Source: Cryomorphaceae bacterium
GTDB taxonomy: Bacteria; Bacteroidota; Bacteroidia; Flavobacteriales_D; Cryomorphaceae
Direction of reading: 5' to 3'
NCBI GenBank assembly: GCA_003565555.1
Contig: PXBH01000042.1
Location: 1 to 64,000 of the forward strand
Length of the DNA stretch: 64,000 nucleotides
This document shows, piece by piece, positions 1 through 64,000 of this stretch. Position 1 is the stretch's first letter. Each line of letters starts with the position of its first letter. The position numbers were made by a program, and so were the translations under genes. Under the pieces are notes generated by a model that was not told where the DNA came from, did not search any database, and worked only from the letters and a program-made list of their open reading frames with translations.

Positions 1-1
1 G

Positions 2-958
2 GCCGATGTTTCCTGCCCTGTGAAGGCCGCTGTGCAGGCCGAGTGGACGGCAACAGACGCCTGCGGTAATCAGTCTGATATCCTGATCACGACCATATCG
101 GTTATAGACCAGAGCACCCCGGTGATATTCGGTGCGCCCGATGTTGTGGTCGGATGTAACGACCCCGTCACGCCCGACTTTACGGGATTTTCCACGGCGT
201 CCGACAATTGCGATGAGGACGTTTTACTGACCTACAGTGATGCCCTTTTGGGAAGCGGGTGCGGTACGAGTTTCATCCGGGTGTGGACTGCAAGCGATCA
301 ATGCGGAAACACGGCAGTTCACGAGCAGTTTATCACATTGGCCGAGGAGCCCGAAAGCTGTTCAACGCCTCCCACGGGACTCTCTGCAACACCGCTGGCC
401 GAGGGGGTAGTGGCATTTTCGTGGGATCCCGTTCCCGGCACTGAGGCCTGCCGAGTATTCGGTCGCTTGGCGGGCAGCAGCGGCTCCGTTACTGCGGGTA
501 CCGTTACCGGAAATGAGCCCTCATCCCTTACAGTGACAAACTCTTCACTCAAAGACGGTCGGCAGATCGAATGGAGGGTCATCTGCGCTTGCAGCACCCA
601 ACCGCTTGTAACCACCCCTTACAGTGCATGGAGCAACTTTACATTCTTTGTCCCGCCGGGCAGCGCCTCCGTGGCGGTTCCGAACGGAGAGGCGGTGAAT
701 GTATCGCTTCATGTATGGCCTAACCCCACCGGCGGGATGGCCACCGTTGCCTTCCATGCTTCGGAGAGCGGACCGGTAGACCTCGAACTCTTTGATGTGC
801 ACGGCCGCTCCGTGGTGAAATTATTTGATGCCTATGTTGAGTCGGGATCTGAGCACATCCTCACTCTGAACGGTAACGGTTTGGCAAGCGGCGTATACCT
901 CTGCAGGCTTACCACCGTTGCAGGCGTGGAGATGAGCAGGCTGATCGTTTCGAAGTAG
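2..958 (+). CDS. T9SS type A sorting-domain secreted protein, 5' partial
   Basis: The reading frame is open at the left edge, so only the last 318 residues are present. The visible part begins inside an HYR/Ig-like repeat region (motifs ATDACGNQ and ASDQCGNTA). Next comes a fibronectin type III-like module beginning near PPTGLSATP, with FSWDPVPG inside it. It ends in a classic type A sorting domain: WPNPTGGMATV, LFDVHGRSV, LASGVYLCRL and a C-terminal Lys. Proteins of this design cross the outer membrane through the type IX secretion system, lose the C-terminal domain and are anchored or released. Adhesin or enzyme function cannot be told from this fragment. The next gene starts 270 bp downstream on the same strand. 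Confidence 0.85.
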   Translation, partial: ADVSCPVKAAVQAEWTATDACGNQSDILITTISVIDQSTPVIFGAPDVVVGCNDPVTPDFTGFSTASDNCDEDVLLTYSDALLGSGCGTSFIRVWTASDQCGNTAVHEQFITLAEEPESCSTPPTGLSATPLAEGVVAFSWDPVPGTEACRVFGRLAGSSGSVTAGTVTGNEPSSLTVTNSSLKDGRQIEWRVICACSTQPLVTTPYSAWSNFTFFVPPGSASVAVPNGEAVNVSLHVWPNPTGGMATVAFHASESGPVDLELFDVHGRSVVKLFDAYVESGSEHILTLNGNGLASGVYLCRLTTVAGVEMSRLIVSK

Positions 959-1227
959 ACAGCCAAACAGCGAGAATTCCGGACGATGCCCATGCGTTTC
1001 GGGCTCGGGCGGGCATTCCCGCTACGGCCTTTTGCCCCGTTTCGGGGGTGAAGGTACTTTCTCCCGCTCGCTGCCCCGATTCCGGTATCGAAAGGGCGTC
1101 GCTCTGTCAATCGAAGTGTTCGGACCGGCATCTGCCCCTGATTCCGGCCGTTGATATTTGCGACCCAAGTCACATTGCACGCTCCGCACATTCCGTATTT
1201 TCACCGATCGGATCCAAAAACACCGCC

Positions 1228-2196
1228 ATGCCGCCGAAAACACACCAGATTCTGTCAACGATTTTTGCCGCACTTCTTCTTGCCGCCTGCGGCCCGGAAT
1301 CTTCGAAATCTGACGCCCGATCAGGGGAAGCCCCCGCCGCTCCCGCGAAGGAGCGACCCGCGGCCCTCCGTCTGATGCAATCCAATTGCGCCTCCTGTCA
1401 TAAATTGGCCCCGGGAGGTGACGGCCCGGTCATCGCCCCCGGCATGGGCGAAGTGCGGGAGGCATATCTGGCTGCATTTCCCGAAAGGGAGGACTTCGTG
1501 AAGGCCGTGACCGAGTTCAGCAAAAATCCGACAAAGGAAGCCGCCCTGATGAAGCAAGCGGTTGCCAAATACGGGCTCATGCCCAAACTCGGGGTGGCCG
1601 AGCGGGACCTCAAAGCCATTTCGGAATACCTGTATGAAAACGAAGTGGGCACCGAGGCGTGGCTGCACAGCCTCAGCGCGGAAAGCGATGTGCCCGAAAG
1701 TGAAGAAGACCTGAGCTATGAGGAGCGCGGCCGCAAATACGCCTTGGGCACAAAGCAAGCCCTCGGCTCCGAATTGATGGCGGCGGTGCAGGAGCGCGGT
1801 GCCGCCGGTGCGGTCGACTTCTGTAATATCCGTGCCCTGCCCATCACCGACAGCATGTCGACAAAATACGGAGCCGTCGTGCGCCGTGTGAGCGATCGCC
1901 CGCGCAATCCGGGAAACAGGGCCAACCCTGAAGAAGCCGCTTACATTGAAGCCCTCAAAGCAGCCAAAGCAAAAGGGGAGGGCCTGCCCCCGCTTATTTC
2001 CGAAAAGGCGGCTTCCGTGACCGCTTACTACGCCATCGAAACCAATGATATGTGCCTGAAGTGCCACGGCGGAAAGGACATTCAGATTGCTCCCGAAACC
2101 CAAGCAGTGATCAATCAACGCTACCCGAAAGATCTCGCATACGGCTACGATGTCAACGAGATTCGGGGACTCTTCGTGGTGGAAATGCCGCGGTGA
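1228..2196 (+). CDS. Cytochrome c / DUF3365 (Tll0287-like) lipoprotein
   Basis: A 322-residue predicted lipoprotein. I chose the ATG at 1228 because it places a signal peptide directly before a lipobox (LLLAAC, Cys21). Two haem-binding CxxCH motifs are visible: CASCH at residues 54-58, in a cytochrome c-like N-terminal part, and CLKCH at 276-280, in a DUF3365/Tll0287-like C-terminal domain. Family knowledge suggests a periplasm-facing redox or haem-sensing protein. The electron partner is unknown and no respiratory genes are adjacent. The frame extends upstream to 1048, but that part is low-complexity and carries no signal peptide. Confidence 0.75.
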   Translation: MPPKTHQILSTIFAALLLAACGPESSKSDARSGEAPAAPAKERPAALRLMQSNCASCHKLAPGGDGPVIAPGMGEVREAYLAAFPEREDFVKAVTEFSKNPTKEAALMKQAVAKYGLMPKLGVAERDLKAISEYLYENEVGTEAWLHSLSAESDVPESEEDLSYEERGRKYALGTKQALGSELMAAVQERGAAGAVDFCNIRALPITDSMSTKYGAVVRRVSDRPRNPGNRANPEEAAYIEALKAAKAKGEGLPPLISEKAASVTAYYAIETNDMCLKCHGGKDIQIAPETQAVINQRYPKDLAYGYDVNEIRGLFVVEMPR

Positions 2197-2317
2197 AGGC
2201 GCTGAATCTTTGCGGCTCCCGAGCGAGAGCGCACCGCATCGTACAGGCACTTCCCGCTTCGATGCATGCAAACGGAAGTGCGGAAGCAGGGGCAAAAAAC
2301 ATACACAACAAGAAATT

Positions 2318-2956
2318 ATGACCCCCTCAAAAACAGCTACAGCGGCACAGGCTGCGATGTGGAATCAACGCTACTGCGCCGAAGAATACGCGTACGGAGA
2401 AGCGCCCAATGCGTACTTTGAAGCGCAATTGAAAAAACTCAAACCCGGAAAAATCCTTCTTCCGGCAGAAGGTGAAGGCCGAAATGCGGTCTTTGCCGCA
2501 AAATCGGGTTGGACCGTATCGGCCTTCGATATCAGCACGGAAGGGCAGAAAAAAGCGGCTCGGTTAGCACGTGAGCAAGGCGTTACGATGGACTACAGGG
2601 TAGGCGGACTTGACACACTCCGTTATCAGGAAGAAGAGTTCGACGCTGTGGCGCTGATTTACGCGCATTTCTCTCCGGAGCTGAAGTCGGAATACCATGG
2701 AGCATTCCGTAAATACCTGAAAAAAGGCGGTACGGTCATCTTGGAACTTTTCGGCAAAAACCATTTGAAATACAACCGTGTCGACCCCGAGGTCGGCGGC
2801 CCCAAAGACATCGATATGCTCTGCTCAGCCGATGAGATCGGAACGTATTATTCCGGATTTGAAGTAGCAGAACTTGAAGAGAAAGTAATCCGCCTCAGCG
2901 AAGGCCCTTGTCACAACGGTATCGGTTCGGTGGTCAGATTTACGGGGCGAAAATAA
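2318..2956 (+). CDS. Class I SAM-dependent methyltransferase
   Basis: A 212-residue cytosolic protein with a Rossmann-type methyltransferase fold. The N-terminal segment MWNQRYCAEEYAYGEAPN resembles the entry of TehB/thiopurine-like small methyltransferases. It is followed by the SAM-binding region LLPAEGEGRNAVFAAKSG and an acidic residue after strand 2 (VSAFDIS). The later segment FDAVALIYAHF matches motif IV/post-motif. The start at 2318 gives a normal-length protein; the frame stays open upstream to 2150 but without family-like sequence. Substrate is unknown. Tellurite or thiol-compound detoxification is a family-level possibility only. Confidence 0.75.
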   Translation: MTPSKTATAAQAAMWNQRYCAEEYAYGEAPNAYFEAQLKKLKPGKILLPAEGEGRNAVFAAKSGWTVSAFDISTEGQKKAARLAREQGVTMDYRVGGLDTLRYQEEEFDAVALIYAHFSPELKSEYHGAFRKYLKKGGTVILELFGKNHLKYNRVDPEVGGPKDIDMLCSADEIGTYYSGFEVAELEEKVIRLSEGPCHNGIGSVVRFTGRK

Positions 2957-3074
2957 ACCGCCCTGCTCGGTTTCAGGGCAGAGCGGGAGGCCTCCGACCC
3001 GGCCGGGAATTTTATATCTTCGAGGTCCACTTGCATCTCGTCGCTGCCGCGAAGGTGGTGGCCATACAATCTAC

Positions 3075-3551
3075 ATGAAACGAAAACCCGCGTATATTAA
3101 AGCCATTCTTCTGTCGGCGTCGTTTCTTGCACTCCCGCTCGCGATTTTTTTCTCTCCGGGATCTGCAAAGAGCACTTGTACCGCGGGCTTCGCAACGTGT
3201 ACCTCAACGTGCACGGAGGCCCGCTTCTTCGCTTCCGCATCAGCGGACGGCAACCGGTTTTTTCCGCAATGTGCTTGTGCAGGTCTCTTCTCTGAGCGGG
3301 TACAATCTGTCGGTTCAGATGCCGGACAGCAGGAGAGACTTGAAGCGCTGATTTCGGAGGTATCCGAGATGTCGGTCTACGGCCATACATCCCTTGCGTC
3401 CCGGCTCCAAAGCATCGGGATGGCTTTGGAGAATTCAGACTACGAAGCCTATGAACGCTCAGTGAACCTCTTGCGGACGGATATCGAGCATTTGAACAAT
3501 GCTGACAAGCAGCGGCTGATCGACCTGATGAAGCATTACGCGGAAGTCTAA
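3075..3551 (+). CDS. Small exported Cys-rich protein, unknown function
   Basis: 158 residues with an N-terminal signal peptide or anchor (KAILLSASFLALPLAIFFS). A compact cysteine-rich stretch follows at about residues 34-69 (TCTAGFATCTSTC, then QCACAG). The rest is a soluble helical C-terminal half of about 80 residues without cysteine (EALISEVSEM through IDLMKHYAEV). I do not recognise the family. Six cysteines in about 35 residues right after the signal suggest disulphides or a metal or modification site in the periplasm. A TATCTTCG promoter-like box lies about 60 bp upstream. No operon partner is evident. Confidence 0.55.
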   Translation: MKRKPAYIKAILLSASFLALPLAIFFSPGSAKSTCTAGFATCTSTCTEARFFASASADGNRFFPQCACAGLFSERVQSVGSDAGQQERLEALISEVSEMSVYGHTSLASRLQSIGMALENSDYEAYERSVNLLRTDIEHLNNADKQRLIDLMKHYAEV

Positions 3552-3893
3552 GCCGTTGTCACCTCCCGCATCCGAAACTCCTGCGGGTTTTCGGACCTGA
3601 AGGCCTTCATCTGCTCGGCTCTGAATTGTCCGGGATCTTTCGGGTTTGGAAGCACGACAGCTCATTGCGCGAACCTGACCCGTCCCGCGGAATACCCCTC
3701 TGCAACCCGCCGGGAGTTCCCGATTCCGGGGCATTCCTCCGCTTTTCGCATTCCCCGTTCCTGCGCTTCCTGCGTTGCCGGATGCTCGATATCCGACTCC
3801 CGCAACCGTGATCTCCGATGCCCCGCTCCACCTTGCGGCTATTGCAAGCCACAATGAAATCAATACCTTTAAGCCAACCAAAACCACCGATTT
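3552..3893. other. Intergenic region with the promoter of the DinB gene
   Basis: 342 bp between two rightward genes. I see no convincing coding sequence or RNA. The only functional signal is a -33/-7 promoter pair close to the right end, listed separately. Confidence 0.5.
3864..3871 (+). promoter_or_regulatory. -7 promoter box of the DinB gene at 3894
   Basis: TACCTTTA differs from the Bacteroidota -7 consensus TAnnTTTG at the last base. A TTG at 3842-3844 lies 19 bp upstream, as expected for a -33 element. The start codon is 22 nt downstream of the box. Confidence 0.45.
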
Positions 3894-4436
3894 ATGCACC
3901 CACAGAAAGTCCTTCGCGCATTCGACAAACATGTAACGACCTGGAAAAAAATTATCAACGCCTACGATATAGCAGCGCTCAGAATGAAACCGGATGCGCA
4001 GAGCTGGTCACTCGGTCAGGCCTGTATGCACGTCATCGTGCTTCACGATAAGTTTTACATGCACAATATTCGGATTTGCTTCGAAGGGAAGGAAGGCGCA
4101 TCAACCTCCGGAAAGGGCAAGAATGCCATGGGCAAAATCATCTTTTTCTTTAAGTCCATTCCGCCCGTCAAGGTGAAGATGCCCGAGCGTGAGTACATTG
4201 AACCTCCGCAACCCGAGAGCTGTGAGCAGTTGCGCTCCGAACTTGACGGGCTCAGCACCTCCATGGCATCCGTGGCGCAACAACTGCCCGAGGCCGATCT
4301 TTCCGTCCGCTCCGAGCATCCCCTCCTCGGCATGCTCCACGCGGGAGAGTGGTTCGAAGGTGCGGAATTTCACATTCGGCACCACCTTTTACAGGCGCGC
4401 CGAATCATGAAGTACCTCGATTTCGTAACCGCCTGA
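3894..4436 (+). CDS. DinB-superfamily protein
   Basis: 180 residues, cytosolic and mostly helical. It looks like a four-helix-bundle DinB/YfiT-type protein: helix 1 ALRMKPDAQSWSLGQACMHVIVLHDKF resembles the W-S-x-x-Q-x-x-x-H pattern with a metal-binding His, and the C-terminal stretch GAEFHIRHHLLQARRI supplies two further histidines as in the family. DinB-fold proteins are metal-dependent thiol (for example mycothiol or bacillithiol) transferases or uncharacterised stress proteins; the substrate here is unknown. A second DinB protein is encoded convergently just downstream and a third near 46.5 kb. Confidence 0.7.
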   Translation: MHPQKVLRAFDKHVTTWKKIINAYDIAALRMKPDAQSWSLGQACMHVIVLHDKFYMHNIRICFEGKEGASTSGKGKNAMGKIIFFFKSIPPVKVKMPEREYIEPPQPESCEQLRSELDGLSTSMASVAQQLPEADLSVRSEHPLLGMLHAGEWFEGAEFHIRHHLLQARRIMKYLDFVTA

Positions 4437-4498
4437 GTCCTTTTGCGCCCTCGGATAGCCGAAAGGTGATTGCGCTTTTTTTTCCGGCCGCTTCTTGC

Positions 4499-5053
4499 TC
4501 AGTTCCGCAATTTGCGGGCCTGTTCAATCCGCTCGATCTGCTGCATATGTCTCCTCATGTGGTTCACGTAAAACAGAAAGGTGTCGCCCAATTTCAAACG
4601 GATGAGGTTAGAGATTGAAATCTTGACTTTCACTTTGTTCAGACTCACTTTTCGCGCGCTTCGAAGCAGGGCTGAAAGTGACGCCTGCTGATCGATGAAG
4701 CGGTCGATTTCCGAGAGTTCGAGGTCGGAATTCAGCGGGTTCTTATCCTTGAAAGTTTTCATTTTGTTCAGCTTTCCTTTCGGCAGCATACTTTTTGCAA
4801 AATACCCGCCGAGCAGGCCGCTTTTGAAGGAGGATTCCGGTGAAGTCGCGGACCGGTGGATTGCGCGTTCAATTTCCGGAAGGTAGTAATCGCCGTAGAG
4901 GTTGAGGTGCGCGAGGCATTCCGAAATATTCCACGCATCCGGAGCCGGACGCCATGTTAATGCAGAGGATTCTTCTTCTTTCAGCTTCTCGGCAGCGCGC
5001 GAGATGTCTGCAGTCTTGCGGAGGAGATCGTCGATGAGTGCTTCAGATTGCAT
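4499..5053 (-). CDS. DinB-family protein
   Basis: 184 residues. The segment WRPAPDAWNISECLAHLNLYGDYY is the typical first helix pair of DinB/DUF1569-like proteins, with the His that would bind metal. The C-terminal VNHMRRHMQQIERI supplies the second and third histidines. I chose the ATG at 5053; the frame also opens at a TTG at 5074. The gene follows the Crp/Fnr regulator by 58 bp on the same strand and may be its co-transcribed partner. It is convergent with the other DinB gene. Confidence 0.7.
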   Translation of the reverse strand: MQSEALIDDLLRKTADISRAAEKLKEEESSALTWRPAPDAWNISECLAHLNLYGDYYLPEIERAIHRSATSPESSFKSGLLGGYFAKSMLPKGKLNKMKTFKDKNPLNSDLELSEIDRFIDQQASLSALLRSARKVSLNKVKVKISISNLIRLKLGDTFLFYVNHMRRHMQQIERIEQARKLRN

Positions 5054-5111
5054 GGGTCCCGGAGTTTGGTCCAAAGTTCTGCAATCGCCGTGTCAATTTC
5101 CTTGATCGGGA

Positions 5112-5618
5112 TCAAGACTTTTTGAGCCTCGATAAAGTTTCGGGCGTCATTCTCAGGTAATTTGCAATGTATTTGTTCGGAATTTCCTGAAAAAGACGGG
5201 GACTGCGCGCGCGTACGCGCAGGTAGCGCGCTTTCGGAGAACGGGTGTGCAGGTCGATCTCTCTTTCGAGTTGCTGCACGGCCAAGTCTTCTAAGACCGA
5301 AATCCACATTCCCTTGTTTTCTTCCTGTTCGAGAAATGCGTCGATGCTTTTTTTCGCAATGATTTTGACCGTGGTTTTTTTGACGGCTCGGATCATGAGG
5401 TCGGAGGGACGGCCGTTCATAAAGGAGTCTAAGGCAGTGATCAGGTTGCCGGTGTAGCCGAACCGGACGGTGCGCTCCTCGCCCCCGTCAATGATAAAGA
5501 CTTGCAGGCTGCCGCTTTCTACGTAATACGCACACCTGTCTGTGTTGCCCGCGCTTTTGAGCAGCTCATTCCTCTTCAGGGTGCGGGTGCGATCGGAAAG
5601 TTCGATCAAGCTTTGCAT
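5112..5618 (-). CDS. Crp/Fnr-family transcriptional regulator
   Basis: 168 residues. The N-terminal two thirds form a cyclic-nucleotide-binding-like beta-roll (LKRNELLKSAGNTDRCAYYVESGSLQVF, then a GYTGNLI phosphate-cassette-like turn). The C-terminus is a winged helix: PNKYIANYLRMTPETLSRLKK matches the DNA-recognition helix of this family. The protein is somewhat shorter at the N-terminus than most homologues (about 190 residues). The start is supported by a perfect -7 box 28 nt upstream. The effector is unknown; there is no Fnr-type cysteine cluster. The target may include the co-oriented DinB gene. Confidence 0.8.
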   Translation of the reverse strand: MQSLIELSDRTRTLKRNELLKSAGNTDRCAYYVESGSLQVFIIDGGEERTVRFGYTGNLITALDSFMNGRPSDLMIRAVKKTTVKIIAKKSIDAFLEQEENKGMWISVLEDLAVQQLEREIDLHTRSPKARYLRVRARSPRLFQEIPNKYIANYLRMTPETLSRLKKS

Positions 5619-5646
5619 CTCAGTTACGGGGAGTATTGGTCCGTTT

Positions 5647-5654
5647 CAAATGTA
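5647..5654 (-). promoter_or_regulatory. -7 promoter box of the Crp/Fnr gene
   Basis: TACATTTG on the minus strand, a perfect TAnnTTTG match, 28 nt before the ATG at 5618. Confidence 0.55.
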
Positions 5655-5756
5655 TGGACTATTTTTCTCGCGGCGGGAGGACACCGCTTCGGCAGAAATG
5701 AGGAAGGCCCGGCGGTCTACTTATACTCGGGGTCCGCGTCAATTATACAAGCCGCC

Positions 5757-5782
5757 CCTATTTAGTGTCTGTCCATACAGTC
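5757..5782 (+). repeat. Left terminal inverted repeat of the MITE-like element
   Basis: Pairs with 5938-5963; mismatches lie at positions 5, 6, 7, 10 and 22 of the repeat. Confidence 0.5.
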
Positions 5783-5937
5783 AAGAGGCCGGATCATAAA
5801 GTTCAGTAGCAAGGCGCACGCAGAACCGACCGTAGGGAGCTCACGAAAACCGATAAAAACATACAATGATTGAGTAATTTAAAAACAATGAGTCCGTACG
5901 GATGACTGTTTTCAATCCAAGTGCAACGCCGCTAATG

Positions 5938-5963
5938 GACTTTATGGACAGACTCTGTTTAGG
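5938..5963 (-). repeat. Right terminal inverted repeat of the MITE-like element
   Basis: Inverted partner of 5757-5782, with the core TATGGACAGAC at 5943-5953. Confidence 0.5.
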
Positions 5964-6050
5964 ATTCCCCCTTTGCGAAAACCTTTTCTTCCCGAGGAAT
6001 TACTTTATGTTGTGATCCGGCTATATTTACGGGCATTAAACTGCATCGAT

Positions 6051-9000
6051 GTGCGCATTTTACTGATTGTCGTCCTTCTCCTGTTCACGGAATCGATCCG
6101 TGCACAGAACTATTGGGGGCGTACGCAAGCGGGTAATAATGTGGACGAAACACTGGATGTAACCGGCGATGCTGCAGGCAATTCTTTTGCCACCGGCTAC
6201 TTCAGCACTTTGGCTTCGATCGGCGGCACGGATCTCACCTCTGCGGGCCTCACCGATATCTTTGTAACCCGTGTGAATGCCGACGGCAATACGGCTTGGA
6301 GCATCCGCGCAGGGGGATCGGGCTCTGACCGAGGGCTCGGAATCACCGCCGACGGTGACGGCAATATTTTCGTATGCGGCTATTTCACGGGCACCGCATC
6401 CTTCGGCGGGGGAGTCAGCGTAGCCGCCAATGCCGGCTCTCAGGACGCCTTTACGGCAAAATACGGCAGCGACGGCGCCCTGCAATGGGTGCGGGCCGGC
6501 GGGAGCAGCGGCAACAGTGACCGCGCCAATGCCGTAGCTGCAGATGCTCAGGGCAATGTGTACGTGACGGGCCAATTCAGCGGAAGCGCGGTATTCGGAA
6601 CTGAAGTGATCAATTCTGCCGGTGCTTCCGCCGATGTATTTACCGCCAAGTACAGCCCCGACGGGGACCTGCTCTGGGTGCGCAGCGGATCCGGACCCTC
6701 CGCGGCCCGCGGCCTCGGAATTACCGTTGACGGTCAGGGCGCCGCCTATGTATGCGGAACTTTCAGCGGCAACATCACCTTCGAAAATGCTTACAACACC
6801 ACCATCCTCAATGCCCTTTTCGTGGTGAAATACAATCCCGACGGGAGCGAGGCCTGGATGCGTTATGCCGGCGGAAGTGAGCAGAGCATCGCCTACGACA
6901 TCACCTCCGACGGCAACCGCGTATACCTCGTCGGCGATTGCGGACAGGCCATTTCCTGGCCGAATACCCCGGGCACACCCTCCATCAATACAGGCAGCGA
7001 CAACGCCGTATTCCTCGCCGCACTCGACGGGGCCGGCAGCCTCGTATGGGGCGCTTCGAAAGGGTCGGATTCTCCCGTTTCCGGAAGGGCCGTACACCAC
7101 AGAAACGGGGAGTTGGCAGTGGCGGGACACTACGAATGCACCTTTGACGGGCTGAGCGAGGAGTACGGCGAGGCCAATTTCAACAGCATCGGTTTTCGCG
7201 ATGTATTCGTGATGCGCTACACGACGAACGGAGCCTTCCTCCGCGCCCAAAATTTCGGTTCGCGCACCTCGGAACAGGCCTCCGGTGTGCACATTCATCC
7301 GGACGGTATTGAGGCGGTATCCGGCACCTTTACGGGAAATATGCACGTGCCCGCAGTTTCGGGGTCAGGCTACCTCGGCTTTAATCCCAATCCGCAATTT
7401 ACGGGCACGGGAACCTACTGTGGCGACCCCGATTACGGACTCTTCAGAAGAATCAACGGAGCGGGCTCGGAAGACGGCTTTCTGATCAAAGCCCTCGCGC
7501 CCGAACGCGAACCTTACGACTACTACCGCAGATTCGGCTCGGCTTGTGACCGCAGTGTCCCGCAGGCCTGCGCTTTCCGGGGGCTCTCTCCGTGGCCCCC
7601 GATATGCCCGGATACCATTTCGGGCTGCTCACCCGTATTGGTGACCGCAACAAATTATGCCGACCATGCAGGTCAAGTGGGGTACTCAAGCAGTGTGCAG
7701 TGGAGCACGGGCGCCGCATTCAGTCCGATTGAGGTCGGTTCTTCCGCCACGGTGTCGGCTGTATTTACAAGTGAGGACGGCTGCTACACCGCAGAAACCC
7801 CCGACCTGTACGTCGAGGTATTCCCTAACCCGCCTTTTCCGCTGATCAGCGACGATGTGGTCGTGAATGACGAGGCCCTCGTCACCGAAACCATCGTGAT
7901 CTGTCCGGGTGAGATCGTTGAGTTGACAGGTCATTCGGATTTTCCGGGCGTTTGGTCCTCGAGCGCACTGCCCAACAACGTTGCGGCGGAAAGCATACAG
8001 GTTACGGACGCCGGATCCTACAACTATACCGTCACAAACGAATTCGGATGCACCCGTGCAAACACAGTACTGCTGGAGGTGGAAGCAGTATTAACCGTGG
8101 AGAATCCCGTATTGAACATCAGCACTACCTCGGGCGACACGCTGCGGCTCTGTCCCGGCGAAAGCCTCAATGCGGATGTCACGGAAGGAAATGCTGTTGT
8201 TCCTGCCGATCAGTACAATTTTGAGTGGAGCAGCGATCCGCCCGGCCTGTCTTCAACCGGCAACGGCATATCTTTTTCTCCCCCTGCCTCGGGATGGTAC
8301 ACCATTTTCGTGGAGTTGAGTTTCGATTCGACGTTCACAGAATGTCTCGATTTCGAATTTTTCGAAGCATTGAGCGATTCTGTTTACGTGGAGCTTTTGC
8401 CGGGGCCGTCGGTATCAGTTCAACTCGGCGATGTGCCGGCTGTAATCTGCCCGGGTGATACGGTGGCCGTGGCGGTCCTTACCGAAGCGGAGAACCTCAA
8501 CCTTTTCGGGACAGCATCTTCCGCGGTAGAGGGCGACACTATACTGGTGACCTCTTCGGGAAGTGTGGGAGTCATCGCCTCCGTAACAAATGAATTCGGC
8601 TGCACTGCCTCAGCGGTGAACACGTTCAGCATATCCGGTCCCGCGGATCCTTCCATCGTATCATCCCCCTCGCCGGCGGTGGTATGCCCGGGCGACAGCG
8701 TGCTGCTCACTGCCTTCACACCGGCCGACTCTGTTTTTTGGTCGGGACCCGACGGTACTTTTGCCGAAGGCGGTACAGCTTGGGTCAGCCAGCCGGGCGA
8801 TTATTTTGCCGTAGCGCAATTCTATCCCGGCTGCGCCTTGGTGAGCAATACTCTCGATGTGGCCGAGTATGCCACACCCTTTCTCCTTGCGGAAAACGGG
8901 GCCATTTGTCCCGACAGCACTTTGGTGATCGCGGTCAATACCGTTCCGGGCTCCGACATTACCTGGGGGCCCCCTTTTGACGGAAGCGGCGCTGCCGAGC

Positions 9001-10280
9001 AGGAGGTGGACGGCCCCGGTGAATACACCGTTCAGGTGGAGTCTTGCGGATTCGTGACCGAGCTGAGCATTTTGGTGGAGCAGGCCGAAGATACGCTGGC
9101 CCTTTTCTTTACCGACACCGTTCCCGTGTGCGCAGGCGATACGGTGTGGATCGCCGCATCTTCGGGTTTTTTCGATTTTTCCTGGACAGGTGCCGCGGGG
9201 CAGGGGCAAACGGCATATACCCTCACCCCGGGCCCCGTGATCGCGGAAGCCCTTGACCAATTCGGCTGTCCCTACACTTCCGATGCGGTCAATGCGGAAT
9301 TTGAACCGGTGCCTGATGCGCCCGAGATAAACTTCGAGCAGCCCTGTATCGGGGATCCGGTCATCCTGGAGGCAGAGTCTGCCTATCCCGTCACCTGGTA
9401 CACGGATTTTCCCGATGTACCTGTGTTTACGGGCAATGTTTTTGCGCTCGACTCGGCCGTTGAGGTGCTCACCCTGATCGCGGATGCCGAGGGGCCGTGG
9501 TGCAGGAGTGATTCGACGCTCCTGCAAGTTGTACCCAAGCCGAGACCGGAGTTGCCCTTTCCGCTCACGGATGCCCCCGTGTGTACGGGAACTTCTTTTG
9601 TGCTCGAGGTGCTCTCCCCGGAGGAAGATGTCCTTTACGTTTGGCGTCGCGACGGGCAAACGGTGGGCTCTGGAGCGCTCGTTTCTGTTTTTGCCGCCTC
9701 GACGGCTCTTGAAGGTACCTACGCCGTTACGGGCTCGCTGGACGGATGTCCGGGCGATACGGCGGAGATTGCCGTGACCCTGATCGAGACGGTGCCGGCC
9801 GTACTTCCTCCCGATACGGCCATGTGCATGACCCCTGATTTTTCGGTTGCTCCGGATACTGTTTTTGCGGAATATCTGTGGCATGACGGCTCCGAGCTGC
9901 CCGAATACGCACCGCAGGAATCCGGATCGATCACCGTGCAAACTACCGACCCGAACGGGTGCAAGTCCTTTGACGAAATGCTGATCGAATGGTACGACTG
10001 CGAGCCCGTGGTGCCGAATGTTTTCACCCCGAACGGCGACGGCCGAAACGACCTTTGGATTCCGCAACTCGCACCGGGTCTCAGCCTGCGCATGGTGGTG
10101 TACAACAGGTGGGGCGTATTGGTGTACGAATCTGACCGCACCGGGCAATGGTGGAACGGCAACTACCTGCAAACGGGCGAACCCTGCCCGGAAGGGGTGT
10201 ACTACTACATCTTGGAGTACCTGCCTTTGGACTTGGTCATGCGACAGATGGCCGGCCCCCTTACCCTTGTCCGAGATTAG
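6051..10280 (+). CDS. Giant SBBP beta-propeller/Ig-repeat protein with gliding-type (type B) T9SS sorting domain
   Basis: About 1,409 residues if started at the GTG at 6051, which gives a clean signal peptide (RILLIVVLLLF...IRAQ). In-frame GTG 6015 or TTG 5973 would add a non-signal extension. Residues of roughly the first 450 form SBBP-type propeller repeats (DAAGNSFATGYF, DGDGNIFVCGYFTG, DAQGNVYVTGQFSG, DGQGAAYVCGTFSG). A long chain of PKD/Ig-like modules follows, many beginning with VCPGD or ICPGE. The last about 85 residues are a gliding motility-associated C-terminal domain: NVFTPNGDGRNDLW, YNRWGVLVYES and a final LTLVRD. It is predicted to be exported by T9SS and displayed on the surface, probably as an adhesin or scaffold; the ligand is unknown. 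Confidence 0.85.
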   Translation: MRILLIVVLLLFTESIRAQNYWGRTQAGNNVDETLDVTGDAAGNSFATGYFSTLASIGGTDLTSAGLTDIFVTRVNADGNTAWSIRAGGSGSDRGLGITADGDGNIFVCGYFTGTASFGGGVSVAANAGSQDAFTAKYGSDGALQWVRAGGSSGNSDRANAVAADAQGNVYVTGQFSGSAVFGTEVINSAGASADVFTAKYSPDGDLLWVRSGSGPSAARGLGITVDGQGAAYVCGTFSGNITFENAYNTTILNALFVVKYNPDGSEAWMRYAGGSEQSIAYDITSDGNRVYLVGDCGQAISWPNTPGTPSINTGSDNAVFLAALDGAGSLVWGASKGSDSPVSGRAVHHRNGELAVAGHYECTFDGLSEEYGEANFNSIGFRDVFVMRYTTNGAFLRAQNFGSRTSEQASGVHIHPDGIEAVSGTFTGNMHVPAVSGSGYLGFNPNPQFTGTGTYCGDPDYGLFRRINGAGSEDGFLIKALAPEREPYDYYRRFGSACDRSVPQACAFRGLSPWPPICPDTISGCSPVLVTATNYADHAGQVGYSSSVQWSTGAAFSPIEVGSSATVSAVFTSEDGCYTAETPDLYVEVFPNPPFPLISDDVVVNDEALVTETIVICPGEIVELTGHSDFPGVWSSSALPNNVAAESIQVTDAGSYNYTVTNEFGCTRANTVLLEVEAVLTVENPVLNISTTSGDTLRLCPGESLNADVTEGNAVVPADQYNFEWSSDPPGLSSTGNGISFSPPASGWYTIFVELSFDSTFTECLDFEFFEALSDSVYVELLPGPSVSVQLGDVPAVICPGDTVAVAVLTEAENLNLFGTASSAVEGDTILVTSSGSVGVIASVTNEFGCTASAVNTFSISGPADPSIVSSPSPAVVCPGDSVLLTAFTPADSVFWSGPDGTFAEGGTAWVSQPGDYFAVAQFYPGCALVSNTLDVAEYATPFLLAENGAICPDSTLVIAVNTVPGSDITWGPPFDGSGAAEQEVDGPGEYTVQVESCGFVTELSILVEQAEDTLALFFTDTVPVCAGDTVWIAASSGFFDFSWTGAAGQGQTAYTLTPGPVIAEALDQFGCPYTSDAVNAEFEPVPDAPEINFEQPCIGDPVILEAESAYPVTWYTDFPDVPVFTGNVFALDSAVEVLTLIADAEGPWCRSDSTLLQVVPKPRPELPFPLTDAPVCTGTSFVLEVLSPEEDVLYVWRRDGQTVGSGALVSVFAASTALEGTYAVTGSLDGCPGDTAEIAVTLIETVPAVLPPDTAMCMTPDFSVAPDTVFAEYLWHDGSELPEYAPQESGSITVQTTDPNGCKSFDEMLIEWYDCEPVVPNVFTPNGDGRNDLWIPQLAPGLSLRMVVYNRWGVLVYESDRTGQWWNGNYLQTGEPCPEGVYYYILEYLPLDLVMRQMAGPLTLVRD

Positions 10281-10342
10281 CACGGATACAGGGGCTGCCC
10301 GGGATTTGCAAAACATGAGTTTCATTTTTTTCCCGAAAAGGG

Positions 10343-10356
10343 GGTGTCAGGACACC
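10343..10356. terminator. Small hairpin between convergent genes
   Basis: GGTGTC-AG-GACACC, a perfect 6-bp stem with a 2-nt loop, between the stop of the rightward propeller gene and the stop of the leftward Usp gene. There is a run of T seven bases to its left but no clean U-tract in either direction, so the terminator role is weak. Confidence 0.25.
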
Positions 10357-10422
10357 GCAGCGACTGAAAACCATCGAGGCGTAACGATTTTTGTCCGCGA
10401 AGCCAAAACCAATACGTCTTGA

Positions 10423-11247
10423 TCAGGAAAAGAATCGGCTGTTGTCCAAATTTTCGGGGGTGCAGAGCACAGCGATTTGCGCTTTGTTATTGATCACCTG
10501 TTCGCACTCGGCGCGGTTGAGTTTGGCATTGACGGGTGGCTCAGCCATGGAGATGGCGATCAGGTCTGCACCCTCCGTTTCGGCAAATTTCAGGGTCTGC
10601 TTTGCAATGCCCGCGGAGAAGACTTTCGGTAATTCCTCCGTTTCGCGGAATGTAACCGCCGATTCTGTGAGGAGTTTTCGCGCGATGTCTACATGGGCCG
10701 CTACCTTGTCGCGGTCGGTCATGGGGTGGTGGAGGGCATAGAGCATCACCTCGCTGCCAAACCGTTTTGCGAAAGAAATCACAGACTTCACTTTTTGATC
10801 AAAGGGCGCGATGTCATCGACGGGTACGAGGATTTTCCGAAATCCGTCGGTAACGGGAGTATCGCTCTGAACCGCCACGGCAGGCACCCGAAGATTTTTC
10901 AGGACGCGCAGCATCCTCGCACCGAAAAGGTGCTGGGCCAAGCCCCGAACGCCGTAGGAGCCGATGACGGCAAATTGGGCATTGAGCCCGTGCACCAGTC
11001 CCGCCAGGTCGTCTTCGAGGTCACCGATCTCCACGGCGTAATCGATTTCGAGGTCGCGGCTTCGGCGCAGCTCCGCACATACGGCTTTTGCTTTCTCCTC
11101 GGCTGCCGCCGCCTTGCTTTCGGAATCGGCGATGTGCAATAAAGTGATCGGACGTTCGAGCAAGGTGCTCAGGGCAACAGCCTGGTCCAATGCCCGAGCG
11201 GATGCTTCCTGAAAATCGGACGGTACAACGATGCGCGTGGTGCTCAT
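10423..11247 (-). CDS. Tandem-domain universal stress protein (UspA family)
   Basis: 274 residues with two Usp domains in tandem. The first (residues 1 to about 145) starts TTRIVVPSDFQEASARALDQA and ends in the ATP-binding-like loop IGSYGVRGLAQHLFGARMLRVLKN. The second starts RKILVPVDDIAPFDQK and ends with a degenerate loop (LIAISMAEPPVNAKLNRAE). The ATG at 11247 was chosen over an in-frame codon at 11274 because it begins the Usp fold directly. Such proteins bind ATP or AMP and act in survival under starvation or redox stress; no specific partner is indicated. Confidence 0.85.
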   Translation of the reverse strand: MSTTRIVVPSDFQEASARALDQAVALSTLLERPITLLHIADSESKAAAAEEKAKAVCAELRRSRDLEIDYAVEIGDLEDDLAGLVHGLNAQFAVIGSYGVRGLAQHLFGARMLRVLKNLRVPAVAVQSDTPVTDGFRKILVPVDDIAPFDQKVKSVISFAKRFGSEVMLYALHHPMTDRDKVAAHVDIARKLLTESAVTFRETEELPKVFSAGIAKQTLKFAETEGADLIAISMAEPPVNAKLNRAECEQVINNKAQIAVLCTPENLDNSRFFS

Positions 11248-11426
11248 GGAGATTAGTTTTGGCGAAAAGTACAAATTCGTTTCGATACGGAGGGCATCCC
11301 GATTTGGCGAAGCGGTACATCACCGGAGGGCAAGAATCGCGGTCTTGATCAGAGGTCGATTCGGCAAGTTACTTTGCCTGAGAAAAGAACGGAAGCCTGT
11401 ATCTCAGTATTTCCCGAAAGGGGCTG

Positions 11427-12440
11427 TCAGGGAGTGTCTTGAGCAAGCCTCACCGGGTAGTATATTTCGGTAATCCGCTCTGCCGGATCAGGTTGGTCCT
11501 CAGGATTGGTGACAAAAACCTCCCAAGGCACACCGGCGAATTCGTAATCACTTGCGGCGATGTGCTTGTGCATATGGTTGTGGGCATCGCCCATATCTTC
11601 ATACGGGCCGCGGTAGCTGATCATCATGGTGGGCCCTCCGTAGGTCATTCCGCGTGCGATGTTATCGCTTTCCGGCTTGGCGGAGGCGGAGGCAATACCG
11701 ACGCTGACTTCCGTTTCGCCCGAGGCTTCATCCCATTCGTGAAAGATCGCAAAAGGCGGGTCGGTCACCTTTGCGGCATCAGGGCCGAGGTGTCCCGGGA
11801 TTTTGCCGAAGCGCATCCCGAAGAACTCGCTTGACATTTCGCTCATTGCGATTCGCTCTCTGATGTAGAAGTACGGTTTAGATTTCACTTCTTTCACGAC
11901 CACTTCAAAACTCGGGGAGGCTTTTGCGGCATTTTCCGACAATTCTTTGAGCTTGGCAAGGCCGCTTTCAAAATCGGGGCCCATCATCTCTTCCATGTCT
12001 TTCTGCCCCATCCAAAAGAGATAGCCCGGCAGTTCACCGCTTACACTCCATGCGGCGCGGGTTCCGCCTTCCGTCGGTGAGAACTTCCACCGGATCACGG
12101 ATTCGGATTGCCAAGGCTCCTCAAAGACCGGTCGGCTTTTAATCGAGGTGTGGGGCTCGGTTTCGAGAATTTCCGGAAATCCGGTCCCCACCTCGTCATT
12201 TCCTTTCCGAGAGTACTTGGCGCCCGGCCCCGATTCCGGACCTTCGTAGCTCTTTTCCATGTCACGATCCATGGCTTCCCAAGGTGACCGGGCATCGCGG
12301 TTTTTGTGGTTGTTGATTTGTTCAAAAATCAGGTCGGCCGGTGCTTCGATAGTGATTTCACGGCTGACTTCTTAGGGGGTTGGCTTGCAACTTGTCAGCG
12401 CGATCATCGCCGCACATGACAGAAAGATCAGGTTTTTCAT
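11427..12440 (-). pseudogene. SRPBCC/GyrI-like effector-domain lipoprotein gene interrupted by an in-frame TAA
   Basis: Read from the ATG at 12438-12440, the frame encodes a lipoprotein signal (MKNLIFLS...LTSCKPTP, lipobox Cys18). It then meets TAA at 12372-12374 (codon 23) and continues open in the same frame to 11427. After the stop, SREITIEAPADLIFEQINNH and PWEAMDRD are the normal beginning of an SRPBCC/polyketide-cyclase fold (about residues 25-170). A GyrI-like/AraC effector-binding domain follows (AKPYFYIRERIAMSEM-like start, then NHMHKHIAASDYEFAG...VFVTNPEDQPDP). With the stop, only a 22-residue signal peptide is made, unless translation restarts at an internal ATG such as 12272, which would lack export. 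It could be a recent nonsense mutation or a single-base sequence error. Confidence 0.75.
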
Positions 12441-12687
12441 CGTTCGGAGGATTAGATTCAACAACTTTGCAGTAAATTACCGAGCAAAAACGGGCTTATG
12501 CTAAGGACCCTAAGGCATTCAAAGGTATGCACTCTCCGGAATTTTTCCGCAAGACTTTGCTTTCAGAAGGTTTTTCTTCCGGCAAAAGCCGTGTTGTGCT
12601 CGGCTAACGATATGGAATAAAAGCAGCAACGCTCGAATTAAAATCAAATTTCCGCTGTCCATCTTCGTTTAAACTAAAACCACCAAA

Positions 12688-13218
12688 ATGAAACCGCAAA
12701 TCCTTCTCATTTTCGCATTGCTCACGGGTTTCGCAACATATGCCCAAGAACCGCCTAAGGTTACGGATGAGGGTGACAATGAGCTGAAAATAAATCTGGC
12801 GTACCTTCTTTTTGAGATTGTCGAGCTGAATTATGAACGCCTGATCACCGATGAGATCGGTGTGGGATTGGGGGCGAGTGTTTGGTTTGGAGGGAACTCC
12901 GACATCGATTTTATGTTCAACCCCTATTTTCGCTTTTATCCGATCGATGCCGACAGGCGGGCGACATCCTTTTTCATCGAGGGGAATGCAGGTTTTTTGG
13001 GTGGCAGGGAGTTGATCAGTTTTCATACCGAAAACGGATGGGACAGCAGGGAGGATAACTTTGTACGGGGAGGTGCGGGGATTGCCGTCGGGGCCAAATT
13101 TTTGTCCAAAGGCAATTTTCTCGCGGAAGGCTATCTCGGCATCGGACGCATTTTCGGCACGCCGAGTTTTCCGGATGTCTATCCGCGGGTGGGGGTGACT
13201 TTCGGTAAGCGGTTTTGA
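12688..13218 (+). CDS. Small outer-membrane beta-barrel protein
   Basis: 176 residues with a signal peptide (PQILLIFALLTGFATYAQ) and then alternating hydrophobic/polar strands typical of an eight-stranded barrel of the DUF3575/OmpW-like kind (LKINLAYLLFEIVELNYERLI, GVGLGASVWFG, NPYFRFYPI, EGYLGIGRIFG). It ends in an aromatic residue (GVTFGKRF), as outer-membrane barrels do. Function is unknown. It is divergent from the broken SRPBCC lipoprotein gene, and 247 bp separate the two starts. Confidence 0.65.
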   Translation: MKPQILLIFALLTGFATYAQEPPKVTDEGDNELKINLAYLLFEIVELNYERLITDEIGVGLGASVWFGGNSDIDFMFNPYFRFYPIDADRRATSFFIEGNAGFLGGRELISFHTENGWDSREDNFVRGGAGIAVGAKFLSKGNFLAEGYLGIGRIFGTPSFPDVYPRVGVTFGKRF

Positions 13219-13394
13219 AAAAGGGTGAATTTCCTGCGGTCGTTTTGATCAAGCGGTCCGGGTGCGGGGAGGCGTGAATTCGGACGCAGTTTCCACTTCG
13301 TATGCTGATGGATTTTGACCTCGTGTATGTATGATTTCGGCTCCGGCCGAGATATTTGCTCAGGGCCACACTCGAAAGAGAGCAGCAGATTACC

Positions 13395-14333
13395 TCACGG
13401 ATAAACGCCCTCATGCCTGCGCATGCCCTGCCGCGCCAACCAAGCAGTGGGGCTCACCCCCTCCGTTTGCTTAAAGAGCCGAGAGAAGTAATTCAGGCTG
13501 CTGAATCCGCTGTCGTAGCAGGCCTGCGTGGCGGTGCGTCCTTGCTTGAGGAGGCGCTTGGCACGACGGATGCGCTCTGAATTGATAAACTGCACGGGGG
13601 TTTCGCCGAGTTCGCGGCGGAATGCCCGAAAAAATTGTGCGCGAGAGAGACAGGCCCTTTCGGCCAAATCGTCTGTGTGAAGGTTTTCCGTGAGGTTGCG
13701 GCGGATGTATTGGACCACGTGGGCCAATCGGTTGCGCGTACTCAGACTGTCGGCATTGGCCAGCAGGAAGTGCCGCGCATGGGTCTGCATCAGCATGGCG
13801 ATGAGTTCGCGGGTGGTATTGCCGGCCAGCATCTGCCTGCCGTAGTCATTTTCCACCAGCACGCGGATCAGACGGTTGAGGCTATCCTGCACACCGATAT
13901 TGTTGAGCAGAAGAAAATTGTCCTTGTTCCATTCCCACATCCCGCGGTCCGTTTTGGGAAAGTACTCATTGAGCCATTCCATGGTGCTCTGTACGAATCC
14001 GCTGCTGATTTCCAAGGCCATGCACTGGGTGGGGTTTTCAGCGGTGGCTTCCGGAAAGTCGATATACATCAACTCGGAAGCGGGCATAACGATGGTTTCC
14101 CCCGGAGTGAACGCGAAAGGAGCACGTTCGTTGAGGTGCATGATTTTTTTGCCCTGAATCATCGACACCACAACAGGGTTGTCAAATTTTAAGTCAAAAC
14201 TCTCGGTAGCACGCCGGGTTTCAAAAACGTTGAGCACGGCGTGATCGGCAGGGTGGGAAGTGCGGTGCTCAACGTCCGATTTCGGGGCGCTGAAGATTTT
14301 GTGCTTTTCCTTTAGATTGATTCCGTTTAGCAT
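13395..14333 (-). CDS. AraC-family transcriptional regulator
   Basis: 312 residues. The N-terminal about 190 residues form a cupin-like ligand-binding domain (MIQGKKIMHLNERAPFAFTPGE, then VMPASELMYIDFPEA). The C-terminal about 100 residues carry two helix-turn-helix motifs of the AraC type: LHTDDLAERACLSRAQFFRAFRRELGETP and ACYDSGFSSLNYFSRLFKQTEGVSP. It is transcribed divergently from the aldehyde dehydrogenase with a 149-bp shared upstream region, so it most likely controls the aldehyde/alcohol dehydrogenase genes in response to an alcohol or aldehyde (inference from position). Confidence 0.85.
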   Translation of the reverse strand: MLNGINLKEKHKIFSAPKSDVEHRTSHPADHAVLNVFETRRATESFDLKFDNPVVVSMIQGKKIMHLNERAPFAFTPGETIVMPASELMYIDFPEATAENPTQCMALEISSGFVQSTMEWLNEYFPKTDRGMWEWNKDNFLLLNNIGVQDSLNRLIRVLVENDYGRQMLAGNTTRELIAMLMQTHARHFLLANADSLSTRNRLAHVVQYIRRNLTENLHTDDLAERACLSRAQFFRAFRRELGETPVQFINSERIRRAKRLLKQGRTATQACYDSGFSSLNYFSRLFKQTEGVSPTAWLARQGMRRHEGVYP

Positions 14334-14482
14334 GCCTAAATATAAGTGTTTTCAGCACACCAATTGCAGGGTTTTCACAAGATTTTTAAATCGATGATAC
14401 GATTGTGCTAATCCTTGCGACTGCTGTGGGGCTGTTTGCGCTTTTGATATGGCAAATTTGTCCTGAATCAAAAAATAATGTT

Positions 14483-16015
14483 ATGTCAACACAAACAGTA
14501 GAGGCGCCGCAGAGCACCAGGCTCGCCCGCCCGGAATTCAAAGAGAAATACGGCAATTACATCGGAGGTAAGTTCGTAGAGCCCGCAGGAGGAGAGTACT
14601 TCGATGCCATCTCACCCATCGACGGAAAACCTTTTACGAAAGTGGCCCGCGGCAAAGCAGCCGATATAGAAATGGCCATCGACGCAGCCCACAAAGCATT
14701 TGAGAGCTGGGGAAAGACGAGCGTTACCTACCGAAGCAATATTTTGCTGAAAGTAGCCGATAAAATCGAAGAAAACCTCGAATACCTGGCACGCGTGGAG
14801 ACCGTGGACAACGGTAAAGCTGTGCGCGAGACCATCAACGCCGACCTGGCCCTCGTAGTAGACCACTTCCGCTACTTTGCCGGTGTGATCCGCGCTGAGG
14901 AAGGCAGTGTGTCGGAGCACGATGAATTCACGGTCTCCATGAACATTAAGGAGCCCCTCGGAGTGGTGGGACAGATCATTCCCTGGAATTTCCCCCTGCT
15001 CATGGCCACCTGGAAAATTGCTCCGGCACTCGCCGCCGGTAATTGCACCATCGTAAAGCCGGCAGAACAAACGCCTGCTTCCATTATGGTACTCATGGAG
15101 CTCATCGGCGACCTCATTCCCGAAGGTGTGCTCAATGTGGTAAACGGATTCGGCCCCGAGGCCGGAAAGCCGCTGGCACAATCACCGCGCATCCAAAAAG
15201 TGGCCTTCACGGGAGAGACCACCACCGGACGCCTCATCATGCAGTACGCATCTGAGAACCTGAACCCTGTGACCATGGAGCTGGGCGGTAAGTCGCCCAA
15301 CATATTTTTCCCCTCTGTCATGGATGCCGACGATGAATTTTTTGACAAGTGCATCGAAGGTGCCGTGCTCTTTGCGCTGAATCAGGGCGAGGTGTGTACA
15401 TGTCCGAGCAGAATGCTGGTGCACGAGAGCATCTATGAGAAATTCATGGACCGCGTCATTCAGCGCACCGAAGCCATCAAAATGGGCCACCCGCTCGACA
15501 CCACCACCATGATGGGTGCGCAGGCCTCCCAAGACCAGTTTGACAAAGTGATGAATTACTTTGACATCGGTAAGCAGGAGGGTGCAGAGGTGCTGACCGG
15601 AGGTACCGCAGCCAATCTGAACAGCGGCTTGGAAACGGGGTACTACATCAAGCCTACCATCCTCAAAGGACACAACAAGATGCGGGTATTCCAGGAAGAG
15701 ATCTTCGGTCCGGTGACCTCAGTGACCACCTTCAAGACGACTGAAGAAGCCGTAGAAATTGCCAATGACACCCTCTACGGACTCGGTGCCGGTGTGTGGA
15801 GCCGCGATGCCCACGAGTTGTATCAAGTGCCCCGCGCCGTTCAGGCCGGTCGCGTTTGGGTGAATTGCTACCACGCTTACCCCGCGCATGCACCTTTCGG
15901 CGGATACAAGCAGTCGGGCTTCGGCAGAGAAAATCACCTGATGATGCTCAACCACTACCGCCAAAACAAAAACATGCTGATTTCTTACAACAAGAACAAG
16001 CTGGGATTCTTTTAA
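14483..16015 (+). CDS. NAD-dependent aldehyde dehydrogenase (AldB/ExaC type)
   Basis: 510 residues, the usual length for this family. Diagnostic features are the cofactor region [25 protein letters not shown], the general-base Glu in MELGGKSPN, and the catalytic Cys305 in [13 protein letters not shown]. The extra Cys307 and the CTCPSR signature are typical of the AldB/ExaC acetaldehyde dehydrogenase II group. The ATG at 14483 was chosen because it starts the conserved N-terminus (MSTQTVEAP); the upstream extension to 14405 lies in the regulatory region. It probably oxidises acetaldehyde or other short aldehydes made by the alcohol dehydrogenase downstream. Confidence 0.9.
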
Positions 16016-16032
16016 ACGACGATCACATGATT

Positions 16033-16068
16033 CCCCGGCCCGCCGGCGGTGGGTCGGGGATATTTTTT
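16033..16068 (+). terminator. Hairpin with T-run between aldehyde and alcohol dehydrogenase genes
   Basis: A 9-bp stem (16033-16041 with 16051-16059, one G-T pair) and a 9-nt loop are followed by ATATTTTTT. This is an intrinsic-terminator shape that would set different expression levels for the two dehydrogenases. Confidence 0.55.
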
Positions 16069-16107
16069 ATAACACAAAATACTCAAATATTTATGCTGCC
16101 TCGAAAA

Positions 16108-17124
16108 ATGAAAGCCATTGTGGCACGAAAATTCGGTGACCCCGTTTCCATTGAAGAGATGCCGGTGAAAGAACCCGGCGACGATGAAATACTTGTCAAA
16201 GTCATGGCCAGCGGCGTATGCCATACAGATCTGCATGCCATCGATGGTGATTGGCCCGTTAAGCCTAATCTGCCGCTCATCCCCGGACACGAAGGTGTGG
16301 GCTACGTGGCCGCAGCGGGTAAAAATGTGAAAAATGTAAAGGAGGGCGATGCCGTAGGCGTGCCTTGGCTTTATTCCGCCTGCGGCACATGCGACCATTG
16401 CATCACAGGGTGGGAAACGCTCTGTGAGTCACAGAAAAATGCAGGTTACAGCGTGGACGGCGGATACGCAGAATATGTTTTGGCTGACCCGCGTTACGTA
16501 GGTCATTTGCCTTCAAATGTCAATTTCAACGAAATTGCGCCGATTCTCTGTGCCGGCGTAACCGTCTATAAGGGTCTGAAAGAAACGGATACCAAACCCG
16601 GAGAGTGGGTTGCCGTATCGGGTATCGGCGGACTCGGGCACTTGGCTGTGCAGTACGCCAAAGCTATGGGGCTGAATGTGGCGGCCATTGATGTGGCAGA
16701 TGACAAGCTGAATCTCGCCAAAAAACTGGGTGCAGACCTCACCGTGAATGCCGCGGAACAGGACCCGGGGGCATTTTTGAAAAAAGAAACAGGTGGAATG
16801 CACGGTGCACTGGTAACCGCTGTTGCTCCTCAAGCTTTCAGTCAGGCACTGGCCACCTTGCGCAGAAAAGGAACCTTGTCCATGAACGGCATTCCTCCCG
16901 GCAGTTTTGAACTCGATATTTTCAGCGCCGTTCTGAACCGCATTACCATTCGCGGATCCATTGTCGGTACCCGAAAAGACCTTCAGGAATCCATTGATTT
17001 TGCAACGGCGGGCAAAGTGAAATCCACCGTTAAAACAGCCAAAATGGAGGACATCAATAACGTTCTCGATGACATGAGAAACAATACGATCGAAGGCCGC
17101 ATGGTGATGGAGATTAACGGATAA
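16108..17124 (+). CDS. adhP: Zinc-dependent alcohol dehydrogenase (AdhP type)
   Basis: 338 residues, matching AdhP-like enzymes of about 336-340. Catalytic zinc ligands are visible at Cys38 (GVCHTDLH), His61-Glu62 (PGHEGVGYV) and Cys148 (ILCAGV). Structural zinc ligands are Cys92, 95, 98 and 106 (ACGTCDHC...ETLC). The NAD-binding loop is SGIGGLGHLAVQYAKAMG. The reaction is a primary alcohol to its aldehyde with NAD, or the reverse. It follows the aldehyde dehydrogenase, with a hairpin between them. An in-frame ATG at 16093 would add five residues (MLPRK) and is also possible. Confidence 0.88.
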   Translation: MKAIVARKFGDPVSIEEMPVKEPGDDEILVKVMASGVCHTDLHAIDGDWPVKPNLPLIPGHEGVGYVAAAGKNVKNVKEGDAVGVPWLYSACGTCDHCITGWETLCESQKNAGYSVDGGYAEYVLADPRYVGHLPSNVNFNEIAPILCAGVTVYKGLKETDTKPGEWVAVSGIGGLGHLAVQYAKAMGLNVAAIDVADDKLNLAKKLGADLTVNAAEQDPGAFLKKETGGMHGALVTAVAPQAFSQALATLRRKGTLSMNGIPPGSFELDIFSAVLNRITIRGSIVGTRKDLQESIDFATAGKVKSTVKTAKMEDINNVLDDMRNNTIEGRMVMEING

Positions 17125-17332
17125 TTTGCGTTTGGTTCGGCGGTCTCCCGGGTCGGCGCGGGCCGAGCTGCGATATGAGGATACTTATTGAGCAGTTCTG
17201 CTTTTTTCCGAAATTTGAAGTCAGGTAAATTGATTCCCGTCAGGATAGGGCGGGGCTGCGCGAAATGCCGAAATCAATTGTTTTGCTCATGTATTTCCTT
17301 TTATTCATCCATCCTAAAACCGTACAGCAAAA

Positions 17333-17707
17333 ATGCCACACAAAAGAATAGCCATCACCGATAAAGCCAAAGCCCTCATCGATCAGATCAAAGCCGACCA
17401 CGGCGAGCTGATGTTTCACCAGAGCGGCGGATGCTGCGACGGCTCCACGCCCATGTGTTTTCCGAAAGGTGATTTCAAAACGGGCCCTTCCGACGTGCGC
17501 CTCGGTGAGGTGTACGGCTGCGAATTTTTTATGAGCGCCTCTCAGTTCGAATACTGGAAGCACACCCATCTCACGCTGGACTGCACCGAAGGCCGCGGTT
17601 CAAGTTTCAGCCTGGATATCCCTTACGGAAAAAGGTTTGTGATCAAGAGCCGCCTGTTCAGCGAGGAGGAAACCGCCGATCTCGAAGAAGCAACCCGAGG
17701 GGAGTAG
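17333..17707 (+). CDS. DUF779 protein, aldehyde-dehydrogenase-associated
   Basis: 124 residues, full length for DUF779. The conserved centre is seen: MFHQSGGCCDGSTPMCFPKGDF, YGCEFFMS, FEYWKHTHLTLDC and FSLDIPYGKRFVIKSRLF. DUF779 genes are found next to AldB/ExaC-type aldehyde dehydrogenase genes in many bacteria, and here the gene lies just beyond the dehydrogenase pair in the same direction (208 bp gap). The Cys-Cys and His residues suggest a metal- or thiol-binding accessory role, but no biochemical function is established that I know of. Confidence 0.8.
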   Translation: MPHKRIAITDKAKALIDQIKADHGELMFHQSGGCCDGSTPMCFPKGDFKTGPSDVRLGEVYGCEFFMSASQFEYWKHTHLTLDCTEGRGSSFSLDIPYGKRFVIKSRLFSEEETADLEEATRGE

Positions 17708-17715
17708 AATACCGA

Positions 17716-18207
17716 TCACTCGTAACTGCAGGTACAGTTTGTTTCGGGATCTCCCGAGCCCATTGAAGTGCACAAGGGGTTGCACAAAGACGACAGGATA
17801 GCCGCACTGGTGCCGCATTCGATCGTTTGCGTGCCGCCTACCCACGGCCCGATACAGGTGCATCTGAGGCACACTTCATCGACCGTTATTTCGCGCTGCG
17901 TGGTTTGTTGCCCGCCGCCGTTAAATGTGACCAATAATGTCACCGTGTAATTTCCGGGCGCTGCATAAAAGTACTCAACCGTAGGTACGATCTGTGACAC
18001 CTCGTCCCCGTTGCCGAAATTCCATTGGTACCCTACTGCATTTTGGCTGCATGACGCGTCAAACTCGGCCGTCCCGTCGTCAATCATCAGGTTAAAACAA
18101 GCTTCGTTGTTGTCCGAATCATCGTCATCGCTGCATGAGGTGAACAGGAGGGAGGCTGTGATGACTGCGAGCGCCGCGTACCCCAATGTGCTGAGTATTG
18201 CTTTCAT
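17716..18207 (-). CDS. PKD-domain lipoprotein
   Basis: 163 residues. A signal peptide ends in the lipobox LLFTSC, followed by an acidic linker (DDDDSDNNE) typical of surface-exposed Bacteroidota lipoproteins. One PKD domain follows (VGYQWNFGNGDEVSQ...YFYAAPGNYTVTLLV), then a short Cys-rich tail with eight cysteines (CLRCTC, ECG, CNPLC, CTCSYE), probably disulphide-bonded. Function unknown; a carbohydrate- or protein-contact role is usual for PKD modules. It is tail-to-tail with the DUF779 gene, only 8 bp away. Confidence 0.7.
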   Translation of the reverse strand: MKAILSTLGYAALAVITASLLFTSCSDDDDSDNNEACFNLMIDDGTAEFDASCSQNAVGYQWNFGNGDEVSQIVPTVEYFYAAPGNYTVTLLVTFNGGGQQTTQREITVDEVCLRCTCIGPWVGGTQTIECGTSAAILSSLCNPLCTSMGSGDPETNCTCSYE

Positions 18208-18224
18208 TCTTTATTCTTGAGGTG

Positions 18225-18232
18225 CAAATATA
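18225..18232 (-). promoter_or_regulatory. -7 promoter box of the PKD lipoprotein gene
   Basis: TATATTTG on the minus strand, a perfect TAnnTTTG match, 17 nt before the ATG at 18207. Confidence 0.6.
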
Positions 18233-18252
18233 GCGAATTAACAGATTGCCGC

Positions 18253-18948
18253 TCAATCTTTCACACAGCGCACCGAGGCTCCGAACACTTTGTAAGCTTT
18301 CATGCGCAGGGCTTTTCGCTTATTGCTGCTGAGCTGAATAGCCCATGCCCGCTCTTCTTCGTCGTCTGTTTCCGTGGTACTCCACCACACCCCGGATACG
18401 TGACGGTTTGTGAATTGACCGTTGAACATACAATAGCCGCCGAACATCCCGGTAAATCCGCTTCGGTTATTGCCCGTCCCGCTTCGGATGTCATTTCTTG
18501 ATGCCTTCATTTTATGTCCGGCATCTTTTCCCAGGTGATTGATGAGATCTTCCCATTCATCATCGGTCGGAATGTGCCAGCCCTCGGGCGCCAGTCCGCG
18601 CGGATCGCTGATGGCGTACCAGTTGTACAGTTTTCCGAATTTGCCTTGCAAGGTGCTGTCATGGTTCATATAGCACCATGCGGGTCTTTTTTCTTCCGCC
18701 GCTTGCTTCCACTCCTCGGGAGTGGTCGCGTGGTAGATTTTGTCACCGTTGCGAAAGACCGGTGTATTCAGGTTTTTGGTGGTCCACACCTGATCCCCAA
18801 TGGCCACAGTTTCGGCATCGGAACCTCCGCCGCTCATTGCGCAGCCCCCGATGAGCAGCATGCACATGAAGACGGTACATAGTGTGAAAGCCCTGCCTCC
18901 TTGTTTGATCGTATTCACCTTTGTCATCGCTGTATTTTTCTTTTTCAT
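18253..18948 (-). CDS. FISUMP-domain lipoprotein
   Basis: 231 residues. The signal peptide ends in LLIGGC, then a Gly/Ser linker. The mature part is a Fibrobacter-succinogenes-major-paralogous (FISUMP) domain: VAIGDQVWTTKNLN at the start, CYMNHDSTLQGKFGKLYNWYAI, GLAPEGWHIPTDDEWEDL, and near the end GVWWSTTE and VFGASVRCVKD. Such domains are common surface modules in Bacteroidota; no enzymatic role is known. The -7 box ends 6 nt before the ATG at 18948, so the mRNA may be leaderless. ATG 18927 is an alternative start that also keeps the lipobox. Confidence 0.75.
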   Translation of the reverse strand: MKKKNTAMTKVNTIKQGGRAFTLCTVFMCMLLIGGCAMSGGGSDAETVAIGDQVWTTKNLNTPVFRNGDKIYHATTPEEWKQAAEEKRPAWCYMNHDSTLQGKFGKLYNWYAISDPRGLAPEGWHIPTDDEWEDLINHLGKDAGHKMKASRNDIRSGTGNNRSGFTGMFGGYCMFNGQFTNRHVSGVWWSTTETDDEEERAWAIQLSSNKRKALRMKAYKVFGASVRCVKD

Positions 18949-18954
18949 GCGGCG

Positions 18955-18962
18955 CAAAGGTA
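18955..18962 (-). promoter_or_regulatory. -7 promoter box of the FISUMP lipoprotein gene
   Basis: TACCTTTG on the minus strand, a perfect TAnnTTTG match, 6 nt from the ATG at 18948. Confidence 0.55.
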
Positions 18963-19080
18963 GGGGTTTCGGTTCTTTTCGGAAATATCGCAGCCGCGTG
19001 ACGCGACCTGTGAGCGGCAAAGGCCTCACTATTTGCAGCCAAGTTTCTTTTTCTGCAAGCCAGGGCTTTCCGGGCGTCCT

Positions 19081-20568
19081 TCACTCCACCACCACTTTCA
19101 CCGTGCCCTTTTCGCTCTTGAGCAGATAAAGTCCGGCAGGAAGTCCTTCCAAGTCTACCTTGCCGTTTTGCGAGGTGCGGCTGCGTTTTTTGAGGCGGCC
19201 GTCGGAGCCGTAAATACGGATGGCTGCCAAAGGGAGCGACCGATCGCCGTGACGCAGTTCCGTGCTTTTCGATGCAGGATTCGGTACTGCCCGCAATTCC
19301 TCTCGGGAGGTCTCGGGTTGGGCCGCGGTGCTCAGTACGCCGCAGTTCTCGAGCTTGGCGTTGAGCTGCTCGATCAGTGCCCACAGGTAAATGTGGTAGT
19401 CTTTCCGGTGGTAGCCCCAAAAGGTGTAGAGCGGGTGCTCCGCTTCGGAAGCCAGATCGTCGGGCCGCTGATCGCCGGGTGCGGAAGTATGCGTCAGGAA
19501 GAACCCGACTTCTTGCGGACCGTTCCGCTGATAACGAATGCTGTACAGGCCGTCGAATGCTACAAAGCCTGTCCCGGTACCGTAGCTGTCGCCGCCGTTG
19601 GGCGCAATGTAGTGGCGAAGCGGCACAGCGTCGGTGCCGTAGTAAAGCGAATCTTGAAAGAACCAATCTTCTTCCGGGTCGATCACCCGATCCACCCAGC
19701 CGCTGTCTGCAGCCAAAGGGCTGAAGGCGGGGTGGCCCGCATTCATGCCTGCAGTTTGGCCTTCACTGTACGACCGCCAGGTCATGATGCAGTGGCACTG
19801 CGCCAAGTCAGTGCAGAGCTCCAGCCCATCCCACCAGGCACCCGGCCCCGTTCCGGGCAGGTCGTACACGCTGACCATACCCGCCGGTACGGCGGCTACC
19901 ATGCGCGATTTCAGCACGGCGTCGCCGGCTATTACATCCTGCAAAAGCATGGACAGCAGGTAAGATCCCTGGGAGTGTGCGGCGAGGATAAAGTCATTTC
20001 CGCCGTTCTCCTGCGCAAGATAGTGTAGGAAGGCCGCGCGCACGTCGCCGTATGCCGTGCTGAGTGCTGCGGCTTGGGCCACAGGTTCGGGTGTCCCCAA
20101 AAATACGGGAGGCGTGGCCTGCCGATAACGCGGTGCGTAAAATCGCCCGTATTTCGCCAAAAGGCCTGCCTGTGCGATGATGCCCGTGAAGATATCGACC
20201 GCAGGCTGCGCATTCAGCGGCACATTGCCGGGTGCTGTGTAGGTCTCGGATAGGTAGGTGGGATGCACGAAAAAAACATCTGTACCCGTGTTTTCCGCAG
20301 CGCGGTTTGCAAATTCGATGATACTGTCGATTTGCATTTCGGCATCGAATACGGCCACGTCGAGGTTGTATTCGGCCAAAGGGTTGATGAGCTTATCGGG
20401 GTGAGCGGCCCAATTGGTGAGGAAGTTGTAGTCCGGCTGTGACTGCAGGGGAGCAGGGCCGGAAATCGCAGTAAGGACGAGGAATACGCAGCACAGCCCC
20501 CGCGAAAATTCAAAGATACGGCTGAAGCTTTTCTTCACGTAATCGGGCAGAATACCGGCGCGATGCAT
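19081..20568 (-). CDS. DUF3089 lipase-like protein with T9SS type A sorting domain
   Basis: 495 residues: a signal peptide, then a DUF3089 alpha/beta-hydrolase-like domain to about residue 390. It shows VFFVHPTYLSE early, a nucleophile-elbow-like AAHSQGSYLLSMLL, and HCIMTWRSYSEG. The tail is a type A sorting domain (VPNPASKSTE, IRIYGSDGRL, LPAGLYLLKSEKG). The ATG at 20568 is chosen because a perfect -7 box ends 3 nt before it. Family knowledge suggests an esterase or lipase; here it would be exported through T9SS. It is likely monocistronic: the DUF4136 gene is divergent. Confidence 0.8.
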   Translation of the reverse strand: MHRAGILPDYVKKSFSRIFEFSRGLCCVFLVLTAISGPAPLQSQPDYNFLTNWAAHPDKLINPLAEYNLDVAVFDAEMQIDSIIEFANRAAENTGTDVFFVHPTYLSETYTAPGNVPLNAQPAVDIFTGIIAQAGLLAKYGRFYAPRYRQATPPVFLGTPEPVAQAAALSTAYGDVRAAFLHYLAQENGGNDFILAAHSQGSYLLSMLLQDVIAGDAVLKSRMVAAVPAGMVSVYDLPGTGPGAWWDGLELCTDLAQCHCIMTWRSYSEGQTAGMNAGHPAFSPLAADSGWVDRVIDPEEDWFFQDSLYYGTDAVPLRHYIAPNGGDSYGTGTGFVAFDGLYSIRYQRNGPQEVGFFLTHTSAPGDQRPDDLASEAEHPLYTFWGYHRKDYHIYLWALIEQLNAKLENCGVLSTAAQPETSREELRAVPNPASKSTELRHGDRSLPLAAIRIYGSDGRLKKRSRTSQNGKVDLEGLPAGLYLLKSEKGTVKVVVE

Positions 20569-20571
20569 ATT

Positions 20572-20579
20572 CAAATTTA
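20572..20579 (-). promoter_or_regulatory. -7 promoter box of the DUF3089 gene
   Basis: TAAATTTG on the minus strand, a perfect TAnnTTTG match, with only 3 nt between box and ATG at 20568. Confidence 0.5.
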
Positions 20580-20791
20580 GGAAATGCACAGGATACAAGT
20601 CTCAAAAACGTACCGTTCATTTTAATTCGCTTCTCCGACAGCAGTCGTACTTGTTTAAAATTTCGATCTCTCCAAAAGGGACTGTAATCGTAAACTTCAG
20701 TTTGATAGTTTATTACTTGGTTCCGCGGGTTTTATTCGGGATTTCCCGGTCCATCGGCCCGACTACTTCGAAGCGAAGGGGGGACTATCGG

Positions 20792-20812
20792 CTTTTACTT
20801 TTTCAGTAAAAG
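20792..20812. other. Stem-loop upstream of the DUF4136 operon
   Basis: CTTTTACT and AGTAAAAG are perfect inverted copies separated by TTTTC. The stem lies 40 bp before the -7 box of the next operon, so it could be an operator or the end of an upstream transcript. Confidence 0.35.
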
Positions 20813-20851
20813 TTTCTCCCGGATTTTTCATGCTTATCCGGTCCGATAGAT

Positions 20852-20859
20852 TACTTTTG
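20852..20859 (+). promoter_or_regulatory. -7 promoter box of the DUF4136/beta-barrel operon
   Basis: TACTTTTG, a perfect TAnnTTTG match, 68 nt before the ATG at 20928. Confidence 0.5.
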
Positions 20860-20927
20860 CCTTTATAAATCTGCTTGTAACGAATTCTGTGAGATCAGAT
20901 TGGTGCGGATATAACCAAATTGTCTTT

Positions 20928-21584
20928 ATGCTTCTGAGTCGCATTGTTTACGTGATATTTGCTTCGGCCCTCCTGGCCTTTTCGGGCTGCAGCCCGTCTG
21001 AAAATGAATTCGTCGACGACTTTGATTTGGTGTTCACCTCATACGACACCAACTACAGCTACTCGGGTAAGCGAACCTTTTTCCTGCCGGATTCGGTGGT
21101 GATTATCGGTCCGGCCGAAGACAATGCCGAGGTGCACCGCTTCGATGCTGTCATTTTGGATGCCCTCACCCGCAATATGATTGGTTTGGGCTGGGAAAAA
21201 CTCGATCCTGAAGACGGCGTGACCGCCGACCTGGTCATGCTTCCCATGGTAACCACCACCGATTTTTCCTCCTGCGTGATGCCTTGTTGGGAATGCGGCT
21301 GGGGCTATTGGGGAGGTTGGGGCGCATGGGGCGACCCCTGGGGCCCCGGCTGGGGATGGGGCTATCCCCCGGTTATGGGCTGCAGTTCTTTCAGCACGGG
21401 ATCGCTTTATGTCACCTTGTCTGACCCCAACAATGTCAACGAGATTTCCGAAGAAATCCCCGTAGTTTGGACCGGGATTCTCAACGGCTTCCTGCTCGGT
21501 TCGGATGCGGGAATGGTCAACCGCCTGGAGTCAAACCTCAGCCAAATGTTTGCCCAATCACCTTACCTGAAAACGCAACCATGA
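20928..21584 (+). CDS. DUF4136-type lipoprotein
   Basis: 218 residues. The signal peptide ends in the lipobox LLAFSGC, and ATG 20928 is the start that gives a normal-length signal (a GTG at 20889 is in frame). The body matches DUF4136-like lipoproteins: DFDLVFTSYDTNYSYSGKRTFFLPD near the start, then FDAVILDALTRNMIGLGW. It differs by a striking Trp/Gly-rich insert at about residues 120-145 (GWGYWGGWGAWGDPWG). The last base of this gene overlaps the start of the next (ATGA), indicating translational coupling with two barrel proteins. It is probably an envelope protein of the outer-membrane inner leaflet. Confidence 0.7.
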   Translation: MLLSRIVYVIFASALLAFSGCSPSENEFVDDFDLVFTSYDTNYSYSGKRTFFLPDSVVIIGPAEDNAEVHRFDAVILDALTRNMIGLGWEKLDPEDGVTADLVMLPMVTTTDFSSCVMPCWECGWGYWGGWGAWGDPWGPGWGWGYPPVMGCSSFSTGSLYVTLSDPNNVNEISEEIPVVWTGILNGFLLGSDAGMVNRLESNLSQMFAQSPYLKTQP

Positions 21585-22180
21585 AAAGTATTTTCCTCTC
21601 GGCTGTCGTTGCCTTATTGATTGCGGCCTCAGCATCCCATACCGCTGCCCAGTGGCATACCGAACTCAATTACGGATCGGCTTTCACCACCGACCGGTTT
21701 CACGAATTTCTGCCGTCGGCGGGATTTTGGAACTGGCAATACCAGGTCCGAAAAGAAGTCAATGACCGCTACGAAGTGGGCGGATCGGTTGCGTGGTCTT
21801 ATTTTGAACACGATTTCGGCCGAATCACCCGCACGGGCGAGGCCATAGCAGTTACGGCCAATACCGTTCACTATACCAATATCCTCGCATTTCAGTTCGT
21901 GAATCAACTCAACCTGACAGATCCCGGTGAGGCAGTGCCTTTCCTTCGATTAGGTATCGGGGCGGCCCACCAAAGCCAACAGGAGAATGTCGGGCTGTTT
22001 TCCTTGGGAAACAGCGGATGGCAATTCATGCTGAACCCCGAAGCCGGGGTGCGCATTGCGCTCCGAGATGACCTCGGCCTCGTCCTTGCCGGCGGGTACA
22101 GCTTCCTCCCCGAAAGCGGCGGACTCCTGCCTACCTCTTTTTGGAGCTTGAAAGCAGGCCTGTCTTGGAGCAAATTCTGA
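21581..22180 (+). CDS. Outer-membrane beta-barrel protein
   Basis: 199 residues. A signal peptide (IFLSAVVALLIAASASHTAAQ) is followed by amphipathic strands such as WNWQYQVRKEVNDRYEVGGSVAWSYFEHD, PFLRLGIGAAH and NPEAGVRIALRDDLGLVLAGGYSFL. It ends in WSLKAGLSWSKF with a terminal Phe, which fits BAM recognition. The start ATG overlaps the stop of the DUF4136 lipoprotein gene. It is probably a small barrel of eight strands; ligand and function unknown. Confidence 0.7.
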   Translation: MKSIFLSAVVALLIAASASHTAAQWHTELNYGSAFTTDRFHEFLPSAGFWNWQYQVRKEVNDRYEVGGSVAWSYFEHDFGRITRTGEAIAVTANTVHYTNILAFQFVNQLNLTDPGEAVPFLRLGIGAAHQSQQENVGLFSLGNSGWQFMLNPEAGVRIALRDDLGLVLAGGYSFLPESGGLLPTSFWSLKAGLSWSKF

Positions 22181-22199
22181 ACCGCCAATTCTACAACCG

Positions 22200-22826
22200 A
22201 TGAGAACATTCTTTACCTTCCTTTTTGTGCTGACGGTCGGCGCCTCTGCATCTGCCCAGCTTGAGGCCGCTTTCAGCTACGGATACCGCTTCGGCGGAAA
22301 CCTTCCCGTTTGGGTGGACAATTCCTACGGGGAGCTCCGCGTCAATGCGTCCGACGCCTTCACGGGGGATGTCCGCTACCGCTTGGGCGAAACCACCCTG
22401 ACGGCTTCCTATACCCGCCAATCTTCTTCCGTGGACCTCGTGGGTTCAGGATTCTTCGACCGGGAGACGCTCTTCGATGCCAATATCGAGTATATCACCG
22501 TGGGCGGATGCCGCGGGGCATCTGCCAACACGGGCTTCAATCCCTTCACCTGCATGGAACTCGGCGTGGGTATCCTCACCCCCCAAGACGCAAATCTGCT
22601 CGATGAAATCAAGTTGAGCGCCAAACTGAGCGGCGGTTTCAACTACTTTTTTACCGAAAGGGTGGGCCTGCGTATGTCGCTCGGTATCCTCTCACCCCTC
22701 CAATTCGGCAGTGCGGGTGTTTTCTGCGGCGGCGGCGGTTGCGACATCGGTGTGGGAGGAAGCAGCCAAATCGTTCAGGGCGACCTCTCCGGCGGAATTG
22801 TGGTACGGCTGCAGGGCAACGATTAA
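22200..22826 (+). CDS. Outer-membrane beta-barrel protein
   Basis: 208 residues with a signal peptide (FTFLFVLTVGASASAQ) and barrel-like strands (LEAAFSYGYRFGGNLPVWVDNSYGEL, LTASYTRQSSSVDLVG, LSAKLSGGFNYFFTERVGLRMSLGI). The loop regions hold Cys pairs (GGCRGASANTG...FTCMELGVG, FCGGGGCDIG). The gene is 19 bp after the previous barrel gene and in the same direction, so the two barrels and the DUF4136 lipoprotein form one operon. Function unknown. Confidence 0.7.
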   Translation: MRTFFTFLFVLTVGASASAQLEAAFSYGYRFGGNLPVWVDNSYGELRVNASDAFTGDVRYRLGETTLTASYTRQSSSVDLVGSGFFDRETLFDANIEYITVGGCRGASANTGFNPFTCMELGVGILTPQDANLLDEIKLSAKLSGGFNYFFTERVGLRMSLGILSPLQFGSAGVFCGGGGCDIGVGGSSQIVQGDLSGGIVVRLQGND

Positions 22827-22867
22827 CCCCGAAAGAACTCCTGCCCGAAGTCCTTACGGCTGATCTC

Positions 22868-22888
22868 CCGCCGGTTCTTTTCCGGCGG
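22868..22888. terminator. GC-rich hairpin after the beta-barrel operon
   Basis: CCGCCGG and CCGGCGG form a perfect 7-bp stem with loop TTCTTTT, 42 bp after the operon's last stop. No T-run follows, so it may end transcription only with a factor, or be an mRNA 3' end. Confidence 0.35.
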
Positions 22889-23107
22889 CAAGCGGGCTCA
22901 GGCGCCTCCGTTCCGCTCTGAACTGTACCTGCTTGAGCGCAGGGAGCCTCCGTGAGCTTTTTTGAAAATATGGGCCGCGAAGCTTGGCGAAGGCATGCGC
23001 ATATTTGGGAATGAATAAGAATTCAATCGCTGCGCGAGGCACTTCTTTTTATTAATGGCTACCTTCCCCGTGAAACGAAATTTACCCTAATTACTAAAGC
23101 CGTAATT

Positions 23108-23920
23108 GTGATCATAGACGTACATACCCATCTCAATAACTACCATGAAGAGCGCGTGGTTTCCATTCAAGATTGCCTCGATGACTTGCACACCACCATG
23201 AAAACCAACGGGGTCGCATGTTCACTCGTCCTCACTTCTTACAAAGTCACGGAGCACCGACCGAGCACGGCCTCCGTCATTGAGGCTACGCGCCACATGA
23301 AAGATATTTTTGTCGTGGCCGGTATCAGCTACCTGAACTACACCGAAAAGGATCTCCGCGAATTGAGCGGTTATCTTCAGGAAGGTCTGGTCAAAGGCCT
23401 GAAGCTCTATCCGGGCTACGAGCCATTTTACCCCTATGATAAGCGCCTCAAGGTGGTGTATGACTTGGCCATCGAATACGACGTGCCGGTGATGTTTCAT
23501 TCCGGTGATACCTATGCTCCGCAGGGTAAAGTGCGCTACTCGCACCCCCTTCATATCGACGATGTGGCCGTGGATTATCCCGAGTTGAAAATTGTGATTT
23601 GCCATGTGGGCAACCCCTGGATCATCGATTGCATGGAGGTGGTGTACAAGAATGCCAACGTGTACGCCGATATTTCAGGGCTGGTGTTGGGTGAATTTTC
23701 AGATCAGTTTGAAAAATACATGAAGGCCAAACTCGAAGAAATGATCCTGTTCACCGGCAACCCCAAGAAACTCCTCTTCGGAACCGATTGGCCGATCTGC
23801 AGCATGTCATCGTACATCAAATTTATGAAGGGTCTCGATCTGAGCGAAGAGAAAAAGGAAATGATGATGTGGAGAAACGCGGTCGAGCTGTTTAAAATCG
23901 ATGTTGATTCGCTGAAGTAG
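23108..23920 (+). CDS. Amidohydrolase-family (Amidohydro_2-like) metal hydrolase
   Basis: 270 residues with a TIM-barrel metal-dependent hydrolase pattern: VHTHLN at residues 5-10 (His6 and His8, metal), VMFHSGDT (metal His after strand 5), VICHVGNPW (His after strand 6) and LLFGTDWPICS (the Asp before the last helix). It begins with GTG. Relatives include decarboxylases such as the ACMSD and gamma-resorcylate types as well as lactone or amide hydrolases; the substrate is not deducible. It lies upstream of the PLP enzyme on the same strand with a 251-bp gap that contains the latter's own promoter. Confidence 0.75.
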   Translation: MIIDVHTHLNNYHEERVVSIQDCLDDLHTTMKTNGVACSLVLTSYKVTEHRPSTASVIEATRHMKDIFVVAGISYLNYTEKDLRELSGYLQEGLVKGLKLYPGYEPFYPYDKRLKVVYDLAIEYDVPVMFHSGDTYAPQGKVRYSHPLHIDDVAVDYPELKIVICHVGNPWIIDCMEVVYKNANVYADISGLVLGEFSDQFEKYMKAKLEEMILFTGNPKKLLFGTDWPICSMSSYIKFMKGLDLSEEKKEMMMWRNAVELFKIDVDSLK

Positions 23921-24139
23921 CGAAATTCGCGGGGCGGCTTTCGCCAAAAGGGAAGAAGTGCGGCAGCACATTGTTCTGACCGCCGCGGGAAAGCGCGTAC
24001 CGAGTCCTGAAGATTTCTCTCTGTTGTCAATTCCTTTTTTCGGAGATAAATATTGACGGACAGGAGTTTTGCTCTGTTTGATTTTGTGATGCGCCCCCCA
24101 TATTTTTACGGCACATCTGACAAGCCGCAATAATGAACA

Positions 24140-24147
24140 TACCTTTG
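24140..24147 (+). promoter_or_regulatory. -7 promoter box of the PLP enzyme gene
   Basis: TACCTTTG, a perfect TAnnTTTG match. It lies inside the longest possible reading frame (from 24133), which argues that the true start is the downstream ATG at 24172. Confidence 0.55.
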
Positions 24148-24171
24148 CGGGCGTGCCCAATTTTGCAGCTT

Positions 24172-26016
24172 ATGAATGACGAAAGAATATTGAAAACGAT
24201 TACAGAGGTAATCAAATGCGCTCCAAATGATTGGAAGGTGCTCACCACCCACCGGCTCGACATCTACAACGAGGCGGCCGCCAAAACGGAATTCCTCACG
24301 GCTTTCGAAAAATTGGTTGAGACGGGCCGCTTTGATACCGCCGCGCTCGCCGCACTTCCCACGGCTTATGATTACATCCGCCTCGGTCATCCGCTCTCCT
24401 CCGTTTTGGAATGGGCTGTGGCCAAATTGAATGCACTTCCGTCGGAGCATGTCATCAGCTTTTCCTCACGTACGGTGCCGATCTTGGCAGTCCTTCGCAA
24501 AAACCTGTTCGACGGAATCCCCACACGCATCGTGCACACCGGTGGGCTGCCCGAGGCCTTCGATCCCGATGCGGTAAGGCGCGTGTACGGCTACCGTTTT
24601 GAGCTGTCAGAAGTTGACGGGCCGGAGTATATCTCCGAATTTGACGGAAGTACCGTGTATGTGTGCCGCACCGAGGATGTGGGCCGAATTGCTTTTCCTG
24701 CAGGGGTCGATTTCTTCATCGGCTTGCGCGACGGGCTCGGCAGCATCTTGGCCGTACACCCCGATGCTGATCCCTCCTGTGTCCCCGCCATTCAGCACGT
24801 GCGCCGGCGAGAGACCGTCGCCATGACCCCGGCCGATGCTTTTGCCTCCCTGCAAATGCTCACCGGCCGGCCGGCACCCGAAAGGGAGGTCCGCGGCACC
24901 GACCTTGCCCGTGCCGAGGTGCTCGCCACTATCCGCGAAATTACCGGAACCCGAAAGGATGCCCTCCTCGGATCTTCCGGGCTCTCCGTGCAGTACGCAG
25001 TCATGATGGGCCTGCTCGATTACGCTTTTGAGCAGCATCCCGGAAAGCCCGTTCACATCATCGTGCCGCCCAATTGCTACGGAGGCACCAACGATCAGGC
25101 GCGTCGCGTGGCGGCCTGCATGCAAGGTGTCGAGATCGTTGACCTTCATGTAGACGGCGACAACGATATGACGGAGAGTACGGAGCGTGTGCTCCGGCAG
25201 GCGGCGTCGGCAGATGCCGTGCCTTTTATCATCGCCGAGATTCCCACCAACCCCCGCGTGGAAGTCCCGGATTTGAATAAACTCAGGGCCGTATTGAGCA
25301 AGAAACGCGAAACGTCCTCGGGCACTCCCGCAATCGACCCCGTGTTTATCCTCGATCAAACCTTCTGCCCGAACGTGCGCTTTTTGGATGAAGGCGGTAT
25401 CTTCTCCTCCGTGCGTACGGTCTCCTATGTGAGCGGGTCCAAATTTCCGAGCGGGGGCAAGTGCACAGCGGGCTATTGCACGGCCAATGCGGCCGCAGAG
25501 CCCCTGATCGGGAAAATTGAACGGCACCTTCGCCTTTGCGACAACGAGGCAACCGATACCCAGGTGCGCATCCTCGCAGAACAAATGCCCTCTATGCTGC
25601 GCCGGATTCAGGCAGCCTACGTGAATACACGCAGATTTGTCAATGACATTGCGGAAATCCTGCCGGAGGCCAAAATCAACTTCGTCTCTGAAGCCCTCGC
25701 AGCCCGCGGATTTACACCTTCTGTCTTTTCCCTCGATCTCCCGACCAAAGGTGCCACCGAGGCCGAGCGCGAAAACTACAAGCGCACCATGAACGAGAAG
25801 CTGATCCGCATGATGATCACCGAAATTCCCGAAGAGAGCAAACACTGCGTGAGCTACGGGCAGCTCAAAGGCTGTTACTGGACCATTCCGGCTACCTCGA
25901 CCCAGGGCACCACCAAAGAAGAGGACAAAGACTACATCGCTCGGGTGTCTGTATCACCTGACTTGGACCTCGATCGACACGAGAAAGTTTTCGCCGATTT
26001 CGCGGCGCAGATGTGA
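24172..26016 (+). CDS. PLP-dependent Cys/Met-metabolism-type enzyme with long N-terminal extension
   Basis: 614 residues, about 200 more than cystathionine gamma-synthase-type enzymes. The C-terminal two thirds show that family's landmarks: PNCYGGTNDQ (residues 300-309), AEIPTNPRVEVPDL (355-368), FILDQTF (392-398) and the PLP lysine Lys424 in VSGSKFPSGGKC. The first about 230 residues (LTTHRLDIYNEAAAKTEF and onwards, with an alpha/beta look) are not recognisable to me. Long PLP enzymes of this kind also occur among fungal cystathionine gamma-synthases. Reaction: probably C-S bond formation or cleavage on a homoserine or cysteine derivative (inference). Confidence 0.75.
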   Translation: MNDERILKTITEVIKCAPNDWKVLTTHRLDIYNEAAAKTEFLTAFEKLVETGRFDTAALAALPTAYDYIRLGHPLSSVLEWAVAKLNALPSEHVISFSSRTVPILAVLRKNLFDGIPTRIVHTGGLPEAFDPDAVRRVYGYRFELSEVDGPEYISEFDGSTVYVCRTEDVGRIAFPAGVDFFIGLRDGLGSILAVHPDADPSCVPAIQHVRRRETVAMTPADAFASLQMLTGRPAPEREVRGTDLARAEVLATIREITGTRKDALLGSSGLSVQYAVMMGLLDYAFEQHPGKPVHIIVPPNCYGGTNDQARRVAACMQGVEIVDLHVDGDNDMTESTERVLRQAASADAVPFIIAEIPTNPRVEVPDLNKLRAVLSKKRETSSGTPAIDPVFILDQTFCPNVRFLDEGGIFSSVRTVSYVSGSKFPSGGKCTAGYCTANAAAEPLIGKIERHLRLCDNEATDTQVRILAEQMPSMLRRIQAAYVNTRRFVNDIAEILPEAKINFVSEALAARGFTPSVFSLDLPTKGATEAERENYKRTMNEKLIRMMITEIPEESKHCVSYGQLKGCYWTIPATSTQGTTKEEDKDYIARVSVSPDLDLDRHEKVFADFAAQM

Positions 26017-26302
26017 GCATGGAAGCCGCTTCGGGACCGGGGTCCGGAAAGACAGGGCGGACCTGCGTATGCGGCCACCCCCGGCAGTCCTTGAAATCCC
26101 GAACGAGGACGGGCATGAGGGCTCCACACCGCGCCGGGACTCCGCCCCGAAATCATCCCGATTCTCGGAAAACACAACGGAACCGAAGGGCAATCAGCAC
26201 CTCCTGATTTGCTGTTCATCACAAAACCTTGTTCCCGGTCACATTTATTTTTTACTTTTCCCGGCGGTTGTGAATATTTGCCTGAAATGAAAAATCACAC
26301 GA

Positions 26303-27733
26303 ATGCTCGATAGAATTACGGCACGTGTCAAAGCCGCATTGCACATCACTATTTACGGCACGCTATGTATGATGGCCTTGGGAATTTCATCCTGTTCGGC
26401 TGCACCTGTCATAAAGAACGAAAAAGTTGAGGGCAAATGGTTCGTGAACTTCGTCCACAAAGATATCGGGCAGGCGCACACCGTCATCACCGTCAAGACC
26501 GATGCCGACGCCTTTGAAGCGCAAAGCAGAAAAAATGCGGACAGAGACATCCTGGGCAATTGGACGTCATTTTTGGCCCGGACCTTCACCAAGGGTATGA
26601 AAAACGGATCCTTGCTCAGGATTGAGCGGGGAGTTTTTAAAGAAAAAGGCGATACGGTTTATTTGGCCGGAATTCTGGTCACTCCCATGGGGCAGTTCAA
26701 TATCGAAGGCCACATTTCGGGCGAGGTGCTTTATGCCGAATTTCGCAACAAGAGCAGGGGACTTTTGGGGCAAATCACCGGAACGCGAGATGTTCCCGAG
26801 ATGCCCCTGCAAGATTACCCTGAGCTGTTTCGGGCCGTGGTGTCAACAGCAGAATCGAAAATTTTTAATCCCCGCGTGCTCGAATCGGGGGAGTGGGAGA
26901 AGTATGTGAAGGCCGTGACGAAATCCGCCCCCAAGCTTCAAGACGATTTGGAGATGGTATTCGCTTCCTTTTACCGCGCCCGAGATTTGCCTTTTTCCCA
27001 TTTTGCACTGATGAAAATGCCTCCTGCAGAAGAAGAGGGTGCGAATGAAAGCTCCCGAAAGACCTACCTTTCTTTAGAAGAGAAGACCGAGCATATCGCT
27101 TATTTGAAAATCAGCTCATTCAGCGGGTCAGCGCAGGAGGTTGACAGCATTTTTGAAGCGATTCATGCGGGGGGATACGCCCATTTGATCGTCGACTTGC
27201 GCAACAATGCGGGGGGAAGTGTGGAAGCCGGCATGGCCTTCGCCAAAAATGTCATTCTTCGGGAAACTTACGGGGGTATCTTCTTGACGCAAAAGTGGTT
27301 TAACAAAAACGACGCACCGCCTTCGCTCGAATCCTATGATGCCTTCGAATCCTTTACCGAGGCAAATTTCGACCTCATTATACAAGGCATTCACAAAAAA
27401 GAAGGGCTTTGCCTGAAAATTACCCCGAATGAGCGGGTGTACGAAGGCAATTTGCTCATCTTAACCGACGGGAATACGGCCAGTACCTGCGAGCCCATAG
27501 TCTATGAATTGCAAAGGCAGGGGAGGGGCACGGCAATCGGAGAGACCACCGCCGGAGCCATGCTGAACGGGGAGATATTTGAATTGCCGTATGGCTTCAA
27601 CATGTTTGTCCCCACCGCAGACTATTACACCTCCGACGGATACAGGATAGACCAAAACGGTGTGGTACCAGACCGCGAAACGCCGGGAGAAAATGCCTTG
27701 GATGCGGCCCTCAAAAGATTGAGCAAAGAATAA
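26303..27733 (+). CDS. S41-family (C-terminal processing-like) peptidase lipoprotein
   Basis: 476 residues with an N-terminal signal and lipobox (ALGISSC). Residues of about 50-170 form a beta-rich domain without a recognised name. The C-terminal half is an S41 protease fold: IAYLKISSFSGSAQEVDSIF, LIVDLRNNAGGSVEAG, the catalytic-Ser region LLILTDGNTASTCEPIVYEL, then GTAIGETTAGAML and FNMFVPTADYYTSDG. The usual S-A-x-E motif appears as ASTCE. Family members lack or have a PDZ domain; I see no clear PDZ here. Probably a periplasmic protease or a peptide-scavenging enzyme. Confidence 0.8.
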   Translation: MLDRITARVKAALHITIYGTLCMMALGISSCSAAPVIKNEKVEGKWFVNFVHKDIGQAHTVITVKTDADAFEAQSRKNADRDILGNWTSFLARTFTKGMKNGSLLRIERGVFKEKGDTVYLAGILVTPMGQFNIEGHISGEVLYAEFRNKSRGLLGQITGTRDVPEMPLQDYPELFRAVVSTAESKIFNPRVLESGEWEKYVKAVTKSAPKLQDDLEMVFASFYRARDLPFSHFALMKMPPAEEEGANESSRKTYLSLEEKTEHIAYLKISSFSGSAQEVDSIFEAIHAGGYAHLIVDLRNNAGGSVEAGMAFAKNVILRETYGGIFLTQKWFNKNDAPPSLESYDAFESFTEANFDLIIQGIHKKEGLCLKITPNERVYEGNLLILTDGNTASTCEPIVYELQRQGRGTAIGETTAGAMLNGEIFELPYGFNMFVPTADYYTSDGYRIDQNGVVPDRETPGENALDAALKRLSKE

Positions 27734-28042
27734 AGGGACGGTCATCGATCTGAGTTTTTCGGCCGCCCCGCAGACGCAATTCCTGTCGCAAACTGTGGGC
27801 GGGATCTACACGAATGCACACAACTGCGCAGGATGGCCGGCCATCCTGCCGCTTCGTTGAGGATGGCTTATCGGATGAGCCGCCTCAAACCGGCTTGATC
27901 GTCTTTGGTCACATTTTCGCACCGGGGTAAATTCCTATGCTCCATAGTACTGTAGAGATTCGAAGGCCACAGATGAACGGTCACGGCAAATATTTTCATT
28001 CCTTTCCTACCTTAGCGAGGCTCAAATCTGCACCCTGTTGTC
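27734..28042. other. Intergenic region with perfect palindrome, upstream of the exbB operon
   Basis: 309 bp. It contains a 22-bp perfect palindrome at 27828-27849 and a weak promoter-like TACCTTAG at 28008-28015, 27 nt before the exbB start. No coding sequence was recognised. Confidence 0.5.
27828..27849. other. 22-bp perfect palindrome
   Basis: Each half reads GCAGGATGGCC on its own strand, with no spacer. This could be an operator for a dimeric regulator of the following ExbB/TonB operon, or a hairpin ending the protease transcript, but without a T-run. Confidence 0.5.
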
Positions 28043-28861
28043 ATGCAAAAATCCGAAAACGTTCGTCAAACGCTATCCTCGGCCATGGGAGTTGCGGTCA
28101 TTCTGACTTCACTGATCGCCGGCTATTTCATCTACCACAATATCCTCGGGCATCCGGACAATTTCATCGGCGGTGATCCCGAAAACGAACCCCTCGAAGG
28201 CAACTACCTCGGGGTCATTCACAAGGGCAGCAGCATCGTCATCCTGCAGATCTCCTTCATCATCATCCTCATTACCTACACTGCAGAGCGCGGGATCAAC
28301 CTTTTCCGCGCAGGCGGGAAGGGACGGATCAAGGCCTTTGCCGCTGAGGTGAAGGCGCTTTTGTCCCGAGACGATTTTGAAGGCATCGAGGCCGCTTGCG
28401 ACCGTCAGCGGGGCTCCGTGGCCAATGTGGTGCGCAAGGGGGTGGGCGCCTTCCGGCAAATTCGAGAAAGCGAAACGCTCCGACCGGAGGAGCAGGCCTA
28501 CCGCCTAAAGCGCGAGCTCGAAGAAGCCACCCACCTGGAGTTGCCCCATCTCGAGCGCAATATGGCCATCATCTCAACCATCGCCTCGGTGGCTACACTG
28601 ATCGGACTCCTCGGTACGGTGACGGGGATGATTCGGGCCTTCTCCGCCTTGGCAAGGGCCGGAGCACCGGATGCCGTCGGTCTGGCAGGAGGTATTTCTC
28701 AAGCCCTTGTCACCACGGCCCTCGGGATCGGTACCGCGGCGGTGGCCATCGTCGTTTTCAACTATTACACCGACCGCATCGACAAGCTCACCTATGCCGC
28801 CGACGAGACCAACTACGCCCTGCTGAGTCGCTTCAAGGAAGACCTTAAAGCAAAATCCTGA
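28043..28861 (+). CDS. exbB: MotA/TolQ/ExbB proton-channel protein
   Basis: 272 residues with three membrane segments: about 13-32 (VAVILTSLIAGYFIYHN), about 70-90 (VILQISFIIILITYT), and a long C-terminal pair (NMAIISTIASVATLIGLLGTVTGMIRAF and GISQALVTTALGIGTAAVAIVVFNYY). The LGLLGTV(T)GM-like signature is the ExbB/TolQ core. With ExbD it forms the inner-membrane motor that uses the proton gradient to energise TonB. It is the first gene of a four-gene operon and ends 3 nt before the next. Confidence 0.9.
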   Translation: MQKSENVRQTLSSAMGVAVILTSLIAGYFIYHNILGHPDNFIGGDPENEPLEGNYLGVIHKGSSIVILQISFIIILITYTAERGINLFRAGGKGRIKAFAAEVKALLSRDDFEGIEAACDRQRGSVANVVRKGVGAFRQIRESETLRPEEQAYRLKRELEEATHLELPHLERNMAIISTIASVATLIGLLGTVTGMIRAFSALARAGAPDAVGLAGGISQALVTTALGIGTAAVAIVVFNYYTDRIDKLTYAADETNYALLSRFKEDLKAKS

Positions 28862-28864
28862 TCC

Positions 28865-29467
28865 GTGCCCCGCTACCGCAACATAAGGAAGAAGCCGAAG
28901 CTGGACATGAACCCCATGGTTGATATGGCTTTTCTGCTTGTGAGCTTCTTCATGATGGCCACTACCTTTAAGGCAGAGCTGCCCGAGGAGGTGCGTATCC
29001 CGGCCTCGAGTTCAGAAGTCAAGCTGCCCGAAAAAGGCCTTTGCACCATCACGATAGGGGCCGGGGGTAAAGTCTACTTTTCTGTAGACAACAAGTTCGA
29101 GCGGAAGCGAATTCTCGATGCCGCAGGCAGGCATTACGGTCTGTCCTTCACGGAAAATCAACGGCGTGCATTCGCCCTCGCGGGAGGCCACGGCGTGCCC
29201 GTTGCGGAGCTGCCGGCCTTCCTTGATGCCAAGGTCGAAAACCGCCCCTATGAGCAGCCGGGAATCCCGCTCGGACCCGATGGTGAGCTCCGCAGGTGGA
29301 TACTCACCGCGCGCACGGTCAACCCGAGGCTGCGCTTCGCCGTAAATGCAGATGCACGTGCCAAGTATCCCGAAATTCACGCCGTGATCGAGACCTTCCG
29401 AGACCTTAACATCACCCGATTCAGCATTGTCACCGACCTAAAGACTTCCCGTGCTTCCGCCGATTGA
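28865..29467 (+). CDS. exbD: ExbD/TolR biopolymer transport protein
   Basis: 200 residues starting at GTG. A cytoplasmic basic N-terminus is followed by one membrane helix with the proton-carrying Asp20 in MNPMVDMAFLLVSFFMMATTF, then a periplasmic domain. Between about residues 75 and 120 the periplasmic part is enlarged compared with typical ExbD (about 140-160 residues). It is encoded 3 nt after exbB, and its end overlaps the next exbD by 17 nt. Confidence 0.85.
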   Translation: MPRYRNIRKKPKLDMNPMVDMAFLLVSFFMMATTFKAELPEEVRIPASSSEVKLPEKGLCTITIGAGGKVYFSVDNKFERKRILDAAGRHYGLSFTENQRRAFALAGGHGVPVAELPAFLDAKVENRPYEQPGIPLGPDGELRRWILTARTVNPRLRFAVNADARAKYPEIHAVIETFRDLNITRFSIVTDLKTSRASAD

Positions 29468-30008
29468 AGAAATAGAGACCGAACGCATCCACGCCAAGGA
29501 TGACAAAGCCCGAAAAGCTTCGCGGCGCAGCATCGATGTGGATATGAATCCTATGGTGGATCTCGCCTTCCTTCTGCTCACATTCTTCATGCTGGCCACC
29601 ACCTTCAGCAAGCCCCAAGCCATGGAGCTTCTCGTGCCTGCAAAGCCCGATGAGGAAGAAGCGGAACGCGAAACACCCGTGAAAGAGAGCAAAACCCTGA
29701 GCCTCGTATTGCGCGAAGACAAAGTGGTGTGGTACCGCGGTATCACTGATCCCGCGACTGCGGAACTGCCGTACGAAAACGGCCCGCTACTTGACCTCCT
29801 CGGCAGCCACAATGCCGAAATTGACGGACTTGTGGTCTTGGTCAAACCGCTGCCCGAAAGCAACGCGGAAAATCTGGTCACTGTCCTCGATGCGCTGAAT
29901 GTAAGCAATGTGCAGCGGTATGCGCTTGCGGAACCTTCAGCCTTTGACCTCGAATTTTCTGAGGAAGACGCCGTGCCTGTGAACAACCGAGAAAACCCTG
30001 TCCCGTGA
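29451..30008 (+). CDS. exbD: Second ExbD/TolR biopolymer transport protein
   Basis: 185 residues starting at GTG inside the end of the previous gene. The membrane helix carries Asp37 in MNPMVDLAFLLLTFFMLATTF, almost identical to the first ExbD, so the two are paralogues. The periplasmic part differs and contains an acidic linker (KPDEEEAERE). Paired ExbD genes between exbB and tonB are common in Bacteroidota and presumably give mixed ExbD assemblies. Confidence 0.85.
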   Translation: MLPPIEEIETERIHAKDDKARKASRRSIDVDMNPMVDLAFLLLTFFMLATTFSKPQAMELLVPAKPDEEEAERETPVKESKTLSLVLREDKVVWYRGITDPATAELPYENGPLLDLLGSHNAEIDGLVVLVKPLPESNAENLVTVLDALNVSNVQRYALAEPSAFDLEFSEEDAVPVNNRENPVP

Positions 30009-30772
30009 ATTCCCACCGTCCCGCATACGGCGCAGAAGAGCTCGAGGCACGCTACCCCGGGTCCGCATTGCTTTCTCTGGGTTTTGCCTTGGCCGTGGTG
30101 CTTCTCACCGCGGCTTACCCCTACATCCGCCATATTTTGAGAAAGCCCGATGAAGATAAGATCCATACCGAGGCCGTCCGCGTCATCAATTATTCCGAAT
30201 TGCAGGCCCCGCCGCCCATCGAATTGGAAAGGCGCATTCCCGAACCTGTCGAGTCACCTCCCAAGGCCAAAGCGGTGAAGTTCTTGCAGCCCGTTGCTAA
30301 GGCAGACGATGAGGTGCCCGATGCGGATGTGATGCCCACGCGTGATGAGATGAGCGATGCGCTGATCGGAACGCAGGATGTGGAGGGAACGGACAGCGTT
30401 TTCTTTGAGCAACCCGATGTCGAGGTTTTTCCCGAGCCTGCAGAAGCGGCACCGGCCGAAGTCTTTGAATTTGTTGAAGTCATGCCCGAGTACAGCGGAG
30501 GACAGGAGGCCTTCAGGAAGTACCTTTCGGAAAATCTTCGGTACCCCGCCATCGCACGTGAAGCCGATGTTCAGGGCAGGGTGTTTATCTCCTTCGTGGT
30601 AGAAGCAGACGGAAGTATTTCCGGGGTGGAAGTGGCCCGAGGCGTGCATCCCGCCCTCGATGCCGAAGCGGTCAGGGTGATTTCCGCCATGCCGCCCTGG
30701 ATTCCCGGCATGCAGCAAAACGAGCCCGTTCGGGTACGCTTCACCCTTCCGGTCACTTTTGTGCTCAGGTAG
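30005..30772 (+). CDS. tonB: Energy transducer TonB
   Basis: 255 residues from a GTG overlapping the exbD stop. There is one N-terminal membrane helix (ALLSLGFALAVVLLTAAYPYI), then a Pro/Glu/Lys-rich periplasmic linker (residues about 55-150), and a C-terminal TonB domain (GGQEAFRKYLSENLRYP, GRVFISFVVEADGSISGVEV, PWIPGMQQNEPVRVRFTLPV). It transmits proton-motive energy from ExbB/ExbD to TonB-dependent outer-membrane receptors; none is encoded in this window. It is tail-to-tail with the TraB gene 22 bp away. Confidence 0.9.
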   Translation: MNSHRPAYGAEELEARYPGSALLSLGFALAVVLLTAAYPYIRHILRKPDEDKIHTEAVRVINYSELQAPPPIELERRIPEPVESPPKAKAVKFLQPVAKADDEVPDADVMPTRDEMSDALIGTQDVEGTDSVFFEQPDVEVFPEPAEAAPAEVFEFVEVMPEYSGGQEAFRKYLSENLRYPAIAREADVQGRVFISFVVEADGSISGVEVARGVHPALDAEAVRVISAMPPWIPGMQQNEPVRVRFTLPVTFVLR

Positions 30773-30794
30773 CTAAAGGACCGCGGCGGAGGAG

Positions 30795-31673
30795 TCAACC
30801 CCTGAGGTCGCGGACAGGCATCACCACAAAACCCGCTTCCCGCAGGGCCGTGATCAGCCCGCAGTCGTAAAACAAATGCATCAAACCCACCGCCACAAAG
30901 CAGCGGTGGCTCCGCAGCAAATCCGGTAGCTCCTCCATCCAAGCCCTGTTGCGGTCGGCAATGACAGGACCCGTTTGGTCACAACTCTCGTCCAACGGGT
31001 AGTCCCCGATCTTGAGGTCCATGTATAGGCGGGCGAAGGCACAGCTTCCGCGCTTTTCTCTGCCGAGACGCAGCGTTCGCACATCGCCGTGGATCACCCT
31101 TCGAAGCGCACCCCATGTATTTTCTCCGATTTTTTCATTGATCATGTCCGCCTGCATGCTGTCGGTCTCCAGACCTACCGTGGGAATACCGAGTGAATCT
31201 GCAATATAAATCAGGTAGTTGTCAAAGTGGTCAAAACGATCCTCGGGGCCGGATGTCTTGCAGACGTCACGCGCTTTGAGCTGATTCAGCTTCCAGTGCA
31301 GCTCCATAGGACGCAGCTTTTCCAAAGGGACCGCCCAGTTTGCGGTATATTCTTCGAGCCATTCCACATCCCCGCTTTTCAGCCGGTCTCGGTAGGAGAA
31401 ATCAGATGGCCTTCGGTTCATCGAAGCAGCGAGGTCTTCGGCAGGATCTATCGATTCAAACACCGCCAGCTCTGCATCGCTGAGGGCTTCAATCACTTTC
31501 GTTAAGCTGTCTACCCATGTGCTCCCCATCTGATGAAAGGTGCCCAAAAGGTAGGAGCGGTTGCCCGATTCACGGTCGTCTACAGACCAAAGAATGGTAT
31601 TCTGTCCCGCGGCATCGTGCAGGCACCCGTAAAAACACAAAACGAAGACCGCGAGAATTACTTTTGAAGCCAT
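30795..31673 (-). CDS. TraB/GumN-family protein
   Basis: 292 residues. The ATG at 31673 gives a signal peptide with a Cys (VILAVFVLCFYGCLHDAAGQ) and a -7 box 10 nt upstream. TraB/GumN hallmarks are the early SYLLGTFHQMGSTW (GTxH motif), ELAVFESID, GLETDSMQADMI and the C-terminal CFVAVGLMHLFYDCGLITALREAGF (GxxHL). In this family the GTxH and GxxH motifs are thought to form a metal-binding, peptidase-like (Tiki-related) site. It is probably periplasmic or a lipoprotein. The longer open frame to 31892 lacks a signal. Confidence 0.8.
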   Translation of the reverse strand: MASKVILAVFVLCFYGCLHDAAGQNTILWSVDDRESGNRSYLLGTFHQMGSTWVDSLTKVIEALSDAELAVFESIDPAEDLAASMNRRPSDFSYRDRLKSGDVEWLEEYTANWAVPLEKLRPMELHWKLNQLKARDVCKTSGPEDRFDHFDNYLIYIADSLGIPTVGLETDSMQADMINEKIGENTWGALRRVIHGDVRTLRLGREKRGSCAFARLYMDLKIGDYPLDESCDQTGPVIADRNRAWMEELPDLLRSHRCFVAVGLMHLFYDCGLITALREAGFVVMPVRDLRG

Positions 31674-31683
31674 ATCAAGCAGC

Positions 31684-31691
31684 CAAAAATA
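31684..31691 (-). promoter_or_regulatory. -7 promoter box of the TraB/GumN gene
   Basis: TATTTTTG on the minus strand, a perfect TAnnTTTG match, 10 nt before the ATG at 31673. Confidence 0.5.
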
Positions 31692-31806
31692 GGCTATTCT
31701 TCCGTAGCTTGTATGCACTGACTTTACGGCAAAAACAAGGGTCGGCACTGTGCTGCAGCATTGCACTGCCTCAGTTTCCCCTGATGGGGTAGTTCCGCTT
31801 CGGGTT

Positions 31807-32283
31807 TCAGGGCCCGCCTGTCTCCCTGCCGAGCAATCTGCGGCCCATTTTAAAACTCCTGACCTGACGAACGGTGATGTGGCGAAAAGCATGATGCGCG
31901 GTATTGATCAGGACATTAAAATCGCCGGGAACTACGGCAGAAGGTACCCGAAGCAGGCAGTGTTTATTCTCTTGCACGAAGCGGTCTCCGATCTCCTGCG
32001 TAATGCGCCGGTGCGGAAACGCATCCCAACCTTCGGGAAGGTTTTGAATATCCGTTTCGGCTGTGGTGACTTGGGGCCCCGTTTCAATCTCGACCATGCA
32101 GAGGTCGTCAGGCGCGAGGGCCGCTGAGAGATGAACCATCACCTCGGCGAGGGCCAATGCGCGGCTCTCGGCGCAGTAGATAATCTCAGTTCCCGGCGTA
32201 TTCCATCGGTACCCGTACTTCGCCGCCCCCTTCCCGGACAGCTCGGAAGCATAAGGACGGCGCGTCAGTCTGAACAAAGTCAT
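31807..32283 (-). CDS. RES-domain toxin of a type II toxin-antitoxin pair
   Basis: 158 residues, a full-length RES domain. MTLFRLTRRPYASELSGKGAAKYGYRWNTPG carries the Arg and the RES-type GxRWN region at the N-terminus; IYCAESRALALAEVMVHL supplies the S/E residues of the family name. Characterised RES toxins act on NAD. The ATG overlaps the stop of the preceding antitoxin gene (ATGA), so the two are translationally coupled. Confidence 0.85.
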   Translation of the reverse strand: MTLFRLTRRPYASELSGKGAAKYGYRWNTPGTEIIYCAESRALALAEVMVHLSAALAPDDLCMVEIETGPQVTTAETDIQNLPEGWDAFPHRRITQEIGDRFVQENKHCLLRVPSAVVPGDFNVLINTAHHAFRHITVRQVRSFKMGRRLLGRETGGP

Positions 32284-32783
32284 CAGGCAAAAACTCCGTG
32301 CTCGATTGCGTTCAGCTCAGAGAGGATGAGCTCATGCCCGTAGGCAGTACCGGCAAGGGCTTTGGGAATGCCCCCGCCGAGGGCAAAATTAGGGGTGTCG
32401 AGCCACAGGAAAAACTTCTCTCTGCTGCCGAAAACACGCGTGCCCTCTTCGACAAGCTCCGCTGCCTGCAGGATTTTCTCAGAGTGGATCGGCTTGAATA
32501 TGTGGTTTTTTTCGGATTTGTAGCGCTGCAAAGATTTCAGTGAAATATTGAATATATCCGCCCACTCCTGATCGCTGAAGGGCAGGCGGGTGCGTATCAC
32601 TTCAAAAAAGGCGTGGGTAATCCCTTTGCGGACAGCCTCCACCACCAAAAGGCGATCCCTGAGAAACTCAGCAAAGGAGGGAGGCTCCGAAGCGAAACCC
32701 CGACCGCTGAAATACACGGACGCCGCTTCGTTGAGTACGTCAGGCCCGCTTTCGGATGCTGAATATGAATACTTTCCTCCCAT
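32283..32783 (-). CDS. DUF2384/Xre (ParS-type) antitoxin
   Basis: 166 residues. The N-terminal half resembles Xre-like antitoxin sequence (AVRKGITHAFFEVIRTRLPFSDQEWADIFNISLKSLQRYK, with an HTH-like turn). The C-terminal half is the DUF2384/MbcA-ParS-Xre toxin-binding domain (KILQAAELVEEGTRVFGSREKFFLWLDTPNFALGG and LILSELNAIEHG). It should neutralise the adjacent RES toxin and autorepress the operon. A perfect -7 box precedes it. Confidence 0.85.
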   Translation of the reverse strand: MGGKYSYSASESGPDVLNEAASVYFSGRGFASEPPSFAEFLRDRLLVVEAVRKGITHAFFEVIRTRLPFSDQEWADIFNISLKSLQRYKSEKNHIFKPIHSEKILQAAELVEEGTRVFGSREKFFLWLDTPNFALGGGIPKALAGTAYGHELILSELNAIEHGVFA

Positions 32784-32800
32784 TAATAGTATTTTGTCCC

Positions 32801-32808
32801 CAAATTTA
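32801..32808 (-). promoter_or_regulatory. -7 promoter box of the antitoxin-toxin operon
   Basis: TAAATTTG on the minus strand, a perfect TAnnTTTG match, 17 nt before the antitoxin ATG at 32783. Confidence 0.55.
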
Positions 32809-32988
32809 CGACTTTTGTCCCGGTTTTGAAAGCGAAGTTAAAATTTTCTCCTGCATGCCGCAGATTTTCTCTCTGCTTTTCGCAGCCGGGCATAAATTTC
32901 TGCATGCTTTCTCCTGCCCGCGGGTTGCGTGCAGGTATTTACTCCTCTCAGACGCGAATGCAGTACGGAACTTAAAATCGCCGAATGC

Positions 32989-34221
32989 TTAACCCAAGAT
33001 GACCCGCTCAATGGCCGGGCGGCCGAAACTGTATGGTAAGAAGGCCAAGCTTTCGCAGGGCTCGGTAATGATCAGGTTTGCTTTTTTTCCCGGAGTGACG
33101 GTGCCGTGGCTGTCCGAAATTTCCATCGCCGCGGCGCCGTTTATCGTAGCCGCATTGATCGCCTCAGCAGGTGTCATGCCCATTTTGATGCACCCGAGCG
33201 AAACCGCCATTGCCATATTTCCGGAAGGTGCCGAACCCGGATTGTAATCCGTAGCGAGGGCCACCGCCGCATTTTGCGCAAGCAAATCCCGCACGGGCGT
33301 GTAAGGGATGCCGAGGAATAAACTGCACAGGGGCAGCGCCGTGGCAATGGTTTTCGCACCGGAGAGCGCGGAGATGTCCGCCGCCTCGAGCACTTCCAAA
33401 TGATCTACACTCACTGCGCCCGCTGCTACCAATTTGGGAATCGCCGCCGTGGCGTTGAATTGATTCACATGGATCTTTGATTTCAGGCCGTATTCCGATC
33501 CGCGTTCCGCGATCTCCAGGGTCTCTTCTACAGAGAAGTATCCCTTCTCGCAAAAAACATCTACGTAGTCTGCCAGACCGTTTTCAGCGGCGGCGGGAAT
33601 CATTTCTTCGAGGATCAAATCCACGTAGGCCCTCCGCTTGTCTTTGTATTCGGACGGTACGGCATGCGCGCCGAGAAAGGTGGCCTTGATCGTGGCTTTG
33701 CTCTCTTCCTTGAGGCGCTTGATGACGCGGAGCATCTTCATTTCGGCTTCCGTGCTGAGGCCGTATCCGCTCTTTATTTCGATCGCCCCCGTACCCGATT
33801 CCGTGACCTGATGCAGCCGATTCAGCGCCCCCTCGAAAAGCTCCTCCTCGCTCAGTTTTCGAAGCCGCTCAGCCGAATTGAGGATTCCTCCCCCGCGACG
33901 CGCGATCTCCTCGTAGCTCAGGCCCGCAATGCGGTCTTCAAACTCCTTCTCGCGTGAAGCCGCGAAGACCAAATGGCTGTGGCTGTCGCACCAAGCGGGC
34001 AGCACAAACCGCCCGTCGGCATCGATCACCTCAAGGTTGCGCCAGTCCGTGATTCCGCCCCAGTCGTCCATAGACCCGTACATGGCTATTTTCCCGTTTT
34101 CGATGGCCAGAAAGGCATTTTCCAGCACGGGAAGGCGGTTCATTTCGGTACCGCGCAGTAGGGCGGGAGCTTCTTCATACACGCCGGCGAGTCCGCGAAT
34201 ATTTTTGATCAGAATGCGCAT
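32989..34221 (-). CDS. hutI: Imidazolonepropionase
   Basis: 410 residues, the normal length for HutI. ATG 34221 starts the conserved N-terminus ([15 protein letters not shown]). The metal-binding [11 protein letters not shown] (HxH) is followed by substrate-binding [56 protein letters not shown] and [14 protein letters not shown]. The enzyme hydrolyses imidazolonepropionate to formiminoglutamate in histidine degradation. The next enzyme of that route, ftcD, lies separately at 50.5 kb; hutH and hutU are not in the window. An imperfect CACCTTTG box lies about 15 nt upstream. Confidence 0.92.
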
Positions 34222-34539
34222 GGCAATGGTTTTAAAATGCCCACAAAGGTGCAAAAATGCAGCACAAAACCCCACCGGAACAACCGCCGATCCCGACGTG
34301 AACGGTGAGGCGATTTCAGAGCTCGGTACAGCGCAATCTGAAAACGGGAAAGTTATCATGCCCGCGGCGACGGTTCGCTTCGAAATTCCGTTTTCCGTGC
34401 CGGGAGCTTCCCGAAACGGGACTTTTGCCGGTCCTTCGACTCCTTGCGCGTACAGATCTGAGTCAAAGTCCTCCTGCTCATACCCAAAATATTTATTTTT
34501 AACATCTTGGCTTGGGAATAACAATCAATCTCAGGTTAG

Positions 34540-34547
34540 TATCTTTG
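34540..34547 (+). promoter_or_regulatory. -7 promoter box of aroC
   Basis: TATCTTTG, a perfect TAnnTTTG match, with 5 nt between box and ATG at 34553; it supports the chosen start and a leaderless transcript. Confidence 0.55.
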
Positions 34548-34552
34548 CCGGC

Positions 34553-35632
34553 ATGGCGGGAAACACCTTCGGACAAATTTTCAGGCTCACCACCTTCGGT
34601 GAATCGCACGGCGCGGCCATAGGCGGCATCATAGACGGCTGTCCGGCAGGACTGGAAATCAGTACGGAATTCATTCAGCGGGAACTTGACCGGCGCAGGC
34701 CGGGGCAGTCTGACCTCAGCACGCCCCGAAAGGAGTCTGACACCGTAGAAATCCTTTCCGGAATCTTTGAAGGCCGCACCACCGGTCAGCCCATCGCTTT
34801 CGTGATCCGCAACGCAGATCAGCGCTCCAAAGACTACGGTAAGCTCAAAGATGTGTATCGACCTTCCCACGCCGATTACACCTTTGAAGCCAAATACGGC
34901 ATACGCGACCACCGCGGAGGAGGCCGTTCCAGTGCCCGTGAAACGGCCTGCCGGGTAGCGGGCGGGGCAGTGGCCAAGCAGCTTCTGTCTGCGGCACTCG
35001 GCGCGGAGATTCGCGGATACGTGAGCGCAGTGGCGGAGGCCCGCCTCGAAGTGCCTCCCGAAACCCTCGATTTTTCCCTTCCGGAAAATGAAGTGCGATG
35101 CCCCCATCCGGAAACCGCGCAGCGCATGCGCAGCCTTATCGAGGGCGCCCGCGACAGCGGCGACACCCTCGGCGGAGCGGTATCATGCATCATCACGGGA
35201 GTACCTCCGGGGCTCGGTGAGCCTGTATTTGATAAACTCCATGCTGATCTCGGCAAAGCCGTGCTCAGCATCAATGCCGTGAAGGGATTCGAAATCGGAA
35301 GCGGATTCGCAGCCGCCGGTATGCGCGGCAGCGAGCACAACGATGCTTTTGAAATGCACGACGGAAAACCCGCTACCCTGACCAACCACAGCGGAGGCGT
35401 GCAGGGCGGTATATCTAACGGCATGAACATCAACTTTACCGCAGCCTTCAAGCCGGTGGCGAGCATCAAGACGGCCCAGAAAACCGTCACCCGCTCCGGC
35501 GAAGCAGCTGAAATCGAAATCGGCGGGCGCCACGATCCCTGCGTACTGCCGCGTGCAGTGCCCATCGTAGAGGCCATGGCGGCCTTGGTACTCGCTGACC
35601 ACTACTTGCGCAACCGCACCGTAAAACTGTGA
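34553..35632 (+). CDS. aroC: Chorismate synthase
   Basis: 359 residues, the normal length. Signatures are [19 protein letters not shown] at the N-terminus, the basic phosphate-binding [26 protein letters not shown]-type sequence ([27 protein letters not shown]) and the C-terminal [16 protein letters not shown]. It makes chorismate from EPSP using reduced FMN, the last step of the shikimate pathway. It is likely the first gene of a run with the symporter (10-bp gap) and the AsmA-like gene, although those have no obvious metabolic link. Confidence 0.95.
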
Positions 35633-35642
35633 ACGCTCGCCC

Positions 35643-37046
35643 ATGAAGAAGCTCGCACTCCACTGGAAAATCATCATCGGCTTGGTGCTCGGAATCATCT
35701 GGGCTTTCGCGGCGAGTGCGCTGGGCTGGAACCAATTCACCCGTGACTGGATCGATCCCTTCGGTGTCATCTTCATCCGCATGCTGAAGTTTATCGCTGT
35801 ACCGCTGGTGCTGTTCTCTATCATCTCCGGCATAGCTGAGCTTCGCGACATTACCAAATTGGGGCGCCTCGCGGGAAAAACAGTCGGCATTTACCTTTTC
35901 ACCACCGTCGCGGCCGTGGCCGTGGGATTACTCCTCGTCAACATTACCAAGCCCGGCGCATTGATCGATGAAGACAGCCGGATCAAAAACCGGTTGGCCT
36001 ATGAGCTTTGGGCGGATGAAACCGAAGGGGTGGAAATTCTCGACGGAAAATACCTCAGCGGAGATGAGGCTTACGCCGATTTTATGGATGCCGCACGCAT
36101 CGCCGCAGCATCGGGGGCCGATGTGGCCGAGGCCAAAATGGAAGCTGCCCGAAAAACAAAAGAGCAGGGACCGCTCAGTTTCCTCGTTGAGATGGTCCCC
36201 GAAAATATTCTCCTCTCCATTTCCGACAACGGGTTGATGCTTCAAGTCATCTTTTTCGCCATCTTTTTCGGGATTTGCGTAGCCTCCCTGCCCGAAGAAA
36301 AGACGGCCCCGATCAAAAAATTCGTCACGGCGGCAAATGAGGTTTTCCTCAAAATGGTGGACGTGGTCATGAAGGCCGCGCCCTATTTCGTTTTTGCATT
36401 GATGGCCGGGGTGCTCTCCAATATGGCGGACTCCCCGGGCGAGGTATTCGAAATTTTTATCGGCCTGGGCAGCTACAGCATTGTGCTCACCATCGGGCTG
36501 GCACTGATGATCTTTGTGTTCTATCCGCTAATCGCCGTTTCCGTAGTCAAAGGCTTGACTTATCGAGAGTTTTTTAAGCGCATCAGCCCCGCACAATTTC
36601 TGGCATTCTCTACCAGTTCCAGTGCGGCTACCCTGCCGGTCACCATGGAGTGTGTGGAGGAAAATATGGGGGTGTCGCGCAATATTACCGGTTTTGTACT
36701 TCCCATCGGTGCCACGGTCAATATGGACGGAACCAGCCTCTATCAAGCCGTAGCGGTGATCTTTCTCGCCCAGCTCCACATGGTAGATCTAAGCCTCGGA
36801 CAGCAGCTCACCATCGTACTCACCGCTACCTTGGCCAGCATAGGATCGGCAGCCGTACCGAGCGCAGGCCTCGTGATGCTCATCGTCGTGCTGCAGAGCG
36901 TTGGACTTAATCCGCTTTGGATTGCAATAATTTTTCCGGTAGACCGTATTCTCGATATGATTCGTACCGTGGTCAATGTTACCGGTGATGCCACCGTTTC
37001 CACCGTCATCGCCAAAAGCGAAGGCCAATTGAATTACCAACCTTAA
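35643..37046 (+). CDS. Dicarboxylate/amino acid:cation symporter (DAACS family)
   Basis: 467 residues, a polytopic inner-membrane protein of the GltP/GLT family. It shows the transport-core hairpin and helices: FIRMLKFIAVPLVLFSIISGIAEL, the serine-rich LAFSTSSSAATLPVTMEC, NMDGTSLYQAVAVIFLAQ (the NMDGT cation-binding motif) and VPSAGLVMLIVVL. A soluble loop at about residues 105-175 is longer than in GltP (extra DETEGVEILDGKYLSGDEAYADF). Substrate is probably glutamate/aspartate or C4-dicarboxylates with Na or H ions. Confidence 0.88.
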   Translation: MKKLALHWKIIIGLVLGIIWAFAASALGWNQFTRDWIDPFGVIFIRMLKFIAVPLVLFSIISGIAELRDITKLGRLAGKTVGIYLFTTVAAVAVGLLLVNITKPGALIDEDSRIKNRLAYELWADETEGVEILDGKYLSGDEAYADFMDAARIAAASGADVAEAKMEAARKTKEQGPLSFLVEMVPENILLSISDNGLMLQVIFFAIFFGICVASLPEEKTAPIKKFVTAANEVFLKMVDVVMKAAPYFVFALMAGVLSNMADSPGEVFEIFIGLGSYSIVLTIGLALMIFVFYPLIAVSVVKGLTYREFFKRISPAQFLAFSTSSSAATLPVTMECVEENMGVSRNITGFVLPIGATVNMDGTSLYQAVAVIFLAQLHMVDLSLGQQLTIVLTATLASIGSAAVPSAGLVMLIVVLQSVGLNPLWIAIIFPVDRILDMIRTVVNVTGDATVSTVIAKSEGQLNYQP

Positions 37047-37060
37047 ACCGAACCGCTGCT

Positions 37061-39889
37061 ATGAAAAAAGCGCTCAAGATTGTCGGAATAGTGCTCCTCC
37101 TCTTCATTGCCGCTCTCGTGATTCTTCCCTTCGCGCTGAAAGGCAAAATCACGCAGATCGTAAAGAAGGAGGCCAATAAAAATCTCAATGCCGTCTTGGA
37201 TTTTGATGACGTAGGCATCTCCCTGATTCGAAACTTTCCCAACCTTTCGGTAAAAATAAATGCCCTCAGCATCATTGGTATCGCACCCTTTGAAGGAGAT
37301 ACGCTGGCGTATATGGATGATATGGCACTCACGGTCGATGTGATGAGTGCCATTCGCGGTGATCAGATCGAAATTCTCACAATCGACCTGCACCGCCCCG
37401 TGATCAACGTGAAAGTGCTCGAAGACGGATCTGCCAATTACGACATCGCAAAAGCTTCGGCCGAGGAGGAAGATCTCCGAGCCGAGACTTCCGACGCAGA
37501 AGGCATCAACTTAAACATTAAGGGGTATTCCGTTTCAGACGGTCGCGTCGTTTACGACGATGTGCCCCTCGGTTTCTATATCCTCTTGGACGGTCTTAAC
37601 CATTCGGGCAACGGAAATTTTGCGGAGGATGTGTTCACCCTGCGCACGCAAAGCAGCATCAGGAGCGTAGATGTGGTATACGATGGTGTCAAGTACCTGC
37701 GCCGGGCCAAAGCCGATCTCAAAGCGGATCTGGCCATGGACTTTGAGCAGTTCAAATTTACCTTCATGGAAAATGAACTCGACGTGAATGCCCTTGAATT
37801 GGGTTTCGACGGATGGCTCGCGATGCCCGGCGACGACATCGATATGGACATTACCTTCAAGTCGCTTAAATCTGATTTGGTCACCATTCTTTCTCTCGTT
37901 CCCGCTGACTTCGCTGAAGATCTCGAAGGCGTCGATGCTGCGGGTACGGTGAGCCTTACAGGCTTCGTGAAAGGGGGGTACAACGAAAACTCCATGCCCG
38001 GTTACGGCATTGATCTCCTTGCCGAAAACGGACGCGTTCAGTACCCCGACCTCCCGCGCAGCATCGAGAACATCAACATTTCGGCATCGATCAAGAGTCC
38101 GGAAGGGGATGACCTCGATCTGCTTACTGTGGATGTGGCGAAATTCTACATGGAAATCGGCAAAACCCGGCAGCATAAGAATACCGTGGACGCCGAACTC
38201 TACCTCCGCAATCCGATGAGCGATCCGAAAATCAAGACCCGGGTGGATGCCGATATGGATCTCGGGAGCTTTCGCGACGTGATTCCCATGGATGAGGACA
38301 TGAGCATTGCCGGACTTTTTTCGGCACATTTCGCACTTGACGGTGCGCTGAGCGATATCGAAAACCAACGCTTTGACCGGTTTACCGCAAAGGGGAATGC
38401 ACAACTCACGCAAATGAGCTACAGCGATGACGACCTGTCCGTAAAAATTTCGGAAGCCCTCGCCGATTTTACCCCGCAGCGACTCAACCTCAGCAAGCTC
38501 AAGCTCAATTATGATGATATCAACATGTCCTTCGACGGCTACGTGGACAATTATGTGGCCTACGCATTGACGGATACCACCCTGCACGGGGTATTCAATT
38601 TTACCGCTGACCGCATTGACGCCAATAAATACATGGTGCCGAGCGAAGGCGCGGCTGACGCGGAGGAAGATACGGAGGAATACGAACTTACTGCTTTTGA
38701 GGTGCCGGCCAACCTTGACGTCACCCTCAAGGCCACCGTAGGAGAGGTGCTGTACGAAGACATCATCCTGAAAAACGTTAAGGGTGAAGTAGACATCCGC
38801 GAGCAGACGGCTTCCCTGAGAAACCTCGACTTCCAAACCCTCGGGGGTCGGATCGTCATGAACGGATACTACCGTACGGTGAACCCCGAGCAGCCTGAGG
38901 TCAGCTTCACTTATGATATGCAGTCCATCGACCTCAAGGCCGCCGCCGAAGCCTTTTCTTCAGTCGAGAAAATGGCTCCGATCGCCAAGCAGGCGAGCGG
39001 GAGCATAAGCAGCCGACTGGAAATAAATACCCTTTTGGATGCTAAACTGGATCCCGTATACGAGACCATGCAGGGCAGCGGAAACCTCCGAAGTGCCAAT
39101 CTGGTGCTCGAAGGCGGAGATTTTCTGCAGAAACTCGCCTCGACCTTGAAATCTCCGCAGCTGAAGCGTCAGGAAATCAGGGACCTCAATGTGAGTTTTG
39201 TGATTGCTGACGGGAGGGTAACCACATCGCCATTTGACGTGCGCATCAACAATATGCGTGCGAACATTTCCGGCTACAGCACCTTCGATCAGAAAATCGA
39301 TTACATGATGAGGATGAAAGTGCCGCGCAGTGAGTTGGGCAGTGATTTCAACAAAATGGCGGAAAACCTGCTCGGTCAGGCCAATGCCCTCTTCGGCGGC
39401 TCCATGTCGCTGGGAGAAACGATCAATGTAGATGTACAAATTCACGGCGATCTGATGAGCCCTTCCGTAAGTCCGAATTTTGCGGGATCGGAAGGCGCAT
39501 CGGATGTGAAGGAAACGGTGAAAGCGGCCGCCAAAGAAAAGGTCGAGGAAGTCATCGACGACACCCGTGAGAAAGCCCGCGCGGAAGCTCGGGAACGCGC
39601 GGATAAGGTTTTATCAGATGCTCAGCGTCAAGCGGACCGCATCAGAAAAGAAGCTTCCGATGCCGCTGAGGCCGTGCGCAAAGAAGGTGAGCGCGCAGCC
39701 CAACGAATCATGGATGAAGCGGGAAGCAATCCCATCGCGCGAGCGGCGGCGCGCACAGCTGCTGACCAAGCACGACAGGAGGCAAACCGACGCGCTGATC
39801 AGCTCGAAAAGGAAGCTGAGAGAAGGGCAAATGACATCATGACAAAAGCGCGCTCAGAATCTGACCGCATCATAGGAGAGGCGGAATAA
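37061..39889 (+). CDS. AsmA-family envelope protein with C-terminal coiled coil
   Basis: 942 residues. An N-terminal membrane helix (IVGIVLLLFIAALVILPFALKG) anchors a long beta-rich AsmA-like domain facing the periplasm (SLIRNFPNLSVKINALSI at the start; AsmA_2-like region DLNVSFVIADGRVTTSPFDVRI near residues 705-730). Members act in outer-membrane lipid homeostasis, possibly by moving phospholipids. Unusually, the last about 120 residues are an Ala/Glu/Arg-rich charged heptad coiled coil (REKARAEARERADKVLSDAQ and similar) not found in typical AsmA proteins. It follows the symporter by 14 bp and precedes the PorE-like gene by 34 bp. Confidence 0.8.
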   Translation: MKKALKIVGIVLLLFIAALVILPFALKGKITQIVKKEANKNLNAVLDFDDVGISLIRNFPNLSVKINALSIIGIAPFEGDTLAYMDDMALTVDVMSAIRGDQIEILTIDLHRPVINVKVLEDGSANYDIAKASAEEEDLRAETSDAEGINLNIKGYSVSDGRVVYDDVPLGFYILLDGLNHSGNGNFAEDVFTLRTQSSIRSVDVVYDGVKYLRRAKADLKADLAMDFEQFKFTFMENELDVNALELGFDGWLAMPGDDIDMDITFKSLKSDLVTILSLVPADFAEDLEGVDAAGTVSLTGFVKGGYNENSMPGYGIDLLAENGRVQYPDLPRSIENINISASIKSPEGDDLDLLTVDVAKFYMEIGKTRQHKNTVDAELYLRNPMSDPKIKTRVDADMDLGSFRDVIPMDEDMSIAGLFSAHFALDGALSDIENQRFDRFTAKGNAQLTQMSYSDDDLSVKISEALADFTPQRLNLSKLKLNYDDINMSFDGYVDNYVAYALTDTTLHGVFNFTADRIDANKYMVPSEGAADAEEDTEEYELTAFEVPANLDVTLKATVGEVLYEDIILKNVKGEVDIREQTASLRNLDFQTLGGRIVMNGYYRTVNPEQPEVSFTYDMQSIDLKAAAEAFSSVEKMAPIAKQASGSISSRLEINTLLDAKLDPVYETMQGSGNLRSANLVLEGGDFLQKLASTLKSPQLKRQEIRDLNVSFVIADGRVTTSPFDVRINNMRANISGYSTFDQKIDYMMRMKVPRSELGSDFNKMAENLLGQANALFGGSMSLGETINVDVQIHGDLMSPSVSPNFAGSEGASDVKETVKAAAKEKVEEVIDDTREKARAEARERADKVLSDAQRQADRIRKEASDAAEAVRKEGERAAQRIMDEAGSNPIARAAARTAADQARQEANRRADQLEKEAERRANDIMTKARSESDRIIGEAE

Positions 39890-39923
39890 AACAAAATCGG
39901 GGCGGAATACCTTACTTAAGAAC

Positions 39924-42008
39924 ATGAATGTGAGCCGGGGATTAAATGTTGGAAGTACACGGCTGTCGCAGGTTTTATCCGCGCTGCGCTGCCTCGCGGT
40001 CGTGCCCGTCTTCCTCATAATCTGCGGGCCGCTCGCGGCACAACCGAAATGTGACGGAACTGCCGATCGCAAAGCCCAAAAACTTTACGAAAAGGCCACC
40101 CAAGATCCCAAACTCTCCGATCAGGACCGCCTTGCGCTCTTGGTAAAAGCATCGGAGGCAGACCCGGACTGTATCAAATGCCGGTTTGCGGAAGCACGAC
40201 TCCGCTATGCCATCGCTACAGAGCGACGCCTTCCGCTCACAGGGGCACTGACCGCCTATGAAGAAGTGGTGAAAAAATGTCCCGAATATCACGCGGATGC
40301 GCACTATTATGCCGGCCTGATTTACTACGCCGAAGAAGATTATAAAATGAGTACGGAGCGGTTTGAGTCTTTCCTGCTCTTTGATCCGTCGAAGGGGAAA
40401 ACCTCGCGCGACCATGAATTGAAGGTGAAGGATGCTTCTCAAATCTTACCTGAAATCCGCTTCTATGTCGATTTCTACGCCAACCCGGTTCCCTACAATC
40501 CTGTGCGTCTGGACCGTGTGAACTCCGCCGGCGATGAGTACCTGCCCATGCTTTCGCCCGACAATGAATTCTTGTTTTTCACCCGAAAAGAATCGGTGAA
40601 GGAAAAGGGCGACCTCTACGCTCGCGAGAGAGAAACTTTTATGAAGTCTCGCAACGCCGGAGGAAACCTGAAATTTGAAGTGCCCGAACCGCTCCCGCCC
40701 CCCTTCAATGTAGGCGACAACTACGGCGGTGTGAGCCTTTCGCTCGATAACCGCGAGATGTTCGTCACTGTGTGTAAGCCCGCAGGATCAAACTATAAAA
40801 ACTGCGACATTTACGTTACGCACTTTGAACGCACCAAAAATGCGGACGGTCAAACGGTTTTCGAATGGTCCGGGCTGGAGAATCTGGGCCCGGAAGTGAA
40901 TACACCCGACGGTTGGGAAGCACAGCCTACGATTTCCGCCGACGGAAAAACACTGTTTTTTGCCACGGTCAGAGAAAATACCATTCCCGACCGAGACGGC
41001 AACCCCACCATCGATATCTACTACACCGAGCGCCTTCCCGACGGCACTTGGAGCCGTGCCCTCCCGTTGGAAGGACCGATCAACACCGACGGAAACGATA
41101 AGAGTCCGTTCTTGCACGCCGACAGCCGTACCCTTTATTTTTCGAGCAACGGAAGACCGGGTGCCGGCGGTTACGACATTTATTACAGTCGCCAGAAAGA
41201 TGACGGAACTTGGGAAGTACCCCGTAACCTCGGTTACCCGATCAATTCGGAAAAAGATGAGCATGGCCTCATCGTGAGCACAGACGGCACTACGGCACTG
41301 TTTTCATCTGCCAACCCGCAGGCATCTCGGAGCCTCGATATCTATGCATTCCGGGTACCCGAAAAGGCCCGCCCCGAAAAGGTTCTCATCCTTAAAGGCG
41401 ACGTCACCGATGAGCGGGGAGAGCCGGTCAAAGATGCCAAATTGGAGTTGAAATACGTGAACAGCAAGGAATCTCGAGAAGTAGCCGTGGACGAGGAAGA
41501 CGGGCATTACGCGGCCGTAGTAAATCTCCGCGAGGAAGAAGAGGTCGTCGTTTCCGTGAAAAGCGAAACCGTGAACCTTGCTTTTAATTCCCGCGTCTTC
41601 ACCATGGCCGATACCAATAACACGGTGCAAAACATCGACATGAAAATCGAGGAGATCAAACCCGGGATGACCTATCGGATGAATGACATCCGTTTTCCGA
41701 CCAATTCTTCGGAACTCGACGGGGCGTCTCGCCGCGTGCTCGACGAATTTGCGGACTATCTGAATGAAAATCCAAAGCTCAAAATCGAAATCGGCGGGCA
41801 CACAGACAATATAGGAGACCCATATAAAAATTTGGTGCTGAGTGCTGACCGTGCTTTTGAAGTGTTCGGATACCTGCAAGACGCGGGCGTGCACCACGAC
41901 AGGATGGCCTTCAAAGGTTACGGCGAAACCAAACCCGTGGTCCCGAACGATACGCCGGAAAACCGTGCGCTCAACCGCCGGACGGAATTCAAGGTACTGC
42001 TCAGATAG
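39924..42008 (+). CDS. PorE-like TPR/PD40/CRD/OmpA protein
   Basis: 694 residues with a signal peptide to about residue 40. A TPR-like helical region follows (about 50-165, AQKLYEKATQDPKLSDQDRL and later repeats), then a PD40/WD40 propeller (about 190-460, EYLPMLSPDNEFLFFTRK, GGVSLSLDNREMFVTVCK, QPTISADGKTLFFATVREN, SPFLHADSRTLYFSSNGRPG). Next is a carboxypeptidase regulatory-like fold (about 475-560, GDVTDERGEPVKDAKLELK) and finally an OmpA peptidoglycan-binding domain (about 575-694, IRFPTNSSELDGASRRVL, GGHTDNIGD, NRALNRRTEF). This domain order is that of PorE, the protein anchoring T9SS to peptidoglycan. Orthology is not proven, since related OmpA proteins share parts of it. Confidence 0.8.
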   Translation: MNVSRGLNVGSTRLSQVLSALRCLAVVPVFLIICGPLAAQPKCDGTADRKAQKLYEKATQDPKLSDQDRLALLVKASEADPDCIKCRFAEARLRYAIATERRLPLTGALTAYEEVVKKCPEYHADAHYYAGLIYYAEEDYKMSTERFESFLLFDPSKGKTSRDHELKVKDASQILPEIRFYVDFYANPVPYNPVRLDRVNSAGDEYLPMLSPDNEFLFFTRKESVKEKGDLYARERETFMKSRNAGGNLKFEVPEPLPPPFNVGDNYGGVSLSLDNREMFVTVCKPAGSNYKNCDIYVTHFERTKNADGQTVFEWSGLENLGPEVNTPDGWEAQPTISADGKTLFFATVRENTIPDRDGNPTIDIYYTERLPDGTWSRALPLEGPINTDGNDKSPFLHADSRTLYFSSNGRPGAGGYDIYYSRQKDDGTWEVPRNLGYPINSEKDEHGLIVSTDGTTALFSSANPQASRSLDIYAFRVPEKARPEKVLILKGDVTDERGEPVKDAKLELKYVNSKESREVAVDEEDGHYAAVVNLREEEEVVVSVKSETVNLAFNSRVFTMADTNNTVQNIDMKIEEIKPGMTYRMNDIRFPTNSSELDGASRRVLDEFADYLNENPKLKIEIGGHTDNIGDPYKNLVLSADRAFEVFGYLQDAGVHHDRMAFKGYGETKPVVPNDTPENRALNRRTEFKVLLR

Positions 42009-42027
42009 CAGCTTATCCGAAATTGCT

Positions 42028-42035
42028 ATCTTCGC
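42028..42035 (+). promoter_or_regulatory. Possible -7 promoter box of the DUF4920 gene
   Basis: TATCTTCG, one base from TAnnTTTG, 15 nt before the ATG at 42051. Confidence 0.35.
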
Positions 42036-42050
42036 GCAAAAATTACCGAT

Positions 42051-42554
42051 ATGCGCAAATTATTTCTCGCTGCGACCCTGCTCGCTTTCTACGCCTGCCA
42101 AAGTGAACCCAAAACAGAAACCGACACGGAGCCTGACGCCGTAGTCGAAATGCCTGCACTGAATGTCTATGGCGACAGTATCTCGGCAGACGGCGCCCTG
42201 ACTCCTCAGGAACTCTTGGCCCGCATGTCTCTCGGAAAAGACAGCATCCCCGCGAAAGTGGAAGCCAAAATCAACCAAACCTGCCGCATGAAAGGCTGCT
42301 GGATGACCCTCGATGTGGGCAACGGAGAGGAAATGCGCGTTCGCTTTAAAGATTACGGCTTCTTCGTGCCGAAAGAAGGCGCCGATGGTAAAACCGCTGT
42401 AGTGGAAGGCTATGCCTTCATCGATACCATCACAGTGGATCACCTTCGCCACCTCGCGGAGGATGCCGGAAAGTCTGACGATGAAATAGCCGCCATCAAC
42501 GAACCCGAAATTTCAGTCAACTTCGAAGCACACGGGGTGATCATTCGGGATTGA
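42051..42554 (+). CDS. DUF4920 lipoprotein
   Basis: 167 residues. The signal peptide ends in LLAFYAC (lipobox), followed by an acidic linker (SEPKTETDTEPDAV). The body is DUF4920-like: YGDSISADGALTPQELL, then KVEAKINQTCRMKGCWMTLDVG with two cysteines and a characteristic RMKGCWM, EMRVRFKDYGFFVPK, and VNFEAHGVII at the end. Function unknown. The CxxxxC pair and beta-rich body suggest a periplasmic redox, metal or copper-binding role, not established. A strong terminator follows. Confidence 0.75.
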   Translation: MRKLFLAATLLAFYACQSEPKTETDTEPDAVVEMPALNVYGDSISADGALTPQELLARMSLGKDSIPAKVEAKINQTCRMKGCWMTLDVGNGEEMRVRFKDYGFFVPKEGADGKTAVVEGYAFIDTITVDHLRHLAEDAGKSDDEIAAINEPEISVNFEAHGVIIRD

Positions 42555-42576
42555 TCGGAGTTAAAGATCATTTTTG

Positions 42577-42602
42577 AAAAGCGCCTTCGAGGCGCTTTTT
42601 TT
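42577..42602 (+). terminator. Intrinsic terminator after the DUF4920 gene
   Basis: A hairpin with a GCGCCT/AGGCGC stem, TCG loop and flanking AAAA/TTTT pairing is followed by a T-run. It begins 23 nt after the stop codon at 42554. Confidence 0.85.
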
Positions 42603-42808
42603 GTATGCATGTTTGCTCCGGCCGTGGTTAAACCCTGCATGTCCGGATATGCGGTCGGCCGGATTATCCTGTTCGACAGCAACGCTCGGATCAAGCCGAA
42701 AATCGCGTTGAGCATCCTACCGAGGGTATCACAGCAGGCATTGCGGACAGGCATGAATTATTCCTCCCGAAACTCGGGAATGCCCACGCTGCCTTCGGCA
42801 TTATTCAA

Positions 42809-42816
42809 TACTTTTG
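42809..42816 (+). promoter_or_regulatory. -7 promoter box of the E1 dehydrogenase gene
   Basis: TACTTTTG, a perfect TAnnTTTG match, 16 nt before the ATG at 42833. Confidence 0.5.
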
Positions 42817-42832
42817 GTCAAAATAATCCCGT

Positions 42833-44839
42833 ATGCTCACCGCCTCCGCAGACAAACAAACCCATTTCGACCGCAAAGGACTGGCCGATGATGTCCTCAT
42901 TGATATTTATCGAAATATTTTAAAGCCCCGAATGATCGAGGAGAAAATGCTCATTCTTCTTCGTTCGGGAAAGATCTCAAAATGGTTCTCCGGAATAGGG
43001 CAGGAGGCCATCAGCGTAGGCGTGACCATGGCGATGAAGCCGGAAGAATACATCCTGCCCATGCACCGAAACCTCGGGGTATTCACCGGGCGCGGACTGC
43101 CGCTCGGAAGACTTTTCAGCCAGTTTCAGGGCAAGGCGCACGGCTATACCAAGGGCCGTGACCGCTCCTTTCATTTCGGAGTGAAGGAGGCACGCATTGT
43201 GGGGATGATATCCCACCTCGGCCCCCAGATGGGCATTGCAGACGGGATAGCGCTGGCCCACCTCCTTGACGGGGATCAGCGTGTGGCAGCTGTATTTACG
43301 GGCGACGGCGGTGCAAGCGAAGGTGATTTTCACGAAAGTGTCAATACCGCCGCAGTATGGGGCCTTCCCGTGATGTTTGTCATTGAAAATAACGGGTACG
43401 GCCTCTCCACCCCGTCGAGCGAGCAGTTCAAGTGCGCACAGTTTATCGACAAGGCCATCGGCTACGGAATAGATGCGGTGCAAATCGCAGGCAACAATGT
43501 GATCGAAGTTTTTACGGAAGTGAGCAAAGTGGCCGAGGACATTCGCAAAAATCCGCGTCCCGTTCTTGTGGAGTGCATGACCTTCAGGATGCGCGGCCAC
43601 GAAGAGGCCTCGGGAACCAAGTACGTACCCGAAGCATTGATGGCGGAATGGGCGGCCAAAGATCCGGTGTCGAATTACGAGAAATTCCTCAAAAACTCCG
43701 GCGTCTTGACGGAGTCCGCGATCGCAGATATTCGTGCGGAGTTCAAAAAAGAAATCGAGGACGGGCTCAACGAAGCATACGGGGAGCCCCCGATTTCCGC
43801 AGATCCCGATCGTGAAAGGGCAGATGTGTATGCTCCCTTCGATTTTACAGAAGTGCCGCCTTCCGGCAAAATGCGTGAAATGCGCTTTGTCGATGCCGTT
43901 TCCGACGGACTGCGTGAAGCCATGCATAAGCATGAGGACTTGGTGCTTATGGGGCAGGACATTGCCGAATACGGAGGTGTATTCAAGATTACGGAAGGCT
44001 TCCTCGAGCTTTTCGGTAAAGACCGGGTGCGCAATACCCCTCTGTGCGAAGCAGCGATTTTGGGCACGGGACTCGGCCTGTCGATCAAGGGCCGAAAGTC
44101 GATGGTAGAGATGCAGTTTGCAGATTTCGTTTCAGAGGGTTTCAATCAGATTGTGAACAATTTGGCCAAGATCCACTACCGCTGGGGGCAAAATGCCGAT
44201 GTGGTGGTGCGCATGCCGACGGGAGCAGGCGTGCAGGCCGGGCCCTTTCACTCGCAGAGCAATGAGGCCTGGTTCACCCACGTTCCCGGCCTGAAGGTGG
44301 TGTATCCCGCTTTTCCTGAGGATGCAAAGGGGCTGCTGATCACAGCTTTTGAAGACCCGAATCCCGTCATGTTTTTCGAGCACAAAGCCCTGTACCGGAG
44401 CCTTCGCGGTGAGGTGCCCGAGGGGTATTACAACCTGCCTTTCGGCAAGGCGGCCACCGTACGCGAAGGGAGTGACCTCAGCATCATCACTTACGGTATG
44501 GGCGTGCATTGGGCCTCGGCCCTCGCGGAAACCCTCGCGCAGGAAGCGTCATTGGAAATCATCGACCTGCGCACCCTCGCGCCCCTTGACAGCGAGTCGG
44601 TGTTCAATTCGGCGCGAAAGACGGGCAAGGTGCTGGTACTCCATGAGGACACCATGTTCGGCGGCATCGGGGGAGAGATTGCCTCGCTTGTCGGTGAGCA
44701 CTGCTTCAGCGACCTTGACGCCCCGGTGATGCGCTGTGCGAGCACGGATACGCCCGTACCCTTTGCAGGGCCTTTGGAGGAACAATTTTTGGCGAAAAGC
44801 CGCCTCGAGAAAACGGTGCGGGAGCTTCTGGATTACTGA
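42833..44839 (+). CDS. 2-oxoacid dehydrogenase E1, fused alpha and beta subunits
   Basis: 668 residues. Residues 20 to about 330 are an E1-alpha domain with the thiamine diphosphate motif GDGG...ENN (GDGG at 157-160, NN at 186-187). Residues about 345-668 are an E1-beta domain (MREMRFVDAVSDGLREAMHKH, AEYGGVFKITEGFLELFG, PTGAGVQAGPFHSQSNEAWF, DLRTLAPLDSESVFNSARKTGKVLVLHED). Alpha-beta fusions are common for branched-chain or acetoin/pyruvate-type E1 in Bacteroidota. The likely substrate is a branched-chain 2-oxoacid, but pyruvate is not excluded. No E2 or E3 gene is adjacent. The last 7 bp overlap the convergent methyltransferase gene. Confidence 0.88.
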   Translation: MLTASADKQTHFDRKGLADDVLIDIYRNILKPRMIEEKMLILLRSGKISKWFSGIGQEAISVGVTMAMKPEEYILPMHRNLGVFTGRGLPLGRLFSQFQGKAHGYTKGRDRSFHFGVKEARIVGMISHLGPQMGIADGIALAHLLDGDQRVAAVFTGDGGASEGDFHESVNTAAVWGLPVMFVIENNGYGLSTPSSEQFKCAQFIDKAIGYGIDAVQIAGNNVIEVFTEVSKVAEDIRKNPRPVLVECMTFRMRGHEEASGTKYVPEALMAEWAAKDPVSNYEKFLKNSGVLTESAIADIRAEFKKEIEDGLNEAYGEPPISADPDRERADVYAPFDFTEVPPSGKMREMRFVDAVSDGLREAMHKHEDLVLMGQDIAEYGGVFKITEGFLELFGKDRVRNTPLCEAAILGTGLGLSIKGRKSMVEMQFADFVSEGFNQIVNNLAKIHYRWGQNADVVVRMPTGAGVQAGPFHSQSNEAWFTHVPGLKVVYPAFPEDAKGLLITAFEDPNPVMFFEHKALYRSLRGEVPEGYYNLPFGKAATVREGSDLSIITYGMGVHWASALAETLAQEASLEIIDLRTLAPLDSESVFNSARKTGKVLVLHEDTMFGGIGGEIASLVGEHCFSDLDAPVMRCASTDTPVPFAGPLEEQFLAKSRLEKTVRELLDY

Positions 44840-46062
44840 GCTTCCTTCTCGTCTTCCGAAGGCGCGCCGCGCTTGCTGCCGCTGTAGAGTTGAAACCCCG
44901 CAAATCGGCACGGAATCTTCCCGTTCATCAGGTGGTGGGTGGCAAAGGTGCGCAATCCGATTTTGAACATGGCTTCCCTGTTTCCGGAAAGCACCCATGC
45001 CCGATACCCGGGGTAAGCTTCTTTCAGCCTGGCTCCGATGCGCTCGTAGAGCTGCTCAATGTCATGGTGGCGCAGCCGCTCTCCGTAAGGCGGGTTGAGA
45101 ACAAGAAAACCCGGTGCCGGCAGCGGTGCTTCAAACATGAAGTCGGCGTGCTTCACCTCAATGATATCGTCGAGTTTAGCGGCTTCTGCGGCCTCTCTTG
45201 CCTGTCTCGCCGCATGGATATCGTGGTCGATGGCCTTGATTTTATGCGGGCACTCCTCGATGCGGTTCACCGTAGCCTCGCGAATCACATCAAAGAGCTC
45301 AGGCTCGTAGTCTTTCCAGTGCATAAATGCAAAATCGTTGCGCATCAGGCCCGGTGCGATTTTATTGGCAATCATAGCCGCTTCGATGGCCAGTGTGCCG
45401 GATCCGCACATCCCGTCCGTGAAGTTGGTTTTGCCCTCATAACCCGCCAGCATGAGCATGCCTGCAGCAAGGCACTCGTTTAGCGGAGCCTCGGCATCGC
45501 GGTGTCGGTATCCGCGCATATTGAGCGGCTTGCCCGAACTGTCGAGCGAGAGGGAGATGTCGTTGTTGTATATGCGGAGGTGGACCACGATGTCGGGCCG
45601 TTTTACATCAACGTCCGGTCGGGAGCCTGTGCTTTCGCGAAAATGATCCGCAATCGCATCTTTGACTTTCAGCGCCGCATAGTGGCTGTGCGTATGAACG
45701 GGCCCGGTGACTGCCGCTTTTACCGCAAAGGTCTTGTCGCCGTCAAAATGGCGGCTCCATTCTATGGCCGCCGCGCCCGTGTAAAGGGCCTCTTCATCGT
45801 CGGCTTTGAATTTTTTGATCGGTTTCAGAACGCGCAGTGCCGTTCGGAGACGGAGATTTGCTTTGTAGATCAGGTCTTTGTCTGCCGTGAAATACACGGC
45901 CCGCTTTCCGGGGCTCACGTCATTGGCACCGATGGAGGTCAGCTCCCGTGCCAGCACGTCTTCGAGGCCCTGCAGGGTGACGGCTACCATGGCAAAACGC
46001 CCCGGCGCACGCTTTTTGAAAGGCCTGTTTTTGGGCTTAACCTCCCGCCTTCTTCGCTCCAT
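44833..46062 (-). CDS. THUMP-domain 23S rRNA-type SAM methyltransferase (RlmL-like)
   Basis: 409 residues: a basic N-terminus (ERRRREVKPKNRPFKKR), a THUMP RNA-binding domain (about 45-160; GLEDVLARELTSIGA..., PVHTHSHYAALKVKDAIADHF), then a class I methyltransferase domain with the SAM loop FTDGMCGSGTLAIEAAMIA and catalytic NPPYGER. This matches the N-terminal half of RlmKL (m2G2445) and its single-domain relatives. The start at 46062 lies inside the end of the SUI1-like gene (26-bp overlap); ATG 45990 is an alternative. Its 3' end overlaps the convergent E1 gene by 7 bp. Confidence 0.88.
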   Translation of the reverse strand: MERRRREVKPKNRPFKKRAPGRFAMVAVTLQGLEDVLARELTSIGANDVSPGKRAVYFTADKDLIYKANLRLRTALRVLKPIKKFKADDEEALYTGAAAIEWSRHFDGDKTFAVKAAVTGPVHTHSHYAALKVKDAIADHFRESTGSRPDVDVKRPDIVVHLRIYNNDISLSLDSSGKPLNMRGYRHRDAEAPLNECLAAGMLMLAGYEGKTNFTDGMCGSGTLAIEAAMIANKIAPGLMRNDFAFMHWKDYEPELFDVIREATVNRIEECPHKIKAIDHDIHAARQAREAAEAAKLDDIIEVKHADFMFEAPLPAPGFLVLNPPYGERLRHHDIEQLYERIGARLKEAYPGYRAWVLSGNREAMFKIGLRTFATHHLMNGKIPCRFAGFQLYSGSKRGAPSEDEKEAQ

Positions 46063-46378
46063 ATCCTTGTTTTTTCAGGTAATCCGTCACCTTATCGCGG
46101 TGGTCGCCCTGTATGATGATTTCTCCGTTTTTGGCCGTTCCGCCTACGCCGCAAAGCGTTTTTAACGCGCGCCCCAAGTCTTTCATGTCGTCTTCCGAGC
46201 CCTTGAAGCCCCGCACCACAGTGGCCGATTTTCCTCCGCCTTTTCGGTCGAGCCAAATGCGGAGGTCTTGATCGGAAGGGGGCACGGTCTCGTAGTCTTC
46301 ATCCGGTCCGTCGCTGTGCGCGAAGTCGGAATTGGTGCTGTACACGAAGCCGCGGTTGCTTTTGTTTTTCTTTGCCAT
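46037..46378 (-). CDS. SUI1/eIF1-like translation factor (YciH-type)
   Basis: 113 residues. ATG 46378 begins MAKKNKSNRGFVYSTN, the usual start of Bacteroidota SUI1 proteins. The SUI1 domain covers about 45-113 (IWLDRKGGGKSATVVRGF, DLGRALKTLCGVGGTAKNGEIIIQGDHRDKVTDYLKKQGY). Bacterial SUI1/YciH proteins resemble eIF1 and bind ribosomes, influencing start selection or stress translation. It forms a translation-related pair with the overlapping RNA methyltransferase gene. Confidence 0.9.
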   Translation of the reverse strand: MAKKNKSNRGFVYSTNSDFAHSDGPDEDYETVPPSDQDLRIWLDRKGGGKSATVVRGFKGSEDDMKDLGRALKTLCGVGGTAKNGEIIIQGDHRDKVTDYLKKQGYGAKKAGG

Positions 46379-46414
46379 AATGAGTCCCGTCGGTGTTGCT
46401 TGGTTTGCTCGGTG

Positions 46415-46422
46415 CAAAACTA
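46415..46422 (-). promoter_or_regulatory. -7 promoter box of the SUI1/methyltransferase pair
   Basis: TAGTTTTG on the minus strand, a perfect TAnnTTTG match, 36 nt before the ATG at 46378. Confidence 0.5.
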
Positions 46423-46456
46423 CGATTTTGCGCGGGGGCAATCTCGGGCTCCGCGC

Positions 46457-46987
46457 TCAGAGGTCTTTCGTAATCCGCATGATCTGACCGGTATGTCTGT
46501 CCAAGTGGTCCTGAAGGAAATCGAGCGTTTGGAAAATATTGATTTTCCCGGCCCTCGGATGTTTGAAGACGGCAATTCCCGCAGTTTCACGATCGAAAAG
46601 GGCCAAGACTTTGTACAATTCATCACGTGTGGTACGATAGTCGGATTTCAGGACGGTGTAATCGGGTTTTTCGGGAATGTCCGCTACGATCGAGGGTGCT
46701 TTGAACTTGAGCCTTTTGTTCTTCAGGGCGCGGTGAAGGGCATAGGCGCGAAGGGTGGCACTGAGTCCTGCCTTTTCTTTTCTTGCGTCGAGATTGTCGA
46801 GCCTCTTCTTGAGGGCCTTTACGGTGTTTTTTTCAGACAGCCACAGGTGGTACAGGACCTGAGCGGCGCTCCATTCAGCGCCTTTTTTGGCGCGAAGCAC
46901 GGAAGGTTCCAGCGTGTCGGTGTACTTCAAGAGGTGCTTCAGCGCCTTGTGCAGGGCATCTTTTTTATGTTCAATTTTGGGAAGCAT
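46457..46987 (-). CDS. DinB-superfamily protein
   Basis: 176 residues, basic and helical. EWSAAQVLYHLWLSEKN corresponds to the WS-x-x-Q/E-x-x-x-H first-helix pattern of DinB proteins. The C-terminal FQTLDFLQDHLDRHTGQIMRITK gives two more histidines (DHLDRH) for metal binding. The gene overlaps the end of the DUF4105 gene by 17 nt, so they are probably one operon. Enzymatic activity is unknown. It is the third DinB-fold gene in the window. Confidence 0.7.
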   Translation of the reverse strand: MLPKIEHKKDALHKALKHLLKYTDTLEPSVLRAKKGAEWSAAQVLYHLWLSEKNTVKALKKRLDNLDARKEKAGLSATLRAYALHRALKNKRLKFKAPSIVADIPEKPDYTVLKSDYRTTRDELYKVLALFDRETAGIAVFKHPRAGKINIFQTLDFLQDHLDRHTGQIMRITKDL

Positions 46988-48155
46988 CGCGAACTTTTTG
47001 ACGGGTGAATATTTGCTTTTGCCAGGACCAGCCGCGGGTAATAAGTGCGAGAACCACAGGTATGACCGCCGCGTTCAGTGTTTGCGGAATCCACATCCAG
47101 GCTACCACCACAAAAAAGAGAAAACCGCTCTGGTAGCGGAAGAAGCGGTTTTCCGGCTTCCCGACTGCAATCAGGTAGGCCCCGTAAAACCAAGTGGGTG
47201 CCGCCCAGAGTATATTCATATTCCACTTGGTGGCGGAGTGATCCGTGGCAAACCAGAGCAAAAGAATCACAATACTCAGAATCCCGATGAGGGAATAAAA
47301 GCTGATATCAAACCATTTCATGCGCTTGGGATGCACATATATACCCGTGATCAGACAAAAGGCAAAAAACACCCAAAACCCCCAAGTAATGCTGCTCTCG
47401 CCCGTGTCACGAAGGTTCGGATTTTCCGGCAGCACCAAGCTCGTTTCGCTTACCAGTGACACATTTCCGCCATCTCTTTTGATGGTTGCATCGCCCATGG
47501 CATCCATCAGGTAATCCGGCAGGAACATCTTATCCCTGTAATCCGCTTGGTAATCACAGGGCGCACCGAGGGCCAGGTCGATGCCGAGTTCACTCCAGGG
47601 ATGGTTGTTCAGATACAGGCCGATGAGCTGCCGAAACGTGGCTGCAGTATCGGCGGCCGCAGCGGGGTAGATGAGGTCGCTGCCGAGTACCGTCTCAAAA
47701 ACATCTCGAATGCGTGAACTGCAATTGTCGTAAAAGAAATCGTACTTGTAGTTTCGGTTTTCGGGTTTTGCGTTGTTTTCCAGAAAGGCATACATCTCCT
47801 CCTTTTCGGAGTCGGTGAGGTTGAGCTCCTGGCGTTTTACCCACCTGCCTTCGTATTGGTATTGGGCTAAAAATCGCCCGAAACTCGATACGCTCAAGGC
47901 GTAATCCAACTTCCCCCGGGCAAATTTGACGTAGAAATTGGGCGTGTCAAAATCGAAGGTGCCGTAATTGTAGACTTTGTCGAGTCCCGTTCGGGAATCG
48001 TAGACATGGATGGCACTGTGGCCGAATACGGCGTAGAGATCATCCCCGGGGCCGCAGGTAATCAGGGATACCGAAAAACCTGCGGGAGGGGCTTGAGAAA
48101 ATAAAGGTACGGCGGTAAGTACCGAAAACAGCACCGCAAAGATCCAATGCTTCAT
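46971..48155 (-). CDS. DUF4105 protein (Lnb-like lipoprotein N-acyltransferase candidate)
   Basis: 394 residues: a signal peptide (IFAVLFSVLTAVPLFSQ) and a periplasmic DUF4105 domain to about residue 255. Key parts are LITCGPGDDLYAVFGHSAIHVYD, YNYGTFDFDTPNFYVKFARGKLDYAL and the conserved DFFYDNCSSRIRDVFE. Four or five membrane helices follow at the C-terminus (WGFWVFFAFCLITGIYV, ISFYSLIGILSIVILLLWFATD and further). DUF4105 includes Lnb, the lipoprotein N-acyltransferase recently described in Bacteroides. The His of FGHS and the Cys of DNCS are the likely catalytic residues (family inference). Confidence 0.8.
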   Translation of the reverse strand: MKHWIFAVLFSVLTAVPLFSQAPPAGFSVSLITCGPGDDLYAVFGHSAIHVYDSRTGLDKVYNYGTFDFDTPNFYVKFARGKLDYALSVSSFGRFLAQYQYEGRWVKRQELNLTDSEKEEMYAFLENNAKPENRNYKYDFFYDNCSSRIRDVFETVLGSDLIYPAAAADTAATFRQLIGLYLNNHPWSELGIDLALGAPCDYQADYRDKMFLPDYLMDAMGDATIKRDGGNVSLVSETSLVLPENPNLRDTGESSITWGFWVFFAFCLITGIYVHPKRMKWFDISFYSLIGILSIVILLLWFATDHSATKWNMNILWAAPTWFYGAYLIAVGKPENRFFRYQSGFLFFVVVAWMWIPQTLNAAVIPVVLALITRGWSWQKQIFTRQKVRDASQN

Positions 48156-48160
48156 AGGGC

Positions 48161-48168
48161 CGAAATTA
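48161..48168 (-). promoter_or_regulatory. Possible -7 promoter box of the DUF4105 gene
   Basis: TAATTTCG on the minus strand, one base from TAnnTTTG, 5 nt before the ATG at 48155. Confidence 0.35.
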
Positions 48169-48182
48169 CCAAAATATCGGCC

Positions 48183-50456
48183 TCAGTCTCGGAGCAATTC
48201 TCGGATTCTCTCTAAAGAACGCTTGTTGTTGTCAAAGTCCATGGACTGGATGACCCGCTGCTTTTCCAATGCGGTGAGGTGCCAACTCAGTGCAATGTTC
48301 TCGTCAGGGTAGCGCATGATTTCGAGCGGGACTTGGTGGATAGGGACCTTAAGGCTGTTGGAGGTCATGCGCATCAATTGATCCATGTTGTAGTCCTGAT
48401 CGTTGAAGTAATTGCCGTAGAATGAACCGATGGGGTCGGTCACTTTGTCCAGCAGGGTAGATCGGCCGCCTTTCGGTTCGAAATGCTTTTCGACATCCCG
48501 AATTTGAAGCACCACGATGCCGCTTGTGTTTTTTTCGATCCAAGATTTGAACGCGATGAGGTATTGCGCCGTGATCTTCGTTCCGAAATTGTCGCGGAGT
48601 CCGGCATCCATCACTTCGATCGGCGGATCGGTGGGAAGTGTAGCATTGGGCAGGATATACGGGAAGGTAGAACTCATGCGCAGGGCGCTCGTCATCAGCA
48701 GATCGTCTGCACCGTGGCGCACAAACATGCGGTTGAATTCAATGTTTTCCGTGGCGAGGTTGAGCTGCTCCCGAATGTCGGGATACTCGTAGGTCAGGAA
48801 AGATATCGGCTGGGAGCTGATCAGCAACCTTCGCCCGTCATTGACAATGGAAGGGGTGAGGACCATCATGGGAACGGCCCCGCGGTATACATCCTTTTCA
48901 TATGCCGCCACTGTTTTATCCAGCACGAAGTCTGTATTCTGATTGAACTGCTCCTCGAAGGTCATGGCCCGGTCGAGAATATAGCGGTGTCCCGCAACCT
49001 CCCTATGTCGGAAACGAATGAATATATCATTGGTAGCCAGCGTGTAGAGAATGCGGTTGAGAATGTCCTTGGCCGCCTTGTCGAGGTAGTGCGGACTGTA
49101 CAGGGAGTGCTCCAAGCTGTCGCGTCGCAGGTAGAGTTCGCGAAAATAAGCGGCACCCACCGTGCCCCCGGATGAGCCGCTGATGAGCCGCGTATTTCTG
49201 AAGAAGGCACCCTCGGTGATGCTGTCGGCATACTGCAGGCACTGTACGGTAAAGAGGGTCGACCTCTGGCCGCCGCCGCTGGTATTGACGAAGACCATTT
49301 TCGGTTTGAAGTTCGGATTTCCCGTGCGCTTGCGCTCCCGGTCCAGCCATCGGTTCAGAATGTTCTCATGGTAGGCCACGTCTTGGCGCACCTTCATCAA
49401 GTCACTGCTCAGGCTGTCGATGGTATTCACCGTATAGGCTACGGGAGGTTCCGAATAATCCAGACCGTAGGCAGGATTGGTCATGTTCAGCACATCGTAT
49501 TTTCCCGAAAGGGCATTCACGACGGCAAAGAGCACGATCAGTGCGGGCCAGGTCCAGCCTTTCAGCCATGACATTACAATGCTGACGAGCATGATCACGG
49601 CCGTGAGTACAAGACAGGCGCTTGCAGCCGCGGGGATTACAAAGGCGGCGTTAAACTGAAATGCGCCTACCACCACGAAAGCGCTGATAATGATCAGCTC
49701 AAAAAATGATGCATTGACGTGGTTCTGGTAAAAAACCTTCTGAAGGGTAGCATGATCGTAGTGATCGGCATTGCGCGCCAATGCTAACTTGAAGGGGTGA
49801 ACGAGATAGGTATCCGTACGGAGCTTCTCTTGCCCCGGCCCCCGCAAACGTATGCTCTGCTTCTTGCGGAAAGCGCTCGCACGTTTGCGGATTACCTGAT
49901 CTATTTCAGATTCCGTTTGTCCCGTAATCTTGAAAATGTTCTTGTTCGTAGGAAAGAAATACAGGAAGGCAATAACAATGAAGAGCACATTGCCGACGAG
50001 AAAAGCGCCCAGATCAAGGGCGATTTCACCGGGGGTCTTCAATTCTGCTGTGTGCAGAAATACAGCGGAGTGGTACAGATATACCGCGACGAAAATCAGC
50101 GGAATCAGCGAATTGTTGACGCAAAACTTGAAAAACGGACGGGCCAAAGTGCCCAAAAATGCAAAACGGTGCCCGTGGCTGATGTAGGAATAAATGTTGA
50201 AGGCCATGATGAACCCCCCGAGGGCAAAGCCCAAAATTGCGAACGACCACAGACCTACCTCACCCAGATACTCCGGTGCCAAAAACAGGTAAGGAATCCC
50301 GAATTTGGTCGCGAAGCTTTGCGTTACGAAACCGAAAAGGATGAGCCAAAAAAGCAACAGAAAAGGACTTCTTCGTATGTGCAGCATCAATAGCTGCAAG
50401 GGGAAGAAGTAAAAAAATCGCGCGAAGCGCTGCTTTCTTGAAATTTCGGCCGTCAT
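48183..50456 (-). CDS. Membrane-anchored patatin-like phospholipase
   Basis: 757 residues. The first about 330 are polytopic membrane sequence with about six to eight helices (LLLFWLILFGFVTQSFA, GLWSFAILGFALGGFIMAFN, LIPLIFVAVYLYHSAVFL, LFIVIAFLYFFPT and others). Residues about 385-757 form a patatin/cPLA2-like lipase domain: the oxyanion region NTSGGGQRSTLF, the nucleophile motif LISGSSGGTVGAAYF (GxSxG), and the catalytic Asp in MDAGLRDNFG in place of the usual DGG. It is probably a membrane phospholipase acting on inner-leaflet lipids. It lies directly upstream of the Lnb-like gene in the same direction (27-bp gap). Confidence 0.78.
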   Translation of the reverse strand: MTAEISRKQRFARFFYFFPLQLLMLHIRRSPFLLLFWLILFGFVTQSFATKFGIPYLFLAPEYLGEVGLWSFAILGFALGGFIMAFNIYSYISHGHRFAFLGTLARPFFKFCVNNSLIPLIFVAVYLYHSAVFLHTAELKTPGEIALDLGAFLVGNVLFIVIAFLYFFPTNKNIFKITGQTESEIDQVIRKRASAFRKKQSIRLRGPGQEKLRTDTYLVHPFKLALARNADHYDHATLQKVFYQNHVNASFFELIIISAFVVVGAFQFNAAFVIPAAASACLVLTAVIMLVSIVMSWLKGWTWPALIVLFAVVNALSGKYDVLNMTNPAYGLDYSEPPVAYTVNTIDSLSSDLMKVRQDVAYHENILNRWLDRERKRTGNPNFKPKMVFVNTSGGGQRSTLFTVQCLQYADSITEGAFFRNTRLISGSSGGTVGAAYFRELYLRRDSLEHSLYSPHYLDKAAKDILNRILYTLATNDIFIRFRHREVAGHRYILDRAMTFEEQFNQNTDFVLDKTVAAYEKDVYRGAVPMMVLTPSIVNDGRRLLISSQPISFLTYEYPDIREQLNLATENIEFNRMFVRHGADDLLMTSALRMSSTFPYILPNATLPTDPPIEVMDAGLRDNFGTKITAQYLIAFKSWIEKNTSGIVVLQIRDVEKHFEPKGGRSTLLDKVTDPIGSFYGNYFNDQDYNMDQLMRMTSNSLKVPIHQVPLEIMRYPDENIALSWHLTALEKQRVIQSMDFDNNKRSLERIRELLRD

Positions 50457-50519
50457 TGAAGGAAGGTCACATCTTTAATATGTACGCAAAAAAACGGCAA
50501 GTGTTTTGCAAGGAGCGCT

Positions 50520-52211
50520 TTATTTGAGCGCAAGGGCAACGGCTTCGGTCACTTCCCGTTCCGCCTTGTCGGCCGCACGGTCCAGTTCATCGGCTTCCGC
50601 GAGGGTCTTTTCGACAAATTCGCGGTCCTCAAAGTCGGCGAGATTGACCCGAACATTCATCACCGCGCCCTTCACTGCCGCCCGTGCACAGAGTGCGCCC
50701 ACGCCGGCATCGGTCACAGAGTTCGGGTTTCCTTTTTCCGCCATTGCCCGGCACAGGTCGAAGGTATCATAGGCGAGTTTAGCAATACGCAAAGGCACTT
50801 CCGCCGCATGTCTTGTGGCAGCAGCGATGGCCTGTTTGCGCGCTTCCTGCTCCGCTGCAGTGTCTTTGGGCATCCCGAAGGCTTCCATGATTTTGTTAAA
50901 TGCGGCAGTATCATCGTCCGTGGCTTTCAGCAGTTCTTCGCTCAGCGCCTGTCCCTTTTCGGCGTATTCAGAGAAGGTTTCCCAGCGGTCATCCCAGCCC
51001 CGTTTGTGCGCGCTCAGGTTGGCTACCATGGTTCCCATAGCGGCGGCCAGCACGCCGCAATAAGCGCTTACACTTCCTCCTCCGGGGGCCGGGCTTTCCG
51101 AAGCGGCCTTTTCGGCAAATGCTGTCAGGCTCAGGTCTGCCAATTTTCGGGTACTTGTATCGCGAATCATGTATTCGATGACTTTTTTCTCCGGATCGAA
51201 GGGCGCCAAGTCATCAAGGCCAAGACTCTTCACGGCTATCTTCACCTTTTCCGACTCGGGAATACCGAGGGAGCGCCGCTGCTTTTTCAGGAAGTAGTCT
51301 GCAGCCTCCGTCAGGCACCGCAGCGGCATCAGCCCCACAATTTCGGATCCTGTGACCCGAATTCCCCGCTCCCGCGCCCTTTCACATGCTTCGTCAAAGG
51401 CTTTGTGAACGGGCGTAACATTAATATCCGTCAGGTTCAGCGAAAGCTGCGCAATGCCGTATTCTTCGATGTACCAACCGATGCCTTTCACAGCTTTAAG
51501 GCTGCCGGGAATCCGTTCGGGCTCGCCGTCCGGGCCGGTCACCACCTTTCCCGTTATGGGATTGCCCTCACGCTTGATTCGTCCCGCTTCGCGGATGTCG
51601 AATGCCACGGAATTGGCGCGACGCACGGATGTGGTGTTGAGGTTGATGTTGTAGGCCACCAGAAAGTCACGTGCCGAGATGGCCGTAGCTCCCGTTTTCT
51701 TCACCTGATCGTTAAACGCTGCCGGACCGAAGTCGGGTTTCCATTCGGGTTTTGCAAGCTTATCCAAGCCTTCATATTCGCCCTGCCTGCAGTAAGCCAG
51801 GTTTTTTCGCTTGGGTTCGCGCGCGGCGTGCTCGTAAAAGTAGCCCGGAATTCCCAGCTCTTTTCCGACCCGCTCGCCGAGCTTACGGGCGTATTCGGCG
51901 GTTTCCTCCATGGAGATGGCCGATACGGGAATCAGCGGGCATACATCGGTGGCTCCCATGCGCGGATGGGCTCCGCTGTGTTTCCGCATGTCGATAAGCT
52001 CCGCTGCTTTTTTGATCAGCCGGAAGGCTGCTTCAATGACAGGCTCAGGCTCGCCCACGAAAGTAATCACCGTGCGGTTTGTACTTTTTCCGGGATCGAT
52101 ATCCAAAAGTTTTACGCCCTCGACGGTTTCAGCCTCAGCGGCAATGGCGTTGATTTTGTCCGTGTCACGTCCCTCGGAAATATTGGGAACGCATTCGATG
52201 AGTTGCTTCAT
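50520..52211 (-). CDS. ftcD: Bifunctional glutamate formimidoyltransferase / formimidoyl-THF cyclodeaminase
   Basis: 563 residues, full length. The formimidoyltransferase domain (residues 1 to about 330) shows LIECVPNISEGRD and the catalytic His82 in MRKHSGAHPRMGATDVCPLIP. The cyclodeaminase domain (about 360-563) shows LTAFAEKAASESPAPGGGSVSAYCGVL and the AMGTMVANLS helix. It transfers the formimino group from formiminoglutamate (the HutI product route) to tetrahydrofolate and releases ammonia. It probably works with hutI at 33-34 kb although the genes are 16 kb apart. A TACCTTCG box lies 39 nt upstream. Confidence 0.92.
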   Translation of the reverse strand: MKQLIECVPNISEGRDTDKINAIAAEAETVEGVKLLDIDPGKSTNRTVITFVGEPEPVIEAAFRLIKKAAELIDMRKHSGAHPRMGATDVCPLIPVSAISMEETAEYARKLGERVGKELGIPGYFYEHAAREPKRKNLAYCRQGEYEGLDKLAKPEWKPDFGPAAFNDQVKKTGATAISARDFLVAYNINLNTTSVRRANSVAFDIREAGRIKREGNPITGKVVTGPDGEPERIPGSLKAVKGIGWYIEEYGIAQLSLNLTDINVTPVHKAFDEACERARERGIRVTGSEIVGLMPLRCLTEAADYFLKKQRRSLGIPESEKVKIAVKSLGLDDLAPFDPEKKVIEYMIRDTSTRKLADLSLTAFAEKAASESPAPGGGSVSAYCGVLAAAMGTMVANLSAHKRGWDDRWETFSEYAEKGQALSEELLKATDDDTAAFNKIMEAFGMPKDTAAEQEARKQAIAAATRHAAEVPLRIAKLAYDTFDLCRAMAEKGNPNSVTDAGVGALCARAAVKGAVMNVRVNLADFEDREFVEKTLAEADELDRAADKAEREVTEAVALALK

Positions 52212-52249
52212 GGAGTGAAGGGGTTGAGCTATGGTTTATGACTTTTGCG

Positions 52250-52257
52250 CGAAGGTA
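52250..52257 (-). promoter_or_regulatory. Possible -7 promoter box of ftcD
   Basis: TACCTTCG on the minus strand, one base from TAnnTTTG, 39 nt before the ATG at 52211. Confidence 0.35.
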
Positions 52258-52500
52258 GCAAAAGGCCCGCGGGTGTATGTGCGGTTAAGAAATCTTGTGT
52301 GAATTAGTATGTCGCGCCGTGGGCACCGCTGCGAGATCTGTTTTTGTTTGCTGCCAATATGTTTATCGCGTGCTTGATCTTTCGATTACTCTCGGCATTT
52401 GCGCACTTTATTTTTGAAGTGTGCAGCAGTTTTTATCTCACGGCTGTTTATTCTCCGAAACCGAACATAATTCATCTCCTCAAACTTTAAATTGAAAACC

Positions 52501-54198
52501 ATGAAAAACCTGTTGATCCGATTTCTTTTCCTTCAAATGTTGACAGCCGCCGGGATACTTCTCTCCGCTTTTTCCGCTTCGGCCGAAGAATGTGAGGTGG
52601 TACCGCCGGAAGGAGTAGATGTCACATCTGACGCGTATGCACAGGTCGTTCTCACCGACGCGTTTTGCTGCAACATCGATTGGGACGGTGTTTGTCAGAA
52701 TCTTTACAACAACTTTTCCGGAGGCGGCGAAGATCCTTCGGGCAATTGCGTCACACCGCCGGAAGGTGTGGATGCGGAGAGTCCCGAATACACCATGGTC
52801 ACCACTGCTTACCCACCTTGTTGCACAAGCAGTTGGGATGCATTCTGTACGGATCTTTACAACGCCTACTTCAATGCGGACCAGAATACCCAATGCGCAG
52901 AAACACCTCCTTCCGTGGATACGCTTTCGACGGCCTATCAGACCGTGATCGAAGATGATCCTTTTTGCTGCACCAATACCTGGGATGCCCTCTGTCAGCA
53001 AACCTAAGACAGCCTTGTCAACGGAGACGACGGCGAGGATCAGGAATGTGTCGAGGTGCCCGCTTCGGTTGATACGGAGTCTGACGCTTATGCCACTGTG
53101 ATTGCCTCAGATGCCTATTGCTGCAATACGGCTTGGGACACGACTTGCCAAAACCAGTACAATGCCCTTACCGGAGGTGATGATGACGATGAATCCGAGA
53201 CACCCGAAAACGGTTGTGCAGCAGTTCCCGACGGGGTGGATATCAACAGTGTAGAATACCAGGAAGTTATTGACTTTGATTCTTTCTGCTGCAATTTTTC
53301 ATGGGATGCCCTCTGTCAGATCAACTATGACAACCTCCTTTCCGGCGATCCCATGATCGGCGTCGGCACTTCTTGGTATTCTTGGTATGCTGATGATTAC
53401 GTTTTTGATTATCCCGATGAAGGTGAATGTGCCGATGTGCCCGCAGGAGTAGACACGTCAAGTACTGCCTATGCAGAGGTAATTGCCAATGACCCCTTCT
53501 GCTGCAATGTGGCTTGGGATAACTTGTGCCAAAGTGCCTATGACAACCTTACGGGCGGCGGAATGGGATCTGCAGACGGTCAGGAGGGAATAGATCCCGG
53601 CGAGCCGGGAGATTGTATCGCGCCCCCGGACAGTATCGATACCGAAAGCGAAGCCTACAGCGCGGTGATTGCCAACGACATTTTCTGCTGTTTTTTCGGC
53701 TGGGATATTCTCTGCCAAGATGCCTATGACAATTTCGGGAATGCTGAACCTGCGGATCCTGAAGATGAACAGTGTATAGAAGCGCCGGCGCATGTGGATA
53801 CTGAAAGTGATGCCTATGCCCAGACCATCGACCTGGATCCTTTCTGCTGCAACGCCGAATGGGATCAGATATGTGAGAACCTCTATAATTCGTTGAGTAA
53901 TACCTCGGGCATCGCCGCGCCTCCGACAGTACAGGCAGATGAAAAATTCAATTTCAACATTTACCCGAACCCGGCGGTGAATGTGCTGAACATCAATTTT
54001 ACTTCGGTTAGCGATGAAGAGCAGGTGATTATTGAGGTGTACAATGTGACAGGCCAAAAAGTGATGCAGACGCAAGTGATTTCTGCGCCCGGACAGCAGG
54101 AGATGATGGATGTCTCAGTCCTCGGCAACGGCTTGTACCTGATCAATGCCCGTCAGGGCAACCAAACGGTCACAAAGCAGTTTGTGGTTCAGAAGTAA
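52501..54198 (+). pseudogene. T9SS type A protein of eight Cys-rich CCxxxWDxxC repeats, interrupted by an in-frame TAA
   Basis: A continuous frame of 566 codons from ATG 52501, broken only by TAA at 53005-53007 (codon 169). It has a signal peptide (to about residue 28, FSASA), eight repeats of about 50-70 residues, each with a first Cys, a PxxVDTxSxxY segment, DxFCCNxxWDxxCQ, then xxYDNL and an acidic linker, and a type A sorting domain (IYPNPAVNVLNINF, VYNVTGQKVM, LGNGLYLINARQGN). The stop falls in repeat 3 exactly where the other seven repeats have Tyr, so one base change from TAT or TAC explains it. As written, a 168-residue exported but unsorted fragment would be made. Whether it is a true mutation or a sequence error cannot be told here. 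Confidence 0.8.
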
Positions 54199-54220
54199 CC
54201 TCACTGCAGTTCTTTCATTG

Positions 54221-54255
54221 AAAAAACGGGCGCCCTGAGGTGCCCGTTTTTTCTT
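54221..54255 (+). terminator. Intrinsic terminator after the Cys-repeat gene
   Basis: A 14-bp stem (AAAAAACGGGCGCC with GGTGCCCGTTTTTT, one G-T pair) with loop CTGA ends in a T-run, 23 nt after the stop codon. Confidence 0.88.
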
Positions 54256-54349
54256 ATGCCTATCCCATCGGCGAACGGCGGGGCAGGGGTCTTCACCGCA
54301 GCACTTTCCTTTAGGATTATATTTCATTCCCTTCTGTTTCATTTCCCCT

Positions 54350-54357
54350 TACCTTTG
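54350..54357 (+). promoter_or_regulatory. -7 promoter box of the DEAD-box helicase gene
   Basis: TACCTTTG, a perfect TAnnTTTG match, 4 nt before the GTG start at 54362. Confidence 0.55.
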
Positions 54358-54361
54358 TCCC

Positions 54362-55666
54362 GTGGAGACAACCTTCGAAGATCTTAAAATTACGCGTCAG
54401 TTTATCGACGCCTTGGAATCTGCCGGCATTCATCGACCTACGGAGATACAGGCGAAAGCCATTGTTCCCGCGATGGCGGGACAGGACGTACTCGGCATTG
54501 CAGAGACGGGAAGCGGAAAAACGCTGGCTTACCTGATTCCCGTGGCCGGGAAGATCAAATATGCGCGTGACGGGCACCCCCTTGCATTGGTTTTGGCCCC
54601 GTCAAAAGAGCTCGCAGTACAGATCGATCGGGTGTGGCGCAGCCTTGCGGCAAATACAGACATGCGCTCCGTATGCCTTTACGGCGGGGTGGGGAAGAAG
54701 GGGCAGCTCGCCGCCCTGAAAGCCGGGGCGGAGGTGGTTATTGCCACGCCCGGAAGGCTTTTGGACCTCTATTCCGAAGGTCAGATTTTTCTCAGGCAGG
54801 TCCGCATCCTCGTACTCGATGAAGCGGATCGGATGATGGAGATGGGCTTTATGCCTCAGCTGCGTCAGATCCTCGAAGTGATTCCCGTGAAGCGGCAAAA
54901 CCTGCTCTTCTCCGCCACCTTTCCGGAAAGGACAGAAGTCCTCGCCGCGGAATTTCTCGAATTTCCCGTAAGGGTGGAGAGCAGTGCCCACGGCAGGCCC
55001 GTAGATACTGTATCACAGATCTGGTATCCCGTGCCGAATTTCAGAACCAAACTCGCATTCCTTCTCGACCTGGTCGGGGAAGGGGCGGAGCGCACCATGG
55101 TGTTTTGCCGCACGCGCGATGCAGCAGAGCGCGTATCGAAATTTCTCGAAAGGCGCATGCCCGGAAGCGTCCGCGTACTGCACGCCAACAAGGGGCAGCA
55201 TACGCGTATCAATGCCCTGGATGCCTTCCGCGACGGCGAGGTGAAGGTGCTCGTGACCACTGATGTGAGCTCTCGCGGCATCGATGTGGACGGGGTGAGC
55301 CATGTGATCAATTTTGAAGTGCCAAAAAACCGCGAAGATTACCTTCACCGCATCGGGCGCACGGCCAGACTGAAAAAACAAGGCATCGCGGTATCTCTGG
55401 CAGATCCGTCTGAAGAACTTCACATTGCGGCTGTGGTCGCCTCAGCGGATACCGAAGTGGAACGCCGCGAATTGCCGGAGCGCATTGAGGTCTTGCCTGA
55501 CCTTCCCGGAGAGAAGCAGCGCATCGCACGCACCTTGGATTTGCGGAAGCGAAGAGCAGACCCTACTTATCAGGGTGCTTTTCACGAAAAGAAAAAACGC
55601 CCCTCGAAGCGCCGCTCGGGAACGTCCAATCCCGGCCAAAAGAAAAAAGGCGGAAAGAAGCGCTGA
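54362..55666 (+). CDS. DEAD-box RNA helicase
   Basis: 434 residues from a GTG. The Q-motif has Phe5 and Gln30 (FEDLKI...RPTEIQ). Walker A is ETGSGKT (48-54), motif Ia is APSKELAVQ, then ATPGR, DEAD at 153-156, SAT at 184-186, FCRTRDAAE, and the C-terminal core TTDVSSRGIDVDGVSHVINFEVPKNREDYLHRIGRTAR. The tail from about residue 395 is Lys/Arg-rich and probably binds RNA (KKRPSKRRSG...). It unwinds RNA in ribosome assembly or mRNA decay. The -7 box 4 nt before the GTG supports the start and suggests a leaderless mRNA. Confidence 0.92.
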   Translation: METTFEDLKITRQFIDALESAGIHRPTEIQAKAIVPAMAGQDVLGIAETGSGKTLAYLIPVAGKIKYARDGHPLALVLAPSKELAVQIDRVWRSLAANTDMRSVCLYGGVGKKGQLAALKAGAEVVIATPGRLLDLYSEGQIFLRQVRILVLDEADRMMEMGFMPQLRQILEVIPVKRQNLLFSATFPERTEVLAAEFLEFPVRVESSAHGRPVDTVSQIWYPVPNFRTKLAFLLDLVGEGAERTMVFCRTRDAAERVSKFLERRMPGSVRVLHANKGQHTRINALDAFRDGEVKVLVTTDVSSRGIDVDGVSHVINFEVPKNREDYLHRIGRTARLKKQGIAVSLADPSEELHIAAVVASADTEVERRELPERIEVLPDLPGEKQRIARTLDLRKRRADPTYQGAFHEKKKRPSKRRSGTSNPGQKKKGGKKR

Positions 55667-55684
55667 ACGCTCTCCGCCTTTCAA
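55646..55684. terminator. Terminator hairpin between convergent genes
   Basis: AAAGGCGGA (55646-55654) pairs with TCCGCCTTT (55673-55681). The hairpin includes the helicase stop codon and could serve the helicase from the left and the OmpA gene, which ends at 55706, from the right. Confidence 0.55.
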
Positions 55685-55705
55685 GAATTACTGTTCCGGA
55701 GGGAA

Positions 55706-57154
55706 TTATTTCGTCTTAAAGCGCATTTCCACCCTTCTGTTCAGGGCGCGGCCTTCTTCGGTCTCATTCGTGCTGTAAGGCCTGAGCTTTCCGAAAGCAC
55801 GGGTTTTGATGCGGTCGTCCTCGACGCCGTGAATGAGCAAATATTCCTTGGTGGACAAAGCCCTGTTTTCACTCAGCACCATATTGAACGCTTGCGAACC
55901 TACGTGATCGGTGTGTCCGTCTATGACTACATGAAGGTCCTGATAGGTATCCAGTAGTTCTCCTACATCGTCGAGCACTTCGATGTATTTGGCGGTGATG
56001 TTGTACTTATTGTAAGGGAAGTACACAAAGCGAATGATGGTTTCGCTGTCCAAGAGTTCCGCTCTGGTGAGGTCTTTCAATGAACGGTCGCTCTCGGCCC
56101 CTCTTTCGCGGGTCTCTATAATCAGTACCGGGTCTCTTTCCGGCTCGGTTTTGCCGGTAGCAGCGCCCGTTCCGGCTCCCGATTCGCCGCTGCCCGCGAG
56201 CAAGTCATCATCTTCCTCAGTGTCGTCTTCCTCCTCCTCCTCCTCAGCGAGCGGGGTAATGATGAGCTCACTGATATATAGGTTGGAGAGGCTGTCGCCG
56301 CGGTTGCTGCTGAAAAGCGCAGAGCTGTCTGCCGCGATGTAGAAATAGGCATCAAATTTTGAAGAATTGATCTGCTTTCCGGCGTTTACGGGTTCAGACC
56401 ATTCGGTCCAAGTGTCGTCGAGCTTTCTGGAGTAGAAGATGTCGTAGTCGCCGTAGCCTTCGCGTCCGTTGGTGGACCAAAACAGGAGACCGGAATTCTT
56501 GTCGAAGAAGGGGCTGATATCGTCTGCGGCCGTATTCACGGCGGTGCCCAAGTCCTGAGGCGGAGACCACGTATCTCCGCCGTCTTCGGAGAGGCTCACA
56601 AAAATGTTGTTTGTCGTGTCGGTTCCCTGACGGGGCAGGGTCCATAGGATGAAGTCCTCGTCCGGACTCACGTAGGCGCTGTAAAAATTGCCTTCTGCCT
56701 CGAGTCCGGGAACATGGACTGCCGTAGCGTCGTCCCATTTTTTAGTAACGTCATTCAAGTCGCTCCGTGACAGGCCCGGTAGCAATGTATTTTTTTCTCC
56801 GCGTCGGTTGAGCAGGTAGAGTCGTTTTCCGCCTTTAGCTACGCCCGTCACCACATTGTTGGTGCGGTCGTTGAGTTCGCGGATTTTTCCCGCCTCGGTG
56901 TATGCCCCGTCTGTCTTTGTGCTCACCCAGATATCCTGTCCGGCAAATTTTCCGCCCGTGTTTCGGGGGTGGTAGGTGCGTGCGAAGTACAGCGTTTGGC
57001 CGTCGGGAGCAAGGATGGGAAAACTTTCTTCAGCTTCGGAATTCACTTTGGAATTGAGCCGCTGCGGTGCGGCGAAGCTGAGCGTGTCATCTTGTGCATG
57101 CAGTGTGAGTGCGGCTCCCCCGGCAATCAATATCGAAAGTAGAAATGGCTTCAT
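55706..57154 (-). CDS. PD40-propeller OmpA-family protein
   Basis: 482 residues: a signal peptide (FLLSILIAGGAALTLHAQ), a PD40/TolB-like propeller (about 35-290: ESFPILAPDGQTLYFARTYH, YSAYVSPDEDFILWTLPRQ, DISPFFDKNSGLLFWSTNGR, FDAYFYIAADSSALFSSNRG), an acidic/Ser/Gly linker (EEEEEEDDTEEDDD), and an OmpA peptidoglycan-binding domain (about 375-482: VYFPYNKYNITAKYIEVL, HVVIDGHTDHVGS, GRALNRRVEMRF). It is the last gene of a leftward operon with a PorP/SprF protein (6-bp gap) and a giant HYR T9SS protein. It probably tethers that complex to peptidoglycan. Confidence 0.87.
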   Translation of the reverse strand: MKPFLLSILIAGGAALTLHAQDDTLSFAAPQRLNSKVNSEAEESFPILAPDGQTLYFARTYHPRNTGGKFAGQDIWVSTKTDGAYTEAGKIRELNDRTNNVVTGVAKGGKRLYLLNRRGEKNTLLPGLSRSDLNDVTKKWDDATAVHVPGLEAEGNFYSAYVSPDEDFILWTLPRQGTDTTNNIFVSLSEDGGDTWSPPQDLGTAVNTAADDISPFFDKNSGLLFWSTNGREGYGDYDIFYSRKLDDTWTEWSEPVNAGKQINSSKFDAYFYIAADSSALFSSNRGDSLSNLYISELIITPLAEEEEEEDDTEEDDDLLAGSGESGAGTGAATGKTEPERDPVLIIETRERGAESDRSLKDLTRAELLDSETIIRFVYFPYNKYNITAKYIEVLDDVGELLDTYQDLHVVIDGHTDHVGSQAFNMVLSENRALSTKEYLLIHGVEDDRIKTRAFGKLRPYSTNETEEGRALNRRVEMRFKTK

Positions 57155-57160
57155 GGGCGG

Positions 57161-58174
57161 TTAATTTTTTCTGTCGAAGCGAACGCCGAGTACGATCTCG
57201 TGGCTCCCGCTGCTCAAGTTGTTGATTTGTGAGGTGAGGTAGTCATAAGCGTAGCCTACCCGCAGCCAATCATTAATGTGGAGTCCCGCCAATACGGAAA
57301 CTGCGTCCTCGTAGCGGTAGGAAAGGCCGAAAAATACCCGCTCGGCATAGTCCGCCCGCACGTTGATATCGAAAGAGGGCGGAGCCGGGCCGCGGAGCTT
57401 GAAGATGGTACTCGGCGTAAGGTCCAAATTTTCACTGAGCGTAAAGCGGTAACCTGCCATAGCGAAATGGTGCACCGCGAGGCGCGTCTCACTGAGGCCT
57501 GCAGGCGTCGCGGCATTGCCGAGTTCTATCTGATTTTCTCCGATCTGGTATACGGAGTAGCCCGCAAACAGGCGGTCGCTGTAGAACATCAGACCTGCGT
57601 TGATGTCAAAAAGATTGGCGCGTGTTCCGTTCGCGATAAAATCGTTGAAGGTATTGTCATTCGGATTTTCGAGAATGGCATTGCCCGCTCCGAAGTTCAT
57701 ACCGTACCACCCCATGCTGGTTCCCGCTGCGAGGTAGTATTTTTCTCCGATGGGGTGGTGGTAAGCATAGCTCGCCATGACAGAACTTCTCTGAAAAAGG
57801 CCGTATTCATCAACAGCTGCCAGCCCGCCCACGACATGTTTTGATTTGCGCTCCGTAATCCCGCTGCTCATCATTTTTCGGTTGCTGATCGGAATCCCGT
57901 ATGCCAAGCCCTGCGCTTGCGGTTTACGGCCGATGTTGACCGTACCTCCTACGTAGTACGTTTGGGGCGCCCCGTCAAAACCCGTCCACTGCTGTCTGAA
58001 TCCCATGGCCAAATCCACATCTTGGTGCATACTCGATGCTGCGGGATTGATCACATAAGGGTTGAGCATGTACTGGCTGAATTGCGGAAGCTGCTGCGCC
58101 CTGATCTCGCCGGGGAATGTCACGGCACAGGCGGCAATCAGGAGGATGCTGTATGCGGTAAAATGCTTTCTCAT
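57161..58174 (-). CDS. PorP/SprF-family outer-membrane protein
   Basis: 337 residues. After the signal peptide comes the diagnostic start QLPQFSQYMLNPYVINPAASSMHQDVDLAMGFRQQWTGFDGAPQTYYVG. The rest consists of beta strands with YHHPIGEKYYLAAGTSMGWYG, DINAGLMFYSDRLFAGYSVYQIG and a last strand ending in LGVRFDRKN. PorP/SprF proteins act with T9SS type B substrates, serving as a surface anchor or docking partner. It lies directly downstream (3-bp gap) of the HYR protein with a type B sorting domain, matching that role. Confidence 0.9.
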   Translation of the reverse strand: MRKHFTAYSILLIAACAVTFPGEIRAQQLPQFSQYMLNPYVINPAASSMHQDVDLAMGFRQQWTGFDGAPQTYYVGGTVNIGRKPQAQGLAYGIPISNRKMMSSGITERKSKHVVGGLAAVDEYGLFQRSSVMASYAYHHPIGEKYYLAAGTSMGWYGMNFGAGNAILENPNDNTFNDFIANGTRANLFDINAGLMFYSDRLFAGYSVYQIGENQIELGNAATPAGLSETRLAVHHFAMAGYRFTLSENLDLTPSTIFKLRGPAPPSFDINVRADYAERVFFGLSYRYEDAVSVLAGLHINDWLRVGYAYDYLTSQINNLSSGSHEIVLGVRFDRKN

Positions 58175-58177
58175 GGC

Positions 58178-61100
58178 TTAGCGAATGATATTGACCGTTC
58201 CGTTGAGGTTCTCTTTGCCCTCGGTATTGTAATCGATGATGTAGTAGTAGGAGCCTGCCGGCAAATCTTCTCCGTTGCGGCGTCCGTCCCAAGGCTCGTT
58301 GTAACCCGTTGAGCTGAATACCTCGTTGCCCCAACGGTTGTAAATGGCCACCACTGCATTCGGATATTGATCAATGCCCGGGATATTCCACACATCGTTT
58401 ACGCCGTCATTGTCAGGTGTAATGGTATTGGGCAATTCCCGAAATACACGAACGATCAGCGAATCGCTTACCGAGCAGCCGAGCGGTGAGGTGTAAGTGA
58501 CGAGATACTGCGTGGTTTCTTCAGGTGATGCAGTGGGGTCCGCACATGCGGTGCAGGACAGGCCCTCTTCCGGTTCCCAGAGAAAATTTCCGCCGGGGGG
58601 CAGGCCCGTGGCGAATAATTGCACGGAGCCGCCTGCGAAGATCAATTCATCCTCCCCGGCGTTTACGGTTACGCCTTCTTCTACCGTAATGGTCACGGTA
58701 TCGGTTTCAAAATCACAACCGTTGAGGGGATCGATGAACCAAACAAATACATTCTGCCCCACTTCAAGACCTTCTATCTCCGTATTAGGATCATTTTCGT
58801 CTGCTATAATCCCGAAGCCGCTTTCCAATATCCAGGTGCCCAGCGCATCACCGGGATCATTTCCGTTCAGGAAAAAACTAGTTGCATCACAAATATTGCG
58901 GTCGTTGCCGGCATCTGCGCGCGGTGCGGTGACCAAGCGCTCGATTACAAAGGTGCATTCTGCCGTGTTTCCGCTCGCATCAACGGCTTCAAAACTCACT
59001 TCGGAAAACCCGAGCGGGAAAGAAGTTCCGCTTTCCGGCCCTCCCGTTTGCACCACCTCAACCACTTCGCAGTTGTCGCTCGCTTCGGGAAAGTCGAAGT
59101 TTACAATCATCTCACAGGATTGCAGGGTGTCCGGGCAGTCAAATACCGGAGGGATGGTGTCGATGACATTCACCGTGAAGCTGCATGCTGCGGTGTTTCC
59201 CGAAGGGTCAGTCGCTTCAAATACCACCGCATAGGTTCCCGGGCCGGCGCCGGAACCGCTCTCGGGACCTTCCGTCAGTGTCACTTCGGCGGAGCAGTTG
59301 TCTTCTGCAAGGGGCGTGTCGTAGATGATCTCAGCTTCGCACCCGTCTTCTCCCACGGCGATGACAAGATCATCCGGACATGCCGTGAACACAGGGGCTT
59401 CTTCATCTGTCACCGTTACGGTGTAGGTGCATTCGGAGGTATTCCCGAATTCATCTTCCGCCGTGAAGGTGAAAACGGTCTCTCCCAAGAGCAAGAGGCT
59501 GCCCGAATCCGGTCCGGCCGTTTGCGTTACGGTTACCGTTTCCGTGCAATTGTCAGACGCTTCGGGAAGGTCAAAACTGTAGACGGCTCCGCATTCCCCG
59601 GTATCGTTTGCCAGGTTCAGGTCATCCGGACAGGCGAGGAATTCCGGGGGTTCTGCATCGTTTACAGTCACGGTAAAGGTGCATTGGACAGTATTGCCGG
59701 ACAAATCGGTGGCTTCGAAGGTCACTTCGGTCGCTCCCAATGGGAATTCTGCACCGGACGCAGGCCCCTCGATGAGCGCAAGGCTTACATCTCCGCAAGC
59801 GTCTTCCGCTTCCGGAAGGTCGTAATTCACGATTGCTGAGCAGGCCCCCGGGTCGTTGTTGACCGCAATATCGTCAGGACAGGTAATCACGGGCGGCACA
59901 TCCTCGGTCACGGTTACCGTAAATGAGCATTCCGCGGTATTCCCGTTTACATCCGTGGCCGTAAAGGTCACCGTAGTTTCTCCCGCCGGAAATGCAGACC
60001 CGCTCGCAAGGCCCGCGGTGAGTTCAATATCGGCTATGCCGCAATTGTCGGTTGCGGTCGGGTCATCATAGGTCACCGTGGCATCACAATCTCCCGAGGC
60101 GGCATCGATCAAGATGTCATCGGTGCAGGTGATTTCGGGAGCTTCATTGTCTTCAACGGTTACTTCGATGGTACACGTTGCCGAATTTCCGGCTGCATCC
60201 GTAGCTTCGAAGATCAATTCAACGGCACCGACCGGGACAAAATCACCTGAATTCGGTCCCGAAACCAAAACGGCCGTCAGACTTCCGTCGCAATTGTCCG
60301 CCACATCGGGCAGGTCATAGGTCAAGAAGGTTCCGCATTCTCCCGGATCCGTATCCGCGGTGACGGGGCTTTCCGGGCATTCAAATACGGGCGGTTCCGT
60401 ATCGTTTACCGTCACGCTGAAGCTGCAATCGGCGGTATTTCCCGAAAGATCAGTCACCGTGTAGGTCACCGTGGTGGTACCTACCGGGAAGAAATCTCCG
60501 CTTTCGGGACCTTCCGTAAGTTCGGTCACTGCCCCGGGGCAGTTGTCGCTACCTTCGGGTACCGGGTAATTCACCACGGCACCGCATTCGCCCGGATCAT
60601 TGTCGGTCACGATGTCGTCGGGGCAGGTGATTTCCGGAGGGGTAGACTCTGTTATGGTGACCGTGAAGCTGCAGGTACCGATATTGCCGGCCGCATCGGT
60701 GGCTTCATAGGTCACTGTGGTTACGCCGACCGGAAATAATTCGCCGGGTGCTATACCTTCTGTTTGCTCCGTGGATACTACTTCGCAGTTGTCGACGGCA
60801 GAAGCGGGAGGGAAGTTGACTTCGGCCTCGCAGGTGCCGTCTAAGGTGATATTGATGTCAGAAGGGCAGGTCAATTCCGGGGCTTCCTCGTCGGTTACCG
60901 TCACGGTGAAACTGCATTCTGCCGTGTTTCCGGATTCATCCGTGGCGAGAAGGGTCACCGTGGTGGTACCTACCGGGAAGAAATCTCCGCTTGCGGGACC
61001 TTCGATAACTTCTGTGGTGATATCGCCGCAGCCGTCCGTGTCAGGTGCAGGGTAGGAGACTGTCGCTCCGCAGTCGCCGGGATCGTTGGCGGTTGTGATG

Positions 61101-63916
61101 TTTTCCGGACAGGTGATTACCGGCGGAGCGTCCGTGGTGACGATCACATTGAAAGTACATACCGACAGGTTTCCGAATTCATCTTCTGCGGTAAATTCTA
61201 TTTCCGTGCTTCCTGCCGGGAAAGTCGATCCGCTTGCGGGACCTGCTGTCTGGGTCACGGTGACCTCAGAGCAGGGGTCCGTGGCTGTAGGGGCGTCGAA
61301 GGTTACTACGGCATCGCAGCTGCCTTCATCGGCTGCCACGGTAATATCATCGGGGCAGTCGAATTCCGGCTCATTCGTTTCGATCAGGGTCACCGTGAAG
61401 CTGCACTCCGCGGTATTTCCGGAGGCATCCGTCGCTTCATAGGTCACGGTATATACGCCTGCCTCCACAGTCTCTCCGCTTGCGGGACCTTCGGTGAGGC
61501 TTACGTTTACGCCGGGGCAATTGTCTGTCGCGGTCGGAATGTCATACGTGATTTCACCATCGCACACGCCTTCGGGAAGAGTGATTTCCACATCTTCGGG
61601 GCAGGTGATTTCAGGATCTTCTTCGTCGAGTACTACCACCGAGAAGGTGCAGACGGAAGCATTACCGGCTTCGTCCGTGGCGGTAAATTCGATTTCGGTT
61701 GCACCCACGGGAAAGGTTGAACCGCTCGCGGGTCCGTCGGTTTGTGCAATGCTGCCGCCCGGGCAGTTGTCTGTGAACTCCGGCGCATCAAAGGTTACCG
61801 TGGCCTCGCAGGTTCCCGGAGCTGCGACAGCCTGAACTTCTTCGGGGCAGTCGATGGCGGGCGGGGTATCATCAGAGACGATGATGTTAAACGTGCATAC
61901 GGCCGTATTCCCGAATTCGTCCGTAGCAGTGAATTCGACCTCTGTACTTCCTTCCGGAAAAGTCGATCCGCTCGCGGGTCCGCCGGTTTGGGTCACCGTG
62001 ACCTCCGAGCAAAGGTCGGTGGCAGTCGGTGTGTCGAAAGTGACCACGGCATCACAGCTGTCTTCATCGGTTCCGGCGTTGATGTCATCGGGACAGTCGA
62101 ATTCAGGTTCGGTAGTTTCAATCAGGGTTACCGTAAAGCTGCACTCAGCGGTATTCCCTGAGGCATCCGTCGCTTCATAGGTTACGGTATATACGCCCGC
62201 CTCCGCCGTCTCACCGCTTGCGGGACCTTCGGTGAGGCTCACGCTTACCCCCGGGCAATTGTCGGTAGCGGTCGGAATGTCGTAGGTGATTTCACCCTCG
62301 CATTCGCCGTCGGGCAGGGTGATTTCCACATCATCGGGGCAGTCGATTTCAGGATCCTCTTCGTCGAGTACGACCACCGAGAAGGTGCAGACGGAAGTAT
62401 TACCGGCATCGTCCGTGGCGGTAAATTCGATCTCGGTCGCTCCTACGGGAAAAGCAGATCCGCTTACAGGCCCATCGGTTTGTGTAATGCTGCCACCGGG
62501 GCAGTTGTCTGTAAACTCGGGTGCGGCAAAGTTTACCGTGGCTTCGCAGGTTCCGGGATCAGCGCTGGCCTCGAGGTTTTCGGGGCATTCAATTTCGGGG
62601 GCTTCGTTGTCCTCGACGGTCACCTCAAAGGTGCACTCCGCGGTATTGCCGGCGGCATCGGTTACGGTGTAGGTTTCTACAGTCGTTCCGATCGGGAAGG
62701 TGCCGCCCGAACCGATGCCCGACGTGAGTTCGGTTACGGCACCCGGGCAGTTGTCGGTGCCTTCGGGCGGGGTATAGCTCACCACTGCGGTGCACTCGCC
62801 CGGGTCCGTATCGGCGGTGATATTATCCGGGCAGGTGATTTCAGGGTCTTCGTCTTCGTTCACCGTCACGGTAAAGCTGCATTCGGAGGTGTTCCCCGCG
62901 GCGTCGGTCGCTGTGAAGGTTACCGTCGTTTCTCCTGCCGGAAAGACTTCTCCGGAGGCCGGTCCCGCAGTTTGTTCGAAGGTCTCGCCGGGGCAGTTGT
63001 CGGAAGTGACGGGATCGGGGAAAGTTACTACAGCATCACAATCCCCGGGGTCAGCGGTAACAGTGATATCATCCGGGCAGGTGATAACGGGCGGTGCTGC
63101 GTCCACCACGTTGACTTCAAAAGTGCAGGTAGCACTGTTTCCCGCTGCATCGGTTACCGTGTATTCTTCCGTGGTGGTTCCTATCGGAAAGGTGGCTCCC
63201 GATCCGAGTCCTCCTGTGAGGTTGGTCTCTGTGGCAGAGCAGGGATCGCTGCCCACGGGCGCCGTGTAGTTCACCACGGCTTCGCAGTCATCGGTTACCT
63301 CTACGGTGATGTCGTCGGGGCATGTGATCACGGGGTCAGATACGTCATTGACAAAAATGACCACCCGACAAAAGGCCACATTGCCTTCGGCGTCAATGGC
63401 CTGAAAATCAACGCTGTTTTCACCTACGGGAAAGGCTGAGCCGCTGGGGAGGCCGCCGAATTGGAACACATCGGCTACAAAGCAATTGTCAAAGGCATCG
63501 GGAATATCGAAGAATACTACTGCGGAGCAGTCGTTGGCGTCCGCATCGACAATAATGTCATCAGGGCAGTCAAAAGTGGGGTCCTCTTGGTCTTCCACAA
63601 TGATAAAAAACGAGCAATCGTCTGAATCTCCCTCGTCGTTGGTTACAGTGTAGGTAATTTGCGTAACTCCCACAGGGAATTCCGACCCGGGAGGAAGCCC
63701 CTGTGTTAATTCCGTCGTGATATTCGTACCACTTCCGGTACCTTCGGGGGCGGTGTAGTTGACAACGGCACCGCATTCTCCGAGGTCATTGGGCTGAGTG
63801 ATATCTCCGGGACAGGTGACGGAAACCTGTGCATTTACTTGAATGATAAAGCCGAGGCAGAATGCGAAGGAAGTGATGAGTCGCGTGCTGAGGAGGGCTC
63901 TGTAGAAATGATCCAT
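58178..63916 (-). CDS. Giant HYR-repeat adhesin-like protein with type B T9SS sorting domain
   Basis: 1,912 residues: a signal peptide (to about residue 29, FIIQVNAQ) and then 20 tandem HYR repeats of about 82 residues to about 1640, each starting with ITCPDDI-like sequence and containing TDNCPG and TDAAGNTAECSFTVTV. Two PKD/Ig-like modules follow (ADAGNDRNICDATSFFLNG; AGEDELIFAGGSVQLFATG). The last about 85 residues are a gliding-associated C-terminal domain (PNTITPDNDGVNDVWN, IYNRWGNEVFSS, GSYYYIIDY). It is predicted to be a long, fibre-like surface protein. Residues 442-687 and 688-933 are a recent duplicate pair. A perfect -7 box precedes the gene, which leads an operon with PorP/SprF and OmpA genes. 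Confidence 0.9.
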   Translation of the reverse strand: MDHFYRALLSTRLITSFAFCLGFIIQVNAQVSVTCPGDITQPNDLGECGAVVNYTAPEGTGSGTNITTELTQGLPPGSEFPVGVTQITYTVTNDEGDSDDCSFFIIVEDQEDPTFDCPDDIIVDADANDCSAVVFFDIPDAFDNCFVADVFQFGGLPSGSAFPVGENSVDFQAIDAEGNVAFCRVVIFVNDVSDPVITCPDDITVEVTDDCEAVVNYTAPVGSDPCSATETNLTGGLGSGATFPIGTTTEEYTVTDAAGNSATCTFEVNVVDAAPPVITCPDDITVTADPGDCDAVVTFPDPVTSDNCPGETFEQTAGPASGEVFPAGETTVTFTATDAAGNTSECSFTVTVNEDEDPEITCPDNITADTDPGECTAVVSYTPPEGTDNCPGAVTELTSGIGSGGTFPIGTTVETYTVTDAAGNTAECTFEVTVEDNEAPEIECPENLEASADPGTCEATVNFAAPEFTDNCPGGSITQTDGPVSGSAFPVGATEIEFTATDDAGNTSVCTFSVVVLDEEDPEIDCPDDVEITLPDGECEGEITYDIPTATDNCPGVSVSLTEGPASGETAEAGVYTVTYEATDASGNTAECSFTVTLIETTEPEFDCPDDINAGTDEDSCDAVVTFDTPTATDLCSEVTVTQTGGPASGSTFPEGSTEVEFTATDEFGNTAVCTFNIIVSDDTPPAIDCPEEVQAVAAPGTCEATVTFDAPEFTDNCPGGSIAQTDGPASGSTFPVGATEIEFTATDEAGNASVCTFSVVVLDEEDPEITCPEDVEITLPEGVCDGEITYDIPTATDNCPGVNVSLTEGPASGETVEAGVYTVTYEATDASGNTAECSFTVTLIETNEPEFDCPDDITVAADEGSCDAVVTFDAPTATDPCSEVTVTQTAGPASGSTFPAGSTEIEFTAEDEFGNLSVCTFNVIVTTDAPPVITCPENITTANDPGDCGATVSYPAPDTDGCGDITTEVIEGPASGDFFPVGTTTVTLLATDESGNTAECSFTVTVTDEEAPELTCPSDINITLDGTCEAEVNFPPASAVDNCEVVSTEQTEGIAPGELFPVGVTTVTYEATDAAGNIGTCSFTVTITESTPPEITCPDDIVTDNDPGECGAVVNYPVPEGSDNCPGAVTELTEGPESGDFFPVGTTTVTYTVTDLSGNTADCSFSVTVNDTEPPVFECPESPVTADTDPGECGTFLTYDLPDVADNCDGSLTAVLVSGPNSGDFVPVGAVELIFEATDAAGNSATCTIEVTVEDNEAPEITCTDDILIDAASGDCDATVTYDDPTATDNCGIADIELTAGLASGSAFPAGETTVTFTATDVNGNTAECSFTVTVTEDVPPVITCPDDIAVNNDPGACSAIVNYDLPEAEDACGDVSLALIEGPASGAEFPLGATEVTFEATDLSGNTVQCTFTVTVNDAEPPEFLACPDDLNLANDTGECGAVYSFDLPEASDNCTETVTVTQTAGPDSGSLLLLGETVFTFTAEDEFGNTSECTYTVTVTDEEAPVFTACPDDLVIAVGEDGCEAEIIYDTPLAEDNCSAEVTLTEGPESGSGAGPGTYAVVFEATDPSGNTAACSFTVNVIDTIPPVFDCPDTLQSCEMIVNFDFPEASDNCEVVEVVQTGGPESGTSFPLGFSEVSFEAVDASGNTAECTFVIERLVTAPRADAGNDRNICDATSFFLNGNDPGDALGTWILESGFGIIADENDPNTEIEGLEVGQNVFVWFIDPLNGCDFETDTVTITVEEGVTVNAGEDELIFAGGSVQLFATGLPPGGNFLWEPEEGLSCTACADPTASPEETTQYLVTYTSPLGCSVSDSLIVRVFRELPNTITPDNDGVNDVWNIPGIDQYPNAVVAIYNRWGNEVFSSTGYNEPWDGRRNGEDLPAGSYYYIIDYNTEGKENLNGTVNIIR
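61118..62593 (-). repeat. Tandem duplication of a 738-bp block (three HYR units)
   Basis: Two consecutive blocks of exactly 738 bp (61118-61855 and 61856-62593) encode residues 688-933 and 442-687 of the HYR protein. They start with the matching IECPEN/IDCPEE and continue through APEFTDNCPGGSI, EEDPEI(D/T)CP(D/E)DVEITLP, TATDNCPGV(S/N)VSLTEGPASGET and FDCPDDI. By eye, nucleotide identity in the compared stretch is close to nine in ten, so the duplication is fairly recent. Confidence 0.8.
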
Positions 63917-63944
63917 AAGCGTTCAGGGTTATTTTCCTGCGAAC

Positions 63945-63952
63945 CAAATATA
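63945..63952 (-). promoter_or_regulatory. -7 promoter box of the HYR/PorP/OmpA operon
   Basis: TATATTTG on the minus strand, a perfect TAnnTTTG match, 28 nt before the ATG at 63916. Confidence 0.55.
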
Positions 63953-64000
63953 GGCCAATAGGCTTCCCGTGCATGATAACCTTTTGTGAAACTTTTCCAT

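Follow-up and report, generated by a model that had tools for sequence, protein, structure and literature searches.

It is common for a bacterial genome to contain numerous null alleles of accessory genes, and the typical nonsense pseudogene or null allele of this sort consists of one point mutation in a dispensable gene whose frame is otherwise intact. A gene in the window, by which we mean the whole 64,000-nucleotide stretch of DNA analysed, fits this description and departs from it in nothing out of the ordinary, its stop lying at a near-invariant Tyr. The second system to be compared is the type A cargo of the T9SS, whose export requires a C-terminal sorting domain. The window gene encodes such a domain, which exceeds the curated cut-offs of both PF18962 (55.9 bits, cut-off 27) and TIGR04183 (48.8 bits, cut-off 23); unlike ordinary cargo, however, it has the domain 3′ of the stop, where translation together with the export signal is not expected. 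The signal-like N-terminus (read from the sequence) and the T9SS tail are thus not in one uninterrupted frame, the TAA lying between them. The best relatives are found in two genomes of the same order but another family (G008 and G019), in which arrays of 514 and 537 residues carry eight repeats of the same kind and a T9SS-like tail, as does the window gene, but are uninterrupted and stand in different gene neighbourhoods. The features of the window gene are collected in Table 1.

Table 1. Elements of the interrupted repeat gene, numbered from the first nucleotide of the window.
Feature	Position	Strand	Remark
Interrupted gene: signal-like N-terminal segment, eight Cys repeats and T9SS type A sorting domain	52501..54198	+	
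Repeat 1	52588..52716	+	profile match
Repeat 2	52744..52869	+	profile match
Repeat 3, TAA inside	52891..53013	+	profile match; sole one containing a stop
In-frame TAA, codon 169, conserved Tyr position of repeat 3	53005..53007	+	
Repeat 4	53044..53169	+	profile match
Repeat 5	53215..53337	+	profile match
Repeat 6, unit modelled by AlphaFold2	53425..53550	+	profile match
Repeat 7	53611..53736	+	profile match
Repeat 8	53770..53895	+	profile match
T9SS type A C-terminal sorting domain (TIGR04183 / PF18962), intact, 3′ of stop	53959..54192	+	

Reading of the frame from the ATG at 52501 to the terminal TAA at 54196-54198 confirmed what had been proposed for this locus, namely an otherwise open frame whose sole internal stop is the TAA at 53005-53007. 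All eight repeat units were matched by the repeat profile in a single frame, and GC3 is 0.548 upstream of the stop and 0.553 downstream, the four neighbouring genes having values of 0.60-0.64. In-frame ATG codons were not found near the stop; the only in-frame starts there are poor GTGs, the first at 53056, and a convincing ribosome-binding site was not found for them. Because GC3 is equal on both sides, the repeats share one frame and no plausible restart is present, the sequence between 52501 and 54198 is read as one gene cut by a stop, and a mere chance stop is rejected, since homology runs on past it, composition does not change and no in-frame ATG lies nearby. An arrangement of two functional genes, with a secreted form of 168 residues and a second product restarted at the GTG 51 nt past the start of the stop codon, could draw on the presence of that in-frame codon, but it is highly implausible: besides the lack of a nearby ATG and of a convincing ribosome-binding site, the restarted product would have no signal peptide despite its T9SS tail, and the stop falls within a repeat core.

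The residue replaced by the stop is strongly conserved. Alignment confirmed Tyr at the corresponding position in each of the protein's seven remaining repeats, encoded by TAC in three and by TAT in four, although the description of this residue as following CQxx applies to five of the seven, repeats 2 and 8 having CTxx and CExx, respectively. Across 57 distinct motif matches at 23 loci, the position is occupied by Tyr in 54, by Phe and Ala in one each, and by a stop in one, the last being repeat 3 of the window gene. The near-invariance of the Tyr and the TAC and TAT codons of the other repeats support the proposed origin of the TAA from a Tyr codon by one base change; the sequence downstream of the stop, including repeats 4-8 and the sorting domain, is likewise intact, as had been stated.

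With a probability of about 0.75, we take the locus to carry a real null allele, a nonsense change of an ordinary kind and fairly recent date that costs the protein its T9SS tail. In an accessory gene whose product is a repeat protein exported by the T9SS, a Tyr codon of repeat 3 would have been turned into a stop by a single mutation, so that translation would end after 168 residues and yield a product with the export signal, two complete repeats and part of repeat 3. Such a product would have no sorting domain and should therefore fail to reach the surface; it may be left in the periplasm or degraded, and the allele would be a loss of function, either a pseudogene of recent origin or a null allele that is still segregating, probably carried by living cells. 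Other T9SS-tail genes in the same genome also appear damaged, which counts in favour of a null allele, whereas the absence of any sign of decay in the gene other than the one stop counts against it.

The main rival is an error of base calling or consensus building, in a fragmented and probably metagenome-derived assembly, with the gene intact in the cells; it is unlikely but deserves serious consideration. The assembly consists of 237 contigs (96.7% complete), the gene is otherwise wholly intact, and no other clear internal stop emerged from a limited screen, over 460 kb of the genome, for coding composition on both flanks of a stop, all of which speaks for an error. On the other hand, the site lies deep within an 80-kb contig, no homopolymer is present there, and, where consensus sequence is well covered, nonsense errors occur less often than true null alleles. 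Misassembly between repeats is also unlikely because their DNA identity is about 60-71%; near the site, the longest uninterrupted match between repeats spans about 18 nt, and the sequence immediately 3′ of it is unique to repeat 3. The 460-kb screen was not a census: it relied on a weakly discriminating codon model, with the best 40 candidates judged by eye, and the candidates other than 53005 among these look like same-frame adjacent genes or antisense frames, so the uniqueness of the stop is supported rather than proven. Of the 136 T9SS tail matches in the genome, not one is interrupted by a stop.

Programmed read-through or a reassigned TAA, by which the full protein would be made, perhaps at a low level, might explain why the repeats and the sorting domain 3′ of the stop are intact, yet the decoding apparatus makes it very improbable. 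Terminal stops of long open reading frames in 460 kb of the genome comprise 96 TGA, 65 TAA and 25 TAG codons, so that many genes terminate in TAA; the genome encodes both release factors, RF2 with an SPF motif and an RF1-type protein whose PQT fits PxT; and no UAA-reading anticodon was seen among the about 30 tRNA genes read (31 found, a possibly incomplete set), the one tRNA-Tyr having the anticodon gta. These results support the earlier argument against codon reassignment. In addition, the RNA 3′ of the stop has no more stable a fold than shuffled sequences (z -0.05) and matches no Rfam element, and no relative has a stop at this position. A related scheme, in which low-rate read-through of TAA inserts Tyr or another residue and one gene thereby supplies a short periplasmic form together with a rare surface-anchored one, is even harder to credit.

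The original prediction also considered a polymorphism resembling phase variation, for which the sequence gives no support: the change is a point substitution, the site has no homopolymer or simple repeat, and neither simple runs at the site nor direct repeats offer a sequence able to toggle the frame. Toggling by slippage or exchange is implausible because the DNA of the repeats is too divergent. A very recent mutation had been offered as a further option, and it and a base-call error are the two still in contention. The intact remainder of the frame bounds the age loosely, at most about 15-30 neutral substitutions since loss (95% bound), or 0.9-1.8% of the gene; this estimate takes as input one stop, no second stop and no change at 47 conserved repeat residues, varies with the assumed indel rate and presupposes a real stop.

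The distribution of the gene bears on whether its loss could be borne. The repeat gene is single-copy in its genome, where other matches are to the tail only, and it is absent from the corresponding locus in both of the same-genus genomes compared. From these two facts, its loss should be tolerable. In both same-genus genomes, an acyltransferase-like gene lies upstream of the DEAD-box helicase homologue, and the formiminotransferase-like neighbour (window 50520-52211) is on a different contig; in-frame TGA codons in two DEAD-box helicase matches proved to be merely their terminal stops. A search of 150 relatives gave matches in 14 genomes, the source genome included, and about 140 repeat matches were distributed over 36 of the 399 genomes of the order, with the stop inside repeat 3 of the window gene as the only one among them. 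Given this and its absence in the same-genus genomes, the gene is accessory and patchily distributed. The repeat was found at window 52588-53895 and at loci L018, L019, L021-L024, L033, L034 and L046, and a single such repeat occurs within a different protein of genome G001; a search of plasmid records found nothing. Intact, stop-free homologues exist, as a nonsense pseudogene or null allele requires, and the case raised earlier, that relatives might all split the gene at this point, does not apply, as no relative does so.

The nonsense interruption itself is ordinary and most likely reflects a single chance mutation. It matters little: one accessory surface protein has probably been inactivated in the population that was sequenced, and automatic annotation will show two unrelated-looking genes at this locus.

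The repeat family is the more useful by-product, may be the more interesting part and possibly merits its own description. Its motif is CC-x3-WD-x2-C-x3-Y, in units of about 42-47 residues; no Pfam or NCBIfam family and no PDB sequence matched it, and a literature search found nothing on it, so that the family is apparently undescribed so far. An AlphaFold2 model built from repeat 6 and seven other rows has a mean pLDDT of 92.8 and three short helices, with the conserved Tyr in the last (residues 34-44); a Foldseek comparison of this model with the PDB found no counterpart, a negative result of little weight for a model of 47 residues. To judge from its cysteines, each unit may be a disulphide-stabilised module of an extracellular protein. 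In a Phycisphaerales record (L047), a similar repeat has Ala in place of the Tyr, and the wider motif therefore extends beyond Bacteroidota.

Several further loci were noted in the genome and the window. One T9SS tail (L113:4688-4879, G000:C113) stands as an orphan; it has about 63-72 residues and is nearly identical to another with which the contig begins (L113:1-363), and to judge from this likeness it is a partial duplication or gene remnant. Elsewhere (L116:2-684 and 758-1363, G000:C96), transposase-like frames that overlap, resemble IS630 on visual inspection and are apparently frameshifted adjoin a 201-residue open reading frame with a T9SS tail. This frame has no obvious signal peptide and may be a cargo gene interrupted by an insertion. 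In the window itself, positions 55706-63916 of the minus strand encode an HYR-like repeat protein of 1912 residues whose C-terminus is of the gliding-motility type, and after it a PorP/SprF-like and then an OmpA/PD40-like protein (all by eye), the last of which is also found beside the helicase in genome G001.
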